Below, piece by piece: positions 1 through 64,000 of a stretch of DNA of 64,000 nucleotides. The stretch's first letter is position 1, and each line of letters starts with the position of its first letter. Below the pieces are notes generated by a model that was not told where the DNA came from, searched no databases, and worked only from the letters and a program-made list of their open reading frames with translations. The stretch covers positions 1,625,789 through 1,689,788 of the forward strand of contig NC_009440.1 of the NCBI RefSeq assembly GCF_000016605.1, read 5' to 3'. The translations under genes were made by a program, and so were the position numbers. Origin of the DNA: Metallosphaera sedula DSM 5348. Lineage in GTDB: Archaea; Thermoproteota; Thermoprotei_A; Sulfolobales; Sulfolobaceae.

Positions 1-1140
1 AATCATTGCGGTTCTGATGGTGATTGCAAACTCCGCTGAATTCCTTGAGATGAAACCCACTGCACCAGCATAGGGACCCCTCTTGTAAGGCTCTAGCAAC
101 TCTATTATGTTCATTGCCATGGGCTTTGGAGCACCGCTGACTGTACCGGCAGGGAACATGGACTTTAGAACATCCAAGGAATTTGCATCCTTCCTCAGGG
201 TTCCCACCACTCTACTAACAATGTGTTGTACGTGGCTGTACTTCTCAACGTAGGCAAATTCTGGGACCTTCACAGTTCCTGGTACACAGGACTTTCCTAT
301 GTCGTTTCTGGCCAAATCCACAAGCATTAGGTGCTCGGCCATCTCCTTCTCAGAGGATAGAAGTTCCTGTTCCAGTTCAAAATCCTCTTCACTGGTCTTT
401 CCCCTAGGTCTAGTGCCCGCGATCGGGAAAGTTTCAGCGATCCCCCTTTGAACTGAGAATAGAAGCTCCGGACTGGATCCAATGAGTTTCCTCTCCCCAA
501 ATTTAATGTAAAACATGTAGGGAGATGGATTAATCTTTCGCAAGTTTCTGTAAAGTCTCATTGGGTCACCCTGGACAGCGTATCTATAGAACCTGGAGAG
601 GACAACCTGAAATGCGTATCCTGACTTGATGTATTCTAGTATCGAGTTAACCCCTGACTCATACTCTTGTTTAGTCATCGACTCGTCATGGGGAGTCACC
701 TTGAATTCCCCCTGTTCAAAACATCCAGCTATTGATGGTATATCTCCCTCCACAAACACCTTTCCCAGTGCATGATCGAAGACCAAAACGTTCTCTGGAA
801 GGAAGAACTCGGCGTCTGGCCAATCCTCTATTGCAGGCTTCAAGTCCCTAACTGTTTCCCATCTTCTCACCGCGTCGTACGATATGTAACCTAGAAGACC
901 ACCTGAAAACCTAAGCTCGCCCTCCTCTACACCTCTTAGAGCGTTCAGTATCGATTCCTCCAGGTCATCTCCCCTATTCACCTGTACCTTCCTCTTAACC
1001 CCCCAGGCAATTACGCTATATCTGGCGGTGTTTTGAGAGCCCTCTACACTCTCCATGAGAGCAGCAATCTCCTGATCTCTCTCAATGCACTGATAAACCT
1101 CATAGGGCTGAGCAAATGCCGTGATAGGGTAGGTCTTCAT
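1..1140 (-). CDS. trpE: Anthranilate synthase component I (TrpE), 3' part cut by window edge
   Basis: This protein converts chorismate to anthranilate, using ammonia delivered by TrpG, in the first committed step of tryptophan synthesis. Translating back from the ATG at 1140 gives 380 uninterrupted codons running off the left edge. They carry the chorismate-binding hallmarks [18 protein letters not shown] and [12 protein letters not shown]. About 40 C-terminal residues of a roughly 420-residue family member lie outside the window. The start codon overlaps the trpF stop by 4 bp (ATGA), so the two are probably translationally coupled. In the Sulfolobus operon the next genes are trpG and trpC, which should lie beyond the edge. 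Confidence 0.95.
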
Positions 1141-1721
1141 CTAATCGCCTCCAAAATCTTTCTTACCTTACCCAGATTCTTCTTCCCCGGATAGTCCTCA
1201 ACTCCCCGGGATACGTCCAACCAACCAGGCTCAAGTTTCAGGAAATCGTGAACGTTATCAGGGGAGATACCTCCTCCAACGCCTAGTCCTGGGTAGTCCC
1301 TTAGAACCTTTGTCAAGAAACCAAAGTTAGGTTTATCTCCCTTCCTCTCCAAGTCTAGCAGAACCATGTTGGTGATGTCTAGGACCCTCCTTAGGTAATC
1401 CAAGTATCTCTCCGACGAAGGTACATAGAGAATGAACTTCCTAGAGTACGATCTAAGTAGTTCCAGTTCTTCCTCCTTCAAGACGCTATGTATCTGAACT
1501 ATATCGGCGAATGGGTTCTTAAGGGCAACGAGAAGCGGACGTAAAACATTCACCGAAACAAGGGGGGCAGAAACATTATCTCTCACAATCCTCAAGAAAT
1601 CGGGCTTAACGTACCTAGGGCTCACTGGGTCCTCAAGGAAACCTAGCATATCAACTCCTAGCCTAGATATGTCCACAGCATCATCCAGTGTAGCTATTCC
1701 GCAAATCTTCACCTTGGTCAT
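1137..1721 (-). CDS. trpF: Phosphoribosylanthranilate isomerase (TrpF)
   Basis: The enzyme carries out the Amadori rearrangement of phosphoribosylanthranilate to CdRP in tryptophan synthesis. At 194 residues it is a normal short TIM barrel. The N-terminal KICGI supplies the catalytic cysteine (C7), and the phosphate-binding loop [10 protein letters not shown] lies near residue 150. It overlaps trpD by 4 bp upstream and trpE by 4 bp downstream, so it sits in the middle of the operon. The order trpB-A-D-F-E matches the known Sulfolobus arrangement. Confidence 0.93.
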
Positions 1722-2749
1722 AGGGATCCCTTTATGGCCTTGATCTTACTAGGATCTCCATTGTCCCTTACCAAAGTCTCAATTCGATCTGGCAACTTTC
1801 TTACAAGTTCCTCTGATAATTCAAATCCATCCTTAAAATCAGAAACAAGTCCCGCAGTGTAAAGTGCGACGCTCACGTTTATTCTAATGAACTTCTCTAC
1901 GGCCTCATCCCTCCCCATGGACGCCATCAGAACTCTTCTCACGGAGTCGAGAGGATCTGTGGTCGTCAATCTGGAAACAGGAACTGGTTGACCTATAATT
2001 TCAGAGAAATCATAGGTATATTCCTCAACCTTACTCCCCGTTACCTCTGTGATATATGTCTTCCCTTGAGGGCTGACCTCATCCAGTCCAGGCTCCCCGT
2101 GAACAAGTACAAGCTTGACGTAACCTAGCTTAAGTGCTGCTTCAGCTAGCTTTCTCATGAAAGGCAGAGAGTATACTCCCATGACCTGCCTCTCGGATCC
2201 TGCTGGGTTGGTGAGAGGGCCCAGGAGATTGAAGATAGTTCTAACTCCTAGGACCTTCCTTACAGGTGCAACGTTCTTCATGGAAGGATGATATAGCTGT
2301 GCAAAGAGAAACACGAAATTGTTCCGCGAAAGTAGATCCTTGGCCTTCTCTGGAGGAACTTGGATATTGTACCCAAGGGATTCAAGGAAGTCCGCGCTTC
2401 CGCTTCTACTACTTGCAGCCCTATTACCATGTTTCGCCACAGGAAAGACAGAGCTAACGGCCAGAGCAGTAGCCGTGCTAACGTTAATTGTTCCTATACC
2501 GTCTCCTCCCGTGCCAGCCGTGTCGAGGGTGTTCCTCAAGTCCAGTTTTAGCGCATGTTGCCTCATGGAATTGACAAATCCTATTATTTCGTCTGGGGTC
2601 TCTCCTTTCATCTTTAGTGCAACTAAGATACCAGCAACCAAAGGTTCTGGTATTGATCCCTCCATGATTAAATCGGCTAATTCCTTTGCCTCCTCTTGAG
2701 ACAAGGATACGCCTTCGGTTAATCTCTTGAGGACCTCCTTAGGATCCAT
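1718..2749 (-). CDS. trpD: Anthranilate phosphoribosyltransferase (TrpD)
   Basis: TrpD transfers phosphoribosyl from PRPP to anthranilate. The 343-residue length is typical. The PRPP/Mg-binding loop GTGGDG is at residues 79-84, and [15 protein letters not shown] follows at 106-120; both are diagnostic for the family. The start overlaps the trpA stop by 11 bp and the end overlaps trpF by 4 bp. No promoter is visible between the genes, so expression should depend on the promoter ahead of trpB2. Confidence 0.95.
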
Positions 2750-3470
2750 CCAATATCCCCCTGAACTTCCTCGCTAATGAAATCGCGGATTCCACTCCAT
2801 TCCTCTCTATCTCCTCAATGTAAACCGTGCCTATGGCCACTCCATCTGCCCCAGCTCTAAGGGCCTTCTTCATATCCTCTATATCAGAAAGGCCGAATCC
2901 CACCACCAACTTGTTGTTAACCAGGGTCCTCACCCTAGTTATGAGGGAATCTACACTGACGGGTAGGGGAACTCCAGTGGTGGGTCTAACGCCGTAGTAG
3001 AGGAACATATCTGAGATCTTGGATACCTTGTGTATCAGGGGATCGGGAACTGAGGGAGAGGTAAAAATTACTGCATTCAGCCCATGGCTCTTTATCTCAT
3101 TAACGTATTTTTCGTACTCGTCAATGAAGTCTATGAGAAGATCCGGAAATAGCACGCCGTTAATTCCCACATCTTTCATTCTGGCGAGAGTATCGGGAAG
3201 AGATGTCACCCAGTCCTCTAGGTAGGTTAGAATCACTAGAGGAACATCCACTGCTCTCCTGGTCTCCTCAAGAAGTGACCAGAAATCAGTCAACCACGTA
3301 GAAACCTGTTTGTAACTCCTCCTTATTACAGGTCCGTCATATTTAGCGTATTTGGGAAGGAGACCAATTTCAAGGATATCCGATCCCGCTTCCACTAGTC
3401 CCTTCACTAGCCTCAGATAATCCTCCTTGTTGGGGTAACCTAACGTTGCATAGGATACCAACATCTTCAA
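2739..3470 (-). CDS. trpA: Tryptophan synthase alpha subunit (TrpA)
   Basis: TrpA cleaves indole-3-glycerol phosphate to indole and glyceraldehyde 3-phosphate. At 243 residues it is slightly shorter than bacterial TrpA. The catalytic acids are visible as E35 (in DILEIG) and D45 (in YDGP), but the loop between them reads [11 protein letters not shown] rather than the bacterial PFSDP.ADGP. That divergence is what I would expect from a Sulfolobales TrpA paired with a TrpB2-type partner. It overlaps trpB2 by 4 bp and trpD by 11 bp. Confidence 0.92.
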
Positions 3471-4741
3471 TCTTGACCAATCCTCTTCATCATAGACTCG
3501 TAGTTAGGTAGATCCAGTAATCCATGACCACTCAGGTTGAATACGATCACCTTTTTCTCGTTCTTGATCTTGGCCTCGCGTGCCTCCTCTATCACTGCCC
3601 TAATTGCATGAGAGGATTCTGGTGCTGGAACTATTCCTTGGGTTTGAAGGAATATTTGAGCTGCTTCGAATATCTCCTTCTCATTGTACTCCCTCCAATC
3701 CACTATCCCTTCCTTGATCAACATACTTAGGGAGGGCGCGGCCCCGTGATATCTGAGCCCACCCGAATATATTGGTGGAGGTACGTAATCCCTTCCTAGG
3801 GTAATCATCTTGACAAGGGGTAACAGCCCAGCACTGTCTGGGAAATCGTAGTTATAGGCCCCCTTACTGAACTTTGGTATCTCGTAAGATCCAACTGCAA
3901 TGTACTTCGATCCCTTCTTGGACCCGATGAACGGGAAGGTAAAGCCTCCAAAGTTACTCCCTCCTCCCACACAGCCCACTAACACGTCTGGTTCCTCGTC
4001 TAGTTCCTGCAACTGCTTCATAGCCTCAAGCCCTATTACGCTTTGATGTAACACCACAACATCTAACACGCTCCCGACGAGATACTTATAGCCGTTGGAG
4101 AGAGCGTACTCTATTGCCTCGCTCATGGCTATTCCGAGGGAACCTGGATGATTCGGGTTCTCGTTTAGAACCTTCTTGCCGTACTCGGTATGCGAGGTAG
4201 GGCTGGCGAAAACTCGTGCGCCATACAATTGCATGATGGTTCTCCTTTGCGGTTTCTGTTCGTAACTCACCTTTACCATGAAAATGGTGGAATTTAGTCC
4301 ATACATTCTCGCAGATAGAGCTACAGCTGTTCCCCATTGGCCAGCCCCAGTCTCAGTGACCAGGTGGTCCACTCCCTCCTTCATGGAAAAGTAAGCCTGC
4401 GGTAGGGCTGTGTTTATCTTATGGGAACCAGTGGGAGTTGCCCCTTCATACTTGAAATATATTTTAGCCGGAGTGTTCAGGAATTCCTCAAGCCTTCTAG
4501 CTCTGACTAAAGGCGTAGGTCTGCCTATATTGATGTAAGCCTCCCTTACTTCTTTAGGAATTGGAACAAACCTCTCCACTGTAAACTGCTGTCTTAGAAC
4601 CTCACTGGGCATTATTTTTCTCAAAAGGTCAATCCTAGAGAACTCCGCGTCTGGGGGATCCCTAGGAGGAGGTAAAGGTTTGGGTAAATCGGGTATTATG
4701 TTATACCAATAGCTTGGTATTATTTCCTCACTATTTGCCAT
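3467..4741 (-). CDS. trpB: Tryptophan synthase beta chain, TrpB2 type
   Basis: This PLP enzyme condenses indole with serine to make tryptophan. The 424-residue length, the long N-terminal extension and the motif GSHKINTA, with PLP lysine K108, mark the TrpB2 subclass rather than the shorter bacterial TrpB1. Because it is first in the operon and directly ahead of trpA, it should be the operon-associated TrpB2a form described in Sulfolobus. The ATG at 4741 is chosen because a TATA box is centred about 27 bp upstream, which makes the gene leaderless. Confidence 0.94.
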
Positions 4742-4763
4742 TGGTGCAACAAGAACACCGCGT

Positions 4764-4771
4764 ATTAAATA
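4764..4771 (-). promoter_or_regulatory. TATA box of the trp operon (leaderless)
   Basis: On the minus strand the sequence ATTTAAT is centred near 4768, 27 bp before the trpB2 ATG at 4741. This predicts a transcript beginning at or next to the start codon. No attenuator-like leader is visible. Confidence 0.65.
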
Positions 4772-4804
4772 ATTTTGTCCTTTTTAAATGTATAGGATTT
4801 CCGG

Positions 4805-5080
4805 CTAATACGTGTCGAAGGAAGTAAACTCACCCTTATAGCTCTCGAGTTTATGCGTCACCTTAGTTACAAGAGCCAGAGGTGGTCCTTTCCACAAATA
4901 GTTTAGAAATTGCTGAATGGATTCCTCATAACCCTCGGCCACAACCTCAACTGTTCCGTCTGGCAGGTTCTTCGCATAGCCCTTTAGCCCAAGCCTAACT
5001 GCGTGAATTTGCACATACCTCCTGAAGCCTACCCCTTGCACTTCTCCCTCTACTATTGCGTGAAGCCTTGCTAAGCCCAC
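4805..5080 (-). CDS. acyP: Acylphosphatase
   Basis: This small cytosolic enzyme hydrolyses carboxyl-phosphate bonds such as those of carbamoyl or acyl phosphates. The 91-residue protein has the family signature [14 protein letters not shown], with catalytic R20, and [13 protein letters not shown], with catalytic N38. The start is GTG, and a strong ribosome-binding site GAGGTGAT lies 4-5 bases upstream (about 5085-5092). The gene stands alone between the trp operon and ino1. Confidence 0.95.
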
Positions 5081-5137
5081 TATATCACCTCAGAGTCGCT
5101 CCACTTCCTCACTACTCGGCTAAATCCCTTTCATCAC

Positions 5138-5148
5138 TATATTTTTAA
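5138..5148 (+). promoter_or_regulatory. TATA box of ino1
   Basis: TATATTTTTAA is centred about 28-30 bp before the ATG at 5173. This is consistent with a leaderless or nearly leaderless ino1 transcript. Confidence 0.55.
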
Positions 5149-5172
5149 CTGCCTAACAAACCTAAAAAGCCA

Positions 5173-6252
5173 ATGATCAAGATAGCAATCGCTGGCCTTG
5201 GAAATTGTGCATCCATGCTTGTGCAAGGAATAGAATACTACAGGAAAATGGGCGAGAATTACTTTGATGGATTGATTACACCCATCATAGGCGGTTACAA
5301 GGTAACTGACATCAAGGTAGTAGCTGCCTTTGATGTCTCAGTCAACAAGATAGGAAAAGATGTGGCTGAGGCGATATTTGAGAAGCCTAACATAACTCCT
5401 AGAATAGTTGAGATGGACAAGTTGGGAGTTGAGGTCTCTCCAGGTCCTGTATTGGATGGCGTTGCCCCACACATGATGAACGTGTTTAATCCCTCAAGCG
5501 AGGGGAAGATTGAGTCCGTTGTGGATGAACTGAAAAGTAGTGGAGCAGATCTGCTCGTCAACATGTTGCCAGTGGGTAGCGAGATGGCCTCGAGGGCATA
5601 TGCGAGGGCATCACTTGAGGCCAGAATAGGGTTTGTTAACGCTATCCCCGTCTTCATAGCGAGTGACCCCACAGGTGAATTCCCAAGGAGGTTCAGAGAG
5701 CTTGGATTACCCATTGCTGGTGACGACGTGAAGGGACAAGTTGGCGCAACCATATTTCATAGGGCCATCACCTCGCTATTCAGATTAAGGGGGGTTAAGG
5801 TAGAGGAGACATATCAGCTAAACGTAGGAGGAAACACGGATTTCCTCAACATGAAGACTGAGGAGAGGCTCCACTCCAAGAGGATCAGCAAGACCAAGGC
5901 CGTAACGAGTACCCTTGATAATGAGCAGGAAATAGAGACCCAAGGAAGGATAAGGATAGGGCCCAGCGATTACGTTCCATTCCTGGGAAACACTAAGGTG
6001 GCATACATCTACGTTAACGGGTCTGGGTTTGCTGGAAGGCCAGTGAAGGTGGAGGCAACCCTAGAGGTTGACGATAAGGCTAACTGTGCCTCAGTACTGG
6101 TAGATGTAATAAGGGCAGTGAAGTTAGCCAAGGACAGGGGAATAGGAGGCCCCCTGAACGAGGTTTCTGCGTTCTACTTCAAACATCCACCTAAGCAGGC
6201 TAAGGATGATGAGGAGGCCTATCTTTGGTTTAAGAAATTCATTGAAATGTGA
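5173..6252 (+). CDS. ino1: Myo-inositol-1-phosphate synthase
   Basis: The enzyme isomerises glucose 6-phosphate to inositol 1-phosphate using NAD. The product feeds archaeal phosphatidylinositol-type ether lipids. The 359-residue protein has the Rossmann start [14 protein letters not shown] and the family block [10 protein letters not shown]. Its short archaeal/actinobacterial-type length separates it from eukaryotic enzymes of about 500 residues. The last codons overlap the next small zinc protein. The ATG is supported by the TATA box about 29 bp upstream. Confidence 0.9.
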
Positions 6253-6493
6253 AATCTGTGAGGAAAGAGAAGCTAGAAACACGTGCAGTATCTGCGGGAG
6301 GTCAGTGTGCGATCTTCATTTCAAGGAAGGGATATGCTCCATCTGCGAAATGTCCATGTGTGAACTCTGCAAGAAAAACCTCTCCATAGGTTACTGCGAG
6401 TCCTGCGGGAGCCTGATCTGCGAGGAGTGTGTTGCCTATTCTAACGGTTCCAGAAGGATATGCAAAAAATGTGCAGGTTTACCTCCTTCTTAG
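6242..6493 (+). CDS. Small cysteine-rich zinc-binding protein
   Basis: This is a protein of about 83 residues made almost entirely of repeated CxxC knuckles (KCEICEE, CSICGR, CSICEM, CELCKK, CESCGS, CEECVA, CKKCAG), suggesting B-box or RING-like zinc folds. I cannot name the family. The TTG at 6242, just ahead of the first cysteine, gives an 11 bp overlap with ino1. An in-frame ATG at 6206 would add 12 residues and a 47 bp overlap, and neither start has a clear ribosome-binding site. The 3' end overlaps the convergent PEP synthase gene by 15 bp. It could serve as a protein-protein or nucleic-acid adaptor; the function is unknown. Confidence 0.7.
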
Positions 6494-8818
6494 AAGGAGC
6501 TTCTGCTCTATGCTGGCCACCAGCCTCCTTGTGTATATAACGGTGTCTGGGTTTATACTTACACTATCTATTCCCTCCTTCACCAGGAACTCGGTTACCT
6601 CTGGGTATACGCTAGGAGCCTGCCCGCATATGGAAACTGTCCTTCCATACTTGTGGGCTATTCTGATCAATCTTTTCATCGATCTCAATACTGCTGGATC
6701 CCTTTCGTCATAGTAACCCATTCTTCCTAGGATTTCTGAGTCCCTGTCCACACCTAGAGTCAGCTGAGCTAAGTCGTTACTACCTATGCTGAACCCATCT
6801 ATCATCTTGGAGAACTCATCGGCCATGGTTATAACTGAGGGAACCTCTGCCATTATCCAGACCTTGAAGTCGGCAGTCCTCCTGAGACCCTCGTCCTCCA
6901 TTATCCCTATTGCCTTGTTCAACTCCCACGTGGTTCTGACAAAGGGGAACATAACCCAGACGTTCTTAAGACCCATCTCCTCCCTAGCCTTTCTAATTGC
7001 CCTAACCTCTAGTCTAAAGGCTGGTTCGTACTGCTGACTCACATATCGCGAGACTCCCCTCCATCCTATCATTGGGTTTCTCTCCTCGGGTTCAAACTCC
7101 TCTCCTCCTATCAGTCCCCTATACTCGTTGGTCTTGAAATCGGAGAATCTCACCACCACCGGTCTAGGATATATTGCGGAAGCGACCCTAGCAATTCCAT
7201 CAGCGAGCTTATTCACAAACTCCTCAGGTTTACCTATTTTGATGAGGTAGAGAGGATGATGCTTTATCCATTCGCTTACGATGAACTCTATCCTCATGAG
7301 TCCAATTCCATCGAAGGGAAGGTCCAGATATTTCTCAATGACATCAGGTTGGCCCAAATTCATGTATATCTTAGTACCAGTGACTGGGAAGAGGCTTAGA
7401 AGTACATCCCTAGACAATCCGGAAATTGAGGTACCCTGATGCTCCTGTTTTGGCTCCTCTGCAATTATCCTGCCCTCATACACGACTCCCCTTGTAGCAT
7501 CTACGGTGATCTCTTGACCAGTCTCTAGAACCTTGGTAGCGTCCTTGGCCCCTACAATGGCCGGTATCCCAAGCTCCCTAGAAACTATTGCTGCATGACT
7601 AGTGATCCCGCCTTCGTCCGTAACTATTGCGGAAGCAATCTTCATCACTGGAACCCAGTCAGGGTCAGTCATTCTCGTCACAAGGATCTCTCCCTTCTGG
7701 AAATCCTTGGATTCCTTTACATCCATAAGAACCCTGGCCTTTCCACTAGCTATGCCTGGACTGGCTGCCAGACCCTTAACGAGGATCTTTCTCTCGGTAG
7801 GTTGGGTTGCGCTTGTGGTCTTTACCTTCTCCTTTTCCTTAGAAGCCCAGAAGGTTTCAGGCCTAGCCTGCACTATGAAAACATTGTCGGGGAACTTCAG
7901 GTCAGCATCTATTGCCCATTCAATATCCATGGGCATCCCGTAATGACTCTCAATTTTTAGGGCCAGTTTAGCTAATTCCAAGGCCTCCTCATCGGAGATA
8001 CTGGGGCTCTCACTCTCCTCACCATTAAGCGGAACCTCAACGTTATTGCCCTGGTTATATACAATTTTCATGTTCTTCTTGGCTACCCTCTTGTCCAGGA
8101 TCTTTAGATCGTGTTTGGAGATAATAACCTCATCAGGCGTGACCTTACCTCCAACCACTGCCTCTCCTAGTCCCCAAGACGACTCTATTACAATGAAATT
8201 CCTATCACCGTTTGAAGGGTTAAGCGTAAACATGACCCCGGAGGACCTGGAGTTCACCATTTTCTGTACAACTACAGCCATCTCCACCTTGGAGGAATCA
8301 ATACCCTTACTCTTCCTGTACTCTATGGCCCTCTCGTTATAGAGACTAGCCCAAACTGCCTTGACCATATTGATTAGGTTTGCCCTCCTAACATTAAGGT
8401 AGGTGTCCTGCTGGCCAGCGAAGCTTGCGCTCTCTATATCCTCTGCAGTGGCTGAGGACCTGACAGCTACAAGTATCTCCTTACCCACAGCCCTAGAAAG
8501 TTCGTCAAAGGAATCGTATATCATTTCCTCCAGGTCATGGGGAACTTGAGAGGTGAGAATCAGGTGTTTTATCCTCTCGCTCGCCTTTTCAGACGAGTCT
8601 TCTTCCTTCAAAATTGAAACAATCTTATCCCTTAAACCATTATAATCCAAGAAGTACGAGTAAGCTTTTGAAGTAATAACGAAGCCAGGGGGTACGCGGA
8701 TCCCCTGGCTAAGGAGCTCCCCTAGATTAGCTCCCTTTCCTCCAGCCAATTCTACCATTTCTTTCCTTACTCTCGATAGCGGAAGGATACCCTCTTCTTT
8801 CAAAATTTGAGTAACCAA
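6479..8818 (-). CDS. ppsA: Phosphoenolpyruvate synthase
   Basis: PpsA converts pyruvate plus ATP to PEP, AMP and phosphate at the entrance to gluconeogenesis. The 779-residue protein has the N-terminal ATP-binding domain ([19 protein letters not shown] near 119-137), the swivelling phosphohistidine domain with GGITSHAA (H408), and the C-terminal PEP-binding TIM barrel with [15 protein letters not shown]. All three domains are complete. It is transcribed alone on the minus strand, convergent with the zinc-protein gene. Confidence 0.94.
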
Positions 8819-8928
8819 TAAGATATCCCCACTATCATTTTCGCATCAAAACTTAAAAATCTGCTTAGAAGGTTAAAGCGAATAAAAAATAGATGATATA
8901 AAACACGAAAAGATTAAAAGAATGAGAG

Positions 8929-9594
8929 TTATTTAGAACCGTTCCCGTTCTCTGCCTTCTGAGTTGTGGTGACCAAGGCAGGAAGGTCAGGGAAGTTCTC
9001 CTTCATTCTCTGCTCAGCTATCATGCTAGCTTCCTGCAATATCTTCCTTGCCTCTGGACTCGTAGCGGCCTGCTCCACACTTGTTCCAGTGAAGTCTCCC
9101 GCCTCAATTATCACTTCCTGCAATCCTTCCTCTACTTCCGCCAGCTCCATGCTGATCTCAGGCATCACTCCCTTTATTGCGTTCTTGAGCTCCCTAACTA
9201 CGCCAATCACTGGGATAAGGTTGTTAAACACATCGGCAACCTCAGTCACTGTCTCCAACCTGAGCTGAACCTGTTCAAGGGCGATCTGTACACCCATTAT
9301 TTGCTTAGTCATCTTTCTAATCTCAGCTATCTCATTGGCATACATAGAGGCTCTAGCGTTGTCCTTAGCCATTTGCGCCGAGATAACTCTTTCAAACAGA
9401 ACTCTGTCTCTCTCCTGCATCTTCGAGATATACACTTCTAGCCTGTTAATTGTGGTCCTTAGCTTGTAATTTGCAGTGACCAGCTTGTACTTCAGGGGTT
9501 GCTTGGGCTTGAAGGCATTCTTAACTCTCTCTCCGATACCAACTTCCTGTCTTCCATTCCAGTTCCTCACGAAATCCTCTACTTTACTGGTCAT
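8929..9594 (-). CDS. cdvB2: ESCRT-III-like cell division protein, CdvB paralogue (probably CdvB2)
   Basis: The 221-residue protein has the long helical ESCRT-III core: a basic first helix up to about residue 60, then helices including [23 protein letters not shown]. It lacks the C-terminal winged-helix 'broken-wing' region that CdvB proper uses to bind CdvA, so it belongs with the shorter paralogues CdvB1/CdvB2. These polymerise at mid-cell and constrict the membrane at division. I favour CdvB2 because remembered Sulfolobus gene order places that paralogue between the trp operon and the thermosome gene, as here; this is inference. It is divergent from a small hypothetical gene. Confidence 0.8.
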
Positions 9595-9675
9595 GTAAGC
9601 TCTACTACTTATCTTAAGGAAAAATAACGTTTAAGATAGAATATACATAATACAGGCTAGCTTGTGCGTGATAAT

Positions 9676-9948
9676 ATGACCGAGTTTAAGGCTAGGTTAG
9701 ATGGGGAAAGGATTATATTGGAAACGGTTAGTGGGGCTCCCCTCCTTATCAGGGAGGTAATAGTAAAGTATAGCGTTACATCACTCTCTCCGTCGGACGA
9801 GAGGAGCAGGAGAACAATTACCGAGGAAACTCGGGTGGAGAAGGTGACTAATAAGCTCGAAATTCCCACAAGGGGTCTGGACGTAGTAGAGGTTACAGTG
9901 ATCTATAAGAAGGGTGAGTCTACCTTGAGGGAGGACTTGGCCATTTAG
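9676..9948 (+). CDS. Hypothetical protein (90 aa)
   Basis: This is a short acidic/beta-rich protein with no motif I recognise, containing ALTERNATING hydrophobic strands such as [20 protein letters not shown]. An in-frame GTG at 9664 would add four residues. A TATA-like TTTAAG at 9630-9635 predicts transcription from about 9659, which allows either start. The last 29 bp overlap the end of the convergent ubiD gene. Its position opposite the CdvB paralogue may be coincidental. The coding call rests on the intact frame and upstream promoter. Confidence 0.6.
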
Positions 9949-11374
9949 AGGCTATCTTCTCCCAGACCTCGGATATCCTCTTAACCACGTCTGGATCACT
10001 TTCTACGGGCTCTGGCCAATCCTTCCCTAACTCCTCCTTGAACTTTCTAGTTGCGTCTATCCCCATTTTGCTCCCAAGAGGGGGATTAGGAACTGTATGA
10101 TCTAAACTGTCATTTAGGGCATTGGTAACTATCATAACGTCGCGTTGAGGATCCACCGTACTGGCAATGGCATAAAGAACCTGGTTCATATCATGAATGT
10201 TAACGTCGCTATCAACAATGATCACCAGCTTCAGGAAGCTAAGTTGCCCAGTACCCCAAATTGACATCATGGCCCTCCTGGCCTGTCCTGGATACCTTTT
10301 CCGTATTGAAAATATTCCTATACTAGTGAAAAGACCATACTCTGGCAGGTTCATGTCAACTAGGTCTGGAATTATCATCTTCAGGAAAGGCAGGAATATC
10401 CTCTCAACACCCTTCCCTATCCAAGTGTCCTCGAGCGGTGGTTTTCCCACGGAAGTTACATGGTAGATGGGGTTCTCCCTCACGTAGGCTTTCTCGAGCT
10501 TAAACACTGGGTAGTAATCCTGAGGAGTGTAGTATCCTAGGTGATCCCCAAAGGGTCCTTCAGGCCTCATGTCGTTCAAATCTACGTAACCCTCAAGTAC
10601 TGACTCGGCGTGGGCTGGAACCAGTATTCCGTTGTCCAACTCCACCACGTCCACGCCCTCATCCCTCAGTATCCCGGCAAACAGATACTTGTCCAGTCCA
10701 GGAGGCACAGGAGACGCAGCAGTGAAAGTTATGATAGGGTCCACTCCATTGACTATCGCCACCGGTACCTTAGACAAGCCCAGATCCCTGTACTTGGAGG
10801 CTGCCAGGGATCCTCTCTTGAACGCTTGCCAGTGCACTAACGCTTCCCTTTCATTCAATATTTGTACTCTATATATACTTAAGTTATTTGTGTTTTTTTC
10901 TGGATCCTTCGTTATTACAATAGAAAACGTCATGTATCGGCCTGCATCCTTTGGCCAAGTCTTTGTTGCAGGCAATGCCTCCAGGTTCAGGCTCTTGTCC
11001 TCTTTGAACAAGGCCTTCTTACCCTTCGGCATGTACTTTCCCAGCTTCAGAAGTGATGGGAGAGATTTCGCTTTATCGAGAATTGTGATTGGTACCTCCC
11101 CGAAACTCGCTAGAAAGTTGTCCGCTATCCCCTCAAGGTTCTTGGTCCCAAACAACTCATAGATTCCCTCCATTGAATAGTAAACGTTAGTGAGCACTTT
11201 CCAGCCAGGATAACCCTTAACCCTGGTGAAGAGTAGCGGTGGGAGATGAGAATATGTGGCCCTTCTCCCTAGCTCGGCTATTTCCAGGTTCACATCAACC
11301 TCGTGCTCCACTTCGATAAGTTTGCCCTTGGAACGCATATTCTCTAGATAGTCTCGAAGATCCTTGAAGCCCAT
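9920..11374 (-). CDS. UbiD-family decarboxylase
   Basis: The family carries out non-oxidative (de)carboxylation of aromatic or unsaturated acids with a prenylated FMN cofactor. The 484-residue length fits, and the motifs [17 protein letters not shown] and [18 protein letters not shown] are typical. Substrate cannot be read from sequence: archaeal members include anhydromevalonate-phosphate decarboxylase as well as enzymes of quinone-type metabolism. No flavin prenyltransferase (UbiX) gene is adjacent. The ATG at 11374 gives the conserved N-terminus [11 protein letters not shown]. Confidence 0.88.
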
Positions 11375-11464
11375 TGGAGTCTAAGGTCCCATAAAGTTTA
11401 AATTTTTACATACAGCGATCATGCAGGCTGGTGACATGTCGTTGGAAACAAACTAGAGGGATCC

Positions 11465-12649
11465 ATGCGTTGTATTGAATGTGGGTTCCAAAGCGAATTG
11501 GACCAAAAAATGATCACTTGCCCAAGATGTGGGGGAATACTCGAGATATCAGTAAAGTTACCCCCTACATTCTCGTTCTCCAAGTTAAGAGGTAGAGGGG
11601 TCTGGAGATACTCCCCTGCTATAGCTGGAAATTACAAGAAGATTGTGAGTATAAGTGAAGGCGGAACACCCCTAATCAGATCAAGGGAGAACAGTGAGGT
11701 GTATTATAAGTTTGAGGGCGCAAACCCTACTGGTAGCTTCAAGGATAGGGGAATGACAGTTGCCATCAGCTCTGCAGTAAGCGAGGGATACAAGATTGTG
11801 GTTGCAGCGTCCACGGGAAACACTGCAGCCTCAGCCGCAGCTTACTCGGCGAGGGCTGGACTCAAGATTTACCTAGTTCTACCTAAGGACAAAGTTGCCA
11901 TAGGTAAGTTGGCCCAATCTATCCTATATGGTGCCACGATCCTAGAGGTCGAGGGGAGTTTCGACGTCGGTATGAAGGCTGTGATGAGACTGTATAAGGA
12001 CGTGGGAATAGTTTATCCGCTGAACTCATTCAATCCCTGGAGACTTGAGGGCCAGAAGACTATTGCGTATGAGATTACGGAGGAGATAGGTGTTCCCGAT
12101 TACGTGTTCGTACCAGTTGGGAATGCTGGGAATATTTATGCAATTTGGAAGGGCTTTACAGAATTAAGGGATGCCGGAGTAATTGACAGGGTACCAAGAA
12201 TGGTTGGAGTACAAGCTGAAGGGGCTTCGCCAATTGCCAAGGCAATTCTAAACAACCAGGACACGCCCCAGTTTGTGGAGAACCCAGAAACCGTGGCAAC
12301 AGCAATCAGGATAGGGAAACCAGTAAATTGGAAGAAGGCCATGAAGGCCATCAAGGAATCGCAGGGAACTGCAATCTACGTCAGCGATAACGAGATAATG
12401 GAGGCACAGAGGGAACTGGCCAGGAAGGAGGGAATAGGGGCTGAACCGGCGTCGGTGGCCTCCTTTGCTGGATATAAGAAGGCCTTGGAACACGGACTTG
12501 TGGATAGGACAAGCAAGACCGTCATGATACTAACTGGACATGCATTAAAGGACCCCGACTCCATGATAAAATCTTCAGCTCGACGTATAATTGTAAATCC
12601 TGATCATTTAGAAAATATAATTCTAGGTGATCTGAATGTTAGTGGTTAA
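11465..12649 (+). CDS. thrC: Threonine synthase
   Basis: ThrC converts O-phosphohomoserine to threonine with PLP. The 394-residue protein begins with a zinc ribbon (C3, C6, C19, C22), continues with the PLP-lysine motif SFKDRG (K93), and has a serine/threonine-rich phosphate loop further on. It is the first gene of a tight plus-strand operon: lysC overlaps its end by 14 bp. A short purine stretch (tagaggg) lies just ahead of the ATG. Confidence 0.92.
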
Positions 12650-13967
12650 GATTGGCGGATCAATTCAGAAGGATGAAAGGGACTTCGAACTCATAGCCAA
12701 CAGGATAAGCCAATACTCATCGAGGGATAGGACCATTGTGGTAACCTCGGCCCTCAAGGGAGTGACCAACAGCTTGATTGAAGCCACGGAGAATAGGGAT
12801 AAGGCGGTGGAAATAGTTAGCGAGATATATGATAGACACGTCAAGCTCTTGTCCAAGATTGTGGACGGACCTGAATTTGACAATGCGTTCAAGTCCATAT
12901 CGAAGCTGGCGGACGAGCTATTCAGGATAGCTTGGTCCATCAAGGTGCTCGATGAGATATCGGCGAGAGTGAGGGATTACATCCTCTCCTTTGGTGAAAG
13001 GATGGCTAGCGTAACCTTAGGGGCCATGTTAAGAAGCAGGAAAATGGACGCTCAATCCTACCCAGAACCATTACTTGTAACGGATGACTCGTTCGGAGAG
13101 GCCAACGTTATAGAAGATCTCTCCGCCATGGAGGCAAGGAAGGTCCTAGATATTCCATCTAAGATTGTTGTGGTTCCAGGTTTCATAGGCAAGACCCCAA
13201 CGGAGAGATACACTACTGTTGGGAGGGGAGGAAGCGACTATACTGCTACTCTTCTCGGTAAGTTACTAGGATTTCCAGAGGTTAGGCTAGTAACCGAGGT
13301 TCCAGGTATCATGACTGCAGATCCTAGGAAGTTCCCCGGGGCCAAGACCATATCTAGGCTCTCCCTAGAGGAGGCCATGGAGCTGGCGCAAATGGGTGCC
13401 AAGAGGCTCCATCCAAGAACTTTCGAGCCCATGTTCGATAGGGATATAAGGGTTTACATAGAGGGGCTCTACGACGAGGGTTATACCCTGGTCCAGGGAA
13501 CGTGCGACTCGTCAGATAAATTGAAGGGAATAGCGGTTCTCGACGACTTAAAGCTAATCTCCGTGGAGAGCACTAACATTGTGGGGAAGATAGGTTCGGC
13601 AGCTAGGGTAATGGAAAAGGCTAGAGAGGCGGGAGTTAACATCATTTCGTTATCTCAGCCAGCCTCAGAGACCACCATTCACATCGTGGTTGACTCCAAG
13701 AACGCAGAAAGGCTATCCTCTCGGCTACAGGAGCTAAGGGATGTGGATAGCATTAACGTCCAAGACGCGAGTGCAGTAAGCGTTGTGGGATGTGGGCTAA
13801 GGAACAAGGAGCTATTCAGGGAAGTGTTGAGGGAGGCTTCGTCCTTTGAGGTGGCGTCCATATCCAGGGGACTTAGGAATGTGAGCGCTACATTTGTGGT
13901 GAAAAAAGATGAAGGTTTTAATCTTGCTAAAGACTTACATGAGGTTGTTGTAAAATGGATAAACTGA
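12636..13967 (+). CDS. lysC: Aspartate kinase
   Basis: The enzyme phosphorylates aspartate, opening the route to threonine, methionine and lysine. The 443-residue protein has the kinase N-terminus VVKIGGSIQ, the active-site region [13 protein letters not shown] and two C-terminal ACT domains, which suggest allosteric control by an end product such as threonine. It overlaps thrC by 14 bp and asd by 13 bp. The companion homoserine dehydrogenase is not in this window. Confidence 0.93.
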
Positions 13968-15001
13968 AGGTATCTCTTCTGGGAGCCACGGGGATGGTAG
14001 GGCAAAAGATGGTTAGGTTGCTCTCCTCTCATCCCTACATAGAACTCACCAAGGTTAGCGCTTCCCCGGGCAAGATAGGGAAAAGATACATTGAGGCAGT
14101 GAAGTGGGTTGAGGGTGGAGAGGTACCAGAGCAGGCTAGGGACCTCAAGATAGTGTCTACCGAGCCAGAGGATCACAAAGACGTAGACGTTGTCCTTTCG
14201 GCCTTACCCAATGAGCTAGCTGAGGGGATAGAGCTCAAACTTGTTAGGGAAGGGATAACCGTGGTGTCGAATGCAAGTCCATTCAGAATGGACCCAGAGG
14301 TTCCACTAATAAATCCCGAGGTAAACTGGGATCATCTGAAGCTTCTCGAAACCCAAAGACAGAAGAGGGGTTGGAAGGGCCTTCTTGTAAAGAACCCCAA
14401 TTGTACTGCTGCCATAATGAGCATGCCGATCAAACCCCTTCTTAAGTACCGCTTAAATCACATGATCATAACCACCCTCCAGGCGGTAAGCGGTGCAGGA
14501 TATAACGGTCTTTCCTTCATGTCAATCACAAACAACGTTATACCCTTCATAAAGGGGGAGGAGGAAAAGATCCCTAAGGAATCCGGGAAGATGCTTGGGA
14601 CACTAGTAAACGACTCGATCCGCCACGTGGAGCTCAAAGCATTGGTAACCTCCACGAGGGTTCCGGTCAAGGTGGGACATATGGGGGTAATGTACCTGTT
14701 CTTTGACTCCCCGGTTAATGCTGAGGAGGTTAAGAGGGATCTTTCCTCTTTCAAATCCTTACCCCAAGAGAGGAACTTACCCACTGCTCCCAAGACCCCA
14801 ATCAGGGTACTAGAGGGGGAGGATAGGCCTCAACCTGAGATAGACGTTAGTGCTGAGAGGGGAATGGCCATTAGCGTGGGGAGAGTAAAGAACGAAAATG
14901 GGGCTCTCAGGATGGTTGTACTAGGGGATAACTTGGTTAGGGGCGCAGCAGGGATAACCATTCTCACTTTGGAGGTTATGAAAGAGCTGGGCTACGTATG
15001 A
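13955..15001 (+). CDS. asd: Aspartate-semialdehyde dehydrogenase
   Basis: Asd reduces aspartyl phosphate, the product of LysC, to aspartate semialdehyde with NADPH. The 348-residue protein has the NADP fold start [13 protein letters not shown] and the nucleophile motif NPNCTAA (C150). It resembles the archaeal/fungal-type enzyme rather than the enterobacterial one. The stop overlaps the next start as ATGA, so the PHP gene is probably coupled to it. Confidence 0.94.
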
Positions 15002-15660
15002 GAGTGGATTTTCACGTTCACTCATTTTTTAGCGATGGAAAGCATGAGCCTGAAACCTTAGTTAAGTACGCTAAGAAACTGAACCTGGTTATTGCCCTAA
15101 CAGATCACGATACCTCCAGGGGTATTGCCCGCGTTGAGGGAGAGGTTATACCTGGACAGGAAGTTACGACGCAATTTGGACATGTAGTGGTCCTTTGTAA
15201 CTTCCCTCCAAATCCTCCGAAAGACCTCTCCCTTCTTGTGGACTATTCGCGCGATAACTCGTGCATAGTTTTCCCTTCGCATCCCTTCGATATTTTCAGG
15301 GATGGGATAGGGGAGCAGGTGTATAAATTCAAGTTTAATGCTATTGAGATATATAATTCGAAGGCCCCGCGAGGAGCAAATGCAAAGGCAGACAGTGTCG
15401 CTAGAACGCTCTCCTTACCTGGGCTTGCCAACAGTGACGCTCACGTGAAGGAGTCGTTGGGCTCCGCGTACAATGAGGTAGCTCTAGAGGAGTTTAACGT
15501 GGACGAAATACTTGAGAAGTTGAGAAAGGGGGAAATATCACCTGTGCCTGTGGGGCTCACAGTAACCGCTAAATTGAAGATAGCCCAATGGTATATAGAG
15601 AGGAAACTGGGACTTGAGAAAGATTCCCGCAGAACTATGCGTGAGGTGCAAGGGAACTAA
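14998..15660 (+). CDS. PHP-domain metal-dependent phosphoesterase
   Basis: The 220-residue protein has the PHP metal-site motifs in order: [11 protein letters not shown] (residues 3-13), [10 protein letters not shown], and [12 protein letters not shown] near the C-terminus. PHP proteins hydrolyse phosphoesters, as nucleotide phosphatases, histidinol phosphatases or polymerase-associated proofreading enzymes. The substrate cannot be assigned. It is translationally coupled to asd (4 bp overlap) and overlaps the NreA DNA-repair gene by 47 bp. It could therefore act on nucleotides or DNA ends rather than in amino-acid synthesis, but that is inference. Confidence 0.85.
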
Positions 15661-16840
15661 GTTCTTGTGTGGCCTCTCCTCGTGCCCCATCACCGAGAGA
15701 TTTAGGGCAGTAGTTAATGCCACGTCAAGGATATCCCTGGATAAGGGTGTTGTAGACGGATCCACGCCTCCAAGCGCAGTAGTTGGAGAGAAGGGTTATC
15801 CAAGGGTATCTCTCAGTTTCAACCTTGCCCCTGGTGTAGTGGGCGATCAGGCCAGGGTTTACGAAGATCCCGTGAACTGGTGGGGTAAGGCGACCATATA
15901 TGATATTATAAATTACCGCTCTTCTCTCATTTCTAATTTCTCCTCTATTCAGGTAACGGATGTGTGGAAATTGTATGAAAGGGAGCTTTCCCTGGCCGTG
16001 GTGTCAGAGAGGCCTGTTCAATCCGAGAGCAAGATCTCTGGTAAGCTTGAGGCCAAGCTGAGATTTGACGGTTACGTGTTACCTCGAGGACCCTCGGTTA
16101 AGGCTGAGGAGATCAGGGTGGTGGAGAACCCTAAAGTCCCTAGGATGCTTGAGAAACTGATACAAGACGACGTGAAGGCTACAGAAGGAGTAGTTTCACT
16201 TTACGAAAGCGGGCAGGATATATACAGGATTATTGATGCCCTATCACTGGGATTGTTGGGCACCAGAAAGGGGAGGAAGCTAGTCCCCACTAGATGGGCA
16301 ATTACGGCTGTGGATTCAATCGTGGGGAAGGAACTTTATGATCGTGTCGTGTCCCTCCCTGCAATAAACGAGGTGTTAGTGTTCTATCAAGGATACCTCG
16401 GAAATCACTTTCACGTGATCCTTTACCCATCCTCCTACTCAATCTCATGGGTAGAGATCTGGCATCAGATGGCCCTCTGGTCCAACGAGCTCGTGATAAC
16501 TGACCTTCAAGAAGACTACTGGGGAAACTATGACACCCTCGACGGGGGATATATGGCAGCCAGAACATCGGTGCTCGAGTATCTTAACTCGATCTCAAGG
16601 TCTGCGGGAGTTGTCATTGTTAGGGAGATCACAAAGGATTACTTTGCCCCATTGGGAAACTGGCACATCAGGGAGACTGTGAAAAGGGCTTTTCAGAACA
16701 GGATAGCTAAAACATCTAGCTTGGGCGAAGCCTTAGACCTTGTTCAGTCCAGGCTCAAGGAAAAAAGGGTAAACCTTAGGGAGATTAGAACCATTAGGAA
16801 GATCCTCTCGCAGAGAAAGATAGATGAGTTCTTTCAATAA
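15614..16840 (+). CDS. nreA: NreA-type archaeal DNA repair protein with PCNA-binding tail
   Basis: The 408-residue protein starts with a four-cysteine zinc motif (C9, C12, C19, C24) and ends with QRKIDEFF (residues 400-407), a canonical PIP box for docking on the sliding clamp PCNA. This combination identifies the archaeal Nre family, linked in haloarchaea to repair of alkylation or crosslink damage. The TTG at 15614 is chosen because it keeps the whole zinc motif. A GTG at 15638 would remove the first cysteine. The gene overlaps the PHP gene by 47 bp and meets argF tail-to-tail with a 7 bp overlap. Confidence 0.85.
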
Positions 16841-17760
16841 ATAAGGGAAAACGCGGACATTGCTGTATATAACCTGTTCTCAGCCTGATCCCAAACTTTG
16901 CTCTTTTTCCCGTCAATGACGCTTTGCTCCACCTCCTCTCCTCTCACTGCGGGGAGGCAATGAAGGAAAATGGAGTCTGAGGAGGTGTATCTCATGAGGT
17001 CCTCAGTAACCCTATACCTGGAGAGGATCTCCTTTCTCCTCTGCGCCTCGGCCTCCTGACCCATGCTTACCCACACGTCAGTGTAGACCACTGATACTCC
17101 CTTCACTGCGTCGTAAGGATCCTCGTAGAACTCAATGATAGCTTGACTGGCCTCGGCCTCCTCCTCTATTCTCTTCCATATCTCAGGCCTTGGTCTCATC
17201 TCCTTCGGGGAGGCAACCCTGAGCTCTAGCCCGAACTTGGCCACAAAGGCCATCAGGCTAACAAGAACGTTATCTCCGCCATCACCTACGAAGGCTATGG
17301 GCTTGTCAAGTGTCCCGAATATCTCCTTTATGGTCATGAAGTCGGTAATTGCCTGAAGAGGATGTGACAGGTCACTTAGCAGGTTTACCGTGGGCCTTCC
17401 TGAGTACTCCGCGAGTTTCTGAAGGGTATCATGTTTCAGGACTCTCGCACCTATTCCGTGAACCATTCTTCCCAGTATTCTTGCAGTATCCTCTATGGGC
17501 TCTCCCCTGGAAAGCTGAACATCGTTCTTACTCAGGACTATTGCCGTTCCACCCATCATCGAGATGGCTAACTCTGAGCTAATCCTGGTCCTGGTGCTGG
17601 GTTTCTCGAAGTAGAGTGCGATTCTCTTTCCCTCTAACGCCTTTGGGACGGAGTTAGTCATCACCTTCTCCTTCATGGAGAAGGAGACGTCAAGTAACCT
17701 CTGCAGATCGTATCTATCAAGATCTAGCAGGCACAGAAGATTATTCCCTTTTAGCATCAT
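16834..17760 (-). CDS. argF: Ornithine carbamoyltransferase
   Basis: ArgF condenses ornithine with carbamoyl phosphate to citrulline in arginine synthesis. The 308-residue protein has the carbamoyl-phosphate motif STRTR (residues 55-59), HPLQAITD, and the ornithine-side HCLP loop near the C-terminus. Two adjacent ATGs (17760, 17757) can serve as the start. A TATA box at 17781-17787 favours a leaderless mRNA from one of them. The promoter is interlocked with that of the divergent winged-helix gene. Confidence 0.94.
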
Positions 17761-17767
17761 TTAAAAG
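17760..17767 (+). promoter_or_regulatory. TATA box for the gene starting at 17790, overlapping the argF start
   Basis: TTTAAAAG is centred about 26.5 bp before the ATG at 17790, predicting a leaderless transcript. It lies directly on the start region of the divergent argF gene. Confidence 0.6.
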
Positions 17768-17780
17768 TCAAGGACGGCAA

Positions 17781-17787
17781 TTATAAA
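17781..17787 (-). promoter_or_regulatory. TATA box for argF
   Basis: TTATAAA is centred near 17784, 24-27 bp before the two possible argF ATGs. It lies only a few bases ahead of the divergent gene's start codon. Confidence 0.55.
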
Positions 17788-17789
17788 GT

Positions 17790-18413
17790 ATGAGTGGTAT
17801 CTCCGCCCTCCAAGAGGCCACCAAACCCAGGCAGGGAAATAGGCCCAGCTACGATGAGGCTTACGTTATGTGGGCTTTGAACCTGATCCATGACGAACCG
17901 CCAATGGGTAGGTTAACCCTCATGAAGAAGCTTGGGTTGAGCGAGGCCTCGGTGAAAACCATGTTGAAGAGATTGAGGGAGATGGGCCTGATAACTGTTG
18001 ATAGGATCGGGGGAACTGAATTAACGGAGGGTGGGAAGAAACTGGTGGAGGGATGGAGATCGATGGTAAGAATATCTGAGGTCTACATTAACTCGCTTAA
18101 CTGGAAGGCCATCCAACTGGTGATTCTAGGTGGGAAAAACCTAGTGGAGAGGGAGGGGGTAATCCAGTTGAGAGATCTCATCATCAGAACTGGCGCTGAG
18201 GCTACCCTGATCACTATTAAGGAGAACCAGGGAATAGAGATTCCACCAAAGACTGAGGACTTCTCCATGAAATCCCTTTTACAGGAGGTAGCCCTTCTTT
18301 CCTCCTCATTACCTGTGGGCAGTCTCATCATTTACCTTATCCCACAGGACATTCATTTGGCATATAAGGTGGGAATTTCTCTCCTAGAACATGAGAGTAG
18401 GATTTCTGGTTAA
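17790..18413 (+). CDS. Winged-helix transcriptional regulator-like protein (DUF4443-type)
   Basis: The 207-residue protein has an N-terminal winged helix (residues about 25-85; MKKLGLSEASVKTMLKRL is the recognition-helix region) and a C-terminal alpha/beta domain that could bind a ligand. It looks like an archaeal DUF4443 member, for which I know no function. It is leaderless, divergent from argF with a shared core-promoter region, and overlaps the ATP-NAD kinase gene by 23 bp. Local control of argF is possible but unproven. Confidence 0.75.
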   Translation: MSGISALQEATKPRQGNRPSYDEAYVMWALNLIHDEPPMGRLTLMKKLGLSEASVKTMLKRLREMGLITVDRIGGTELTEGGKKLVEGWRSMVRISEVYINSLNWKAIQLVILGGKNLVEREGVIQLRDLIIRTGAEATLITIKENQGIEIPPKTEDFSMKSLLQEVALLSSSLPVGSLIIYLIPQDIHLAYKVGISLLEHESRISG

Positions 18414-19446
18414 TCCATACGCCGGCTCAGGCGGTAGGATAGGCCTCAAGGGAAGCGATGGAATTAGGCTACTGAATCCCGAAATCCCAGGTAGGGTTTA
18501 CAGGTTCCTGTCCAGAGCCCCTGACGTCGAGTACCTGGTCCCAAGGGGGAAAATGGGAGAGGAATACGTGAAGCTCAGGAAAAGATACACTCTTCTCAAC
18601 TCCGGCAGAGACGATTCAACCAGGCAAGACACGTTGATTGCCGTAGAGGAGATGAAAGAGAAAGGGGTAGACATAATAACTTTCGTCGGCGGAGACGGTA
18701 CTGCCAGGGACGTAGCTGAGGTTGCTGGGAGTTTACCAATCCTTGGCGTTCCCGCTGGGGTCAAGATGCATAGCGGAGTGTTTGCCACAACTCCCGAGAG
18801 TGCTGGAACCCTCCTAACCCTATTCGTTCAAGGAAAGGCTAGGGTTGTGAAGGCTGAGGTTTTGGACCTGGACGAAGAGGAATATAGGAAAGGTAGATAT
18901 GTGGTTAAACTGTTTCATGTGGCTAACACTATTTCATTTGCAAATTTACTTACTCCAAGTAAGGAAGAATACAACTATTCAGACGAAATAGACTCGATTG
19001 CCTATTTTTTTCTAGAAAAAATAATGAAAGACGACGTCACCTACATCATGGGGCCAGGAGCCACGGTCAAAAGAATAGAACAGATTCTAGGGCTTTCACC
19101 AAACTTTCTGTCTATTGATATCATCAAGGGAAAGAAAGTGGTAAAATACAACGCAAATTATGAGGATTTGAAGTCATTAACCGGGGAGTTAAAGCTGGTC
19201 CTAACGCCTATCGGAGGACAAGGTTTCGTTATAGGTAGGGGTAACCAGGAGCTGGGGCCAGAGGTGTTGAGGAGGGTAGGGAGAGAGGATCTGATTCTTG
19301 TCTCCTCTAGGGCAAAGGTGAACAAGTTAGACTGTCTCAGATTTGACACAGGGGAGCCATCTCTAGACCTCAAGTTCAGCGGAGTGTACAGGGTAATTGT
19401 GGGATACGATGAGTATGTGGCCATATCCACGTGCAGTATCACTTAG
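18391..19446 (+). CDS. ATP-NAD kinase family protein (COG3199)
   Basis: The 351-residue protein has the nucleotide-kinase start GFLVNPYAGSGGRIG and the hallmark GGDGTARD (residues 100-107) shared by NAD kinases and diacylglycerol kinases. Members of this longer archaeal/proteobacterial group are annotated as ATP-NAD kinases, so NADP production is likely but the acceptor is not proven. It overlaps the upstream winged-helix gene by 23 bp. Downstream, 75 bp separate it from the WhiP-like gene. Confidence 0.82.
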   Translation: MRVGFLVNPYAGSGGRIGLKGSDGIRLLNPEIPGRVYRFLSRAPDVEYLVPRGKMGEEYVKLRKRYTLLNSGRDDSTRQDTLIAVEEMKEKGVDIITFVGGDGTARDVAEVAGSLPILGVPAGVKMHSGVFATTPESAGTLLTLFVQGKARVVKAEVLDLDEEEYRKGRYVVKLFHVANTISFANLLTPSKEEYNYSDEIDSIAYFFLEKIMKDDVTYIMGPGATVKRIEQILGLSPNFLSIDIIKGKKVVKYNANYEDLKSLTGELKLVLTPIGGQGFVIGRGNQELGPEVLRRVGREDLILVSSRAKVNKLDCLRFDTGEPSLDLKFSGVYRVIVGYDEYVAISTCSIT

Positions 19447-19461
19447 ACAAAAAAGCCATGG

Positions 19462-19477
19462 TATTCCCTAGGGGATA
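19462..19477. repeat. Imperfect 16-bp palindrome upstream of the WhiP-like gene
   Basis: TATTCCCTAGGGGATA is self-complementary except for one mismatched pair, with a perfect CCCTAGGG core. It lies between the preceding stop codon and the predicted TATA box at 19491. It could be an operator or initiator-binding site. Confidence 0.5.
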
Positions 19478-19490
19478 ATTTGGCTATCCA

Positions 19491-19497
19491 TTAAAAG
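19491..19497 (+). promoter_or_regulatory. TATA box of the WhiP-like gene
   Basis: TTAAAAG is centred about 27 bp before the GTG at 19522, which indicates a leaderless transcript and supports that GTG as the start. Confidence 0.6.
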
Positions 19498-19521
19498 CAA
19501 ACTCGCACATACTTTACTGCA

Positions 19522-20238
19522 GTGTCCGATAGGGAGCGTAGCGTGGAGGATATTCAGGTCTCGCGGGAGGCCGGAGGATCTCCCAGATCTAAGCTTATGG
19601 AGGCTATCCTAGTTTTGCTCCACGCTAGGCCCCTGAGGACCTCGGAGATCTCCTCAAACCTAGGGTACGAGACCAAGTACGTGAGCAGTTACTTGAGCTA
19701 CTGGAAGAAGAAAGGCCTCATATACCTTGAGGGTGGAAGATGGTACCTTACCCCTCAAGGAGAGTCCCTCGCAACTGCTATCATTGAATCGTACTCCAAC
19801 TCCAGGTTCAAGGAAATGCTCGTCATAGCTAAACAAATGCTTGGTGAACAGGTTAAGGAGACAATAAACAACAAAGGTAAACAAAGTTCGGAAAAACAGG
19901 AGAAGGAAGTCTTGTCGTTTATTGACTCCAAAACCAGATCTAGAGACAATAAATCACAAAACAAGGATCCGACGGTTTGTCTATCGGATATTTCAGAAAA
20001 ATTAGATAAAGAAGAGAGAGATATTCTGATGTTCCTTCTAGAGAGATATAAACAATGGGGTTCCACATATATATACATCGATCAATTGCAGGAGGAGTAC
20101 AAGGCGGATTCGGCATGGCTGTTCAAGGTCTTGAGGGGCCTCCAGACCAAGAAGATCCTTTACCTGTATAATGACCCTAAGCTAGGGTTTAGAATAGGCT
20201 TCTCTCAAAACGTTAAAAGGAAACTCGAAAACTGCTAA
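19522..20238 (+). CDS. whiP: Double winged-helix protein, probable WhiP (oriC3 initiator)
   Basis: The 238-residue protein has one winged helix at about residues 23-85 ([20 protein letters not shown] is the DNA-reading part), a charged low-complexity linker at about 110-155, and a second winged helix at about 160-235. WhiP, the Cdt1-like winged-helix initiator protein, has tandem winged helices and is encoded beside the third replication origin in Sulfolobus. From memory, Sulfolobus WhiP lies between the CdvB2 and thermosome genes, which is the position here. Naming therefore rests on architecture plus gene order, not on a search. The start is a leaderless GTG. Confidence 0.65.
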
Positions 20239-20392
20239 TATTTACTTCTACCAGCTGTGAAGTTTTGTTGACTTCTAAGCTGTTTTACTAACTATTATAC
20301 AAACATGATATGATTGCTCTGACAAGAAAATATGAAAAGAGTAGTAGTAATCTATATAACTGGTCCAGTTGAAGAGATGGTAATGTAAAGAG
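20239..20392. other. Candidate replication origin (oriC3-like) next to the WhiP-like gene
   Basis: This A+T-rich gap follows the WhiP-like gene. It holds two direct repeats, ACTTCTA-CC-AGCTGT (20244-20258) and ACTTCTA-AGCTGT (20271-20283). A long A+T stretch follows (20284-20360). Next is TCCAGTTGAA (20364-20373), one base away from the TCCAGTGGAA core of crenarchaeal Orc1/Cdc6 (mini-ORB) sites. It also contains the TATA box of the next gene (20353-20359). Together these fit a compact origin, but no experimental or search support is available here. Confidence 0.45.
20244..20283 (+). repeat. Direct repeat pair ACTTCTA(CC)AGCTGT
   Basis: The two copies are at 20244-20258 and 20271-20283. They differ only by a CC insertion and start 27 bp apart. 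They are candidates for initiator-binding sites. Confidence 0.55.
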
Positions 20393-20401
20393 GTGTTTCC
20401 G

Positions 20402-20728
20402 TTGTCGTCAAATAAATCGATAAAAATGTCTGAAGACGAGATCAATAAGGCTTTAGCGAAGGCGGAAAAGGAGGCGGAGAAGAAGGATCATAAGAAGATC
20501 TGGGTCGAGAAGATAATGAAGAGCGCAAAGGCCTACTATAAGGTTTGTCCCTATTACGATAAGAAAACTTCAAAATGTTTCCTTTCACTTTCAAACAAAT
20601 GTAATAGAGATGGAAAATACGAGAATTGTCCAGTATTTCTGGAGTTTCTGGATAATAAATACCAAGAGTTCACTTCCAAGAAGAAAATTTTGCCATTGGA
20701 CTTTCTGGATTTGGCTCAATCGGTTTAA
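20402..20728 (+). CDS. Hypothetical protein with a four-cysteine motif
   Basis: This protein of about 108 residues has a charged helical N-terminus (ALAKAEKEAEKKDHKK) and a C-terminal motif CPYY..C..C..C that could hold zinc or an iron-sulfur cluster. The TTG at 20402 follows AGAGGTG at suitable spacing. A GTG at 20393 and an ATG at 20426 are alternatives. A TATA box at 20353-20359 puts its promoter inside the candidate origin. I do not recognise the family. Confidence 0.65.
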   Translation: MSSNKSIKMSEDEINKALAKAEKEAEKKDHKKIWVEKIMKSAKAYYKVCPYYDKKTSKCFLSLSNKCNRDGKYENCPVFLEFLDNKYQEFTSKKKILPLDFLDLAQSV

Positions 20729-20749
20729 GGAAGAGGCGTGTAATTAAAA

Positions 20750-21553
20750 GTGCCTAGAAAGAAAGCCGAAGAGGAAGAAAGAGAGGAGGAAGAAGAGGAA
20801 GAACCAAAGAAGGAGAAGAAGGCTAAGAAAGAGAAGTATGTGGACGCTGAGAAGCTTCTCGACGAGTACCTTGATGAGGCTGAGGTAGGACTGGGAATTT
20901 CACATCTCAACTTGGACAAGGAGCTCCTTAAGGAGATCCTAAAGGAGCCCTTTATCTCGGCAGTGGGCCAGGTTAAGTCCAAACCTAAGGCGAGGACGAT
21001 CATAAACAGGCTGAACGCCTCCAAGGACGAAATGATGGAGTACCTTGCTGTCAGGATAATCAGGGAGGTTGAGGTAAGTAAACTGTCTGACGATCAGCTG
21101 GAATTCGTTGTGGTAAATATCAAGAAGCCGATCGTGGATCTGGCCCCCCAGTTATACGCCGAGGTCAAGAAGAGGGGGAGGAAGGATCTGATAGACATTC
21201 TTCAGTATAACTGGAACATGTTTGGGCTTAGATCCCCCGTGAAGTGCCCCAAATGTGGGTTTGAGGCAGTTATGCCTGATTACTCATGTAGAGTCTGCGG
21301 TTACTCCCTATCAACGAGGGAGATAAAGGAGGCAATTAATCTCATGTCGCAGCTGGAGGAGATGTACTCATATGATCCAGAGGGGTTGAAGGAGATAATC
21401 ACTTCCGGATACTTGATTTACATTTCCACGGGGCCTATTCCCCCATCCAGGTTTAAACCATCGGGTTCGGAGATCTATTACGAGATAACCCTTACCTCTC
21501 AAGAGAAAGCTCAGTTGAACAAGCTTTACAATATTCACCAGAATCAGGTCTAA
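20750..21553 (+). CDS. Hypothetical protein with acidic/basic tail and zinc ribbon
   Basis: This 267-residue protein has a highly charged N-terminal tail (runs of Glu and Lys up to about residue 30), a helical middle, and a zinc ribbon CPKCGFEAVMPDYSCRVCG near residues 164-182. Such tails and ribbons are common in nucleic-acid-binding proteins, but I cannot assign a role. The start is GTG, 21 bp after the previous gene, so the two may be cotranscribed. The last 62 bp overlap the convergent Ctu2-like gene. Confidence 0.75.
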   Translation: MPRKKAEEEEREEEEEEEPKKEKKAKKEKYVDAEKLLDEYLDEAEVGLGISHLNLDKELLKEILKEPFISAVGQVKSKPKARTIINRLNASKDEMMEYLAVRIIREVEVSKLSDDQLEFVVVNIKKPIVDLAPQLYAEVKKRGRKDLIDILQYNWNMFGLRSPVKCPKCGFEAVMPDYSCRVCGYSLSTREIKEAINLMSQLEEMYSYDPEGLKEIITSGYLIYISTGPIPPSRFKPSGSEIYYEITLTSQEKAQLNKLYNIHQNQV

Positions 21554-22217
21554 TCACAGCTCCACACCTTCTACACCTCGAGAACTTACCTAGAATCGCC
21601 AGAATAGAGGGAGGAAAGGTATGGAAGACCTCATTATCGCCGAAGCTCGAGTGAAGCCATTCCAAGATCGTGTCGAACACCTCATCCCCAGTCTTTAACT
21701 CCCCGGTTAACTCCTGAAATCCCCTCAACTCTGTGATTGGAGTGTCGTAAAGGGGAGAGACCAGGGTTTTGTGAGCCACCTCAGATTTTAGGCCATACAA
21801 TGAAAGATAGGAGTTTTCAAGGGAAGATGAAGAGTAAACCAGATAGGCTCCGTAGAAGTCTGCGGTAAAGGGTAGGATAACTAGGCTTTCTGGGCGCCTC
21901 TCAATCTCCAGGATCAGGTTCCTGATCACAGAATTTATTTCCCTTCCATTTTCCACAATAACTTCACTAATCATAAAGTTACAATTTTGACAAACTTTTT
22001 CTATCAGGTATTTTAGAAATTGACTTATTTCAGAGTAGAATTTTGGATAAGCCAGAATGACCTGTGACCCCCTTAGGTTCACCCCAGCCTTCCCAAGGTT
22101 CTTCCTGACCCTGTGTAAGATCTCCTGCCTGGAGCATCTGGGACAGAGTAGTTTACCGCTTATTAGTATCTCCGCCCCGTTTTCTCCGCAACTTACGCAT
22201 TTCACATCCATTTCCAT
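21492..22217 (-). CDS. Ctu2/Ncs2-like protein with degenerate PP-loop and two zinc knuckles
   Basis: The protein of about 241 residues opens with CVSC and CPRC (C7, C10, C25, C28) and ends with CRRCG and CKAC. This is the zinc frame of the TtuA/Ncs6 and Ctu2 tRNA 2-thiolation proteins. Where an active enzyme would have the ATP-binding SGGxDS loop, this one has ILAYPKFYSEISQF, so it should not adenylate tRNA itself. By analogy with Ncs2/Ctu2 it may be a non-catalytic partner of a thiolase encoded elsewhere. Possible starts are GTG 22223, ATG 22217 and ATG 22211. It overlaps the convergent upstream gene by 62 bp. Confidence 0.55.
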   Translation of the reverse strand: MEMDVKCVSCGENGAEILISGKLLCPRCSRQEILHRVRKNLGKAGVNLRGSQVILAYPKFYSEISQFLKYLIEKVCQNCNFMISEVIVENGREINSVIRNLILEIERRPESLVILPFTADFYGAYLVYSSSSLENSYLSLYGLKSEVAHKTLVSPLYDTPITELRGFQELTGELKTGDEVFDTILEWLHSSFGDNEVFHTFPPSILAILGKFSRCRRCGAVIRPDSGEYCKACSTELSLER

Positions 22218-22294
22218 GAACACTAGGAAAAAAATTCTCGTAAGCTCCCCAACTCATTTAGGCATAGGAGCACGGTTGTTAAGGATGAGTTAGA

Positions 22295-22306
22295 TTTATA
22301 TATAAG
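22295..22306 (+). promoter_or_regulatory. Strong TATA box of the thermosome gene
   Basis: TTTATATATAAG is centred about 40 bp ahead of the ATG at 22341. With transcription from about 22327, the mRNA has a short leader carrying GGTGAT (22330-22335) as ribosome-binding site. This is one of the few leadered genes here. Confidence 0.7.
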
Positions 22307-22340
22307 CGATCTGAATGGACACCAGAAAAGGTGATAATGA

Positions 22341-24029
22341 ATGGCTGGAGTTCCAGTTCTTCTATTCAAGGAAGGCACTTCAAGGTCAACCGGCAGGGAT
22401 GCCCTTAGGAATAACATACTTGCTGCAAGAACTTTGGCTGAAATGCTCAGATCGAGTTTGGGTCCAAAGGGATTGGACAAGATGCTGATTGACAGCTTCA
22501 ACGACGTGACCATTACCAACGACGGAGCTACAATTGTCAAGGAAATGGAGATTCAGCATCCAGCTGCCAAGCTTCTAGTTGAGGCTGCAAAGGCGCAGGA
22601 CGCTGAAGTGGGTGACGGGACAACCAGTGCAGTGGTTCTCGCAGGCCTTCTCTTGGAGAAGGCAGAGGCCCTTCTAGACCAGAACGTTCACCCTACCATA
22701 ATTATTGAAGGGTACAAGAAGGCCTTCAATAAGGCCCTTGAGCTCCTGACTCAGATTTCCACCAAGATAGATGTTAAGAACCTTCAGGATCCTGCAGTTA
22801 AGGCCAACCTCAAGAAGATAGTTTACACCACAATGGCAAGCAAGTTCATTGCAGAATCTGAGGCCGAAATGAACAAGATCATGGACATAATCATTGATGC
22901 AGTTTCCAAGGTAGCTGAGCCCCTACCCAACGGTGGTTACAATGTGAGCCTTGACCTAGTTAAGATAGACAAGAAGAAGGGAGGAACAATAGAGGACAGT
23001 ATCCTAGTCCACGGTCTAGTTCTTGACAAGGAAGTTGTTCACCCTGGCATGCCCAGGAGAGTAGAGAAGGCCAAGATAGCCGTTCTAGACGCAGCTCTAG
23101 AGGTAGAGAAGCCGGAGATTTCAGCTAAGATAAGCATCACTAGCCCGGAGCAGATTAAGTCCTTCTTAGACGAGGAGACAAAGTACCTCAAGGAGATGGT
23201 TGACAAGCTGGCCAGCATCGGGGCCAATGTGGTGGTGTGCCAGAAGGGGATTGATGATATAGCTCAGCACTTCCTTGCCAAGAAGGGAATCCTGGCTGTT
23301 AGAAGGGTCAAGAGGAGCGATATTGAGAAGCTAGAGAAGGCGTTGGGAGCTAGGATAATCAGTAGTATCAAGGATGCAACTCCCGAGGACCTAGGCTACG
23401 CTGAATTGGTTGAGGAGAGAAGAATTGGAAATGACAAGATGGTCTTCATTGAAGGCGCCAAGAACCCAAGAGCTGTGAACATCCTATTGAGAGGATCCAA
23501 TGACATGGCCCTCGATGAGGCCGAGAGAAGTATAAATGACGCGCTTCACGCGCTTAGAAACATCCTATTGGAGCCCATGATAGTGCCAGGCGGAGGAGCA
23601 ATAGAGGTGGAACTTGCAATGAAACTGAGGGAATATGCTAGGACAGTTGGAGGAAAGGAGCAGCTTGCCATAGAGGCTTACGCTGATGCCCTAGAGGAGA
23701 TCCCAAGCATATTGGCTGAAACTGCCGGAATGGAGCCCATATCCACCCTAATGGACCTGAGGGCTAGACACGTTAAGGGAATTGCCAATGCTGGTGTGGA
23801 TGTGATAAACGGAAAGATAGTCGACGACATGTTCTCCATCAATGTACTAGAGCCGGTTAGGGTGAAGAGGCAAGTTCTCAAGAGCTCAACAGAGGCAGCT
23901 ACCTCAGTGCTGAAGATTGATGATCTAATTGCCGCATCTCAGTTGAAGTCCGAGGGTGGCAAGGGTAAGACTCCTGGCGGAGAAGAAGGAGAAGGAGCTG
24001 GAATGGGAGGAGCTCCTTCCTTCGGCTAA
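22341..24029 (+). CDS. thsA: Thermosome alpha subunit (group II chaperonin)
   Basis: This ATP-driven chaperonin subunit builds the nine-fold Sulfolobales rosettasome that refolds proteins under heat stress. The 562-residue protein has the N-terminal ATPase block [17 protein letters not shown] and GDGTTS (residues 91-96), the apical domain in the middle, [12 protein letters not shown], and a Gly/Glu/Met-rich C-terminal tail. It has a strong TATA box and a clear ribosome-binding site, fitting high expression. The alpha assignment follows Sulfolobus gene order from memory. Confidence 0.93.
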
Positions 24030-24032
24030 AGC

Positions 24033-24386
24033 TCAAAATTTTTTATACATTAGAAGAGTATCTGAATCTTCCAAGTCTTTGTATCCATCTATCTCGTCTA
24101 AAGCCTTTTTGGCCGCAGCCTGAATATCCTTATCAGAATAACTGGATATCACTTCTTGAAGTAACTTCTTAGAAAGATCTACGCCTAAGACAAGTACGAG
24201 TTCCGTAAAATCGGGGCTCTGGAAGTATTCAACAAGCCTCTTAGGGTCACCTCCATATGACGAAAACTTGTATTTAGATTCGGCTGCTGCCAACAATCTT
24301 CTCACATCGTCCAATCTTTTCAGATCAAGGGTCGTAGGAGTCAATATTCTGCTTGCGATGTTCCTTAGAAAATCTGGATCTCCCAA
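24033..24386 (-). CDS. Hypothetical helical protein (117 aa or longer)
   Basis: This small protein is mostly helical (LKRLDDVRRLLAAAESKYKF, DIQAAAKKALDEIDGYKDL). The first usual start codon is the TTG at 24386. The reading frame stays open and protein-like for another 28 codons upstream (TNPFIDEGIITSLG among them) without ATG, GTG or TTG, so the real start may be a non-canonical codon such as the CTG at 24455. It is tail-to-tail with the thermosome gene, 3 bp apart. No family recognised. Confidence 0.65.
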   Translation of the reverse strand: MGDPDFLRNIASRILTPTTLDLKRLDDVRRLLAAAESKYKFSSYGGDPKRLVEYFQSPDFTELVLVLGVDLSKKLLQEVISSYSDKDIQAAAKKALDEIDGYKDLEDSDTLLMYKKF

Positions 24387-24473
24387 ATCACAATCGCCTA
24401 ATGAGGTTATTATGCCTTCATCTATAAAAGGATTAGTTATGGGAGTGGTGAACAGTGTATAGACACCGGCCTA

Positions 24474-24714
24474 AGAATTAGAAAAACTCCTAGTCTTACT
24501 TTTATTACAAGGATAAGTCCGAGATATTCTCTAAAATCTGTTCAAATCCATAGCTAATATTTTCTCATTAAGATTAATATAATCTAAGATTACATAATAT
24601 AGTTATTTTCGCAAATAAACACGCTTAAATCTCATCTATTTTTAGGGAGTATGTTAGAAGCGTATTCACAATATTTAAAAGAGGATTAACCGAGTAGTAT
24701 ACTAGTGAACTGCG
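24474..24714. other. A+T-rich intergenic region without a visible gene
   Basis: This divergent gap holds a TATA-like element for the minus-strand gene (24500-24507, TAATAAAA on the minus strand) and one for the plus-strand gene (ATTTAAAAGAGG around 24673-24684). I see no RNA gene or repeat in it. Confidence 0.5.
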
Positions 24715-25017
24715 TTGAGTGTCAAAAGTAAAAAATCTAGAAAGACGAAAGAAAGTGAGGGCGAGGTCGAGAGTAAGCTTAAGGTAGTTTATTCGGATAA
24801 AGATGTAGTGGTAATGACTGCGCCCAACGAGGAGGAGCTTAAGCAGATACTTCTAGACCTACTCACGGAGAAGCCCATGAACCTTAAGGAACTTCATAGC
24901 AAACTTTCTGGGATTGCAAGCGAGGACAAGATTAGAAGGGCCCTAGCTAGCCTGTCAGAAAACAGGCAGGTTACCTTGTTGGAGGACGGAAGATACGCTA
25001 AGTTGGGAACAGATTAG
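24715..25017 (+). CDS. Small winged-helix-like protein (100 aa)
   Basis: The 100-residue protein has a Lys/Ser-rich tail (residues 1-20) and a compact C-terminal domain of about 55 residues (KPMNLKELHSKLSG, IRRALASLSENRQV, LEDGRYAKLG) that reads as a winged helix. Start is TTG, about 38 bp after a TATA box. It probably binds DNA or acts in transcription, but no specific family is recognised. The stop overlaps the convergent Cys-rich gene by 4 bp. Confidence 0.7.
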   Translation: MSVKSKKSRKTKESEGEVESKLKVVYSDKDVVVMTAPNEEELKQILLDLLTEKPMNLKELHSKLSGIASEDKIRRALASLSENRQVTLLEDGRYAKLGTD

Positions 25018-25385
25018 CTAGTTCTAATTGGGCAGGTTTGCCAGTGCTTGTTACACATGGAAGCGTTGCTTACAGTAAGAACTCTGGCGAGCATGTTGCA
25101 GTAGGCCACGTATCCTCTCTGGGTTCTAACTGGCCTATAATGTTCACATTGACTGTCGAGGGGGGTCTCCATCACGTTAACCTTGGGATAGAACTTGACC
25201 TCTTGATCCACACCTTGGTAAAGTTCTAGACCTTGCTTTTCTTCCCCCGTGTCCTGATAGTACCTGCAACCCCTATAGGACTTGAAACATCTATTGGGAC
25301 TGGTTACACTATCTGAGGGAGTATCCAACATGGGCGAGGTACAAAAACCTGACTTATAGTAGGGGCAAATATCACGTCTCTGCAA
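25014..25385 (-). CDS. Cysteine-rich hypothetical protein
   Basis: The 123-residue protein has eight cysteines (about C7, C15, C33, C40, C80, C96, C111, C118), starting CPYYKSGFC, spread in a way that could hold two metal sites or an iron-sulfur cluster. I do not recognise the family. It overlaps the upstream 65-residue gene by 14 bp, so the two form an operon divergent from argS. Confidence 0.7.
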   Translation of the reverse strand: MQRRDICPYYKSGFCTSPMLDTPSDSVTSPNRCFKSYRGCRYYQDTGEEKQGLELYQGVDQEVKFYPKVNVMETPLDSQCEHYRPVRTQRGYVAYCNMLARVLTVSNASMCNKHWQTCPIRTS

Positions 25386-25569
25386 CTTCCCTCACTATTA
25401 CATGAACCCCTGTTAAGTCAAGCTCCTCGTTCCATTCAGGGATATGCACGGTTACCACATTTATTGCGTCAACGTCCTTCAATTCGCTTAACACTTCCTG
25501 CAATCTTTCCCTAGGGCTCCCCTTACCCGTAAAATCCTCCACGACTAGGACTTCGGCTATTTTCTTCAT
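25372..25569 (-). CDS. Small conserved-looking protein (65 aa)
   Basis: This is a single small alpha/beta domain (KKIAEVLVVEDF, RERLQEVLSELK, AINVVTVHIPEW, VHVIVREV) with no recognised motif. The ATG at 25569 is leaderless: TTTTAAC on the minus strand (25593-25599) is centred 27 bp upstream. It leads a two-gene operon with the Cys-rich protein and shares its promoter region with divergent argS. Confidence 0.65.
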   Translation of the reverse strand: MKKIAEVLVVEDFTGKGSPRERLQEVLSELKDVDAINVVTVHIPEWNEELDLTGVHVIVREVAET

Positions 25570-25584
25570 GATAAGAGTCTTAAC

Positions 25585-25599
25585 TTTAAAGAGTTAAAA
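25585..25599. promoter_or_regulatory. Overlapping divergent TATA boxes for argS and the 65-residue gene
   Basis: TTTAAA at 25585-25590 is 27 bp before the argS ATG (25615). TTTTAAC read on the minus strand at 25599-25593 is 27 bp before the minus-strand ATG (25569). The two boxes are only about 8 bp apart, so both promoters cannot be occupied at once. Confidence 0.6.
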
Positions 25600-25614
25600 G
25601 GGTAACAGCGGACT

Positions 25615-27474
25615 ATGCCAGCGGATGTTCTAGCGAAGATAAAACAGGAGATATCCTCTCAGGTGGGTCAGGAACTTGGAGTAAGCCAGGAATCGGTTTA
25701 TAAGGCGATCGAGTATCCGCCACGCGAGGAAATGGGAGATCTGGCCATTCCCTTTCCCGCGTTAGGAAAGAAACCGCAAAATCTCGAGATCAAATCCAAG
25801 TTTATTAGGTCGCTCTCACTCTCTGGTCCCTTCCTTAACCTGAGGTTGGATGAGACCCAACTCTTCATGGAAGTCTTTTCGTCGATGGATCAGGACTATG
25901 GAATAGAGAAGGTAGAGAAGCCCAAGAGGATAGTGATAGAGCACACAAGTGCCAACCCGATTCACCCACTTCACATAGGACATCTTAGGAATTCCATAAT
26001 TGGCGACGCCCTAGTCAGGCTCTCTAGGGCAAGGGGCCATGAGGTAATCTCTAGGTTTTACGTTAATGACAGCGGTAGGCAGGTTGCAATCCTGATTTAT
26101 GGTCTCTCCAAACTTGGTTATCCGGAACCCCCAGACGGAGCTAAGAAGGATCTATGGGCAGGAACCGTGTATGCCATGACCAATATCATCCTCGAAATCA
26201 GGGCCATAACTGACGAGCTCAAGACTGCACAGGATGCCGAGTACAGAGAGAAGGTAACCAAGAGAGATGAACTTGTGGGATTAGCTTCCGAGATAAGGTC
26301 CAGAAACCAGGAATATTTCGATAGGTTGGCTGAATCCATAAGGGATGATCCAGATCCTGAGGGAAAGATTGCGGATATCATTAGGAGGTATGAGGCCGGA
26401 GATCCACAGATGAAGGAAATTGTTAGAAAATACGTGAACCACGTCTTGGAGGGGTTCAGGGAGAGTTTAGGTAGACTGAACATCGAGTTTGACGAGTTTG
26501 ATTACGAGAGTGACTTGCTATGGTCTGGCGAAGTGAAGTCCGTGTTAAGATCTGCATTGAGCTCCAGAGCTAGAATAGAATATAAGGGAACGGAGGCCCT
26601 GGACCTAGACAAGTATCTAGACGACGAGGTCAGGAAAGAGCTAAGGATTCCGGCAGGGTTGGAGATACCTCCCTTAGTGTTGACTAGATCCGACGGGACA
26701 ACCCTTTACACGGTAAGAGATATTGCCTACACCATAAGGAAGTTCCTGACGAGTAAGGCAGAACAGGTAATTAACGTAATAGCTGAGCAACAGACTGTAC
26801 CACAGATACAGCTTCGAGCTGCCCTCTACCTTCTTGGTTATCCTGAGATGGCGAAAAATCTGATTCATTACTCATACAGCATGGTCACCCTTCCAGGAAT
26901 GACTATGAGCGGGAGGTTAGGACGTTACATCTCCCTTGATGAAGTTTACGAAAAAGTAAAGCAAGCAGTGGAGGAGAAGACTAAGGACAGGGGTAACCAG
27001 GTTAACATAGCCGAGATAGTTAACTCGGCCATAAGATATGCGCTACTCTCTGTCTCCGCCGACAAGCCCATTACGTTCAATGTGGGGAAGGTCACAAACT
27101 TTGAACAAAATAGTGGGCCATATCTCCAGTATACCTACGTGAGGGCCTACAATATCCTTTCAAAATTTACGGGCGAAATAAACCTAGATGTCGATTATGG
27201 TGACCTGGTAGGGGAGAAAAGAAGGTTACTTCTCGCTATCGCCAAGTTCCCAGAAACCTTCAAGAACTCTGCGGACAGCCTAGAGCCCGAGCTCTTGGTT
27301 TCCTATCTCAGATACCTAGCTGATACTTTCAACGCATGGTACGATAAGGAGAGAGTTCTCCAGGAACAGGATGAGAAAAAGAGGATGACCAGATTAAACC
27401 TGGTGAAGGGAGTAGAGGTCGTGATGAGAAACGGTCTAAGGGTTCTAGGAATAAGTTCATTAACTAAAATGTAA
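25615..27474 (+). CDS. argS: Arginyl-tRNA synthetase
   Basis: ArgS charges tRNA-Arg with arginine. The 619-residue class I enzyme has the HIGH signature at residues 120-123 (HPLHIGHLRNS) after an N-terminal Add-1-type tRNA-binding region. A DALR anticodon-binding domain forms the C-terminus (from about 505, QNSGPYLQYTYVRAYN). The KMSKS site is weak: the matching region reads MTMSGRLGRY, as in many ArgRS. It is leaderless. A tRNA-Arg gene follows 10 bp after its stop. Confidence 0.95.
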   Translation: MPADVLAKIKQEISSQVGQELGVSQESVYKAIEYPPREEMGDLAIPFPALGKKPQNLEIKSKFIRSLSLSGPFLNLRLDETQLFMEVFSSMDQDYGIEKVEKPKRIVIEHTSANPIHPLHIGHLRNSIIGDALVRLSRARGHEVISRFYVNDSGRQVAILIYGLSKLGYPEPPDGAKKDLWAGTVYAMTNIILEIRAITDELKTAQDAEYREKVTKRDELVGLASEIRSRNQEYFDRLAESIRDDPDPEGKIADIIRRYEAGDPQMKEIVRKYVNHVLEGFRESLGRLNIEFDEFDYESDLLWSGEVKSVLRSALSSRARIEYKGTEALDLDKYLDDEVRKELRIPAGLEIPPLVLTRSDGTTLYTVRDIAYTIRKFLTSKAEQVINVIAEQQTVPQIQLRAALYLLGYPEMAKNLIHYSYSMVTLPGMTMSGRLGRYISLDEVYEKVKQAVEEKTKDRGNQVNIAEIVNSAIRYALLSVSADKPITFNVGKVTNFEQNSGPYLQYTYVRAYNILSKFTGEINLDVDYGDLVGEKRRLLLAIAKFPETFKNSADSLEPELLVSYLRYLADTFNAWYDKERVLQEQDEKKRMTRLNLVKGVEVVMRNGLRVLGISSLTKM

Positions 27475-27483
27475 ATCTTCCCT

Positions 27484-27559
<76 letters not shown>

Positions 27560-27852
27560 CTTCCTTCTCCACTGTGATCCTTGCAATTAAGCTTGGTCAT
27601 ACCAGGTCCTAATAACCATCAAAATCGCGAATCTCCATTTTGCATCGTAGTTATTCGCTATTTTGTACCATAAAAAAGCTGAAAAGTCTGTTTTGGTTTC
27701 TACATCACTAGTTAAAGGAAAAGACAAAACTTGCTACACTTTACTCCTACTAATTTATGCGGTGTAGTCCTCGGAAGGTTAGACCTGGATAATACCATCC
27801 AGATGGCAAGAAAATAGTTAAATGAAAAAAGGTAGAGAGTATATAGATTCTC
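27560..27852. other. Intergenic region with two inverted repeats ahead of nrdJ
   Basis: No ORF is convincing here. Two inverted repeats are visible: GCGAAT/ATTCGC (27627-27632 and 27653-27658) and CTGGAT/ATCCAG (27785-27790 and 27797-27802, 6-nt loop). A weak TATA-like GTTAAATG near 27815-27822 could drive nrdJ from about 27845. Confidence 0.45.
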
Positions 27853-30324
27853 ATGCAAAGTGACATCAGTATACTATCTCTCTCTAAGATATCAGTCATA
27901 AAGCGTGACGGTAGGAGGGAAGAATTTAAACTAGAAAAGATCCTCTCAAAACTCGGTCCACTACATGACGAGATAGTGGACGGTATTGCAAAGGATGTGA
28001 TTCAAAACTCTACTGATAACGTGATAAATACTAGATCGTTAGCTGATATCGTGGAGAGGAACCTCATTGAGGGTTCCTTGGAACACCCAGAGCTCATGGA
28101 TCTGGCCAAAAAGTACGTTCTGGCCAGAATCTACAATCACGTATTTGGAAAGGGTAAATGGAGCGAGTTTGATCCCAAGGATCTACTCATTAGCTATAAC
28201 GCCCTCAAGGTGTTAGAGGCTAGGTACCTGTTGAAGGATCCCGAAACTCTTAGGTACATTGAGACGCCTCAGATGATGTTCAAGAGAGTCGCCTCGTATC
28301 TGGCTAAAGTCGAGCAGGATAAGAACGTTCAGCAGGATGCTGCGCAGAAATTCTATGAGATAATGTCCTCTCTCAAGTTCGTGCCCAACACCCCTGCCCT
28401 GATGAACTCCGGAACTAGGCTCGGTATACTCTCAGCGTGTTTCGTTCTACCGGTTAGGGATTCCATGACTTCCCCCTCAGGTGACGGTATATATGACACT
28501 CTCAGGGCGATGGCACTGGTTCACCAACAGGGAGGAGGCACGGGATTCGACTTCTCTGAACTTAGACCTAAGGGAGATGTTGTAGCGTCTACTGCGGGAG
28601 TTGCCTCTGGTCCGGTCTCCTTCATGAAGATCTTTGATGTTTCAACTGACGTTGTGAAACAGGGCGGTAAGAGACGTGGTGCGAACATGGGTGTCATGCA
28701 TGCGTGGCACGCGGATATTGAGGACTTCATTCACGCTAAAACCGGTGAACTAAAGGACGTTCAACTCCAGAACTTCAACATCTCTGTGGGTGTTTATGAT
28801 TACTTTATGGAGGCCGTAATGAAAGAGGAGCAGGTTCCCCTGATAACCCCGAGGAAAACCAAGATACCTGGTACAGACCACGAATACTACATTGTAAAGG
28901 CAAGGAATTACATGCGCGAGGAGTGGGTTCAGGAGGAGATACTCAGGGAGTTAGAGGAAAAGGGCTCAGTTTACCTCGATGAGAGCAAGATAATTACGGT
29001 GGATGAGGCTCTGGCTATTGCAGAGAAGGAGGGCGCAGTAATAAGGTGGGTTAACGCGAGGACTCTGTTCGAGCAAATAGTAAAGGGGGCATGGGACTCA
29101 GGTGATCCAGGCCTTCTGTTCATAGATGAGATTAACAGGAGGCATCCCACATGGTACTTGGGAAAGATCCAGGCTACCAACCCGTGTGGAGAAGAACCAC
29201 TACTCCCCTGGGAGTCGTGCAACCTAGGCTCCCTTAACCTAGAGAAGTTCGTCAAGGAAAGGGACGGAACCCCATACATAGATTGGGACGACTTGGCCAA
29301 TACCATAAGATATGCGGTCAGGTTCCTTGATAACGTGGTAGATGCTAACAGGTATCCTCTACCTCAAATAGAGCAGGCAACCAAGAGGACAAGAAAGGTT
29401 GGGCTAGGCGTGATGGGCCTAGCGAGAGCGTTGATAAAGCTAGGCATCCCCTATGACAGCGTGGATGCAGTTTACGTATCGTACTATCTCGCTAAGTTCA
29501 TTTACTACCACGCCATGAAGACTTCAATTGAGCTGGCCAAGGAGAAGGGATCCTTCCCCGCATACGATCCTGTTAGGTACAAGGACGTATGGGAATCAGC
29601 TAGGGAACTCGACGAGATATTGACCATTTCTGGGATCAGGGGTAAACCCTCAGATTACGCAAAGAAGTTGATGTCAGAGGCCGAGAAATTGGACGTCACC
29701 GTACTTAAGGACATGAGACTTAAATACGGTTTACGAAATGCCACCGTGGTATCTGTAGCCCCAACGGGCACCATATCCATAATTGCTGGGACATCCTCGT
29801 CAATTGAGCCTCTGTTCGCATTGGCGTTCATCAGGAACGTCGCCGTGGGGAAGTTCATGGAGATTGACCCTCTCTTCCTGGAGTACCTAAGAAAGTATGA
29901 GTTAGATACGCCAGACGTAGTCAAGAAAATAGCTGAAACTGGAGAGGTTGGAGATAATCCGTTTGTGCCCAAGACTATAAGAAAGCTGTTCAGAACAGCC
30001 CACGAAGTAGAGCCAATGTATCATGTTCTGCATCAGGCGGCGTGGCAACAGTGGAACGACTCAGGGACATCAAAGACAATAAATCTGAGAAGTGAGGAGC
30101 CTGCAGATACCGTAGAGAAGGTCTATATGACCGCTTGGAAGCTGGGAATAAAGGGAATTACAGTATATAGGGATAAGTCCAAGTCGCAACAGGTCATATA
30201 CTTCGGACTGAAGAAGGAGAGGGAGGAGAAGTCAAAGGCTTTGCCATCATCCCTTAGAATGGAAAAGAAGTTCGTGGAAGTAAGCGAGAACTTCGCTGGT
30301 GGATGCAAGACTTGTGAACTCTAA
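27853..30324 (+). CDS. nrdJ: Adenosylcobalamin-dependent ribonucleotide reductase (class II)
   Basis: The enzyme reduces ribonucleotides to deoxyribonucleotides with vitamin B12 radical chemistry. The 823-residue protein has an N-terminal ATP-cone-like segment ([16 protein letters not shown], from residue 15), the catalytic barrel ([15 protein letters not shown], then [19 protein letters not shown] with active-site cysteines) and a redox-active C-terminal CKTCEL tail. It is a single continuous chain without an intein. T-rich termination follows. As the main dNTP supplier it suits the replication genes nearby. Confidence 0.93.
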
Positions 30325-30326
30325 GC

Positions 30327-30342
30327 CTTTTTTTATTTTTAG
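30327..30342 (+). terminator. T-rich terminator after nrdJ
   Basis: Directly after the stop codon, 30328-30340 is nearly all T, typical of archaeal intrinsic termination. No strong hairpin precedes it. Confidence 0.6.
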
Positions 30343-30452
30343 TTATAGTATTAGATACCATGTCTTGGAGCAAATAGATAACTTGTATCTATAGTCAAAT
30401 TGCAATGCTAGTTCTATATTCATGTTTTTATACATGTATTCATAATAGATTA

Positions 30453-30839
30453 ATGGTAAAGACGATGTCATTAGTTCCACCTTGCGAATACTCTGTGAAG
30501 GAGCTATTGCCAGCAATGCGTTCAATTATTGCAACTAAGCTTGTGAAGGATAAGGGATATCCACTGTACAGGGCAGCTTTACTTATGGGAATTACTCCAG
30601 CGGCAGTTGCCAATTATATGAATGGTAAAAGGGGCACAGCAGTGAAAAGCATCATTGAGAAGGATCCCAGGCTCATGGAGATGATTGGTGATCTAGTTGA
30701 TAAGATAAGTTCCTCTGGGGGTAGCACCCAGCTCTCAAGCTATTACTGTATACTTTGTGCCGAAGGGAAGAAGGCGCTGAAGAGAAACGGGATCTCTCTC
30801 CCCTCTTGCCTTTACGAAACTAATCTCATGCTGAAATAA
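30453..30839 (+). CDS. Small HTH transcriptional regulator-like protein with CxxC
   Basis: The protein of about 128 residues has a helix-turn-helix (YRAALLMGITPAAVANYMNG, residues about 34-53) and a C-terminal YYCILCAEGKKALK with a CxxC pair. It resembles the COG2522-type archaeal regulators. The ATG at 30453 is chosen over the upstream ATG at 30405 because TTTTTATAC near 30424-30432 would be its TATA box, giving a leaderless mRNA. The metal pair hints at a redox- or metal-sensing regulator, but its target is unknown. The last 14 bp overlap the convergent gene. Confidence 0.7.
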   Translation: MVKTMSLVPPCEYSVKELLPAMRSIIATKLVKDKGYPLYRAALLMGITPAAVANYMNGKRGTAVKSIIEKDPRLMEMIGDLVDKISSSGGSTQLSSYYCILCAEGKKALKRNGISLPSCLYETNLMLK

Positions 30840-31845
30840 TCTTTTTCTTTAGTAGGGCCTCAAGTAGCCTCTTGACCTCAAGGGATACTGAAAGAAGTCC
30901 CCATCTTCTCATGGGGACCTTCACTCTGTCGAATTCTGGATCTATACTCTCACCCGACATATCCCTAGGATCCGTAACAAATGCAGACGTTATCCTTGCA
31001 GGAAGATAAAGGGTTGACACCACGGGCTTATCATCTAGGTTCAACAAGTCAATCTCCACTTTCCCGTTTTCATACTTCAAGCGAAGGGGTACAACAGAGG
31101 AAGGCTCTATTCTCAACAATGATACCTTGTACTTAGGCCTGCAATCCAGGTCAATAACTTGGTTAACAGCATCCCAAACCATTCTGTGGGGTTTTGCTTC
31201 CCTCCATGTGGTAGATCTCTTCATTAATGCGCCTCCATCTATTCTTGCTCTCCCATTTTCGAACTCCACGGTGAACGATCTATTGGAAAATAGCGTGTAA
31301 GAAGATGAACTTCCCTGGATCGAAACCATGAAAGTCCTAATGGAAATAGAGGATCTCAATCCAATGGACGAGATGTACAAGGGGTTAAGATGATGAAAAA
31401 AGGCGTTATAGAATCCAGTTTGTACCATTTCGGTCATCTCCAGCTCCTCCTGAACCTTACCAGGACCCACTTCTCCTGGGGCTAGTTTAACGGATCTACC
31501 TGAGAGTGTTCTTTCCCAGGGAGAAGGGTTAAGGTATCCTTCCCCCTCCTCGCAGGGTAGGAGATCCCTTACCATGGATCTAAGCGAATCCTGATCTATT
31601 CTTTTGAAGTTCCAGGGAATGGAATCCTCCCTCAATGGCGTAATTGCTTCCTGCGTTTCCCCTTTCCCCACAACATTCACGACCGTTCCGTCTGGTCCAT
31701 GAAGAGAAAGGGCTTTATCCCACTCCAATGACAGGTTCAATACCCTAGAGATGAGGGGAAGTTGCTCGAGTGCTAGTGACTTTGTATCTAGAAACAAAGA
31801 TTGGCCTTGCCTGAAACCTAGTTCCTCTAGCATTATGTGCACCAT
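30826..31845 (-). CDS. Hypothetical protein (339 aa)
   Basis: I do not recognise this protein. The N-terminal third is mixed alpha/beta, the middle has a histidine-rich helix (FYNAFFHHLNP), and the C-terminal part (about 235-320) is rich in beta strands (VPLRLKYENGKVEIDLLNL, VSTLYLPARITSAFV) like a beta-sandwich. There is no signal peptide or transmembrane segment. A second ATG at 31833 gives MLEELGFRQG. It lies 45 bp downstream of gatE on the same strand and could be cotranscribed with gatD-gatE. Confidence 0.65.
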   Translation of the reverse strand: MVHIMLEELGFRQGQSLFLDTKSLALEQLPLISRVLNLSLEWDKALSLHGPDGTVVNVVGKGETQEAITPLREDSIPWNFKRIDQDSLRSMVRDLLPCEEGEGYLNPSPWERTLSGRSVKLAPGEVGPGKVQEELEMTEMVQTGFYNAFFHHLNPLYISSIGLRSSISIRTFMVSIQGSSSSYTLFSNRSFTVEFENGRARIDGGALMKRSTTWREAKPHRMVWDAVNQVIDLDCRPKYKVSLLRIEPSSVVPLRLKYENGKVEIDLLNLDDKPVVSTLYLPARITSAFVTDPRDMSGESIDPEFDRVKVPMRRWGLLSVSLEVKRLLEALLKKKIISA

Positions 31846-31890
31846 CAGACAAATGCCTTTTCTTCACCATTCAGGTTCGGGGGTAACTCT

Positions 31891-33783
31891 TCATCCAGTC
31901 TCATCTTTCATTACTTTCCTTATTAGTTCTGCTACTTTCTTCCCCTCAGCCCTACCCCTCACCCTCTCCATTACTTTGCCCATGAGGAGGCTAAACGCCT
32001 TTTCTCCCTTGGATTTCACCTCCTCGCTATTCTGGGCCACTATCTCCTTGATCAGATTGATCAATTCCTCCTCGGAAATTCCGGTATACCTGGAAATGAC
32101 GCTCTCTATCCCAACGTTGGAGTTAGGTGTGGAGTACTCAAGGAGTATCTGCGGAATGGAGTCCTTGGTTATCCTTCCTTGGCTCACGCTCGCAATCACG
32201 GCTTCAATATCTCCATCGGATATCTTGTCTATGTTTCCACCTTGAGACTTAACGTACTTTAACGTGTTCTCTAGGGTTGTCGCTATGACGGTCGGGGAAA
32301 CATTGACGTACTTTCTCGTCAAATACTCAAATTGATCTAACCTCGGGCTGTTCAATACCTGTTTGGCCAGTTCCTCGTTTAGACCCATTTTCATTAGCTC
32401 CTTAAGTTTCTGCTCTGGAGTTGGTGGCACCATTTTTTTAGCGTCTTCAAGCAACTCCCTGGAAAGAATGGATGGAATGTCAGTTTCTGGGTACATTCTA
32501 GCTGAACCAGGTTGCGGTCTCATGAATTTGCTAGTACCGTCCTCATTGGCTGCTCTAGTCTCCTTGGGTACGCCTTCAAACGCCTGAGATAGCCTGTCCT
32601 TAATCACCTGTATTGCTTTCTTCACCTTCTCTTCTGGACCAACCACCAGAATGAAAGCGTCTAGTTCACCTACTCCCAGTTCCTTGGCCACCCTTTGAAC
32701 CTCTTCCTCCACTATACCATAGTTGGGGAGCTCATCGGAGTGAAATATCCCACCTAGCCCAGCCAAGGCCTTAACGTAGTCTGATATCTCTGTCCCAAAT
32801 CTTCTCCCAGGCATCACCTGTCTTCCTAGAAGCCCCTTAAATCCAGGTGCCAGTAATCCCAGAACCTTACCTCCCTTCTTAAGTTCAGATTGAATAAGCC
32901 TACTCCTGGACGAGGCGAAGAGCTCTGTTAGGTCTTTCTCCACAACTTTTTTGGCAAAATCCTCCCTAGTAATCCTAGCTCTCAGTTCGTCCCTGATCCT
33001 GAGTAACTCCCTCTGCCTGTTGGCTTCATTCTCAATGATCTTTGGTATCATGTCCAGGTCTTGTACCCCCTTGATCTCCGTTTTGACTCCACCCAAAATG
33101 GAAACGTTGAGATCTTGCCTTATGGTTCCTAGACCTCTCTTCACTTTTCCTGTGAGCCTGAGCATCTGGCCAATGAGTAGGGCAACTCTCTTTGCCTGCT
33201 CGGGGCTCCTAATATCAGGACCTGTGGAGATCTCTATGAGCGGGATACCCAGTCTATCCAGGTTATATTTAACAGAGGTAGGGGTTTCCTCTAGCTTTCT
33301 CGCAGCGTCTTCTTCTATGGCAATGGTCTGGATAGTTATCACGCCATCCACATCCTTAATGTATCCCCCAAGCCCGACTATCGCCGTACGCTGAAAACCT
33401 GAGGTGTTAGAACCATCTATGACTGTTTTTCTCATTACGAAGATTTCATCCAAGGGTTCTCCATTAAACGCAAGGGTCATGGCAAGACCTAGCTTAATTG
33501 CGTCTATGTTCATGGGATGGGGTGGTTCTTCATCACACTCCACAAGACAGCTAGACCTCCTAGGAACTTCATAGACCACCTTTTTGCCTTTCTCCCACTC
33601 AAAGAACGCTGCAACATCTATTTGTCCCAGTTCGCTGGCCACAGGCCTTAGATATCTCTCCAGCTCCCCTTGACTCTCCTCGTCCATTGTCGTGGGGCAT
33701 TCGCAGAAGAGCTTATGTGATGTATTGATTTGTTGGTGAATCTCCAGTCCTACCTTGAGTCCCATTTTTTCGTATTCACTCAT
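31891..33783 (-). CDS. gatE: Glutamyl-tRNA(Gln) amidotransferase subunit E
   Basis: GatE recognises Glu-tRNA(Gln) and, with GatD, converts it to Gln-tRNA(Gln), the archaeal route to glutamine charging. The ATG at 33783 gives 630 residues beginning [17 protein letters not shown]. The GatB/E catalytic fold, an AspRS-like insertion and the YqeY-type tail near the C-terminus ([14 protein letters not shown]) follow. Further upstream in-frame codons are inside gatD and unlikely to be used. It overlaps gatD by 8 bp. Confidence 0.94.
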
Positions 33784-35095
33784 GTTTCCACCTCGGGAAA
33801 TGATCCAAGGAATGCCTTGGATTATACTCACCAACTAGATTAGTTAACATGATTCGCTTAACCTCCTCTAGATCCGAGGTCTGACCCAAAGCCCACATTA
33901 GTTTAACGAGGGCAACTTCAGGTAACATATCCCCAAGCGGAACTACTCCAGACTGCTGTAATAGCCTTCCAGTCTGATAAACGTTCATGTTTACCCTCCC
34001 AAACAGGCACTGGGAAGTCATTCCTACAAATAGCCCTTCCTTGACTGCCCTCTTGAAAGCTTCTTGAAAGTCGGAGGAAGTATGGCCCAGGCCAGTTCCC
34101 TCAACTATTATGCCCCTGTAACCAGAGGACAGGAGAATATCCACGATGTCTGGTCTCAGTCCTGGATAGAATTTCAAGAGGAATACCCTGTTTTCGAATT
34201 TTGGATTGAGTTCCACTCCATCGGACCTTCTCAAATAATCATTCCTCAACACTTTCACAGTCCTCTCCTTCCAAAGCACTTTCGCTAAGGGATGATCGTT
34301 AATGCTCTGAAACGCATCCCTCCTGCTAGTATGCATTTTCCTAACCTTTACTCCCCTGTGGGCTAGCGTGTAGGTGTCTGAACTTTCTCCATGCATGTTC
34401 ACCACAACCTCACCAAAGGGAGCTTCCTTCGCCAAGAGAACTGATGAAACCAAGTTGATCCCAGAGTCGCTGCTGGGTCTATCGCTACTCCTCTGCGAAC
34501 CCACAAGTACCACGGGCCCAGGCAAACGCTGTATGGAGAAAGCTAAGGCGGCGGCGGTGTAGCTCATGGTATCAGTTCCGTGAGCCACGACGACTCCCTC
34601 GCTTCCCTCATCAAAGGCCCTCTTTACAGCCTCAGCTATCTTAACCCAGAACTCTGGTTTCATGTTCTCGCTGAGGATGCTGAAAAGAATCTCAGCTGAG
34701 ATTGAGGTAATTTCCTGGATTTCCGGAACGAACCTAATGATCTCCTCTGTACTGAGTGCAGGTCTAACTGCACCTGTTTCGTACTCTACCTTGCTTACAA
34801 TTGTGCCTCCCGTGCTGATTATCTTAACTTTTCCAGGAAGTAACTCTCGATGTTCACTTCTTTCTTGTGGTCTATTGCCCTTTTCAAGTAGGCTTACCTT
34901 AACCTTGTTTACTGAGAACCCAGCGTTATATCCATTGTCGAGCTTAAGGACTATTACTGAGTCATCACGTGAATAGGAGGGCATAAGGATTCCTTTCACG
35001 CTAACTTTATCGTTATAAACCTGTAACACGTCACCTATCTCAGCTCCTAAGGAAGAAAGTAACTCTAGAGCTTTTCCCCTATAACCTTCTAACAT
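33776..35095 (-). CDS. gatD: Glutamyl-tRNA(Gln) amidotransferase subunit D
   Basis: GatD is the asparaginase-like subunit that releases ammonia from glutamine for GatE. The 439-residue protein has an N-terminal beta-barrel and then the type I asparaginase active site: STGGTIVS (TGGT at 95-98) and [16 protein letters not shown]. It heads the gatD-gatE pair. The eS30 gene is 34 bp upstream on the same strand. Confidence 0.94.
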
Positions 35096-35129
35096 TTTAC
35101 AGGGTATAAGAGAAAATATTTAAAAAACC

Positions 35130-35303
35130 TTACATCCTTCTTGGTGCACGTTGTTGCTTCTGAGCCGTTTGCTTGAGTACTCTCTTCTCATACTCTATTC
35201 TATTCCTGACCCTAGGAACTTCCTTGTGTCTCTCCTTAGCTTGGATCTTTGGGGTTTGTCCCCTAACCTTCCCGGCCTTTGTTAACGAACCGTGAGATGG
35301 CAT
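35130..35303 (-). CDS. rps30e: Small ribosomal subunit protein eS30
   Basis: This 57-residue, very basic protein begins [19 protein letters not shown], the signature of eukaryotic/archaeal S30e, and ends QRAPRRM. It is part of the 30S subunit near the decoding side. An ATG at 35313 is out of frame, which fixes the start at 35303. It is divergent from nop5 and appears to share one TATA element with it. Confidence 0.93.
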
Positions 35304-35335
35304 TTGCTATCATGTATATGTGGTAAAACAAGACA

Positions 35336-35341
35336 TTTAAA
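35336..35341. promoter_or_regulatory. Shared TTTAAA box between rps30e and nop5
   Basis: TTTAAA lies almost exactly midway, about 36 bp from the nop5 ATG (35375) and about 35 bp from the rps30e ATG (35303). The box is palindromic and no second convincing TATA box is seen on either side. Confidence 0.5.
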
Positions 35342-35374
35342 CTTAGAGCTTTACCTAGATTCGGGCTTTACTCA

Positions 35375-36604
35375 ATGAAAATTTATTTGGCTGAGCACAC
35401 AATAGGGTCCTTTGCCTTTGATGAGTCAGGGAACCTTTTGGATTACGTCCTTAATCCAAAGGAACTGGGCAAGGTAGTTGATATTCTAATAAACGCCGAG
35501 AAAGGTGAACCAATGCCCTCTACCATGGAATTAATTCAGAAACTGAAACCGTCGGAAGTAGTTGTGGAAAGCGAAACGGAGAGCTCAAGGATGCAGACCT
35601 TAGGGATCAAGGTTGTATCCAAGCCCCATCATGTGGGAGCCAGGGCTTTGAGGGGTTCTCTCGCTGAACTAGCAGTAAAAACAAAATTCGCTGAAAATCC
35701 GAGCGAAGTGTACAATTTCCTTTATCAAGTATCTCTAGAATATACGAGAAGAAAGCTGAGAAAGGCCGCCCAGAAAAGGGACCTTCTCGCCATACAGGCC
35801 ATAAGGGCTATCGACGATATTGATAAGACCATTAACCTTTTCTCCGAAAGATTAAGGGAGTGGTATAGTATACACTTCCCCGAAGCCGATAAACTGGTTG
35901 AGGACCATGAACAATACGCCAAAATAGTTTCCCTGGCTGGTTATAGGGATAATGTAACGGTGGAGACGTTAACCGAGATAGGACTTAATGAGCAAAGGGC
36001 TAAGAAGCTAGCCGATGCTGCCAAGAAGAGTATAGGAGCAGACATCTCAGATGCGGATATCAACTCCATCAGGGATCTGGCTAACACGATTTTGTCTCTT
36101 TTCAAGCTAAGGAACTCGCTTTACGACTACTTGGACTCAATTATGAGGGAAGTAGCTCCCAACGTGACTGAACTAGTGGGTCCCACCCTTGGTGCTAGGC
36201 TGTTAAGTCTGGCAGGGAGCCTTGAGGAACTTTCTAAGATGCCAGCTAGTACGATTCAAGTGTTAGGGGCTGAGAAAGCCCTCTTTAGGGCACTTAAGAG
36301 CGGAAGCAGACCACCCAAACATGGAATCATTTTCCAGTATCCAGCAATTCACGTCTCTCCCAGATGGCAGAGAGGGAAGATTGCCAGGGCCCTAGCTGCC
36401 AAGCTAGCAATAGCATCAAGGATAGACGCCTATAGCGGAAGATTTGTGGGAACACAGCTTGTGGAACAGGTGAATAAGAGAATCGAGGAGATAAAAACGA
36501 AATATGCCCAGCCACCACCCAAAAAACAACAACCAGCTAAGGAAGAGGGGAAGAGATTTGATAAAAGAGAGCATAAAAAGGGGAAAAAGGGAAAGAGAAG
36601 GTAG
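35375..36604 (+). CDS. nop5: Nop5/Nop56-related C/D box RNP protein
   Basis: Nop5 is the scaffold of C/D box small RNPs that guide 2'-O-methylation of rRNA and tRNA. It bridges L7Ae-RNA and fibrillarin. The 409-residue protein has the fibrillarin-binding N-domain, a coiled coil around 100-230, and the Nop domain ([20 protein letters not shown], then [16 protein letters not shown]), ending in a Lys-rich tail. Fibrillarin follows 5-11 bp downstream, the standard archaeal pair. Confidence 0.95.
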
Positions 36605-36615
36605 GTTGAGTGAGA

Positions 36616-37317
36616 ATGTCAGAACTTCTGGATACAGTTAGAAAAACCGAGATGGAGAACGTCTACGAGTGCGTTTATGTCGACGGTACAGTGAGGCTCT
36701 GTACCAAGAACCTAGCCAAGGGATTTACTGTGTATGGAGAGAGAACGGTAAACTACGACGGGGTAGAGTACAGGGAATGGAACGCCTTTAGGAGCAAGTT
36801 AGCAGGAGCCATTCTTAAGGGATTAAAGGAAAACCCTGTGAAGAAAGGCTCGAAGGTTCTCTACCTCGGGGCAGCCTCAGGTACAACTCCAAGTCACATC
36901 TCAGATATAGTTGAGAGTGAGGGAAAGGTCTATGGCGTGGAATTTTCCCCTAGGGTAGTAAGGGAGTTAATTCTAGTAGCCCAGCACAGGCCGAATCTGT
37001 TCCCAATTCTGGCTGACGCTAGGTTTCCACAGAATTATTCGTCATTGGTTGAAGACGCTGATGTACTTTATGTGGATATTGCCCAACCAGATCAGACCGA
37101 TATCGCAATATATAACGCAAGATACTTCCTTAAGGATAACGGACATCTTCTTCTAGCGATAAAGGCTAGGAGCATTGACGTCACAAAGGATCCCACAGAG
37201 GTATTCAAGGCGGAGGCGGAAAAACTGAGAAATGAGGGATTTGATGTAATGCAGATCATCAACTTGAATCCTTACGACAAGGATCACGCAATGGTACTAG
37301 CTAAGTTTAAGGGCTAG
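36616..37317 (+). CDS. flpA: Fibrillarin-like rRNA/tRNA 2'-O-methyltransferase
   Basis: Fibrillarin is the SAM-dependent methyltransferase of the C/D box RNP. The roughly 233-residue protein has the SAM-binding motif [16 protein letters not shown], the acidic SAM-ribose segment [10 protein letters not shown] and the catalytic [11 protein letters not shown]. The ATG at 36616 is preferred; a GTG two codons earlier (36610) is possible. It is cotranscribed with nop5. Confidence 0.95.
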
Positions 37318-37321
37318 ATCC

Positions 37322-37735
37322 TTGTTCGATAAAATCTTCCAACTGGGATTAAGGGATATACTAGATTCCATGCCCTCAGAATACATTACCCTAAAGGAGG
37401 CCATGGATGGAAAACTGGAAATTACATTAAATAACGGTTTTAAACACAAATTTGATCCGGAGGAGGTTAGGAAGCTCTCCAATGCAGTCCCACTTTATCT
37501 TTGGTCCTTGGTAAGGATTCCCTTTATTGTGGTGAAGCTCTCCACGCCCGGGGAGTACTCTATTAATGGATCTGAATGGGACATTAAGGCCATCTCCACT
37601 CTCCTCAATATTTCAGGGAAAGTAATTTCTGTTGGACAAATGGAATCCCTTTTAAGGGAATTTAAATCATTAATATTTATTACCCTTGGTTATGATAGTA
37701 TTTCTGTAGTGAACGAAGACAAGGAAGGTATCTAA
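37322..37735 (+). CDS. UPF0216 (DUF61) family protein
   Basis: The 137-residue protein carries the archaeal UPF0216 pattern: a conserved [17 protein letters not shown] stretch followed by a hydrophobic [12 protein letters not shown]. Function of the family is not known to me. Start is TTG, 4 bp after the fibrillarin stop, and the next gene follows 1 bp after its own stop. It therefore belongs to the nop5-flpA transcript, where a link to RNA processing is plausible but unproven. Confidence 0.75.
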
Positions 37736-37736
37736 A

Positions 37737-38636
37737 ATGATACCTGGAATGTTGGACGAGGTATTAGACGTTTTAGAGAGGGAAGGCATAAGTTACACCC
37801 TAATAGAGTATCCAGAGAAGAACAGGAAGTCCATAGATATAATCGCGAGAGGGAAGCAGAGAAGGTTCGTGATAAAGATATCCAACGATAGGCCCTCTAA
37901 GGAAGAGACCAGAGATCTCAAGAACTTCTCAGCAGTGGTGGGGAGTATGCCCGTAATGGTAACCGATGATACAGAGGAGGATATAGCAATAGGTAAGGAC
38001 AACGTAATTGGGTTATCGGTGGAGGGCCTGGCGAAGGCCTTAAGGGGAGAGAAGATTTTCATCTATAGGACTCGGGGAGGAATATTCATCAAGATTAGGT
38101 CAGACGTTCTCCGAAGGAAAAGGACAGAAATGAACTACAGCATGGGAGACCTATCTAAGATTCTAGGCGTGACCAGGAAAACGATTTATGATTATGAAAA
38201 TGGAGAGTCAGATGTGTCCATAGAGGTTGCTGAGAAGCTAATTGATCTCTTTGGGGATGAGGTCATAGGCGATGTATGCGATGATGCGCTTCCTAAGCTA
38301 GAGCCGGATTCCCAACCAACAGATACGATTAGTTCGAGGATAGCCAAGAATCTAACTGACGCCGGATTCGCCTCAGCTCCCATTAGGTTCACGGCGGTAG
38401 ATGTTGTCGCCTCAAGGGGTTTGAAAAAAGTCTTGGTTACGGTGGAGCCTAAGAATCAAGATCAACTAGAAAAGAAACTAAGAGAAGCTTCTAAAATAGC
38501 CAACGAGTTAATGTCCGAACTTGTGATAGTGGTCAAGAGCGCCTCTATGGCGAAGAGGCTGGATAAGGATGGGTTTAAAATCCTGACCTCAGAAAGCATC
38601 GACAGCCTCAGCGATGAAATTAACAGAAGTGATTGA
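37737..38636 (+). CDS. XRE-type HTH regulator (COG1395 family)
   Basis: The 299-residue archaeal protein has a nuclease-like alpha/beta N-terminal domain (about 1-115), a Cro/C1-type HTH at about 122-180 ([29 protein letters not shown]) and a C-terminal domain repeating the alpha/beta pattern. This architecture matches the widespread archaeal 'putative HTH-type transcriptional regulatory protein' family. Target genes are unknown. It overlaps trm1 by 23 bp. Confidence 0.85.
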
Positions 38637-39762
38637 GGGAAAGGCAAGATTAGTTATTCCAGACCCTTCTGAATTCTCCAGAGAGGGAAAGTTCGATCCT
38701 GCCTGGTCTCCAGTATTCTATAACCCCAGAATGGTGTTTAATAGGGACGTCAGTGTTTTGGCTGTCTCAGTTATATCTCCTCCCTCGGTATTGGACGCCA
38801 TGTCAGCCACTGGGGTTAGGGGAATCAGGTACGTGAAGGAGAGTGGGGTCAAGGGAGAAGTTCTCTTCAATGATAAGAATCCAGTGTCCGTGGAGTTGAT
38901 CTCGAAGAATTTAGAGCTAAACGGGATTACAGGTAAGGTACTTAGATCGGACGCTAACTCCTTAATGCATCAGGTAAAAGTAGGCTACACAGACCTGGAT
39001 CCCTTTGGATCTCCTGCCCCATATCTTTTCTCAGCCATTTCATCCTTGAGAAGGAAAGGGGTACTGGGAGTTACTGCTACTGACCTATCAGCACTTGAGG
39101 GAAAGTCTAGAACCTCCTCCAAAAGGAAATATGGAGTTCAAGGGAGTAGATTGAGTTATTCCAAGGAGGCTGGGTTGAGGGTTCTATTGGGTAAGATAGT
39201 TAAAGAGGCATCAGTCCAAGAAAAGGGAATAAGGCCCCTCATGGGCTTTTATCACGACTACTATTACAGGCTATTCGTTAAGATGGAGGATGGAGCCAAG
39301 AGGGCTGATAGAAGCCTGGAAAGTCTCGGAACTCTTTACGAATGTGATAGATGTGGCTATTCCTTCATGAGTTCAGATGAATGCGAAAGGAAATGCCCGG
39401 TCTGTGGTGGAGAGCTTAAGTATTATGGTCCAGCCTGGATTGGAGAATTCAATGATCTAGAATTTTTAAAGGAAATGAAAAATAGACTTACTGAGTTTTC
39501 GTATCTCTCAAACTCAGTAAAAATATCTGAACTCTTAGAATACCTAGAGCGTGAAAATAGATTTGGCCCCTATTATAGGGTAGACGTTTTAGCATCAAGG
39601 CTCAAGGTAAACATGCCCCCCATGAACTCACTCCTAGGGTGTTTGGGCGACGCTGTCAGGACGCACTTTGATCCTAGGGGATTTAAGTCTTTCAGGGAAT
39701 TCTCTGAAATATTGGAATGTGTGAAGGGATCCTCCGCGACTTATGAAACAAGTGGTAGATAA
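38614..39762 (+). CDS. trm1: tRNA (guanine26-N2/N2)-dimethyltransferase
   Basis: Trm1 dimethylates G26 at the D-arm/anticodon-arm junction of tRNAs, rigidifying them at high temperature. The 382-residue protein has the SAM fold ([16 protein letters not shown]), the catalytic [12 protein letters not shown], and a C-terminal zinc site [17 protein letters not shown] that contacts tRNA. It is the last gene of the operon that begins at nop5 and is convergent with tfe-beta, 44 bp apart. Confidence 0.94.
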
Positions 39763-39806
39763 TGATGAGTTGGTTGGCCCAAAGGGAATTTTAGATCAAA
39801 AGTTTA

Positions 39807-40181
39807 TCATAGATCCATGGACAATATCCAGGAAGAAAGCTTAGTACAAGAGCTGGGATTTACGTGTGCCCCGTTATCACACTTAAACAAAAGCTTACAA
39901 GAGAAGCAGGGGATCTCCTCTATGCTCTCGAGGTTTACGTAAATGTTGGATTCCTCAACTGTCCTAATTGCAAAGAGTTTGATTACGCTCTTTCCGTTCT
40001 CCTTTATTGCTTTCTTAGCTATCATCTTTTTATCAATTAACTTCTTTATAACTGTGGCAAGTTCCCTTGTGGAGAGGCCTAACTTCTTCGCCAGTTCCTG
40101 TTGTGATATTCCGTCCTCGCCACTCTCAAGAATTTTCTTGTGAATTAACTCTTCTTTTTCCATTGAAACTTTTGATTCCAA
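39807..40181 (-). CDS. tfeB: Transcription factor E beta subunit (TFE-beta)
   Basis: With TFE-alpha this factor helps open the promoter. It is related to RNA polymerase III subunit RPC39/34. The 124-residue protein has one winged helix (about 10-75; ISQQELAKKLGLSTRELATV) and a C-terminal four-cysteine iron-sulfur motif (C92, C95, C101, C112), exactly the minimal architecture described for Sulfolobus. The TTG at 40181 is nearly leaderless given the TATA box at about 40207-40215. An ATG at 40163 is the alternative. It lies divergent from tbp, as remembered for Sulfolobus. Confidence 0.85.
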   Translation of the reverse strand: MESKVSMEKEELIHKKILESGEDGISQQELAKKLGLSTRELATVIKKLIDKKMIAKKAIKENGKSVIKLFAIRTVEESNIYVNLESIEEIPCFSCKLLFKCDNGAHVNPSSCTKLSSWILSMDL

Positions 40182-40478
40182 AGCACTAACACCTGCGTTG
40201 GCTAATTTTATAATATGTGATCACCGGCTTATTTACTTTACTACCGTTTATCCCTGAGGTCTAAAGCCCATATGCATGTTTAATCATATTCGAGCTACGG
40301 AAATTCTAGTATTCTCGCTAAGGGAAGAAATAGTACGCATTTTAAATTAATCTGGGGTTACATGATATGTATAGCCCCGTCCCTATAAAGCCAAACATGG
40401 TATCCCTAGTAATTACGAGGGCAATAAAAAGCTGGAGTTTATAAAGCAGTATAAAAACTATATTACTGGTGACTCTGT
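40182..40478. other. Divergent promoter region of tfe-beta and tbp
   Basis: It holds a TATA box for tfe-beta (TTATAAAAT on the minus strand, about 40207-40215) and one for tbp (TATAAAAAC, 40450-40458). A third, orphan, A+T box TTTTAAATTAA (40340-40350) precedes a GGGG/CCCC hairpin (40354-40378) and a 25-codon ORF (40367-40444). No other gene is apparent. Confidence 0.5.
40450..40458 (+). promoter_or_regulatory. TATA box of tbp
   Basis: TATAAAAAC is centred 25-26 bp before the proposed ATT start at 40479, predicting a leaderless TBP mRNA. Confidence 0.65.
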
Positions 40479-41072
40479 ATTTCCAACTCGCCGGCTTATA
40501 AGCCAATAATAAGTATTGAAAATATTGTAGCAACGGTAACGTTGGAACAAACCTTGGATCTTTACGCCATGGAGAGGAGCGTTCCAAATGTGGAGTATGA
40601 TCCGGATCAGTTCCCGGGCCTCATATTCAGGCTCGAGAGCCCCAAGGTAACCTCCCTGATCTTCAAGTCCGGTAAAATGGTTGTCACTGGTGCCAAGAGC
40701 ACGGAGGAACTGATCAAGGCTGTTAAGAGGATAATAAAGAGCCTAAGAAGGTATGGGATAAGGATAGGTGGGAAACCTAAGATACAGATTCAGAACATAG
40801 TCGCCTCTGCCAACATGCACGTTCATGTAAATCTGGATAAGGCTGCTTTCCTTCTTGAGAATAACATGTATGAACCAGAGCAGTTCCCGGGGCTCATATT
40901 TAGAATGGATGAGCCTAGGGTGGTCCTTCTAATTTTCAGCAGTGGAAAGATGGTAATAACAGGGGCCAAGAGGGAGGACGAAGTCTATAAGGCAGTGAAA
41001 AAAATCTTTGATAAGTTAGAGGAACTAGACTGCATTAAGGCAGTGGAAGAGGAAGAGGAATTAGAAATTTAA
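40479..41072 (+). CDS. tbp: TATA-box binding protein (TBP), apparent ATT start
   Basis: TBP binds the TATA box and nucleates transcription with TFB. Two saddle repeats are visible, each with a (D/E)QFPGLIFR motif and a GKMVVTGAK or GKMVITGAK motif, and an acidic tail ends the protein. The first usual start, TTG 40542, would delete the first strand, [11 protein letters not shown], which is conserved in all TBPs. The open frame reaches back to 40473 and contains no ATG/GTG/TTG. An ATT at 40479 lies at the predicted leaderless position and gives [19 protein letters not shown] and 197 residues, the usual family length. Confidence 0.88.
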
Positions 41073-41095
41073 AATAGCAAGACCTAAGTGAGATC

Positions 41096-41305
41096 ATGGC
41101 ACTTAAACACGAAAAATACGTGTACGTTGAACTTGGGAAATCTAGATACGCTAAGTTAAGGGTTCTCAAGAACAGGGATGAAAACAGCCCGGAAAGATAC
41201 ATAGTCCTTAACAAGTTAGTTCCCAAGAAGAGCAGGCACGTGAAAGTTCTAAAGACAGACGACCTCCCACTTGAAGTCAGGGAAAAGTTAAAGGCAATTT
41301 CTTGA
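41096..41305 (+). CDS. Small basic hypothetical protein (69 aa)
   Basis: This short basic protein begins ALKHEKYVYVELGKSRYAKL and appears to be a small beta-rich domain. I think it is a Sulfolobales-specific DUF5622-like protein, but this is only an impression. It lies 23 bp after tbp and may share its transcript. The sequence gagatcATG gives a weak ribosome-binding site. Confidence 0.7.
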   Translation: MALKHEKYVYVELGKSRYAKLRVLKNRDENSPERYIVLNKLVPKKSRHVKVLKTDDLPLEVREKLKAIS

Positions 41306-42352
41306 TCATTGTGATCTTAATCTGTTTTTCTCGAAATTGGAAAGAACGAAGTATGTGGCAATTAAAATGAACGAGGAAAGTAGAAGAAGGTAGAATGATT
41401 GAATCTGAATTATGTAAGCACCGCTCTCAAGATTTCTAAGTAACCCAGTAAGCACGAAGTAGGCAAGTATGGATGCGAGTATCTTTAATAGATCGTGCCA
41501 AATCCTTATGTCCTTTGATAGAGCTCTAGACAAGAGCTTACCTGAGTATAAAATGATAATAGAAAACGTGAGATACGGTAGTATGGCTAGTAAAGTCGAT
41601 GAGGCAGACCTTATGGAAAGCGGTCCAGCTGTGGAAGCAACTAGATATCCGTTAATTATAGCAAGTACCAGGGAAATGGAGGATAGAATTGCCACAATAA
41701 CCATGATAGTTGAGTTCTCCCACCATCTCTCTATGGCATCATCTATTCCAAATCCCCTAACTAACATGGCTCCTCCTAGAACCAAAAGTATGGAGGGAAG
41801 GACGTAAGCCGTTAGGCCAGCAATTGCCAATATACTTGAAACGAAAAGAATTATTCCAGGAACCCCTAGAAACAGTCTCGAGTACCTGCTTTCCGTTACT
41901 AGTCTCTTGAGATATTTCCCAAGCAAGATATATGTCTCCTCCACCCCTCTATGCTGTTCCACTATAACTCTCTCTATTCCCACTATCTTCAGCCTGCTTT
42001 CGATGACCGGGATAGCCTTTGCGTCCTCAGGGCTATCATAAACTAGGATTGCCTGATCAGGCTTAATAGCTCTAATAACCTCATCAACTTGCTTAGAGAG
42101 TGCCATTTGAGAATCGAGACCACCTCTTTGTGACCCAGCAACAAATACGATCTCCACATCTTCTCCATTTGCTTTCATATCAAGGTAAATGTTGAACGCA
42201 GTTACCATGGTATTGAAGTCTGAGTCTAGGGCCAAAAATCGCGAGGATTTCTCTATGGCTTCCCTAGCTTTAGCCTCTCCTATAACTGGGGTAGAAACAC
42301 CAGCCTTACTCAAATCGTCATCTATATCAATGTATATTATCGCCGTCTTCAT
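41306..42352 (-). CDS. DUF373 archaeal membrane protein
   Basis: The protein of about 348 residues starts with a soluble alpha/beta domain (TAIIYIDIDDDLSKAG, VFVAGSQRGGLDSQMALSKQ) of about 150 residues. Roughly six to seven hydrophobic segments follow (for example LFLGVPGIILFVSSILAIAG). This is the DUF373 layout, an archaeal family of unknown function possibly acting on a nucleotide or carrier at the membrane. The ATG at 42352 is chosen over 42382 because it gives the clean MKTAIIYIDID start. It overlaps the coiled-coil gene by 26 bp. Confidence 0.82.
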   Translation of the reverse strand: MKTAIIYIDIDDDLSKAGVSTPVIGEAKAREAIEKSSRFLALDSDFNTMVTAFNIYLDMKANGEDVEIVFVAGSQRGGLDSQMALSKQVDEVIRAIKPDQAILVYDSPEDAKAIPVIESRLKIVGIERVIVEQHRGVEETYILLGKYLKRLVTESRYSRLFLGVPGIILFVSSILAIAGLTAYVLPSILLVLGGAMLVRGFGIDDAIERWWENSTIMVIVAILSSISLVLAIINGYLVASTAGPLSIRSASSTLLAILPYLTFSIIILYSGKLLSRALSKDIRIWHDLLKILASILAYFVLTGLLRNLESGAYIIQIQSFYLLLLSSFILIATYFVLSNFEKNRLRSQ

Positions 42353-43235
42353 TATTACCCCGATGATCCCCATAAAGGGCATATATTTCGTCGAATGACA
42401 GCCTTTCTCCTTTCTTCAGTTTCTCCTCTGCAACCTTCTTCCTTTTCTCCATGATCTCGGCAATATTTGCCCTGGAGGTAGTAACTCCCTGTTCCATGGC
42501 CTTTCTAGCCTTTATGAGTTCGTCGAGCTCCTTGCTCTTTGCCTCAATTTGTTTCCCTAGCTCATCAATTTCTTTGCTCTTTGCCTCAATTTGCGAGCTT
42601 AACTCGTCTAGTTCCTTGGTTAACTTATCCCTTTCGTCCCTTAAACTCTTGAGCGTCTTCCTTTTCTCACTTATCTCTGAAATCAATGACGAAATTTTCT
42701 GCCTAATTGTAGCCAACTCTATTCTTTTTGCGAGGAATTCCGCTCTCTCCTCGTTCCCTTTCTCCTTTACCTTTAGGATCTTCTTGGCTTCATTCAGCCT
42801 TCTCTCCATGTCAGCTATCCTTTGGATCAACTTCTTTTCTTCCTCAAGCGTCAAGGAGGAGGTCTGTATTCTCCATTCGAGGCTCCTTATCCTCTTTTCC
42901 AAGATATCTGGGTTCAATCCTTGAGTTTTCTTCATGAGATTCCTAAGTTCCTCAAACTCTTTCCTCATTTCTTTAATGACTTCAAATAATTGCTCTTTTT
43001 TCTGCTTTAACTCTTTTAATTCATTTATCCTTGAGGTATATTCCTCAAAAACAGTTTTAAGTTGTAATCTTACAGCCTTAAGCCTCTCTATCTTCTCACT
43101 CTTCTTCTGTCTTAGTTTTCTTATCTCCTCAATTGAAGCGTACCTTTTTTCCTTAAGGCTTGAGATTTCATTTCTCACGTCAGATATTTTCTTGTAAATG
43201 CTTTCCTCTGTGGCCTCTGCTGGCGGATTGCTCAT
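42327..43235 (-). CDS. Archaeal coiled-coil protein (COG1340-like)
   Basis: The 302-residue protein is almost continuous coiled coil (heptads of Leu/Ile with Lys/Glu/Arg from about 12 to 255). It contains an internal near-repeat, SSQIEAKSKEIDELGKQIEA followed by KSKELDEL, and ends with a short acidic tail after SFDEIYALYGDHRG. It matches the look of the COG1340 archaeal coiled-coil family, whose role I do not know. It is leaderless: the minus-strand TATA-like TTATTAAC at 43260-43267 is 28 bp before the ATG. It is cotranscribed with the DUF373 gene. Confidence 0.8.
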   Translation of the reverse strand: MSNPPAEATEESIYKKISDVRNEISSLKEKRYASIEEIRKLRQKKSEKIERLKAVRLQLKTVFEEYTSRINELKELKQKKEQLFEVIKEMRKEFEELRNLMKKTQGLNPDILEKRIRSLEWRIQTSSLTLEEEKKLIQRIADMERRLNEAKKILKVKEKGNEERAEFLAKRIELATIRQKISSLISEISEKRKTLKSLRDERDKLTKELDELSSQIEAKSKEIDELGKQIEAKSKELDELIKARKAMEQGVTTSRANIAEIMEKRKKVAEEKLKKGERLSFDEIYALYGDHRGNNEDGDNIH

Positions 43236-43708
43236 CAGGGTTACATAAAGAGTACTCCGTTAATAACTTTTCCTAGAATTGTTTTGATGCAATATCTGTT
43301 TGGTCAATATCGGAAATGATCTTAAATAGAAGGAGCGCATGATTCGTAATGATCCCATCGAGATGAAAATGGTTAGTCTGCTTCTGGTTTTAGACCTCAC
43401 GTTTTTAGTTTTTGAAACCTAAACTTGAAGTTCGGTGAGATCAACGAGAGGTGGTAATAAGCACACCGATTGGCGTTTATTAAAATGAAAATATTCTATT
43501 AAAACTATTTAATGTAGACATGATTATATATATATTAACTGAAAGACAATATTATTTGATATATACTTCAATTATGGTACCCTACTGGAACGTTTATATA
43601 CAAAAAAGCTTGTAATCCTCATCCCAAGCAGGTATTATCCCAGCGTCAAAATAAGGCGGTATTATCAACTACTACATATAAGTCTAAGATTTGCATCTAT
43701 CTTAGCTT
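43236..43708. other. 473-bp A+T-rich intergenic region ahead of gar1
   Basis: The region contains divergent promoters: minus TATA at 43260-43267, and plus TATA ACATATAAG at about 43674-43682 for gar1. It also holds a second plus-strand TATA-like GTTTATATAC (about 43590-43599) with no ORF behind it, a 9-bp direct repeat GGTATTATC (43631-43639 and 43658-43666), and a very A+T-rich block around 43500-43570. No protein gene is convincing; a small RNA from about 43622 is possible. Confidence 0.45.
43631..43666 (+). repeat. Direct repeat GGTATTATC x2 upstream of gar1
   Basis: The perfect 9-bp copies start 27 bp apart (43631 and 43658), just upstream of the gar1 TATA box. The spacing could suit a dimeric regulator. 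Confidence 0.5.
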
Positions 43709-43987
43709 GTGAGGAGCACAAAAACAATTCCCATAGGAGAATTTGAGTCACTTGTACTAGGTGACAAGTGGCTCATAAGGGCAGATTCAAATTTCGATTA
43801 CGCCAAGAATGATCCTTCAGGACTAGTTTTACTTGATAAAAACCAGAGGAGAGTTGCCAAGGTCCTAGACGTTCTAGGAAACGTCAGTAAACCATACCTG
43901 TTAGCAGAACCCATGGCTTCGATACCCTCAGGAAAAATATTTCTTGAAATTCCACAGCGCAAACACTCTAGGAAAAACAGGAGGTAA
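43709..43987 (+). CDS. gar1: H/ACA RNP protein Gar1
   Basis: Gar1 is part of the H/ACA pseudouridylation RNP, binding the catalytic subunit Cbf5. The 92-residue protein has the family core RRVAKVLDVLGNVSKPYLLA and PSGKIFLEI and a basic tail. Start is GTG, close to a TATA box at about 43678. Pairing of gar1 with tfb directly downstream (7 bp) is a known archaeal arrangement and supports the call. Confidence 0.87.
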   Translation: MRSTKTIPIGEFESLVLGDKWLIRADSNFDYAKNDPSGLVLLDKNQRRVAKVLDVLGNVSKPYLLAEPMASIPSGKIFLEIPQRKHSRKNRR

Positions 43988-43993
43988 GACGAA

Positions 43994-44878
43994 ATGAAAT
44001 GCCCCATTTGTGAGGGTACTGAGATAATATATGATGCCGAGCATGGTAACTACGTTTGTGCCAGGGATGGAACTGTAATTGAAGAAAACGTGCCAGATCC
44101 TGGCCCTGAGTGGAGAGAGTTCGATGCAGGCGATAGGAACAAGAAGAGAAGGGTAGGAGCTGGGATCACAGATAGGGTACATGACAAAGGATTTTCCACC
44201 ATTATTGGAGGTGGAAGAGTAAAGGATAAAATGAAGGCAATAAGGCTTCAGAGACTTCAAAATAAGTCAAGGGTTACATCAAAGGACAAGAAACTAGTTA
44301 CGTATCTATCGATACTCAACAGCGAGGCATCGAAGTTGGGACTACCTGGATACGTTAAGGAGACGGCTGCCGGGGTCATAAAGAAGTTGATCGAATCGGG
44401 TCTCGCGAGGAGGATTGATACGTACGCACTAATTGCAGCGACGTTATTCTATGTTAGCAGACTGTACAAGATCCCACTCCAGTTGAATGAGATAAAGAAG
44501 CTTTTCAACATAGACTCAAGCGCCTTCTGGAAAGCCTCAACCAGAGTCCAGAACGTTATACAGAAGAGTACGTTCATGTCTAACTTTGGAGGACCTTCTC
44601 CACTGGAACACATACCAGATATCGTTAACAGGGCTAAGTTACCTCCCCATGTGGAAACCATGGCCGCAGAAATAGCGTCGATCCTGATAAAGAACGCAAT
44701 AACCAGCGGGAAGGGCCACTTATCTGTTGCCGCGGCGGCAGTCTACTTGGCCAGCACCATATTGGATCACAAGAAGACGCAGAAAGAACTTGCAGAGGTT
44801 CTGAACATCACCGAGGTTACCATAAGAAATAGATATAAGGAGATAGTAAACTCACTTGACGTCGAGGTCAAACTGTGA
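43994..44878 (+). CDS. tfb: Transcription initiation factor TFB
   Basis: TFB is the TFIIB homologue bridging TBP and RNA polymerase. The 294-residue protein has an N-terminal zinc ribbon, a B-reader/linker region (PEWREFDAG, HDKGFSTIIGGG) and two cyclin folds, the last ending in an HTH that reads the BRE (KTQKELAEVLNITEVTIRNR). The ribbon shows C3, C6 and C22, with Asp25 where a fourth cysteine is usual. By remembered gene order this is the TFB2-type paralogue of Sulfolobus rather than the main TFB1; that is inference. Confidence 0.92.
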   Translation: MKCPICEGTEIIYDAEHGNYVCARDGTVIEENVPDPGPEWREFDAGDRNKKRRVGAGITDRVHDKGFSTIIGGGRVKDKMKAIRLQRLQNKSRVTSKDKKLVTYLSILNSEASKLGLPGYVKETAAGVIKKLIESGLARRIDTYALIAATLFYVSRLYKIPLQLNEIKKLFNIDSSAFWKASTRVQNVIQKSTFMSNFGGPSPLEHIPDIVNRAKLPPHVETMAAEIASILIKNAITSGKGHLSVAAAAVYLASTILDHKKTQKELAEVLNITEVTIRNRYKEIVNSLDVEVKL

Positions 44879-44904
44879 CAACATAGCAGAATAATCCCTT
44901 TTCC

Positions 44905-45654
44905 CTATAGGATGATATTTTTTAAGAGGTTAAGCTCCGGAAACTCCATTATCCCTTCATTCTCCACTATTACGAAGGGTTTTGCTTTTTCTAAGATGGC
45001 ATGTCTTTTCATCAACGGGCTCATGTAGCCTGAATGAACTAGGGAGATGTCATTACCCGATTGATAACCTCCCAGCGCAGGTAGGGCTATAACATAGGAG
45101 TTTCCCGCAATAGGCGAGACAAGGAAGCACTGGAACTTCTTGGCAAACCCAAGCTTGTCCCTTATTGAAATCCTGGGATGTTCATGCCCTATCACGTAAA
45201 TTTTGCCGTCCTTGGGTTCTATCTCCCTATGTCCGTGAAAAATAAACAGATCCTCGCTCTCTATCTCGTCTAGGAGCTCTATATTATCGAATTTTTCTGT
45301 AACAAGAGAAATATAATTATCGTGATTACCCCTTATCAATTTCACGATAGTCCCGTTCTCTTTCATGTCCTTGAATATCTCTGTGAGATCTTCTTTTTCC
45401 TGTCTACCAAGTCCGTTGAATCTATGCTTCATATCACCGTTAATAATTACCTTATTTGTCTTGAATACGTCTAGCGCTCTTCTGTAAATGGATAGAAACC
45501 TTTTCTTCTGTATCCTAGGCAAGAATATTCCCTTTGACGCCATCTCCTCCTCGTATCCTATGTGAACATCTGACAGAATGATAGAGTCAAGACGCCTAGA
45601 GTAAATCACCGGTAAATCCTCCTCTACTTCCAGGTCCCTGAGTATGCTGACCAA
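44905..45654 (-). CDS. Calcineurin-like metallophosphoesterase
   Basis: The 249-residue protein shows the full metal-binding series: [28 protein letters not shown] and IGHEHP. It is like the archaeal COG1407 ICC-type phosphoesterases. The substrate (nucleotide, RNA or DNA) cannot be told from sequence. Start is TTG at 45654, 42 bp from the divergent diphthine synthase gene. Confidence 0.88.
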
Positions 45655-45696
45655 ATCCGATACACCCTTATTCTAGCTCTCATCATGCAAAACTAA

Positions 45697-46448
45697 ATGG
45701 CAGATATATACTTTGTAGGACTTGGGCTGTCAAAAAGGTTTCTTACTAATGCCTCCCTGGAGGTCCTCAAAGGTTCAGACGTAATTTACGCAGACATTTA
45801 CACTTCAATTAGTTGTGACATAAATGAAAAAACACTTAGGGAGATTACAGGTAAGGAGATTATTCCTGCAACTCGAGAGGTTTTGGAGACAAAGGAAAAA
45901 GAGATATATAAACTGCTTGACTCAGGGAAAAACGTCGCCATAGCTGTAGTCGGAGACCCCATGATTGCCACAACTCACGTTAGCTTAGCCACAGGTGCCA
46001 GGGCCAGGGGACATAGGGTTAGCGTTATCCCGGGGGTCTCAGTTCACTGTTACATGATATCTAGGTCAATGCTGTCTTCCTATAAGTTTGGGAAGTCAGT
46101 TACGGTTACTTTCCCTGTACTTGATAAGCTTGATTACACCCCCTATAGGGTGATAAAGACCAACAGGGAGCTCGGCCTTCACACAATGGTATACTTAGAT
46201 TTGAAGGAGACCGGGATAATGACAGCCGATCTTGCACTTAACTACCTCAAGAAAATGGAAAGCGATATTGGGGACAAGGTTATCCTAGATGATGATCTTG
46301 TGGTGATCGGCGAGAGGCTTGGATGCGCAGATGAGAGGGTGAGGGCTATGAAAGTTGTGGACGCCCTAAATCAAAAATTTGGGGCTCCTCCACACATTAT
46401 AATAGTTCCATCCAGAAACCTATATGAGATGGAGGTAGAGGGATTGAA

Positions 46449-46461
<13 letters not shown>
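45697..46461 (+). CDS. dph5: Diphthine synthase
   Basis: This SAM-dependent methyltransferase trimethylates the intermediate on the way to diphthamide, the modified histidine of elongation factor 2. The 254-residue protein has [20 protein letters not shown] and [13 protein letters not shown], hallmarks of the tetrapyrrole-methylase-like Dph5 family. A TATA-like CTTATTCT at 45667-45674 is centred about 26 bp before the ATG, making it leaderless. It overlaps the nucleotidyltransferase gene by 13 bp. Confidence 0.94.
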
Positions 46462-48834
<2,373 letters not shown>

Positions 48835-48894
48835 TAATTATACCAAAACAGTTTACTCGACAAGTTTAAAATGCTTAGCTATGTGACGTGAACC

Positions 48895-50310
48895 CTAGAT
48901 AGGTGCAGTTAGATCTTTCAATTTGGTTACATTTTCCATGTAAAGTGAGACCCCCATCAGGAAGGTGTCGGAGAGATATCTCCCCATGAGCTGGACACCC
49001 ACCGGCAACCCGTTATGGAATCCAGCGGGTATTGATAGTGCAGGTATGGCAGCTAGGTTAGCCGTCACGGTAGCCACATCAATGGCATACATTTTCACCG
49101 GGTCATCTATTACCTCTCCAATCTTTGGTGGGAGTATCGGGGAGGTTGGTGAAACTAGTATGTCATATCTACTGAACAATTTCTCCAGCGAATCTCTTAT
49201 TAACCTCCTAGTTTTCAATGCCCTAATGTAAAATTGTTCGTAATATCCAGCGCTCAGAATAAAGGATCCCAGCAATATTCTTCGCTTGACCTCTTTTCCA
49301 AATCCCTCACCCCTGTTCCTGCTATACACATCCCTCCAATTTCCCTCAGCATTAGACGAGTAACCATATCTAACACCGTCATATCTAGCTAGGTTAGAGC
49401 TAGCCTCTGACATAGCAATGATATAGTAGGTGGGAAGTACGTAATTCACCATTCCTAGATTGGTTTCCTCGATTACTGCCCCCTCAGATGACATCTTATT
49501 AAGGAAATCCTTCACCACTCCAACAACACCTGGATCCGAGGCCTCCATCACGTCCTTAAGCACCCCAACCTTTATCCCCTTGACTGTTATGGGGTTAATA
49601 GAGGAGGGGGAAGAGTAGTCTATGGTTGTAGCATCTCTCTGGTCACTCCCAGCTATGATCGAGAAGAGTAACGCCAAATCAGTCGAATTCCTCGCCATGG
49701 GACCTATCTGCTCCAGGCTGTTGGCATATGCCACTAGCCCATACCTGCTCACTGTGCCGTAAGAAGGCTTTAATCCATACGTAGAAGTGAAAGAGGCTGG
49801 GGTTCTTATGGAACCACCGGTATCAGATCCTAGGGCAACATCCACATAACCTGAAGCTAATGCGCTCCCACTTCCTCCGGAGGACCCTCCAGGTGTCCTG
49901 GACAAATCCCAAGGATTTCTAGTTGGGCCAAAATAACTTGTCTCTGTAGTTGAGCCCATGGCGAACTCATCCATGTTGGTTTTACCTAGTATCACAGCTC
50001 CCTCCCTCTTCAGCTTCGAGATTACGGTGGCGTCGTATGGGGGGACGTAATTCTCAAGCATCTTCGATGAGCAGGTGGTTCTTATCCCCCTAGTTGAGAT
50101 ATTGTCCTTTACCGCTATTAGTAACCCGGAAAGCCTACCTTCTCCCTTTACGGCTTTCTTTACCTCCTCTAGCACATCTTTCTCATCCCTGAGCGTAACG
50201 AATGCCCTAACCTTCTCCTCTACCCTTCTAATCCTATCAAAGGTTCTACCCACGTACTCGTCTGGGGATAGATTTCCATTCCTCAGGTCATTTACTATCT
50301 CCATTATCAT
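48895..50310 (-). CDS. gatA: Aspartyl/glutamyl-tRNA amidotransferase subunit A
   Basis: GatA is the amidase subunit that produces ammonia for transamidation of mischarged tRNA, in archaea mainly Asp-tRNA(Asn). The roughly 471-residue protein has the catalytic Lys in AVKDNIS (about K68), the cis-serine in GGSSGGS (about S143) and the nucleophile in [11 protein letters not shown] (about S167). The ATG at 50310 follows AGGTGGG; a GTG at 50319 is also possible. gatC lies immediately upstream. gatB is not adjacent. Confidence 0.94.
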
Positions 50311-50311
50311 G

Positions 50312-50605
50312 TTACCCACCTATGGTGCTAGGACCTATAATGTAACCATCCTTTTTCTTGGGCACATTAGCTAGGGCGTCATCCCTGGAGAGGGGTTGGG
50401 CCGGCTCATCCGGTCTCAGTTTACCTGTGGAGAGTGGATGGAACATGGGCTCCACGCCCTCAAGGTTTAGTTCGTCTATCTTGTTGAAGAAATCAAGGAT
50501 CTTAGTCAAATCCCTCATGAATTCCTGCCTTTCTTGATCTGTTAGGGAGATCAAGGCCAGCTTCTCAAGTTTCCTCATAAGTTCTTCGTCAACCTGAACC
50601 TTCAC
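50312..50605 (-). CDS. gatC: Aspartyl/glutamyl-tRNA amidotransferase subunit C
   Basis: GatC is the small stabilising subunit wrapped between GatA and GatB. The 97-residue protein has the typical [18 protein letters not shown] start and the [10 protein letters not shown] segment. It overlaps cutA by 4 bp and ends right at gatA. Confidence 0.93.
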
Positions 50606-50925
50606 TTGGAAACACTCTCATCTATCCAGTCCAGATATAACTTAAAACCATTCTTTATATCCAAGGCTAGAATCTCCGGAACTTTATAGGGGTGAAGTTC
50701 CTTGAGTCTATTCATTAGCTCGTCTAGTCTGTCAGAGTTGGTCTTTATTAGTGCCAAAACCTCGCTATCCTCTGTAACCTTCCCCTCCCATCTGTAAATG
50801 GAGACTAAGCCTGGAACTAGGTTAACGCACGCTGCTAACTTTTCCTCAACTAAGGTCCTGGCAATTCTTTTTCCTTCCTCCATGCCTGGTAATGTACTGA
50901 TCACAAGGACATACTTTCCGGTCAT
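50602..50925 (-). CDS. cutA: CutA divalent-cation tolerance protein
   Basis: CutA is a small trimeric PII-like protein linked to metal tolerance in bacteria. Its archaeal role is unclear. The 107-residue protein has RTLVEEKLAACVNLVPGLVS, IYRWEGKVTEDSEVLALIKT and HPYKVPEILAL, all characteristic. It is leaderless with a TATA box at 50950-50957 (minus) and heads the cutA-gatC-gatA operon. Confidence 0.94.
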   Translation of the reverse strand: MTGKYVLVISTLPGMEEGKRIARTLVEEKLAACVNLVPGLVSIYRWEGKVTEDSEVLALIKTNSDRLDELMNRLKELHPYKVPEILALDIKNGFKLYLDWIDESVSK

Positions 50926-50928
50926 GGC

Positions 50929-50957
50929 AAAATATTAGTTAGATTTCAGAAATAAAT
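50929..50957. promoter_or_regulatory. Crossed divergent TATA boxes for cutA and the gene at 50961
   Basis: AAAATATTA (50929-50937) is about 27 bp before the plus-strand ATG at 50961. AAATAAAT (50950-50957; ATTTATTT on the minus strand) is about 28 bp before the cutA ATG at 50925. Each box lies next to the other gene's start site. Confidence 0.55.
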
Positions 50958-50960
50958 GTA

Positions 50961-51323
50961 ATGAGACCAGCCGAGGTGCCCTTTCAAGCTGAAGGAATTG
51001 TGGACGCAGTAAATCTTGGAATATCTGAGGCCACTTACCTTGGGGCAGAATTCGTTGGATTAACGTTGGACAACGGCTTAGGCTTGATATTAAGGGTAAG
51101 TCCTGACGAAAATATTACGAAGATCTTGGTCATGAGTGAGGGAGAACTGCCATTACCTCTCTTGGGTATATTCGTGAGATTTGACGGGAAGGCCTACCAT
51201 GTATACGTTGCCGATAAACCTGAAAAGCTCAACGAGGTAATTGGAGTTAACAGGAAAGTGGTCTTTGTGGAAGTGATATCTGGTGCCCTCGAAGACTTTC
51301 TACGTGAAGCCCTACAGCAATGA
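50961..51323 (+). CDS. Hypothetical protein (120 aa) coupled to the XPB-like helicase
   Basis: This is an unrecognised 120-residue beta-rich domain (AEFVGLTLDNGLGLILRV, GIFVRFDGKAYHVYVAD). It is leaderless. Its last 41 bp overlap the start of the XPB-type helicase in another frame, so the two proteins are coupled and may work together. No cysteine, membrane or signal features. Confidence 0.68.
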   Translation: MRPAEVPFQAEGIVDAVNLGISEATYLGAEFVGLTLDNGLGLILRVSPDENITKILVMSEGELPLPLLGIFVRFDGKAYHVYVADKPEKLNEVIGVNRKVVFVEVISGALEDFLREALQQ

Positions 51324-52899
51324 GATACTGGAGAGGCTGATTTCGTTTTCCAGATTTCTAGGTGAGGATGAGGAAGGCGGGAAGTTTGAAATCGACCCAG
51401 AGAGAGCCAGGTTGAACGGTGTGACTCTGGAACAGATAAAGAAGGTTCTAGGGGAGCTTGGGGTTAAGCTTGACCCTGAAACCCTCAATTTCCTGGAGAC
51501 CGAAATGGGAGGTTATGACGCAGTTTTCGAGCTAAAGGGTAGCAAGTTGTTGCTCAGGGCCAGGACTAGGATATCGGAGATCTTGAGAAAATACAGGATA
51601 AGTATTCCCTATGATCCTGCGGAGAGGATTTACAGGACTAAGCCATTCTACTATCACTTGCTCAGGAGAATCCTAGAGAATGAGGGATTAAGGGTTAAGA
51701 GACTGGACTTAAGCAGGGAACGCTTTTCCCTGAGCTTGTCGGTCAATTTGAGAGAGTATCAGCTTGAGGCAGTTAGAGCCTGGAAAGATAACGGCTACAG
51801 GGGCGTTATTGCCCTTCCCACGGGCGCTGGAAAAACTCTCATAGGTGTGCAGGGGATCACTACACTGGGCCTGCCTACCCTAATTGTGACGTTTACTAAT
51901 GAGCAGTTAAGGCAGTGGGAGGAGACCATAAAGAGATTCACAAAGGGAGATGTAGAGGTTGGCCTATACTATAGCCGAAAGAAACATCTAGCCCCCATCA
52001 CAATCACTACATATCAGACCGCAATTAAGCATATGGATGAACTCTCATCCTTTCTATTTCTAATAATAGATGAAGCTCACCATCTTCCAGCGGAAAAGTT
52101 CAGGGAGATAGCCTTATCCTGCGTCGCCCCCTACAGAATGGCCCTCTCGGCAACGCCTTATAGGTCAGATGGTAAGCATGTGGAACTGTTTAGGTTGATG
52201 GGGGGCCTAGTGTATCAGAGAGGAGTTGAGGAACTTGTTGCGCAGGGTTACCTTGCTCAGTTTAGGGTTCTGAGGATCAAGATACCCCTTACCCTTGAGG
52301 AGAAGGCGGAATATGATAACCTAACAAGAAAGTTCAGGTCACTGTCTGAGGGAAGGCCAGTCCTAGAGATAGTGAAGAGGGCAAAGGAGGGAGACGTAAA
52401 GGCCATGGAGGCTCTAAAAGTATACAGCAGGATAAGGTACCTAATAGGTCTAACGAAGGGGAAGTTGTCCAAGATTAGGGAGATCGTTGAGAAAGAAAAG
52501 GGTAGAAAGGTTGTAATATTTACCCAGTACGTGGAACATGCAGAGCTTATATCGAAGTTAATTGGGGGGTACATACTCACCGGTCAGATGCCCAAAAGGG
52601 AAAGAGAGCTAGTTTTAGAGAAGTTCAAGCAGAGCAACTCCGGCGTTCTGGTTTTGACAACCGTGGGTGATGAAGGGTTAGATATTCCCGATGCAAGTGT
52701 GGGAATTGTGGTAGCTGGGACTTCCTCCAAGAGGCAGTACATACAGAGGCTGGGTAGACTTCTCAGGAATAATTCTGGGAATAAGGTAGCAACGTTATAC
52801 GAACTCATTGCTAAGGGAACATCAGAGGAATATCAATCCAAGAAGAGGAGGTCTACGTCCTTGGAGGACCTATTTTACTCACTGGAGGACAAGAAATAG
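51283..52899 (+). CDS. xpb: XPB/Rad25-type superfamily 2 helicase
   Basis: XPB helicases open DNA in repair and, in eukaryotes, at promoters. The 538-residue protein has an N-terminal damage-recognition-like region (1-150) and then SF2 motifs: REYQLEAVRAW, PTGAGKT (179-185), DEAHH (263-267), LSATPYRSDG, and motif VI RQYIQRLGRLLR. At the position where XPB usually has the RED triplet this protein has R294-S295-D296. No Bax1 nuclease gene is adjacent, so it is likely the stand-alone XPB1-type paralogue (inference). Start is GTG, overlapping the previous gene by 41 bp. Confidence 0.85.
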   Translation: MPSKTFYVKPYSNEILERLISFSRFLGEDEEGGKFEIDPERARLNGVTLEQIKKVLGELGVKLDPETLNFLETEMGGYDAVFELKGSKLLLRARTRISEILRKYRISIPYDPAERIYRTKPFYYHLLRRILENEGLRVKRLDLSRERFSLSLSVNLREYQLEAVRAWKDNGYRGVIALPTGAGKTLIGVQGITTLGLPTLIVTFTNEQLRQWEETIKRFTKGDVEVGLYYSRKKHLAPITITTYQTAIKHMDELSSFLFLIIDEAHHLPAEKFREIALSCVAPYRMALSATPYRSDGKHVELFRLMGGLVYQRGVEELVAQGYLAQFRVLRIKIPLTLEEKAEYDNLTRKFRSLSEGRPVLEIVKRAKEGDVKAMEALKVYSRIRYLIGLTKGKLSKIREIVEKEKGRKVVIFTQYVEHAELISKLIGGYILTGQMPKRERELVLEKFKQSNSGVLVLTTVGDEGLDIPDASVGIVVAGTSSKRQYIQRLGRLLRNNSGNKVATLYELIAKGTSEEYQSKKRRSTSLEDLFYSLEDKK

Positions 52900-53339
52900 G
52901 TAAGAGAGTGGGCCAGTGCCAGTAGTAGAGTTCTATCGTCGCTTAGGTAAATCTCCTTCCCACTAGAGGAAATTAAGGGATATCCCCGCACAGTTACTAT
53001 GGGAACTCCGGGAGAGGAGGCCACCTTAAACCTGGATTTACCAAGGAGTTCCCTTGCAGTAAATCCAGGCAGAAACTCGTGGCTAAGGATCTCCAGTTCG
53101 CCTTCCACCTCAACTACGGGCTCCACCATTCTGACGTTATCTCCCACTCTCACAGCATCTACCCAGATAGGGGTTGTTATTGTATGGGTACACTCGTCAG
53201 AGATCACAGAAAGAGGTGAGAACACCTGAGATCTCCCTCTAACAAATACGGTAACGGGTTTAACCACTATCAGGTCCCCGGTACGCAGTAGGTTTACCTC
53301 GTGGGGTCTGCATATCTTCCCTTCGAGAATGTATGGCAT
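52875..53339 (-). CDS. Hypothetical beta-rich protein (154 aa)
   Basis: Starting at ATG 53339 (PYILEGKICRPHEVNLL) the protein is mostly beta strands with several Val-rich segments (LIVVKPVTVFVRG, NVRMVEPVVEVEGELEIL). Family not recognised. Upstream in-frame ATGs would add an unlikely Tyr/Cys-rich N-terminus. The 3' end overlaps the XPB gene by 25 bp, tail-to-tail. Confidence 0.68.
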   Translation of the reverse strand: MPYILEGKICRPHEVNLLRTGDLIVVKPVTVFVRGRSQVFSPLSVISDECTHTITTPIWVDAVRVGDNVRMVEPVVEVEGELEILSHEFLPGFTARELLGKSRFKVASSPGVPIVTVRGYPLISSSGKEIYLSDDRTLLLALAHSLTYFLSSSE

Positions 53340-53527
53340 ACATAAAACCTCAAGTGGGTAAATAAAACGGCAATGATATAACTTGTAAGGCCTGACCGTG
53401 ATGAGCAACCAGGCTTTGAGCCTTATGTATCTAATTCAACAGGGCATAGAAGTAAAGGACAAGAGGATGAAGTACATGAATTAGCGAATTAGTTTAACAT
53501 TTAATTCCTTACGTGCATCACGGAACC

Positions 53528-53809
53528 ATGAGATGGTTAAAGAAGAGGGATGCAGTAATCTATTTTTTGTTATGGAAGAAATTCAGGAACACTGGATTCA
53601 CACTCCTCGAGGCCTACTCTTATCTAGATCCTTATTTCTCCAAGAAAATAACAAAGTCCACTATAAGGTACATGTCTAGGGTTGGCCTCTTAATAACCAA
53701 GGAAAACCAAATGTACCTACTACCACTGGAGGAATATCTAGAGTTGATTTCTTTGCCGTATCTGAAGAGGAGGGCTACTCTTCGTCATAGAATTCAAGGA
53801 TCACTTTGA
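53528..53809 (+). CDS. Hypothetical basic protein (93 aa)
   Basis: This small basic protein (RWLKKRDAVIYFLLWKKFRN) with a possible winged-helix layout (KKITKSTIRYMSRVGLLITK) is not recognised. The ATG at 53528 is four bases after a predicted start site 26 bp downstream of TTTAACATTTAA (about 53492-53503). A GTG at 53513 would precede that site. The 3' end overlaps the convergent gene by 35 bp. Confidence 0.62.
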   Translation: MRWLKKRDAVIYFLLWKKFRNTGFTLLEAYSYLDPYFSKKITKSTIRYMSRVGLLITKENQMYLLPLEEYLELISLPYLKRRATLRHRIQGSL

Positions 53810-54095
53810 CCTTGACTTCCTGCTTTGATAGAGGAGGAATCTTATCGCCGAAGTCAACTCCTATGGCCACAGGATTTCCCATGGAGTCGTTAAATCTAAC
53901 TTCTGCAACGTAATGCTTTGAGGGGCCGCTGCTCATCATGTTCATGAGCTCTGAGTATATCCTGGAGATCGCCATCTGAAATGCTATTGGACTGGAAAGG
54001 TCTTCCGGCCTCAGCTGTATTGAGGCCAGGTTTCCCATTACTTCACCAATCTTCGCCTTTGCCTCAAATTCAACTCTATGTGTAGGTTGACTCAT
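53775..54095 (-). CDS. Hypothetical protein (106 aa)
   Basis: The protein starts SQPTHRVEFEAKAKIGEVMG, contains a helix AFQMAISRIYSELMNMMSS and ends in beta strands (VRFNDSMGNPVAIGVDFG, KVKVILEFYDEE). I do not recognise a family. It lies downstream of alba on the same strand with about 110 bp and a T-rich stop signal between. Confidence 0.68.
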   Translation of the reverse strand: MSQPTHRVEFEAKAKIGEVMGNLASIQLRPEDLSSPIAFQMAISRIYSELMNMMSSGPSKHYVAEVRFNDSMGNPVAIGVDFGDKIPPLSKQEVKVKVILEFYDEE

Positions 54096-54182
54096 GTTTA
54101 TCCTAATAGTAAGATCATTACTGGTCTATTAAATATATGCCAACATATGCTCGTCGGCTAAAATAGAATCTCTGGAACGGTG

Positions 54183-54190
54183 TAAAAAAG
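54183..54190 (-). terminator. T-run terminator after alba
   Basis: On the minus strand GCGC is followed by TTTTTT (plus-strand 54184-54189), a short archaeal termination signal 15 bases after the alba stop codon. Confidence 0.5.
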
Positions 54191-54204
54191 CGCCATCTAA
54201 CCGT

Positions 54205-54501
54205 TTATGCCTTTTTCTTTATGCTTATCTCGATAGTAGATACCCTAGATTGCCTACCGTCCTGGCTTGTTACCACTTGGCTGCCTACGCCTATGGCTCT
54301 GATCTCGATCTTGTCTGGAAGGAATCTGTTCCTGACTATTTCCACAGTGTCCACAGCTTTGCTTATTGCCCTTCCTCTAGCCTTTATTATGATCTCTGGA
54401 ACGCCTTGGTTCAGCAGAGTTAAGGCAGCTAGGACGTAGTTCATTACTGGCTTTTTACCTACAAGGACTACGTTACTTGGAGTAGGAGATGTTCCGCTCA
54501 T
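54205..54501 (-). CDS. alba: Chromatin protein Alba
   Basis: Alba (Sso10b) is an abundant DNA- and RNA-binding dimer that coats and bridges crenarchaeal DNA and is regulated by lysine acetylation. The 97-residue protein starts [20 protein letters not shown], so the acetylatable lysine region (GKKPVMNYV) is present, and has the family block [25 protein letters not shown] eight bases before the ATG at 54501 fixes the start. An ATG at 54510 is upstream of it. Confidence 0.95.
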
Positions 54502-54773
54502 TTTATTCACCTATGTGCGAATCATAACCTTATCGTAAGTTTAAAAAGTTAATCGGACGCACGTCTTGGAGGTTTTCTTATAACACAATATAAAATCCCT
54601 TTACAAAGATTTTCTAAATTAGAGTAATGGCAGGGTAGATTTCTAGGGGAATTGACCTCGATATTTGCGTTCAAGTACTTCAGCGCCACTCTAGTTGGAA
54701 ACTGCCAGTCCGCGTTTTGGTAACATCTGGTGCCCTATCTTATAAATCCCTTCCCTTTCCAAGGTAGGAATTA
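54502..54773. other. Divergent promoter region between alba and reverse gyrase
   Basis: The alba TATA (TTTTTAAAC on the minus strand, about 54539-54547) and the reverse gyrase TATA (CTTATAAATC, 54739-54748) are seen. A third plus-strand TATA-like element (AATATAAAA, about 54585-54593) has no ORF behind it: the ATG near 54626 stops after three codons. I see no other gene. Confidence 0.45.
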
Positions 54774-57700
54774 ATGATAACTTCAGTGTTCCATAGCTCT
54801 TGTCCCAATTGTCAAGGACCTCTCGAAGATTACAGAGCTCTGGCAGGCTTACCTTGTACTTCGTGTATGCCAGGAAGTGTGGATTCGTTCAAGGATTTGC
54901 CTCAGGAGGAAAAGATAAAGGTAGTGTATAATATCCTAGTTAATAACGGAAAACTGGGGAAGTATTGGGAGCTCTACTACACCACGGAGATGTATAATGA
55001 GATCATCAATTATTTTAAACAGGTCACGGGGAACGAACCTTGGTCGTTGCAGAGGCTTTGGTTGAGACGATTGGGGGAAAGGGAAAACTTCTCGCTATCT
55101 GCACCTACAGGGATGGGGAAGACCACTACCCTGATCACCTACTCGACTTACCTTTCAAAGGGAGTTCTTTACATCGTTCCCACCAAGTCCCTACAGGAGC
55201 AGATATGTTCCAAAATTGGGGCAATCTCAAGCGTTTCCTGTGGGAAAGTTGACCCAAACACCATTTCAGTGCTTACCGTGAGTTACGTCAACAAGAACTA
55301 TGATCACATGAAAGACTACAGGCCAAATTTCATAGCAGTCGACGATGCAGACGCCATAATCAAGAGTGGAAAGACCACAGATAAACTAGTGGAGCTAATG
55401 GGGATTCCCAAAGACGTGTATGAGGACGCAATGAGGCTGGTAAGACTTAGACGCATGCTTTACCTGAAGGATAACAAGGACGAGATAGTGGAGAAGATAG
55501 CACTTCTAGAGAGAAAGATACAGAGTTTCACGGGCATTATTGCTCAGTTGGTTGTTGCCAGTGCAACGCTTAGACCTAAGGGAGTGAAACAGAAGGCATT
55601 GAGACATATCTCAGGCTTCGACATTTCCACAGCTCAGACTTATGCCAGAAATATAGTGGACTCGTTCACCTTCTCGAGCCTGGAAGAAGTGGTACAGAAG
55701 CTTGGACCTGGAGGTCTCATCTTGGTTTCTAGGGAGTACGGAAAGGAGAAAATGAAGGAGATCAAGGAGTCACTCACCTCCCTGAACTTTAGGGTAGAGT
55801 TGGCAGTAAGCGGTAGGAAATTCCTCCAGGATTTCTCGGATGGAAAAACGGACATCCTAGTGGGTTCGGCATCGTATTACGGCGTAGCCGTGAGGGGGAT
55901 AGATGAACCGAAAAGGCTGAAATATGTACTGTTTTACGGAGTACCGAAATCTAGGACCAGGGCGGAGGAATCCGTGAAGAACCCCTTCACCCTTCTGAGG
56001 GTCTCCAGACTCCTGGGAATCCAGGTTCCAGAGGAGGAAATATTAGGCCTGTCCCCTGCGGAGGCTCAGGCCATAAAGATCGCGATGATCACTGGTCAGT
56101 CTTTGGAGGGAAGGCTGGGCGCACTCCTAGAGAAAATGAAGGTTCTCGTAGAGGAGGCACAAGAAGCCCTTAGAAAGGTAGATGGAACTATTACAGGAGA
56201 GACTTTTCAGATCTCTAGAAAGGGAAGAGAAGTTTTCATAGAGTATCCCGATATAATAACTTACCTCCAGGGGTCTGGAAGGAGTAGTAGGCTTCTAAAT
56301 GGAGGTTTAACGCAAGGCTTAAGCGTTATCTTGGTGGATGACCAAGTTATATTTGAACTATTCAAGAGGAAAATGAACTTTCTAATCCCTGGATTCGCCC
56401 CAGTGAACTTTGAAGCACTTGAGTTGGACAGGGTAAAGGAGGAGATTGAAAGGACCAGAAGGGAAGGAGGAAACAAGGTTGAGATTAAAACGGGGCTTCT
56501 TGTGGTCGAGTCTCCCACAAAGGCTAAGACGATCTCCAGACTATTTGGGTTTCCTGCACGTAGAAGCGTGGGAGGAGTTCCGGTATACGAAACGGTGATA
56601 GTGGAAGGGAACAGGGTGTATATCCTAGATGTTATGGCCACTAAGGGTCACGTGACTGACCTCACACTGGAGGAGAAGGGATACTATGGAGTAGAAATTA
56701 AGGGAGACAAGATCAGCCCTCTATACTCCCACATCTACAGGTGTGCCAGTTGTAAAAGATCGGTCAGCAAAGAAGTAGAGACTTGCCCGTATTGCGGATC
56801 CAACCTGATCTCGTCCTCTCTCTCAACCATCAATGCCATGAGAAAGCTCGCCCTAGAAGTAGACCAGATATTCATTGCTACCGATCCGGATACCGAAGGC
56901 GAGAAAATCGCCTATGACGTCGCAGTTAATGTGTCCCCATACAACCCCAATATCATGAGGATAAGGTATCACGAGGTAACCAGGAGTGGTATAGTGGAGG
57001 CACTGAGGTCAGGTTCCACCCTGGACATGAACACCGTTAACAGCCAGATAGTTAGAAGGATAGAGGACAGATGGATAGGATTCGAACTAAGTAAATTGCT
57101 CAAGCTTCGGTTCGGAGACAGGAATCACGGTGCAGGTAGGGTGCAAACTCCAGTCCTAGGTTGGATAGTGAAAAGGACCACGGAGTATAAGCAGAGAATG
57201 GGGTGGATACTAAACGTTAAGGTAGGAAACTACGTATACAGGGAGTTTCACAGGGAGAAGCCCAACATTCCGGATAGCACCGTGGAGGTTGAGGTATTGG
57301 AGGAAAGGGAGGAGACATTACTCCCACCTCCTCCTTTCTCCACGGATGATCTGTTGATAGATGCGTACAGGTGGTACAGGATTCCGGCGGAGAGGGTCAT
57401 GAGGCTGGCCCAGGATCTCTTCGAAAGCGGTCTTATCACCTATCACAGAACCGATAGCCATCACGTGTCTGGCAAGGGAATGGAGATAGCTAAGGAATAC
57501 CTAGAGAAGGTGAACTTATCTCAAGAGTATCAGCCCAGGGGATGGGGGAATGAAGGAACGCACGAGGCCATAAGACCAACAAGGCCCCTGGATGTGGACT
57601 CGCTCAAGAGGGAGATTGCTGAGAACCCAACCATGCTTTCGGTGAAGTTCACCTGGGCCCACTTCGCGCTTTACGACATGATATTCAGGAGATTTATGGC

Positions 57701-58223
57701 TAGTCAAATGCGTGAGTCTAAGGGAACCATACGGAAATACAGGATGAAGTTAGGGGAAAGTATCTGGGAAGTGGAGCTACTAGTCAGGATGAGTGGTGGT
57801 TTCTCTAACCTCTACACCTACAGGTTATATGACGTACCCGTGGGAAAGGTGAACGCTGAGATCAACGTAGTTAGGGGATCAGATGTAAAGCTGTTGACGT
57901 ATGCCGACGTAATTAAGGACATGAAGGAGAAGAGGATAGGAAGGCCCAGCACCTATGCCAAGACTATCCAGTCACTTCTAAGACACGGATATGTAATAGA
58001 AAGTAAAAGGAAAGCAGTCCTCGTGGCAACAAAGAAGGGGATAAACGCCTATGAGTTCCTGTCTAAGTTCCCAGATCTTACCTCAGAGGAGGTTACCGCA
58101 GATTTACTCTCCAAGATGGATGCAATATCTTCGGGGAGCTTGGAGCCAACCACAGTCCTACTTCCGGTTCTCCGTGAGCTACAGGGTCTAGAAACTCTTC
58201 CTAAGTCTGAACAGGAGATATGA
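54774..58223 (+). CDS. rgy: Reverse gyrase
   Basis: Reverse gyrase introduces positive supercoils and is the hallmark enzyme of hyperthermophiles. The 1149-residue protein has an N-terminal zinc finger (C10, C13, C28, C31) and an SF2 helicase module with PTGMGKT (111-117) and VDDADAI. The topoisomerase IA module follows, with the TOPRIM start VVESPTKAK (E579), an internal zinc finger CASCKRS..CPYCGS, and the nicking tyrosine in LITYHRTDS (Y890). It is complete, with no intein. By remembered gene order beside alba it should be the TopR2-type enzyme (inference). Confidence 0.96.
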   Translation: MITSVFHSSCPNCQGPLEDYRALAGLPCTSCMPGSVDSFKDLPQEEKIKVVYNILVNNGKLGKYWELYYTTEMYNEIINYFKQVTGNEPWSLQRLWLRRLGERENFSLSAPTGMGKTTTLITYSTYLSKGVLYIVPTKSLQEQICSKIGAISSVSCGKVDPNTISVLTVSYVNKNYDHMKDYRPNFIAVDDADAIIKSGKTTDKLVELMGIPKDVYEDAMRLVRLRRMLYLKDNKDEIVEKIALLERKIQSFTGIIAQLVVASATLRPKGVKQKALRHISGFDISTAQTYARNIVDSFTFSSLEEVVQKLGPGGLILVSREYGKEKMKEIKESLTSLNFRVELAVSGRKFLQDFSDGKTDILVGSASYYGVAVRGIDEPKRLKYVLFYGVPKSRTRAEESVKNPFTLLRVSRLLGIQVPEEEILGLSPAEAQAIKIAMITGQSLEGRLGALLEKMKVLVEEAQEALRKVDGTITGETFQISRKGREVFIEYPDIITYLQGSGRSSRLLNGGLTQGLSVILVDDQVIFELFKRKMNFLIPGFAPVNFEALELDRVKEEIERTRREGGNKVEIKTGLLVVESPTKAKTISRLFGFPARRSVGGVPVYETVIVEGNRVYILDVMATKGHVTDLTLEEKGYYGVEIKGDKISPLYSHIYRCASCKRSVSKEVETCPYCGSNLISSSLSTINAMRKLALEVDQIFIATDPDTEGEKIAYDVAVNVSPYNPNIMRIRYHEVTRSGIVEALRSGSTLDMNTVNSQIVRRIEDRWIGFELSKLLKLRFGDRNHGAGRVQTPVLGWIVKRTTEYKQRMGWILNVKVGNYVYREFHREKPNIPDSTVEVEVLEEREETLLPPPPFSTDDLLIDAYRWYRIPAERVMRLAQDLFESGLITYHRTDSHHVSGKGMEIAKEYLEKVNLSQEYQPRGWGNEGTHEAIRPTRPLDVDSLKREIAENPTMLSVKFTWAHFALYDMIFRRFMASQMRESKGTIRKYRMKLGESIWEVELLVRMSGGFSNLYTYRLYDVPVGKVNAEINVVRGSDVKLLTYADVIKDMKEKRIGRPSTYAKTIQSLLRHGYVIESKRKAVLVATKKGINAYEFLSKFPDLTSEEVTADLLSKMDAISSGSLEPTTVLLPVLRELQGLETLPKSEQEI

Positions 58224-58454
58224 TACCCTTCTCTTATCCTTAAACTCGCTACCTATGCTAACATCGACAAGAACTACACCATCGCCAAGTTTCTCCTTTA
58301 GGACATTGTACACATCCACTGTCCTATCTATCTCCCTGCCGTAACCCTTGAGTTCCACATCCTTAATCCCCTGATTAAATGAGGAGATTATGTCTAATAC
58401 CTGTTCCTCTATGGGCTTATTTCTGCTTACAACGAATTGATTACCTCTTTCCAT
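58188..58454 (-). CDS. alba2: Alba2 (Sso10b2-like) chromatin protein
   Basis: Starting at ATG 58454 the 88-residue protein aligns by eye with Sulfolobus Alba2: VVSRNKPIEEQVLDIISSFN, then VELKGYGREIDRTVDVYNVL and VSIGSEFKDKRRVSYLLFRL. The Alba fold and the GREI.. block are clear, but the lysine pair of Alba1 is replaced by RNKP. Alba2 forms heterodimers with Alba1 and changes how it packs DNA. Longer in-frame starts upstream (58475, 58550) are less likely. It overlaps the 3' end of reverse gyrase by 36 bp. Confidence 0.85.
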   Translation of the reverse strand: MERGNQFVVSRNKPIEEQVLDIISSFNQGIKDVELKGYGREIDRTVDVYNVLKEKLGDGVVLVDVSIGSEFKDKRRVSYLLFRLRKSF

Positions 58455-58569
58455 TAGGACTTTCACTACATTCATGAACCGCGATTGAAAAATAAATCTA
58501 TTGATCGTACATTCAATTCCTGTATCAGTAACACGGGCCAGTATCATCAAGTCATATTTTGGGCTCTCA

Positions 58570-61365
58570 TCACGTATATTTGAGGTTTTGAATGTACGCC
58601 GACGCGTTTAAGAGTAGATAGGGAACTATATCCCTCCTCACGAAATAGTACCTTGGGGACATGTTACATATCATGGGATCCACGGGATCGTGGATCCTAA
58701 GCTCCCCAACTTCATCCATGGGGATCCTCTTGGCGAACTCCTCTGGATTTTCTAATATCTGTTTCGGCTTAAATATTAACTCCGTGTTGCTAGAGCCTTC
58801 AATGGACCTCATCTCTGCAATGAAAGTCTCATCCTCGTTAATGGGAGCGAAGGAGGTATAGAACTCGTCTGAGTTCACAAGTTGTTTAAGTTCATCCACT
58901 GTACACCACCTTATCTCCTTACTATCCACGTCCACAAAGCTGGTTACCCTATACTTTGTGCTCGTTTTTCTCATCTGCTTAAGTTTCACCTCTAGGCTTC
59001 TTGGAGGAATAGATAACATTTCGGAGATTTCGTGAACAGTATAGGCTCCACCCTTCAAGGCATCGTAAATCAGGATATTGATCCCAGAAATCCAAGGTTT
59101 GATGGGAGCGTGAGAAAGTACTGCCTCTCCCAAGGGCGTCAGCTCCGATCTAACTATCCTTATCTTCCCCTCCCTTATCCTTTTCAGCGTGGTGAGGGTT
59201 CCCTTTATGTTAAAGTAACGCTTTACGGTCTGCCTTAGACCTTCCTTGATTATCAGTTTATCCTCCTTCGGGTTTATCTTACCTATCTTACCAAAGCTGG
59301 CCTGAATCTCCTTTTCCACGGACATGAAGAGCGGGGATCTCAGAATAGATCTGAAAAGTATTTTCCTTATTCTCTCCTCCTTCATTTGGACCAATTCCCT
59401 GAGAAGGTCCCTGTCAGTTATGTTAATGGAGAATCCATATATAGAAGCCCTAGTATACACGTTTAGGGTGTACTTGGAACTCGCCAAGTACATCAACATG
59501 TGAGCAATGGTGTTAGCTACCCTTTCGTCAATCAGTGTAGAATAAACAGTTTCCTTATCTGTCACTGTCATGTAAATTGTACTTGAGGAAGGTAAAGGTA
59601 ACTTACTCCTTACGTATTTCTCCATCAGAGCCTTTAGGCTTGCCTTAGCACTATCATCCAAAATCTCGCTTTCTAGTATTTTATCACCAATCTTGAAGAG
59701 TTCTTGGATTTCCCTAGGAATTAGTTGCGACTTTGGTACTCCCTCTCCCCTCCAGATGGGGATTTCTCCCTCTCCACGGTCTGCTGGCGTTAGGTCTACC
59801 ATCATCATTCCGTTGTGTATTCTGGCAACCTTCCATAGTTTACCGCTAATCCTAATCAGGTCACCGGGACGAATATGTTTATACACGTAGATTGCGTCTA
59901 TCTCACCTATTATCTTCTCCCCGCTCCTCAGGGTGAAGGCGTCGTCATTACTTATCAGGGAGAAGAACTCCGAGAAGTTCTTGGCCCATACGAAGTTATT
60001 GGACCTATTAAAGGTCCAGATCTTGAAGAACGATTTCCCTAGCTTAAGTTCGTCTCCCTCTACCACCACTAGGTTATTCCTCTGGAGGTAGGAGATGAGG
60101 TTCTGGAATTCCTCTCTCGTTAAGTCCCTATATACCTGAGAGGCAGTAATAATCGAGAAGACGCGTTCCAACTTTATAGAGGAGTACTGGAGTAGCATTC
60201 CAAGTATCTCCCTGGCTACCACGTCTAACGGTCGAACCCTTCTAGGAGGTTCGAGCTTCCCCTTCCTCGAAAGGGAATATATTGCCAACGCTTCGAGGCA
60301 ATCAAAGTCCTGCACACATATGATCTCACCGTAGGGTATGCCACCAACGCAATGACCGCTCCTCCCCAATCGCTGAAGGAATGACGCCACTGATGGGGGA
60401 GGCCTATACATTATTATTTTCTTAACCTTTCCCACATCTATACCAAGCTCCAGGGTTTTGGTACAAAGGACCGCCCCAGCCTTACCACTCCTGAGGTTCT
60501 CCTCAGCATTGCTCTTTGAATCCCTGGAGATTGAGGAGTGGTGAACGAAAATCCCCTTCTCTCCGAGCCTTTCCAGTTCCTCATGTAATCTTTCCGTGAG
60601 GAACCTGGAATTAGTAAATACCAGGGTAGGTGGCTCCAAGGACTCCTTGATGATCTTGGCCGACGCTACCCAAACATCCCCGGAATCCTTAATGGATCTT
60701 ATCTTCAGTCTGAACTCCTTCCCCGCCTCACTTTTTACGATGGTCTTGGGCCTACTGGAAGATCCGAAGAGGGTATTTGCCACAAGCTCCTCGTTACTGA
60801 TAGTAGCTGACAAACCAATTCTTTGGAAGTCCTTTCCTGAGAAATCCTTCAACCTTTCCAGGAGAACGAAAAGCTGAGCTCCCCTCTTGGACCCCATGAG
60901 CTCGTGTATTTCATCAATTATCACCCACTTCACGTTCCTGTAGTTATCCCTAAACTTCGAGGCCCAATCCATGTCTATTTCAAGGCCCTCTGGGGTAGTA
61001 ACCAGGATGTGGGGAGCCTTCCTCAGTCTCATGTTTTTCTCCTTCTGGGGCACCTCACCATGCTTTCTGCTCACCACAAACCCCAGCTTCGAGGCCCACC
61101 AATCTATCCTGATCGTGATGTCATTTATCAGTGCCTTAAGTGGAGTAACGTAAATCAGGGACACAGGTTTTTGCTCTCCCTCTGACATCAGGCTAAGAAT
61201 AGGGAGAAGTGCAGCCTCAGTTTTCCCAAATCCGGTAGGGGCTATGATTAGCGTGTTATTTCCCCTCAAAATGGGTTCCATGGCCATTTCCTGGATCTGG
61301 GTCATTTTGGTCCAGTTTCTCTCCTTCATTAGGCTCGATATCTTCTTGCTGAGCGAGTCACTCAT
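58570..61365 (-). CDS. Lhr-type large DEAD/DEAH helicase
   Basis: The 931-residue SF2 helicase has PTGFGKT (43-49), VTPLKALINDI, TTPEGLEI, DEIHE (near 150), LSATI and the C-terminal QRLGRSGH motif VI. A long Lhr-like winged-helix/beta-sheet C-terminal half follows. Archaeal Lhr proteins unwind RNA:DNA hybrids and forked DNA and act in repair and RNA metabolism. The C-terminal portion ends without a cysteine cluster. It is transcribed on its own, 115 bp upstream of alba2 on the same strand. Confidence 0.88.
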   Translation of the reverse strand: MSDSLSKKISSLMKERNWTKMTQIQEMAMEPILRGNNTLIIAPTGFGKTEAALLPILSLMSEGEQKPVSLIYVTPLKALINDITIRIDWWASKLGFVVSRKHGEVPQKEKNMRLRKAPHILVTTPEGLEIDMDWASKFRDNYRNVKWVIIDEIHELMGSKRGAQLFVLLERLKDFSGKDFQRIGLSATISNEELVANTLFGSSSRPKTIVKSEAGKEFRLKIRSIKDSGDVWVASAKIIKESLEPPTLVFTNSRFLTERLHEELERLGEKGIFVHHSSISRDSKSNAEENLRSGKAGAVLCTKTLELGIDVGKVKKIIMYRPPPSVASFLQRLGRSGHCVGGIPYGEIICVQDFDCLEALAIYSLSRKGKLEPPRRVRPLDVVAREILGMLLQYSSIKLERVFSIITASQVYRDLTREEFQNLISYLQRNNLVVVEGDELKLGKSFFKIWTFNRSNNFVWAKNFSEFFSLISNDDAFTLRSGEKIIGEIDAIYVYKHIRPGDLIRISGKLWKVARIHNGMMMVDLTPADRGEGEIPIWRGEGVPKSQLIPREIQELFKIGDKILESEILDDSAKASLKALMEKYVRSKLPLPSSSTIYMTVTDKETVYSTLIDERVANTIAHMLMYLASSKYTLNVYTRASIYGFSINITDRDLLRELVQMKEERIRKILFRSILRSPLFMSVEKEIQASFGKIGKINPKEDKLIIKEGLRQTVKRYFNIKGTLTTLKRIREGKIRIVRSELTPLGEAVLSHAPIKPWISGINILIYDALKGGAYTVHEISEMLSIPPRSLEVKLKQMRKTSTKYRVTSFVDVDSKEIRWCTVDELKQLVNSDEFYTSFAPINEDETFIAEMRSIEGSSNTELIFKPKQILENPEEFAKRIPMDEVGELRIHDPVDPMICNMSPRYYFVRRDIVPYLLLNASAYIQNLKYT

Positions 61366-61443
61366 CTATTTCACCATATATCGTTTGGCGGGGCAGTACC
61401 AGCTATGGTTATTTTTAAAAATATAAAATCTATCCTCGTCAAT

Positions 61444-61683
61444 ATGTCACAATCTCATGTATGCCTCACATGCGGTAGGCCCTTTCCTGAGGGGCAGGGA
61501 ATAATCCTAACATTAGCAGGGAGAACACTCGAGTTTCACAGCAAGGCATGTGCGTATTCCTTTCTGAAGGACCTGGTATTCTCAATATCCGAGGACTGCG
61601 TTTCATCTCCCCTAAGGGACGTCTATGAAAAGCGTCAAGAGGCACTTGAGGAGATGAAGAAGAGGGCGGAAAAGAAGATTTAG
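61444..61683 (+). CDS. Small TRASH-like zinc protein
   Basis: The 79-residue protein has C7-x2-C10 and H32-x3-C36 (VCLTCGRPF, FHSKACAYSF), like TRASH/L24e-type zinc folds, followed by a charged helical tail. TRASH domains sense or carry metals, and L24e-like folds bind RNA; this cannot be resolved here. It is leaderless: TTTTTAAA at 61412-61419 is 27 bp upstream. Confidence 0.75.
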   Translation: MSQSHVCLTCGRPFPEGQGIILTLAGRTLEFHSKACAYSFLKDLVFSISEDCVSSPLRDVYEKRQEALEEMKKRAEKKI

Positions 61684-61785
61684 TCAGAGTAGATTTGTTC
61701 ATCACAATTCAGGGTCCGCCACACTCATCAGCACAATGAGAACAGTTTTATTACTTAAAAAGGATTGACATGATTTGAATCTTCC

Positions 61786-64000
<2,215 letters not shown>

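Follow-up and report, generated by a model that had tools for sequence, protein, structure and literature searches.

The stretch of DNA analysed here (hereafter, the window) covers 64,000 nucleotides, positions 1625789-1689788 of the single-contig genome of Metallosphaera sedula DSM 5348 (2,191,517 bases); positions and letters given below refer to its forward strand. In this region a NAD kinase-like gene (18391-19446) precedes whiP (19522-20238, forward strand), the gene for a double winged-helix initiator protein of 238 amino acids, which is separated by a gap of 154 bp (20239-20392) from an ORF of 111 amino acids (20393-20728). The latter is followed by a 267-aa ORF, by an ORF on the other strand and, finally, by an ORF that, from its sequence, we take to be thermosome-like. 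The association between whiP and the 111-aa gene is a stable one, the second following the first in all the 31 Sulfolobaceae genomes, and the TATA-like element of the 111-aa gene (CTATATAAC, 20352-20360, forward strand) is kept in all six genomes of the genus.

Within the gap, the left putative WhiP box TACTTCTAC (20243-20251) is followed, after 42 bp, by the ucm ATTATACAAAC (20294-20304) and, after a further 36 bp, by the right putative WhiP box GTAGTAGTA (20341-20349), which is inverted with respect to the left one and carries the extension ATCTAT (20341-20355 as a whole), overlapped by the TATA-like element. The left box overlaps the first half of copy 1 of a direct repeat that is discussed below. 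The stretch between the two boxes (20252-20340), a candidate region for duplex unwinding and helicase loading, is 70% AT, versus a window mean of 54%, and just 1.5% of the 89-bp stretches sampled from the window are as AT-rich.

The gene upstream of the gap is a WhiP orthologue, an identification that was made via the Sulfodiicoccus acidiphilus locus. The genome used for this purpose (G020) fits S. acidiphilus: its whiP match (1016614-1017306) starts 7 bases past the stretch that PMC6647314 gives as directly upstream of whiP, and that upstream stretch has 436 bases and an AT content of 64.9%, versus the 64.91% published there. All the 31 family genomes harbor one orthologue each of the winged-helix protein, the closest relative standing at 94% at the protein level, and WhiP relatives are present in other families of the order. 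No match was obtained in plasmids and phages, with the single window sequence as the query, nor in viral contigs, where none of 59 pattern matches was confirmed by alignment. The AlphaFold model of the protein, of moderate confidence (mean pLDDT 69.1, pTM 0.38), contains two winged-helix-like units, at about residues 24-76 and 163-227, with a low-confidence linker between them. For the N-terminal unit there are matches among the solved winged helices (best Z 13.0), and the C-terminal one can be regarded as winged-helix-like from the order of helices and strands in the model; a PDB sequence search with WhiP gave no match at E 0.1 and a Foldseek search against the PDB nothing at E 0.001 or better. 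Two units of this type joined by a floppy linker would fit, rather than demonstrate, the binding of DNA by WhiP. In published accounts, WhiP is described as related to eukaryotic Cdt1 (PMC4010727, PMC5134839), the oriC3 of S. islandicus is reported both to be defined by WhiP and to need it (PMC12141716), and ChIP data place a persisting WhiP on the oriC3 of S. solfataricus (PMC5134839).

The box-ucm-box layout was found in all the 31 family genomes, with a strength that varies from one to another. An unsupervised motif search to the left of the ucm in the 31 loci returned aTcTACTaCtaCta, and a separate search to the right of it returned ATTACTACTACTAC on the complementary strand, both having been run without a shuffled control. 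When a matrix derived from the right side was used, 18 of the left boxes of the family had a shuffle p not above 0.05 and the other 13 missed this level; that of the window is individually weak (p = 0.09), and weak left boxes were also observed in L007 and in the g3 genomes. The right-box pattern GTAGTAGTAATNTAT has 29 exact matches in the 31 genomes, 26 of which lie at whiP, and the reversed control pattern has one. The distance between the left box and the ucm is 39-47 bp in 25 family loci, 52-54 bp in four, 65 bp in one and 123 bp in one (L022), and that between the ucm and the right box 33-40 bp in 22 and 44-48 bp in nine. A helical phasing of these distances, which cluster around 43 and 53 bp on the left and around 37 and 46 bp on the right, was considered and is not claimed, since several periods fit about equally well and plain clustering yields the same statistic.

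The central element is a known UBP binding site. Indeed, ATTATACAAAC is identical to the published 11-mer, that is, to the 11 bases differing between the ucm oligonucleotide and its mutated control in PMC12141716. It occurs a single time in the M. sedula genome, where the degenerate form WTTATACAAAC has two sites, one in the whiP gap and one at position 154 (oriC1), the latter lying upstream of an orc1/cdc6 gene and having ORB-type sites on both sides. On the whiP strand of the family loci, WTTATACAAAC is exact in 25 cases and has one mismatch in the remaining six. Among the matches listed, which come from 27 of the 31 genomes and number 144, 21 are located at whiP (0.05 expected), 21 upstream of orc1/cdc6 (0.8 expected) and 102 elsewhere; the assignment to orc1/cdc6 relies on a limit of 2.3 kb around Cdc6_C that was picked after the distances had been seen, and the match of G006 that spans the record start was assigned by hand. 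The 102 matches located elsewhere are in keeping with the 329 UBP ChIP peaks reported for S. islandicus (PMC12141716). A pair of ucm copies, 86 bp apart, was also observed upstream of an orc1/cdc6 gene in L123 (G014:C1:2079876-2079972).

The analysis was extended to 21 loci of other families (the distant loci), two of which (L071 and L073) were excluded, the contig ending too close after whiP, so that 19 were readable; the rows L053-L060 (the same family again) and L082 (a partial protein) had been left out. L080, whose right side is too short, entered neither the strand scan nor the motif search, whereas L065 was kept in the former and omitted from the latter, and the near-identical pairs L067/L068, L074/L077 and L078/L079 were counted as separate loci in the strand and ucm scans. 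A box matrix pooled from both sides scored higher on the expected strand than on the wrong one in 48 of 49 loci for the left box and in 49 of 49 for the right one. Since the training set of this matrix consisted of the 31 family loci, the 18 distant loci represent the independent part of this comparison; taken alone, they gave 17 of 18 on the left and 18 of 18 on the right. The same control was applied to a held-out set from other families (L101-L111, nine of which are new, L102 and L106 being L062 and L066 again): the expected strand prevailed on the left in all nine and on the right in seven, L101 and L105 failing, and four of the nine have strong right boxes. With the right-side matrix, p values of 0.05 or less were obtained for 12 left and eight right boxes in 17 distant loci, L081 being missing from this tally, and a TACTACT-type left box scoring at least 8.8 is present in 15 of 18 distant loci. 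The motif search on 17 distant loci gave, with scores well above those of three shuffled runs each, CTACTAc for the right side and GATATTATnG for the left. The latter motif, a second conserved box on that side, precedes the ucm by 47-50 bp in 16 of the 17 (for instance in L074, L077 and L081) and by 24 bp in L064, and was not noticed in the gaps of the Sulfolobaceae. In addition, a near-palindrome like GTTAACCGGGGGGTTAAC, with variants, was noticed by eye just past the right box in L069, L070, L074-L077, L108 and L111. At the whiP gap, the elements, their orientation, spacing and conservation, as well as their near-uniqueness to this place, can be read directly from the genomes.

As far as the orientation of the ucm is concerned, it runs along whiP in all the 31 family loci. 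A reversed ucm within two mismatches, mostly accompanied by the boxes, was detected in 16 of the 19 readable distant loci: in eight of them (L061-L064, L066, L069, L070 and L075) it has at most one mismatch, which is expected in 0.4% of random 260-mers, and the other eight have it with two (7.8% expected), in two cases on a par with a forward ucm match; L065, L076 and L080 have no reversed ucm within two mismatches. All the nine held-out loci have a ucm within two mismatches, reversed in eight and forward in L110, and in four of them (L103, L108, L109 and L111) the reversed copy has at most one mismatch. Thus, the direction of the ucm differs between the Sulfolobaceae and most of the loci of other families, within the same inverted boxes, and its polarity relative to the gene might not be fixed.

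The arrangement can be compared with that of known origins. It resembles the oriC3-whiP of Sulfolobus/Saccharolobus as described in PMC3718332, PMC4010727 and PMC12141716 in having a gap beside whiP, a central ucm and conserved sites on both sides of it. However, PMC3718332 describes for S. islandicus three ORB-like "nORB" sites, located both upstream and downstream of the UCM, versus the two inverted boxes observed here. A search of the literature (CC-licensed papers, figures excluded) retrieved neither the text of the box nor the strings GTAGTAGTAAT and CTACTACTACT in combination with Sulfolobus; since the nORB sequence stands in a figure, the box may already be known in print. The gap also resembles oriC1, both in M. 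sedula itself and in S. islandicus, where inverted initiator sites for Orc1-1 flank a ucm (ORB-ucm-ORB), but differs from it in the initiator, in the box (TCCAGTGGAAACAGAGGGG at oriC1 versus TACTWCTAC) and in having no ORB pair around its ucm. For this comparison ten oriC1-type stretches were used, chosen for an exact ucm: in the four genus genomes, the gaps between the inverted ORBs and the ucm are 38-39 and 41-44 bp, versus 42 and 36 bp in the whiP gap, and in the six other loci they are 47/49, 81/36, 88/55, 36/60, 48/47 and 36/61 bp. The match in spacing between the whiP gap and oriC1 is thus good within the genus and looser beyond it.

On the whole, we consider it likely that the gap between whiP and the 111-aa gene is the core of a WhiP-dependent oriC3, in which the TACTWCTAC pair would be read by WhiP and would load MCM. 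According to this idea, two TACTWCTAC initiator boxes that face each other, each some 40 bp away from the ucm and on opposite sides of it, would be bound, through its winged helices, by the WhiP protein encoded by the adjacent gene, and each box-bound WhiP would recruit one MCM helicase per side onto the AT-rich DNA between the boxes. A UBP bound to the ucm would then sit between both helicases, as PMC12141716 proposes for oriC1, where MCM would be brought in by the ORBs so as to face the UBP on the ucm. By analogy, the TACTWCTAC pair would serve WhiP as the ORB pair serves Orc1-1. The contact of WhiP with the boxes, the loading of MCM and the firing of the origin in M. sedula are what we infer from this arrangement. 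It is also possible that the binding of WhiP may dampen the promoter of the 111-aa gene, the right box abutting the TATA element in the family.

A different protein might be responsible for reading the boxes. It might be hypothesized that the gap is indeed an origin in which TACTWCTAC is recognized by an Orc1 paralogue or by some other factor, the site of WhiP being another part of the gap, such as GACAAGA; we regard this as unlikely. It draws on reviews that place Orc1 proteins at the oriC3 of S. solfataricus (PMC5333045, PMC6742236), from which it follows that the box could serve another protein, and WhiP at all three origins of that organism (PMC6742236). The latter point weighs against our own interpretation, a box confined to whiP not explaining binding at three origins, and implies that recognition of the box would not be the only way for WhiP to get onto DNA. 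The sequence GACAAGA (20321-20327), located between the ucm and the right box, is a candidate inner element that recurs in the genus; it was found in the right interior of eight of 50 loci, with GACAA alone in ten more, and its carriers are spread over several genera and families, these counts having been made without a chance control. An inverted partner of it on the left, forming a family-wide inner inverted repeat, was looked for and is not supported (Fisher over genus medians, p = 0.37, in 30 of the 31 loci, L022 being left out). Moreover, the leader of the 111-aa gene contains an ORB-like TCCAGTTGAAGA (20364-20375), which L003 shares and which has the form TCCAGTGGAAGA in L006. The boxes themselves are unlike ORBs: the best ORB-core match of the gap has three mismatches out of 12, a level reached by 20 of 300 shuffles, and that of 24 of the 31 family loci has four or five. 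A pair of ORBs around the ucm of the whiP gap was not found either, since the best ORB-core match lies to the right of the right box and has no partner. Finally, the near confinement of the TACTWCTAC-type box to the whiP locus fits a dedicated initiator.

It is even less probable that there is no origin in this place and that the right box is a promoter or regulatory element of the 111-aa gene, with the left box being there by chance or as a regulatory partner. This would account for the right box running into the TATA-like element in the Sulfolobaceae and for the 111-aa gene being next in all their 31 genomes, but not for the persistence of CTACTA-type right boxes in distant loci, where the 111-aa gene was detected in just one of 21 cases (L075, upstream of whiP). 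Of the seven distant loci whose neighbour was scanned, six are followed by a convergent, unrelated gene that codes for an AAA ATPase of the proteasome type (L061, L063) or for Nre (L067, L070, L074, L077), which speaks against a right box serving solely the promoter of the 111-aa gene. Besides, the right box has an inverted partner, and the element at their centre is a ucm, which is found at oriC1 too.

The original prediction had assigned the possible WhiP-binding sites to a direct repeat. This repeat does exist as described, its two copies (ACTTCTACCAGCTGT, 20244-20258, and ACTTCTAAGCTGT, 20271-20283) starting 27 bp apart and differing by a CC, and it is located right behind the whiP stop codon and ahead of the TATA-like element. 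A lack of conservation in relatives had been named as one of the observations that would refute this assignment, and the direct repeat is rejected because it fails in this respect: in an alignment inspected by eye, copy 2 is absent from all five other genomes of the genus, and the part that recurs is confined to TACTTCTAC, the first half of copy 1, exact in two of the five and with one or two changes in the other three. The partner of TACTTCTAC is the inverted box at 20341-20349, which lies outside the stretch covered by the prediction, and it is this inverted pair around the ucm, present throughout the family (31 of 31 genomes, a few of them having a weak left box), that takes the place of the direct repeat as the putative WhiP site. 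The two short repeats are probably the result of chance, and the second copy is judged not to belong to the origin. An iteron-like initiator site is scarcely credible, given that the repeat, although it has the highest score among the direct repeats (gapped) of the gap, is equalled in 82 of 1000 dinucleotide shuffles and in 15 of 415 window tiles, and that conserved direct repeats, as in an iteron origin, were not observed at these loci. Thus, the expectation of an initiator site next to this gene was in part borne out, in that a WhiP orthologue lies upstream and the gap looks like an initiator-bound origin, the direct repeat not being the site. The TACTWCTAC pair is the likeliest WhiP site on present sequence evidence, and only the first half of repeat copy 1 would belong to it.

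A similar direct-repeat argument for WhiP sites beside whiP is found in the prediction of an oriC-2 in S. acidiphilus HS-1, which PMC6647314 placed upstream of whiP (1016172-1016607) on the basis of AT content and of 12 direct repeats. In this published stretch the best matches have three mismatches for the ucm, four for the right box and two for TACTACTAC. In the same locus (L030, G020:C1:1015114-1018806), the gap downstream of whiP contains a ucm with one mismatch, an exact right box and the left box TACTACTTC. Since the ucm and the boxes are located there and are absent from the published upstream stretch, the sequences make it more likely that the S. acidiphilus origin lies downstream of whiP and not upstream of it. 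Concerning other indications of position, the GC skew of the 64-kb window does not change sign at 20.2 kb and does so at several other places, the first near 11 kb. In G022, which we take to be S. acidocaldarius DSM 639, the ucm lies at 1,197,437, and as this identity is presumed, its comparison with the mapped oriC3 weighs little either way. The oriC3 of S. acidocaldarius is given at 1,200 kb in PMC5809426, and the distances in a table of PMC12361140 imply about 1,224-1,226 kb.

The gap probably represents a further oriC3 of a known kind, whose anatomy is sharper than the one we found in print. Neither ORB nor mini-ORB is seen at oriC3 according to the review PMC4010727, and with an inverted box pair that is named and conserved to great depth, the recognition of DNA by WhiP becomes open to a direct test by means of a few mutations. 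The results also suggest that the published Sulfodiicoccus prediction lies on the wrong side of whiP. More tentatively, and with slightly less than even confidence, we can speculate that a ucm-centred spacing is shared by Orc1 at oriC1 and by WhiP at oriC3, with the initiator being interchangeable and the polarity of the ucm not necessarily fixed. The present results bear as well on the question, raised in PMC12141716, whether UBP makes the origin asymmetric. If the idea of a shared geometry were correct, then the fixed unit of the crenarchaeal origin would be the distance at which two helicase-loading sites face each other around a UBP site.
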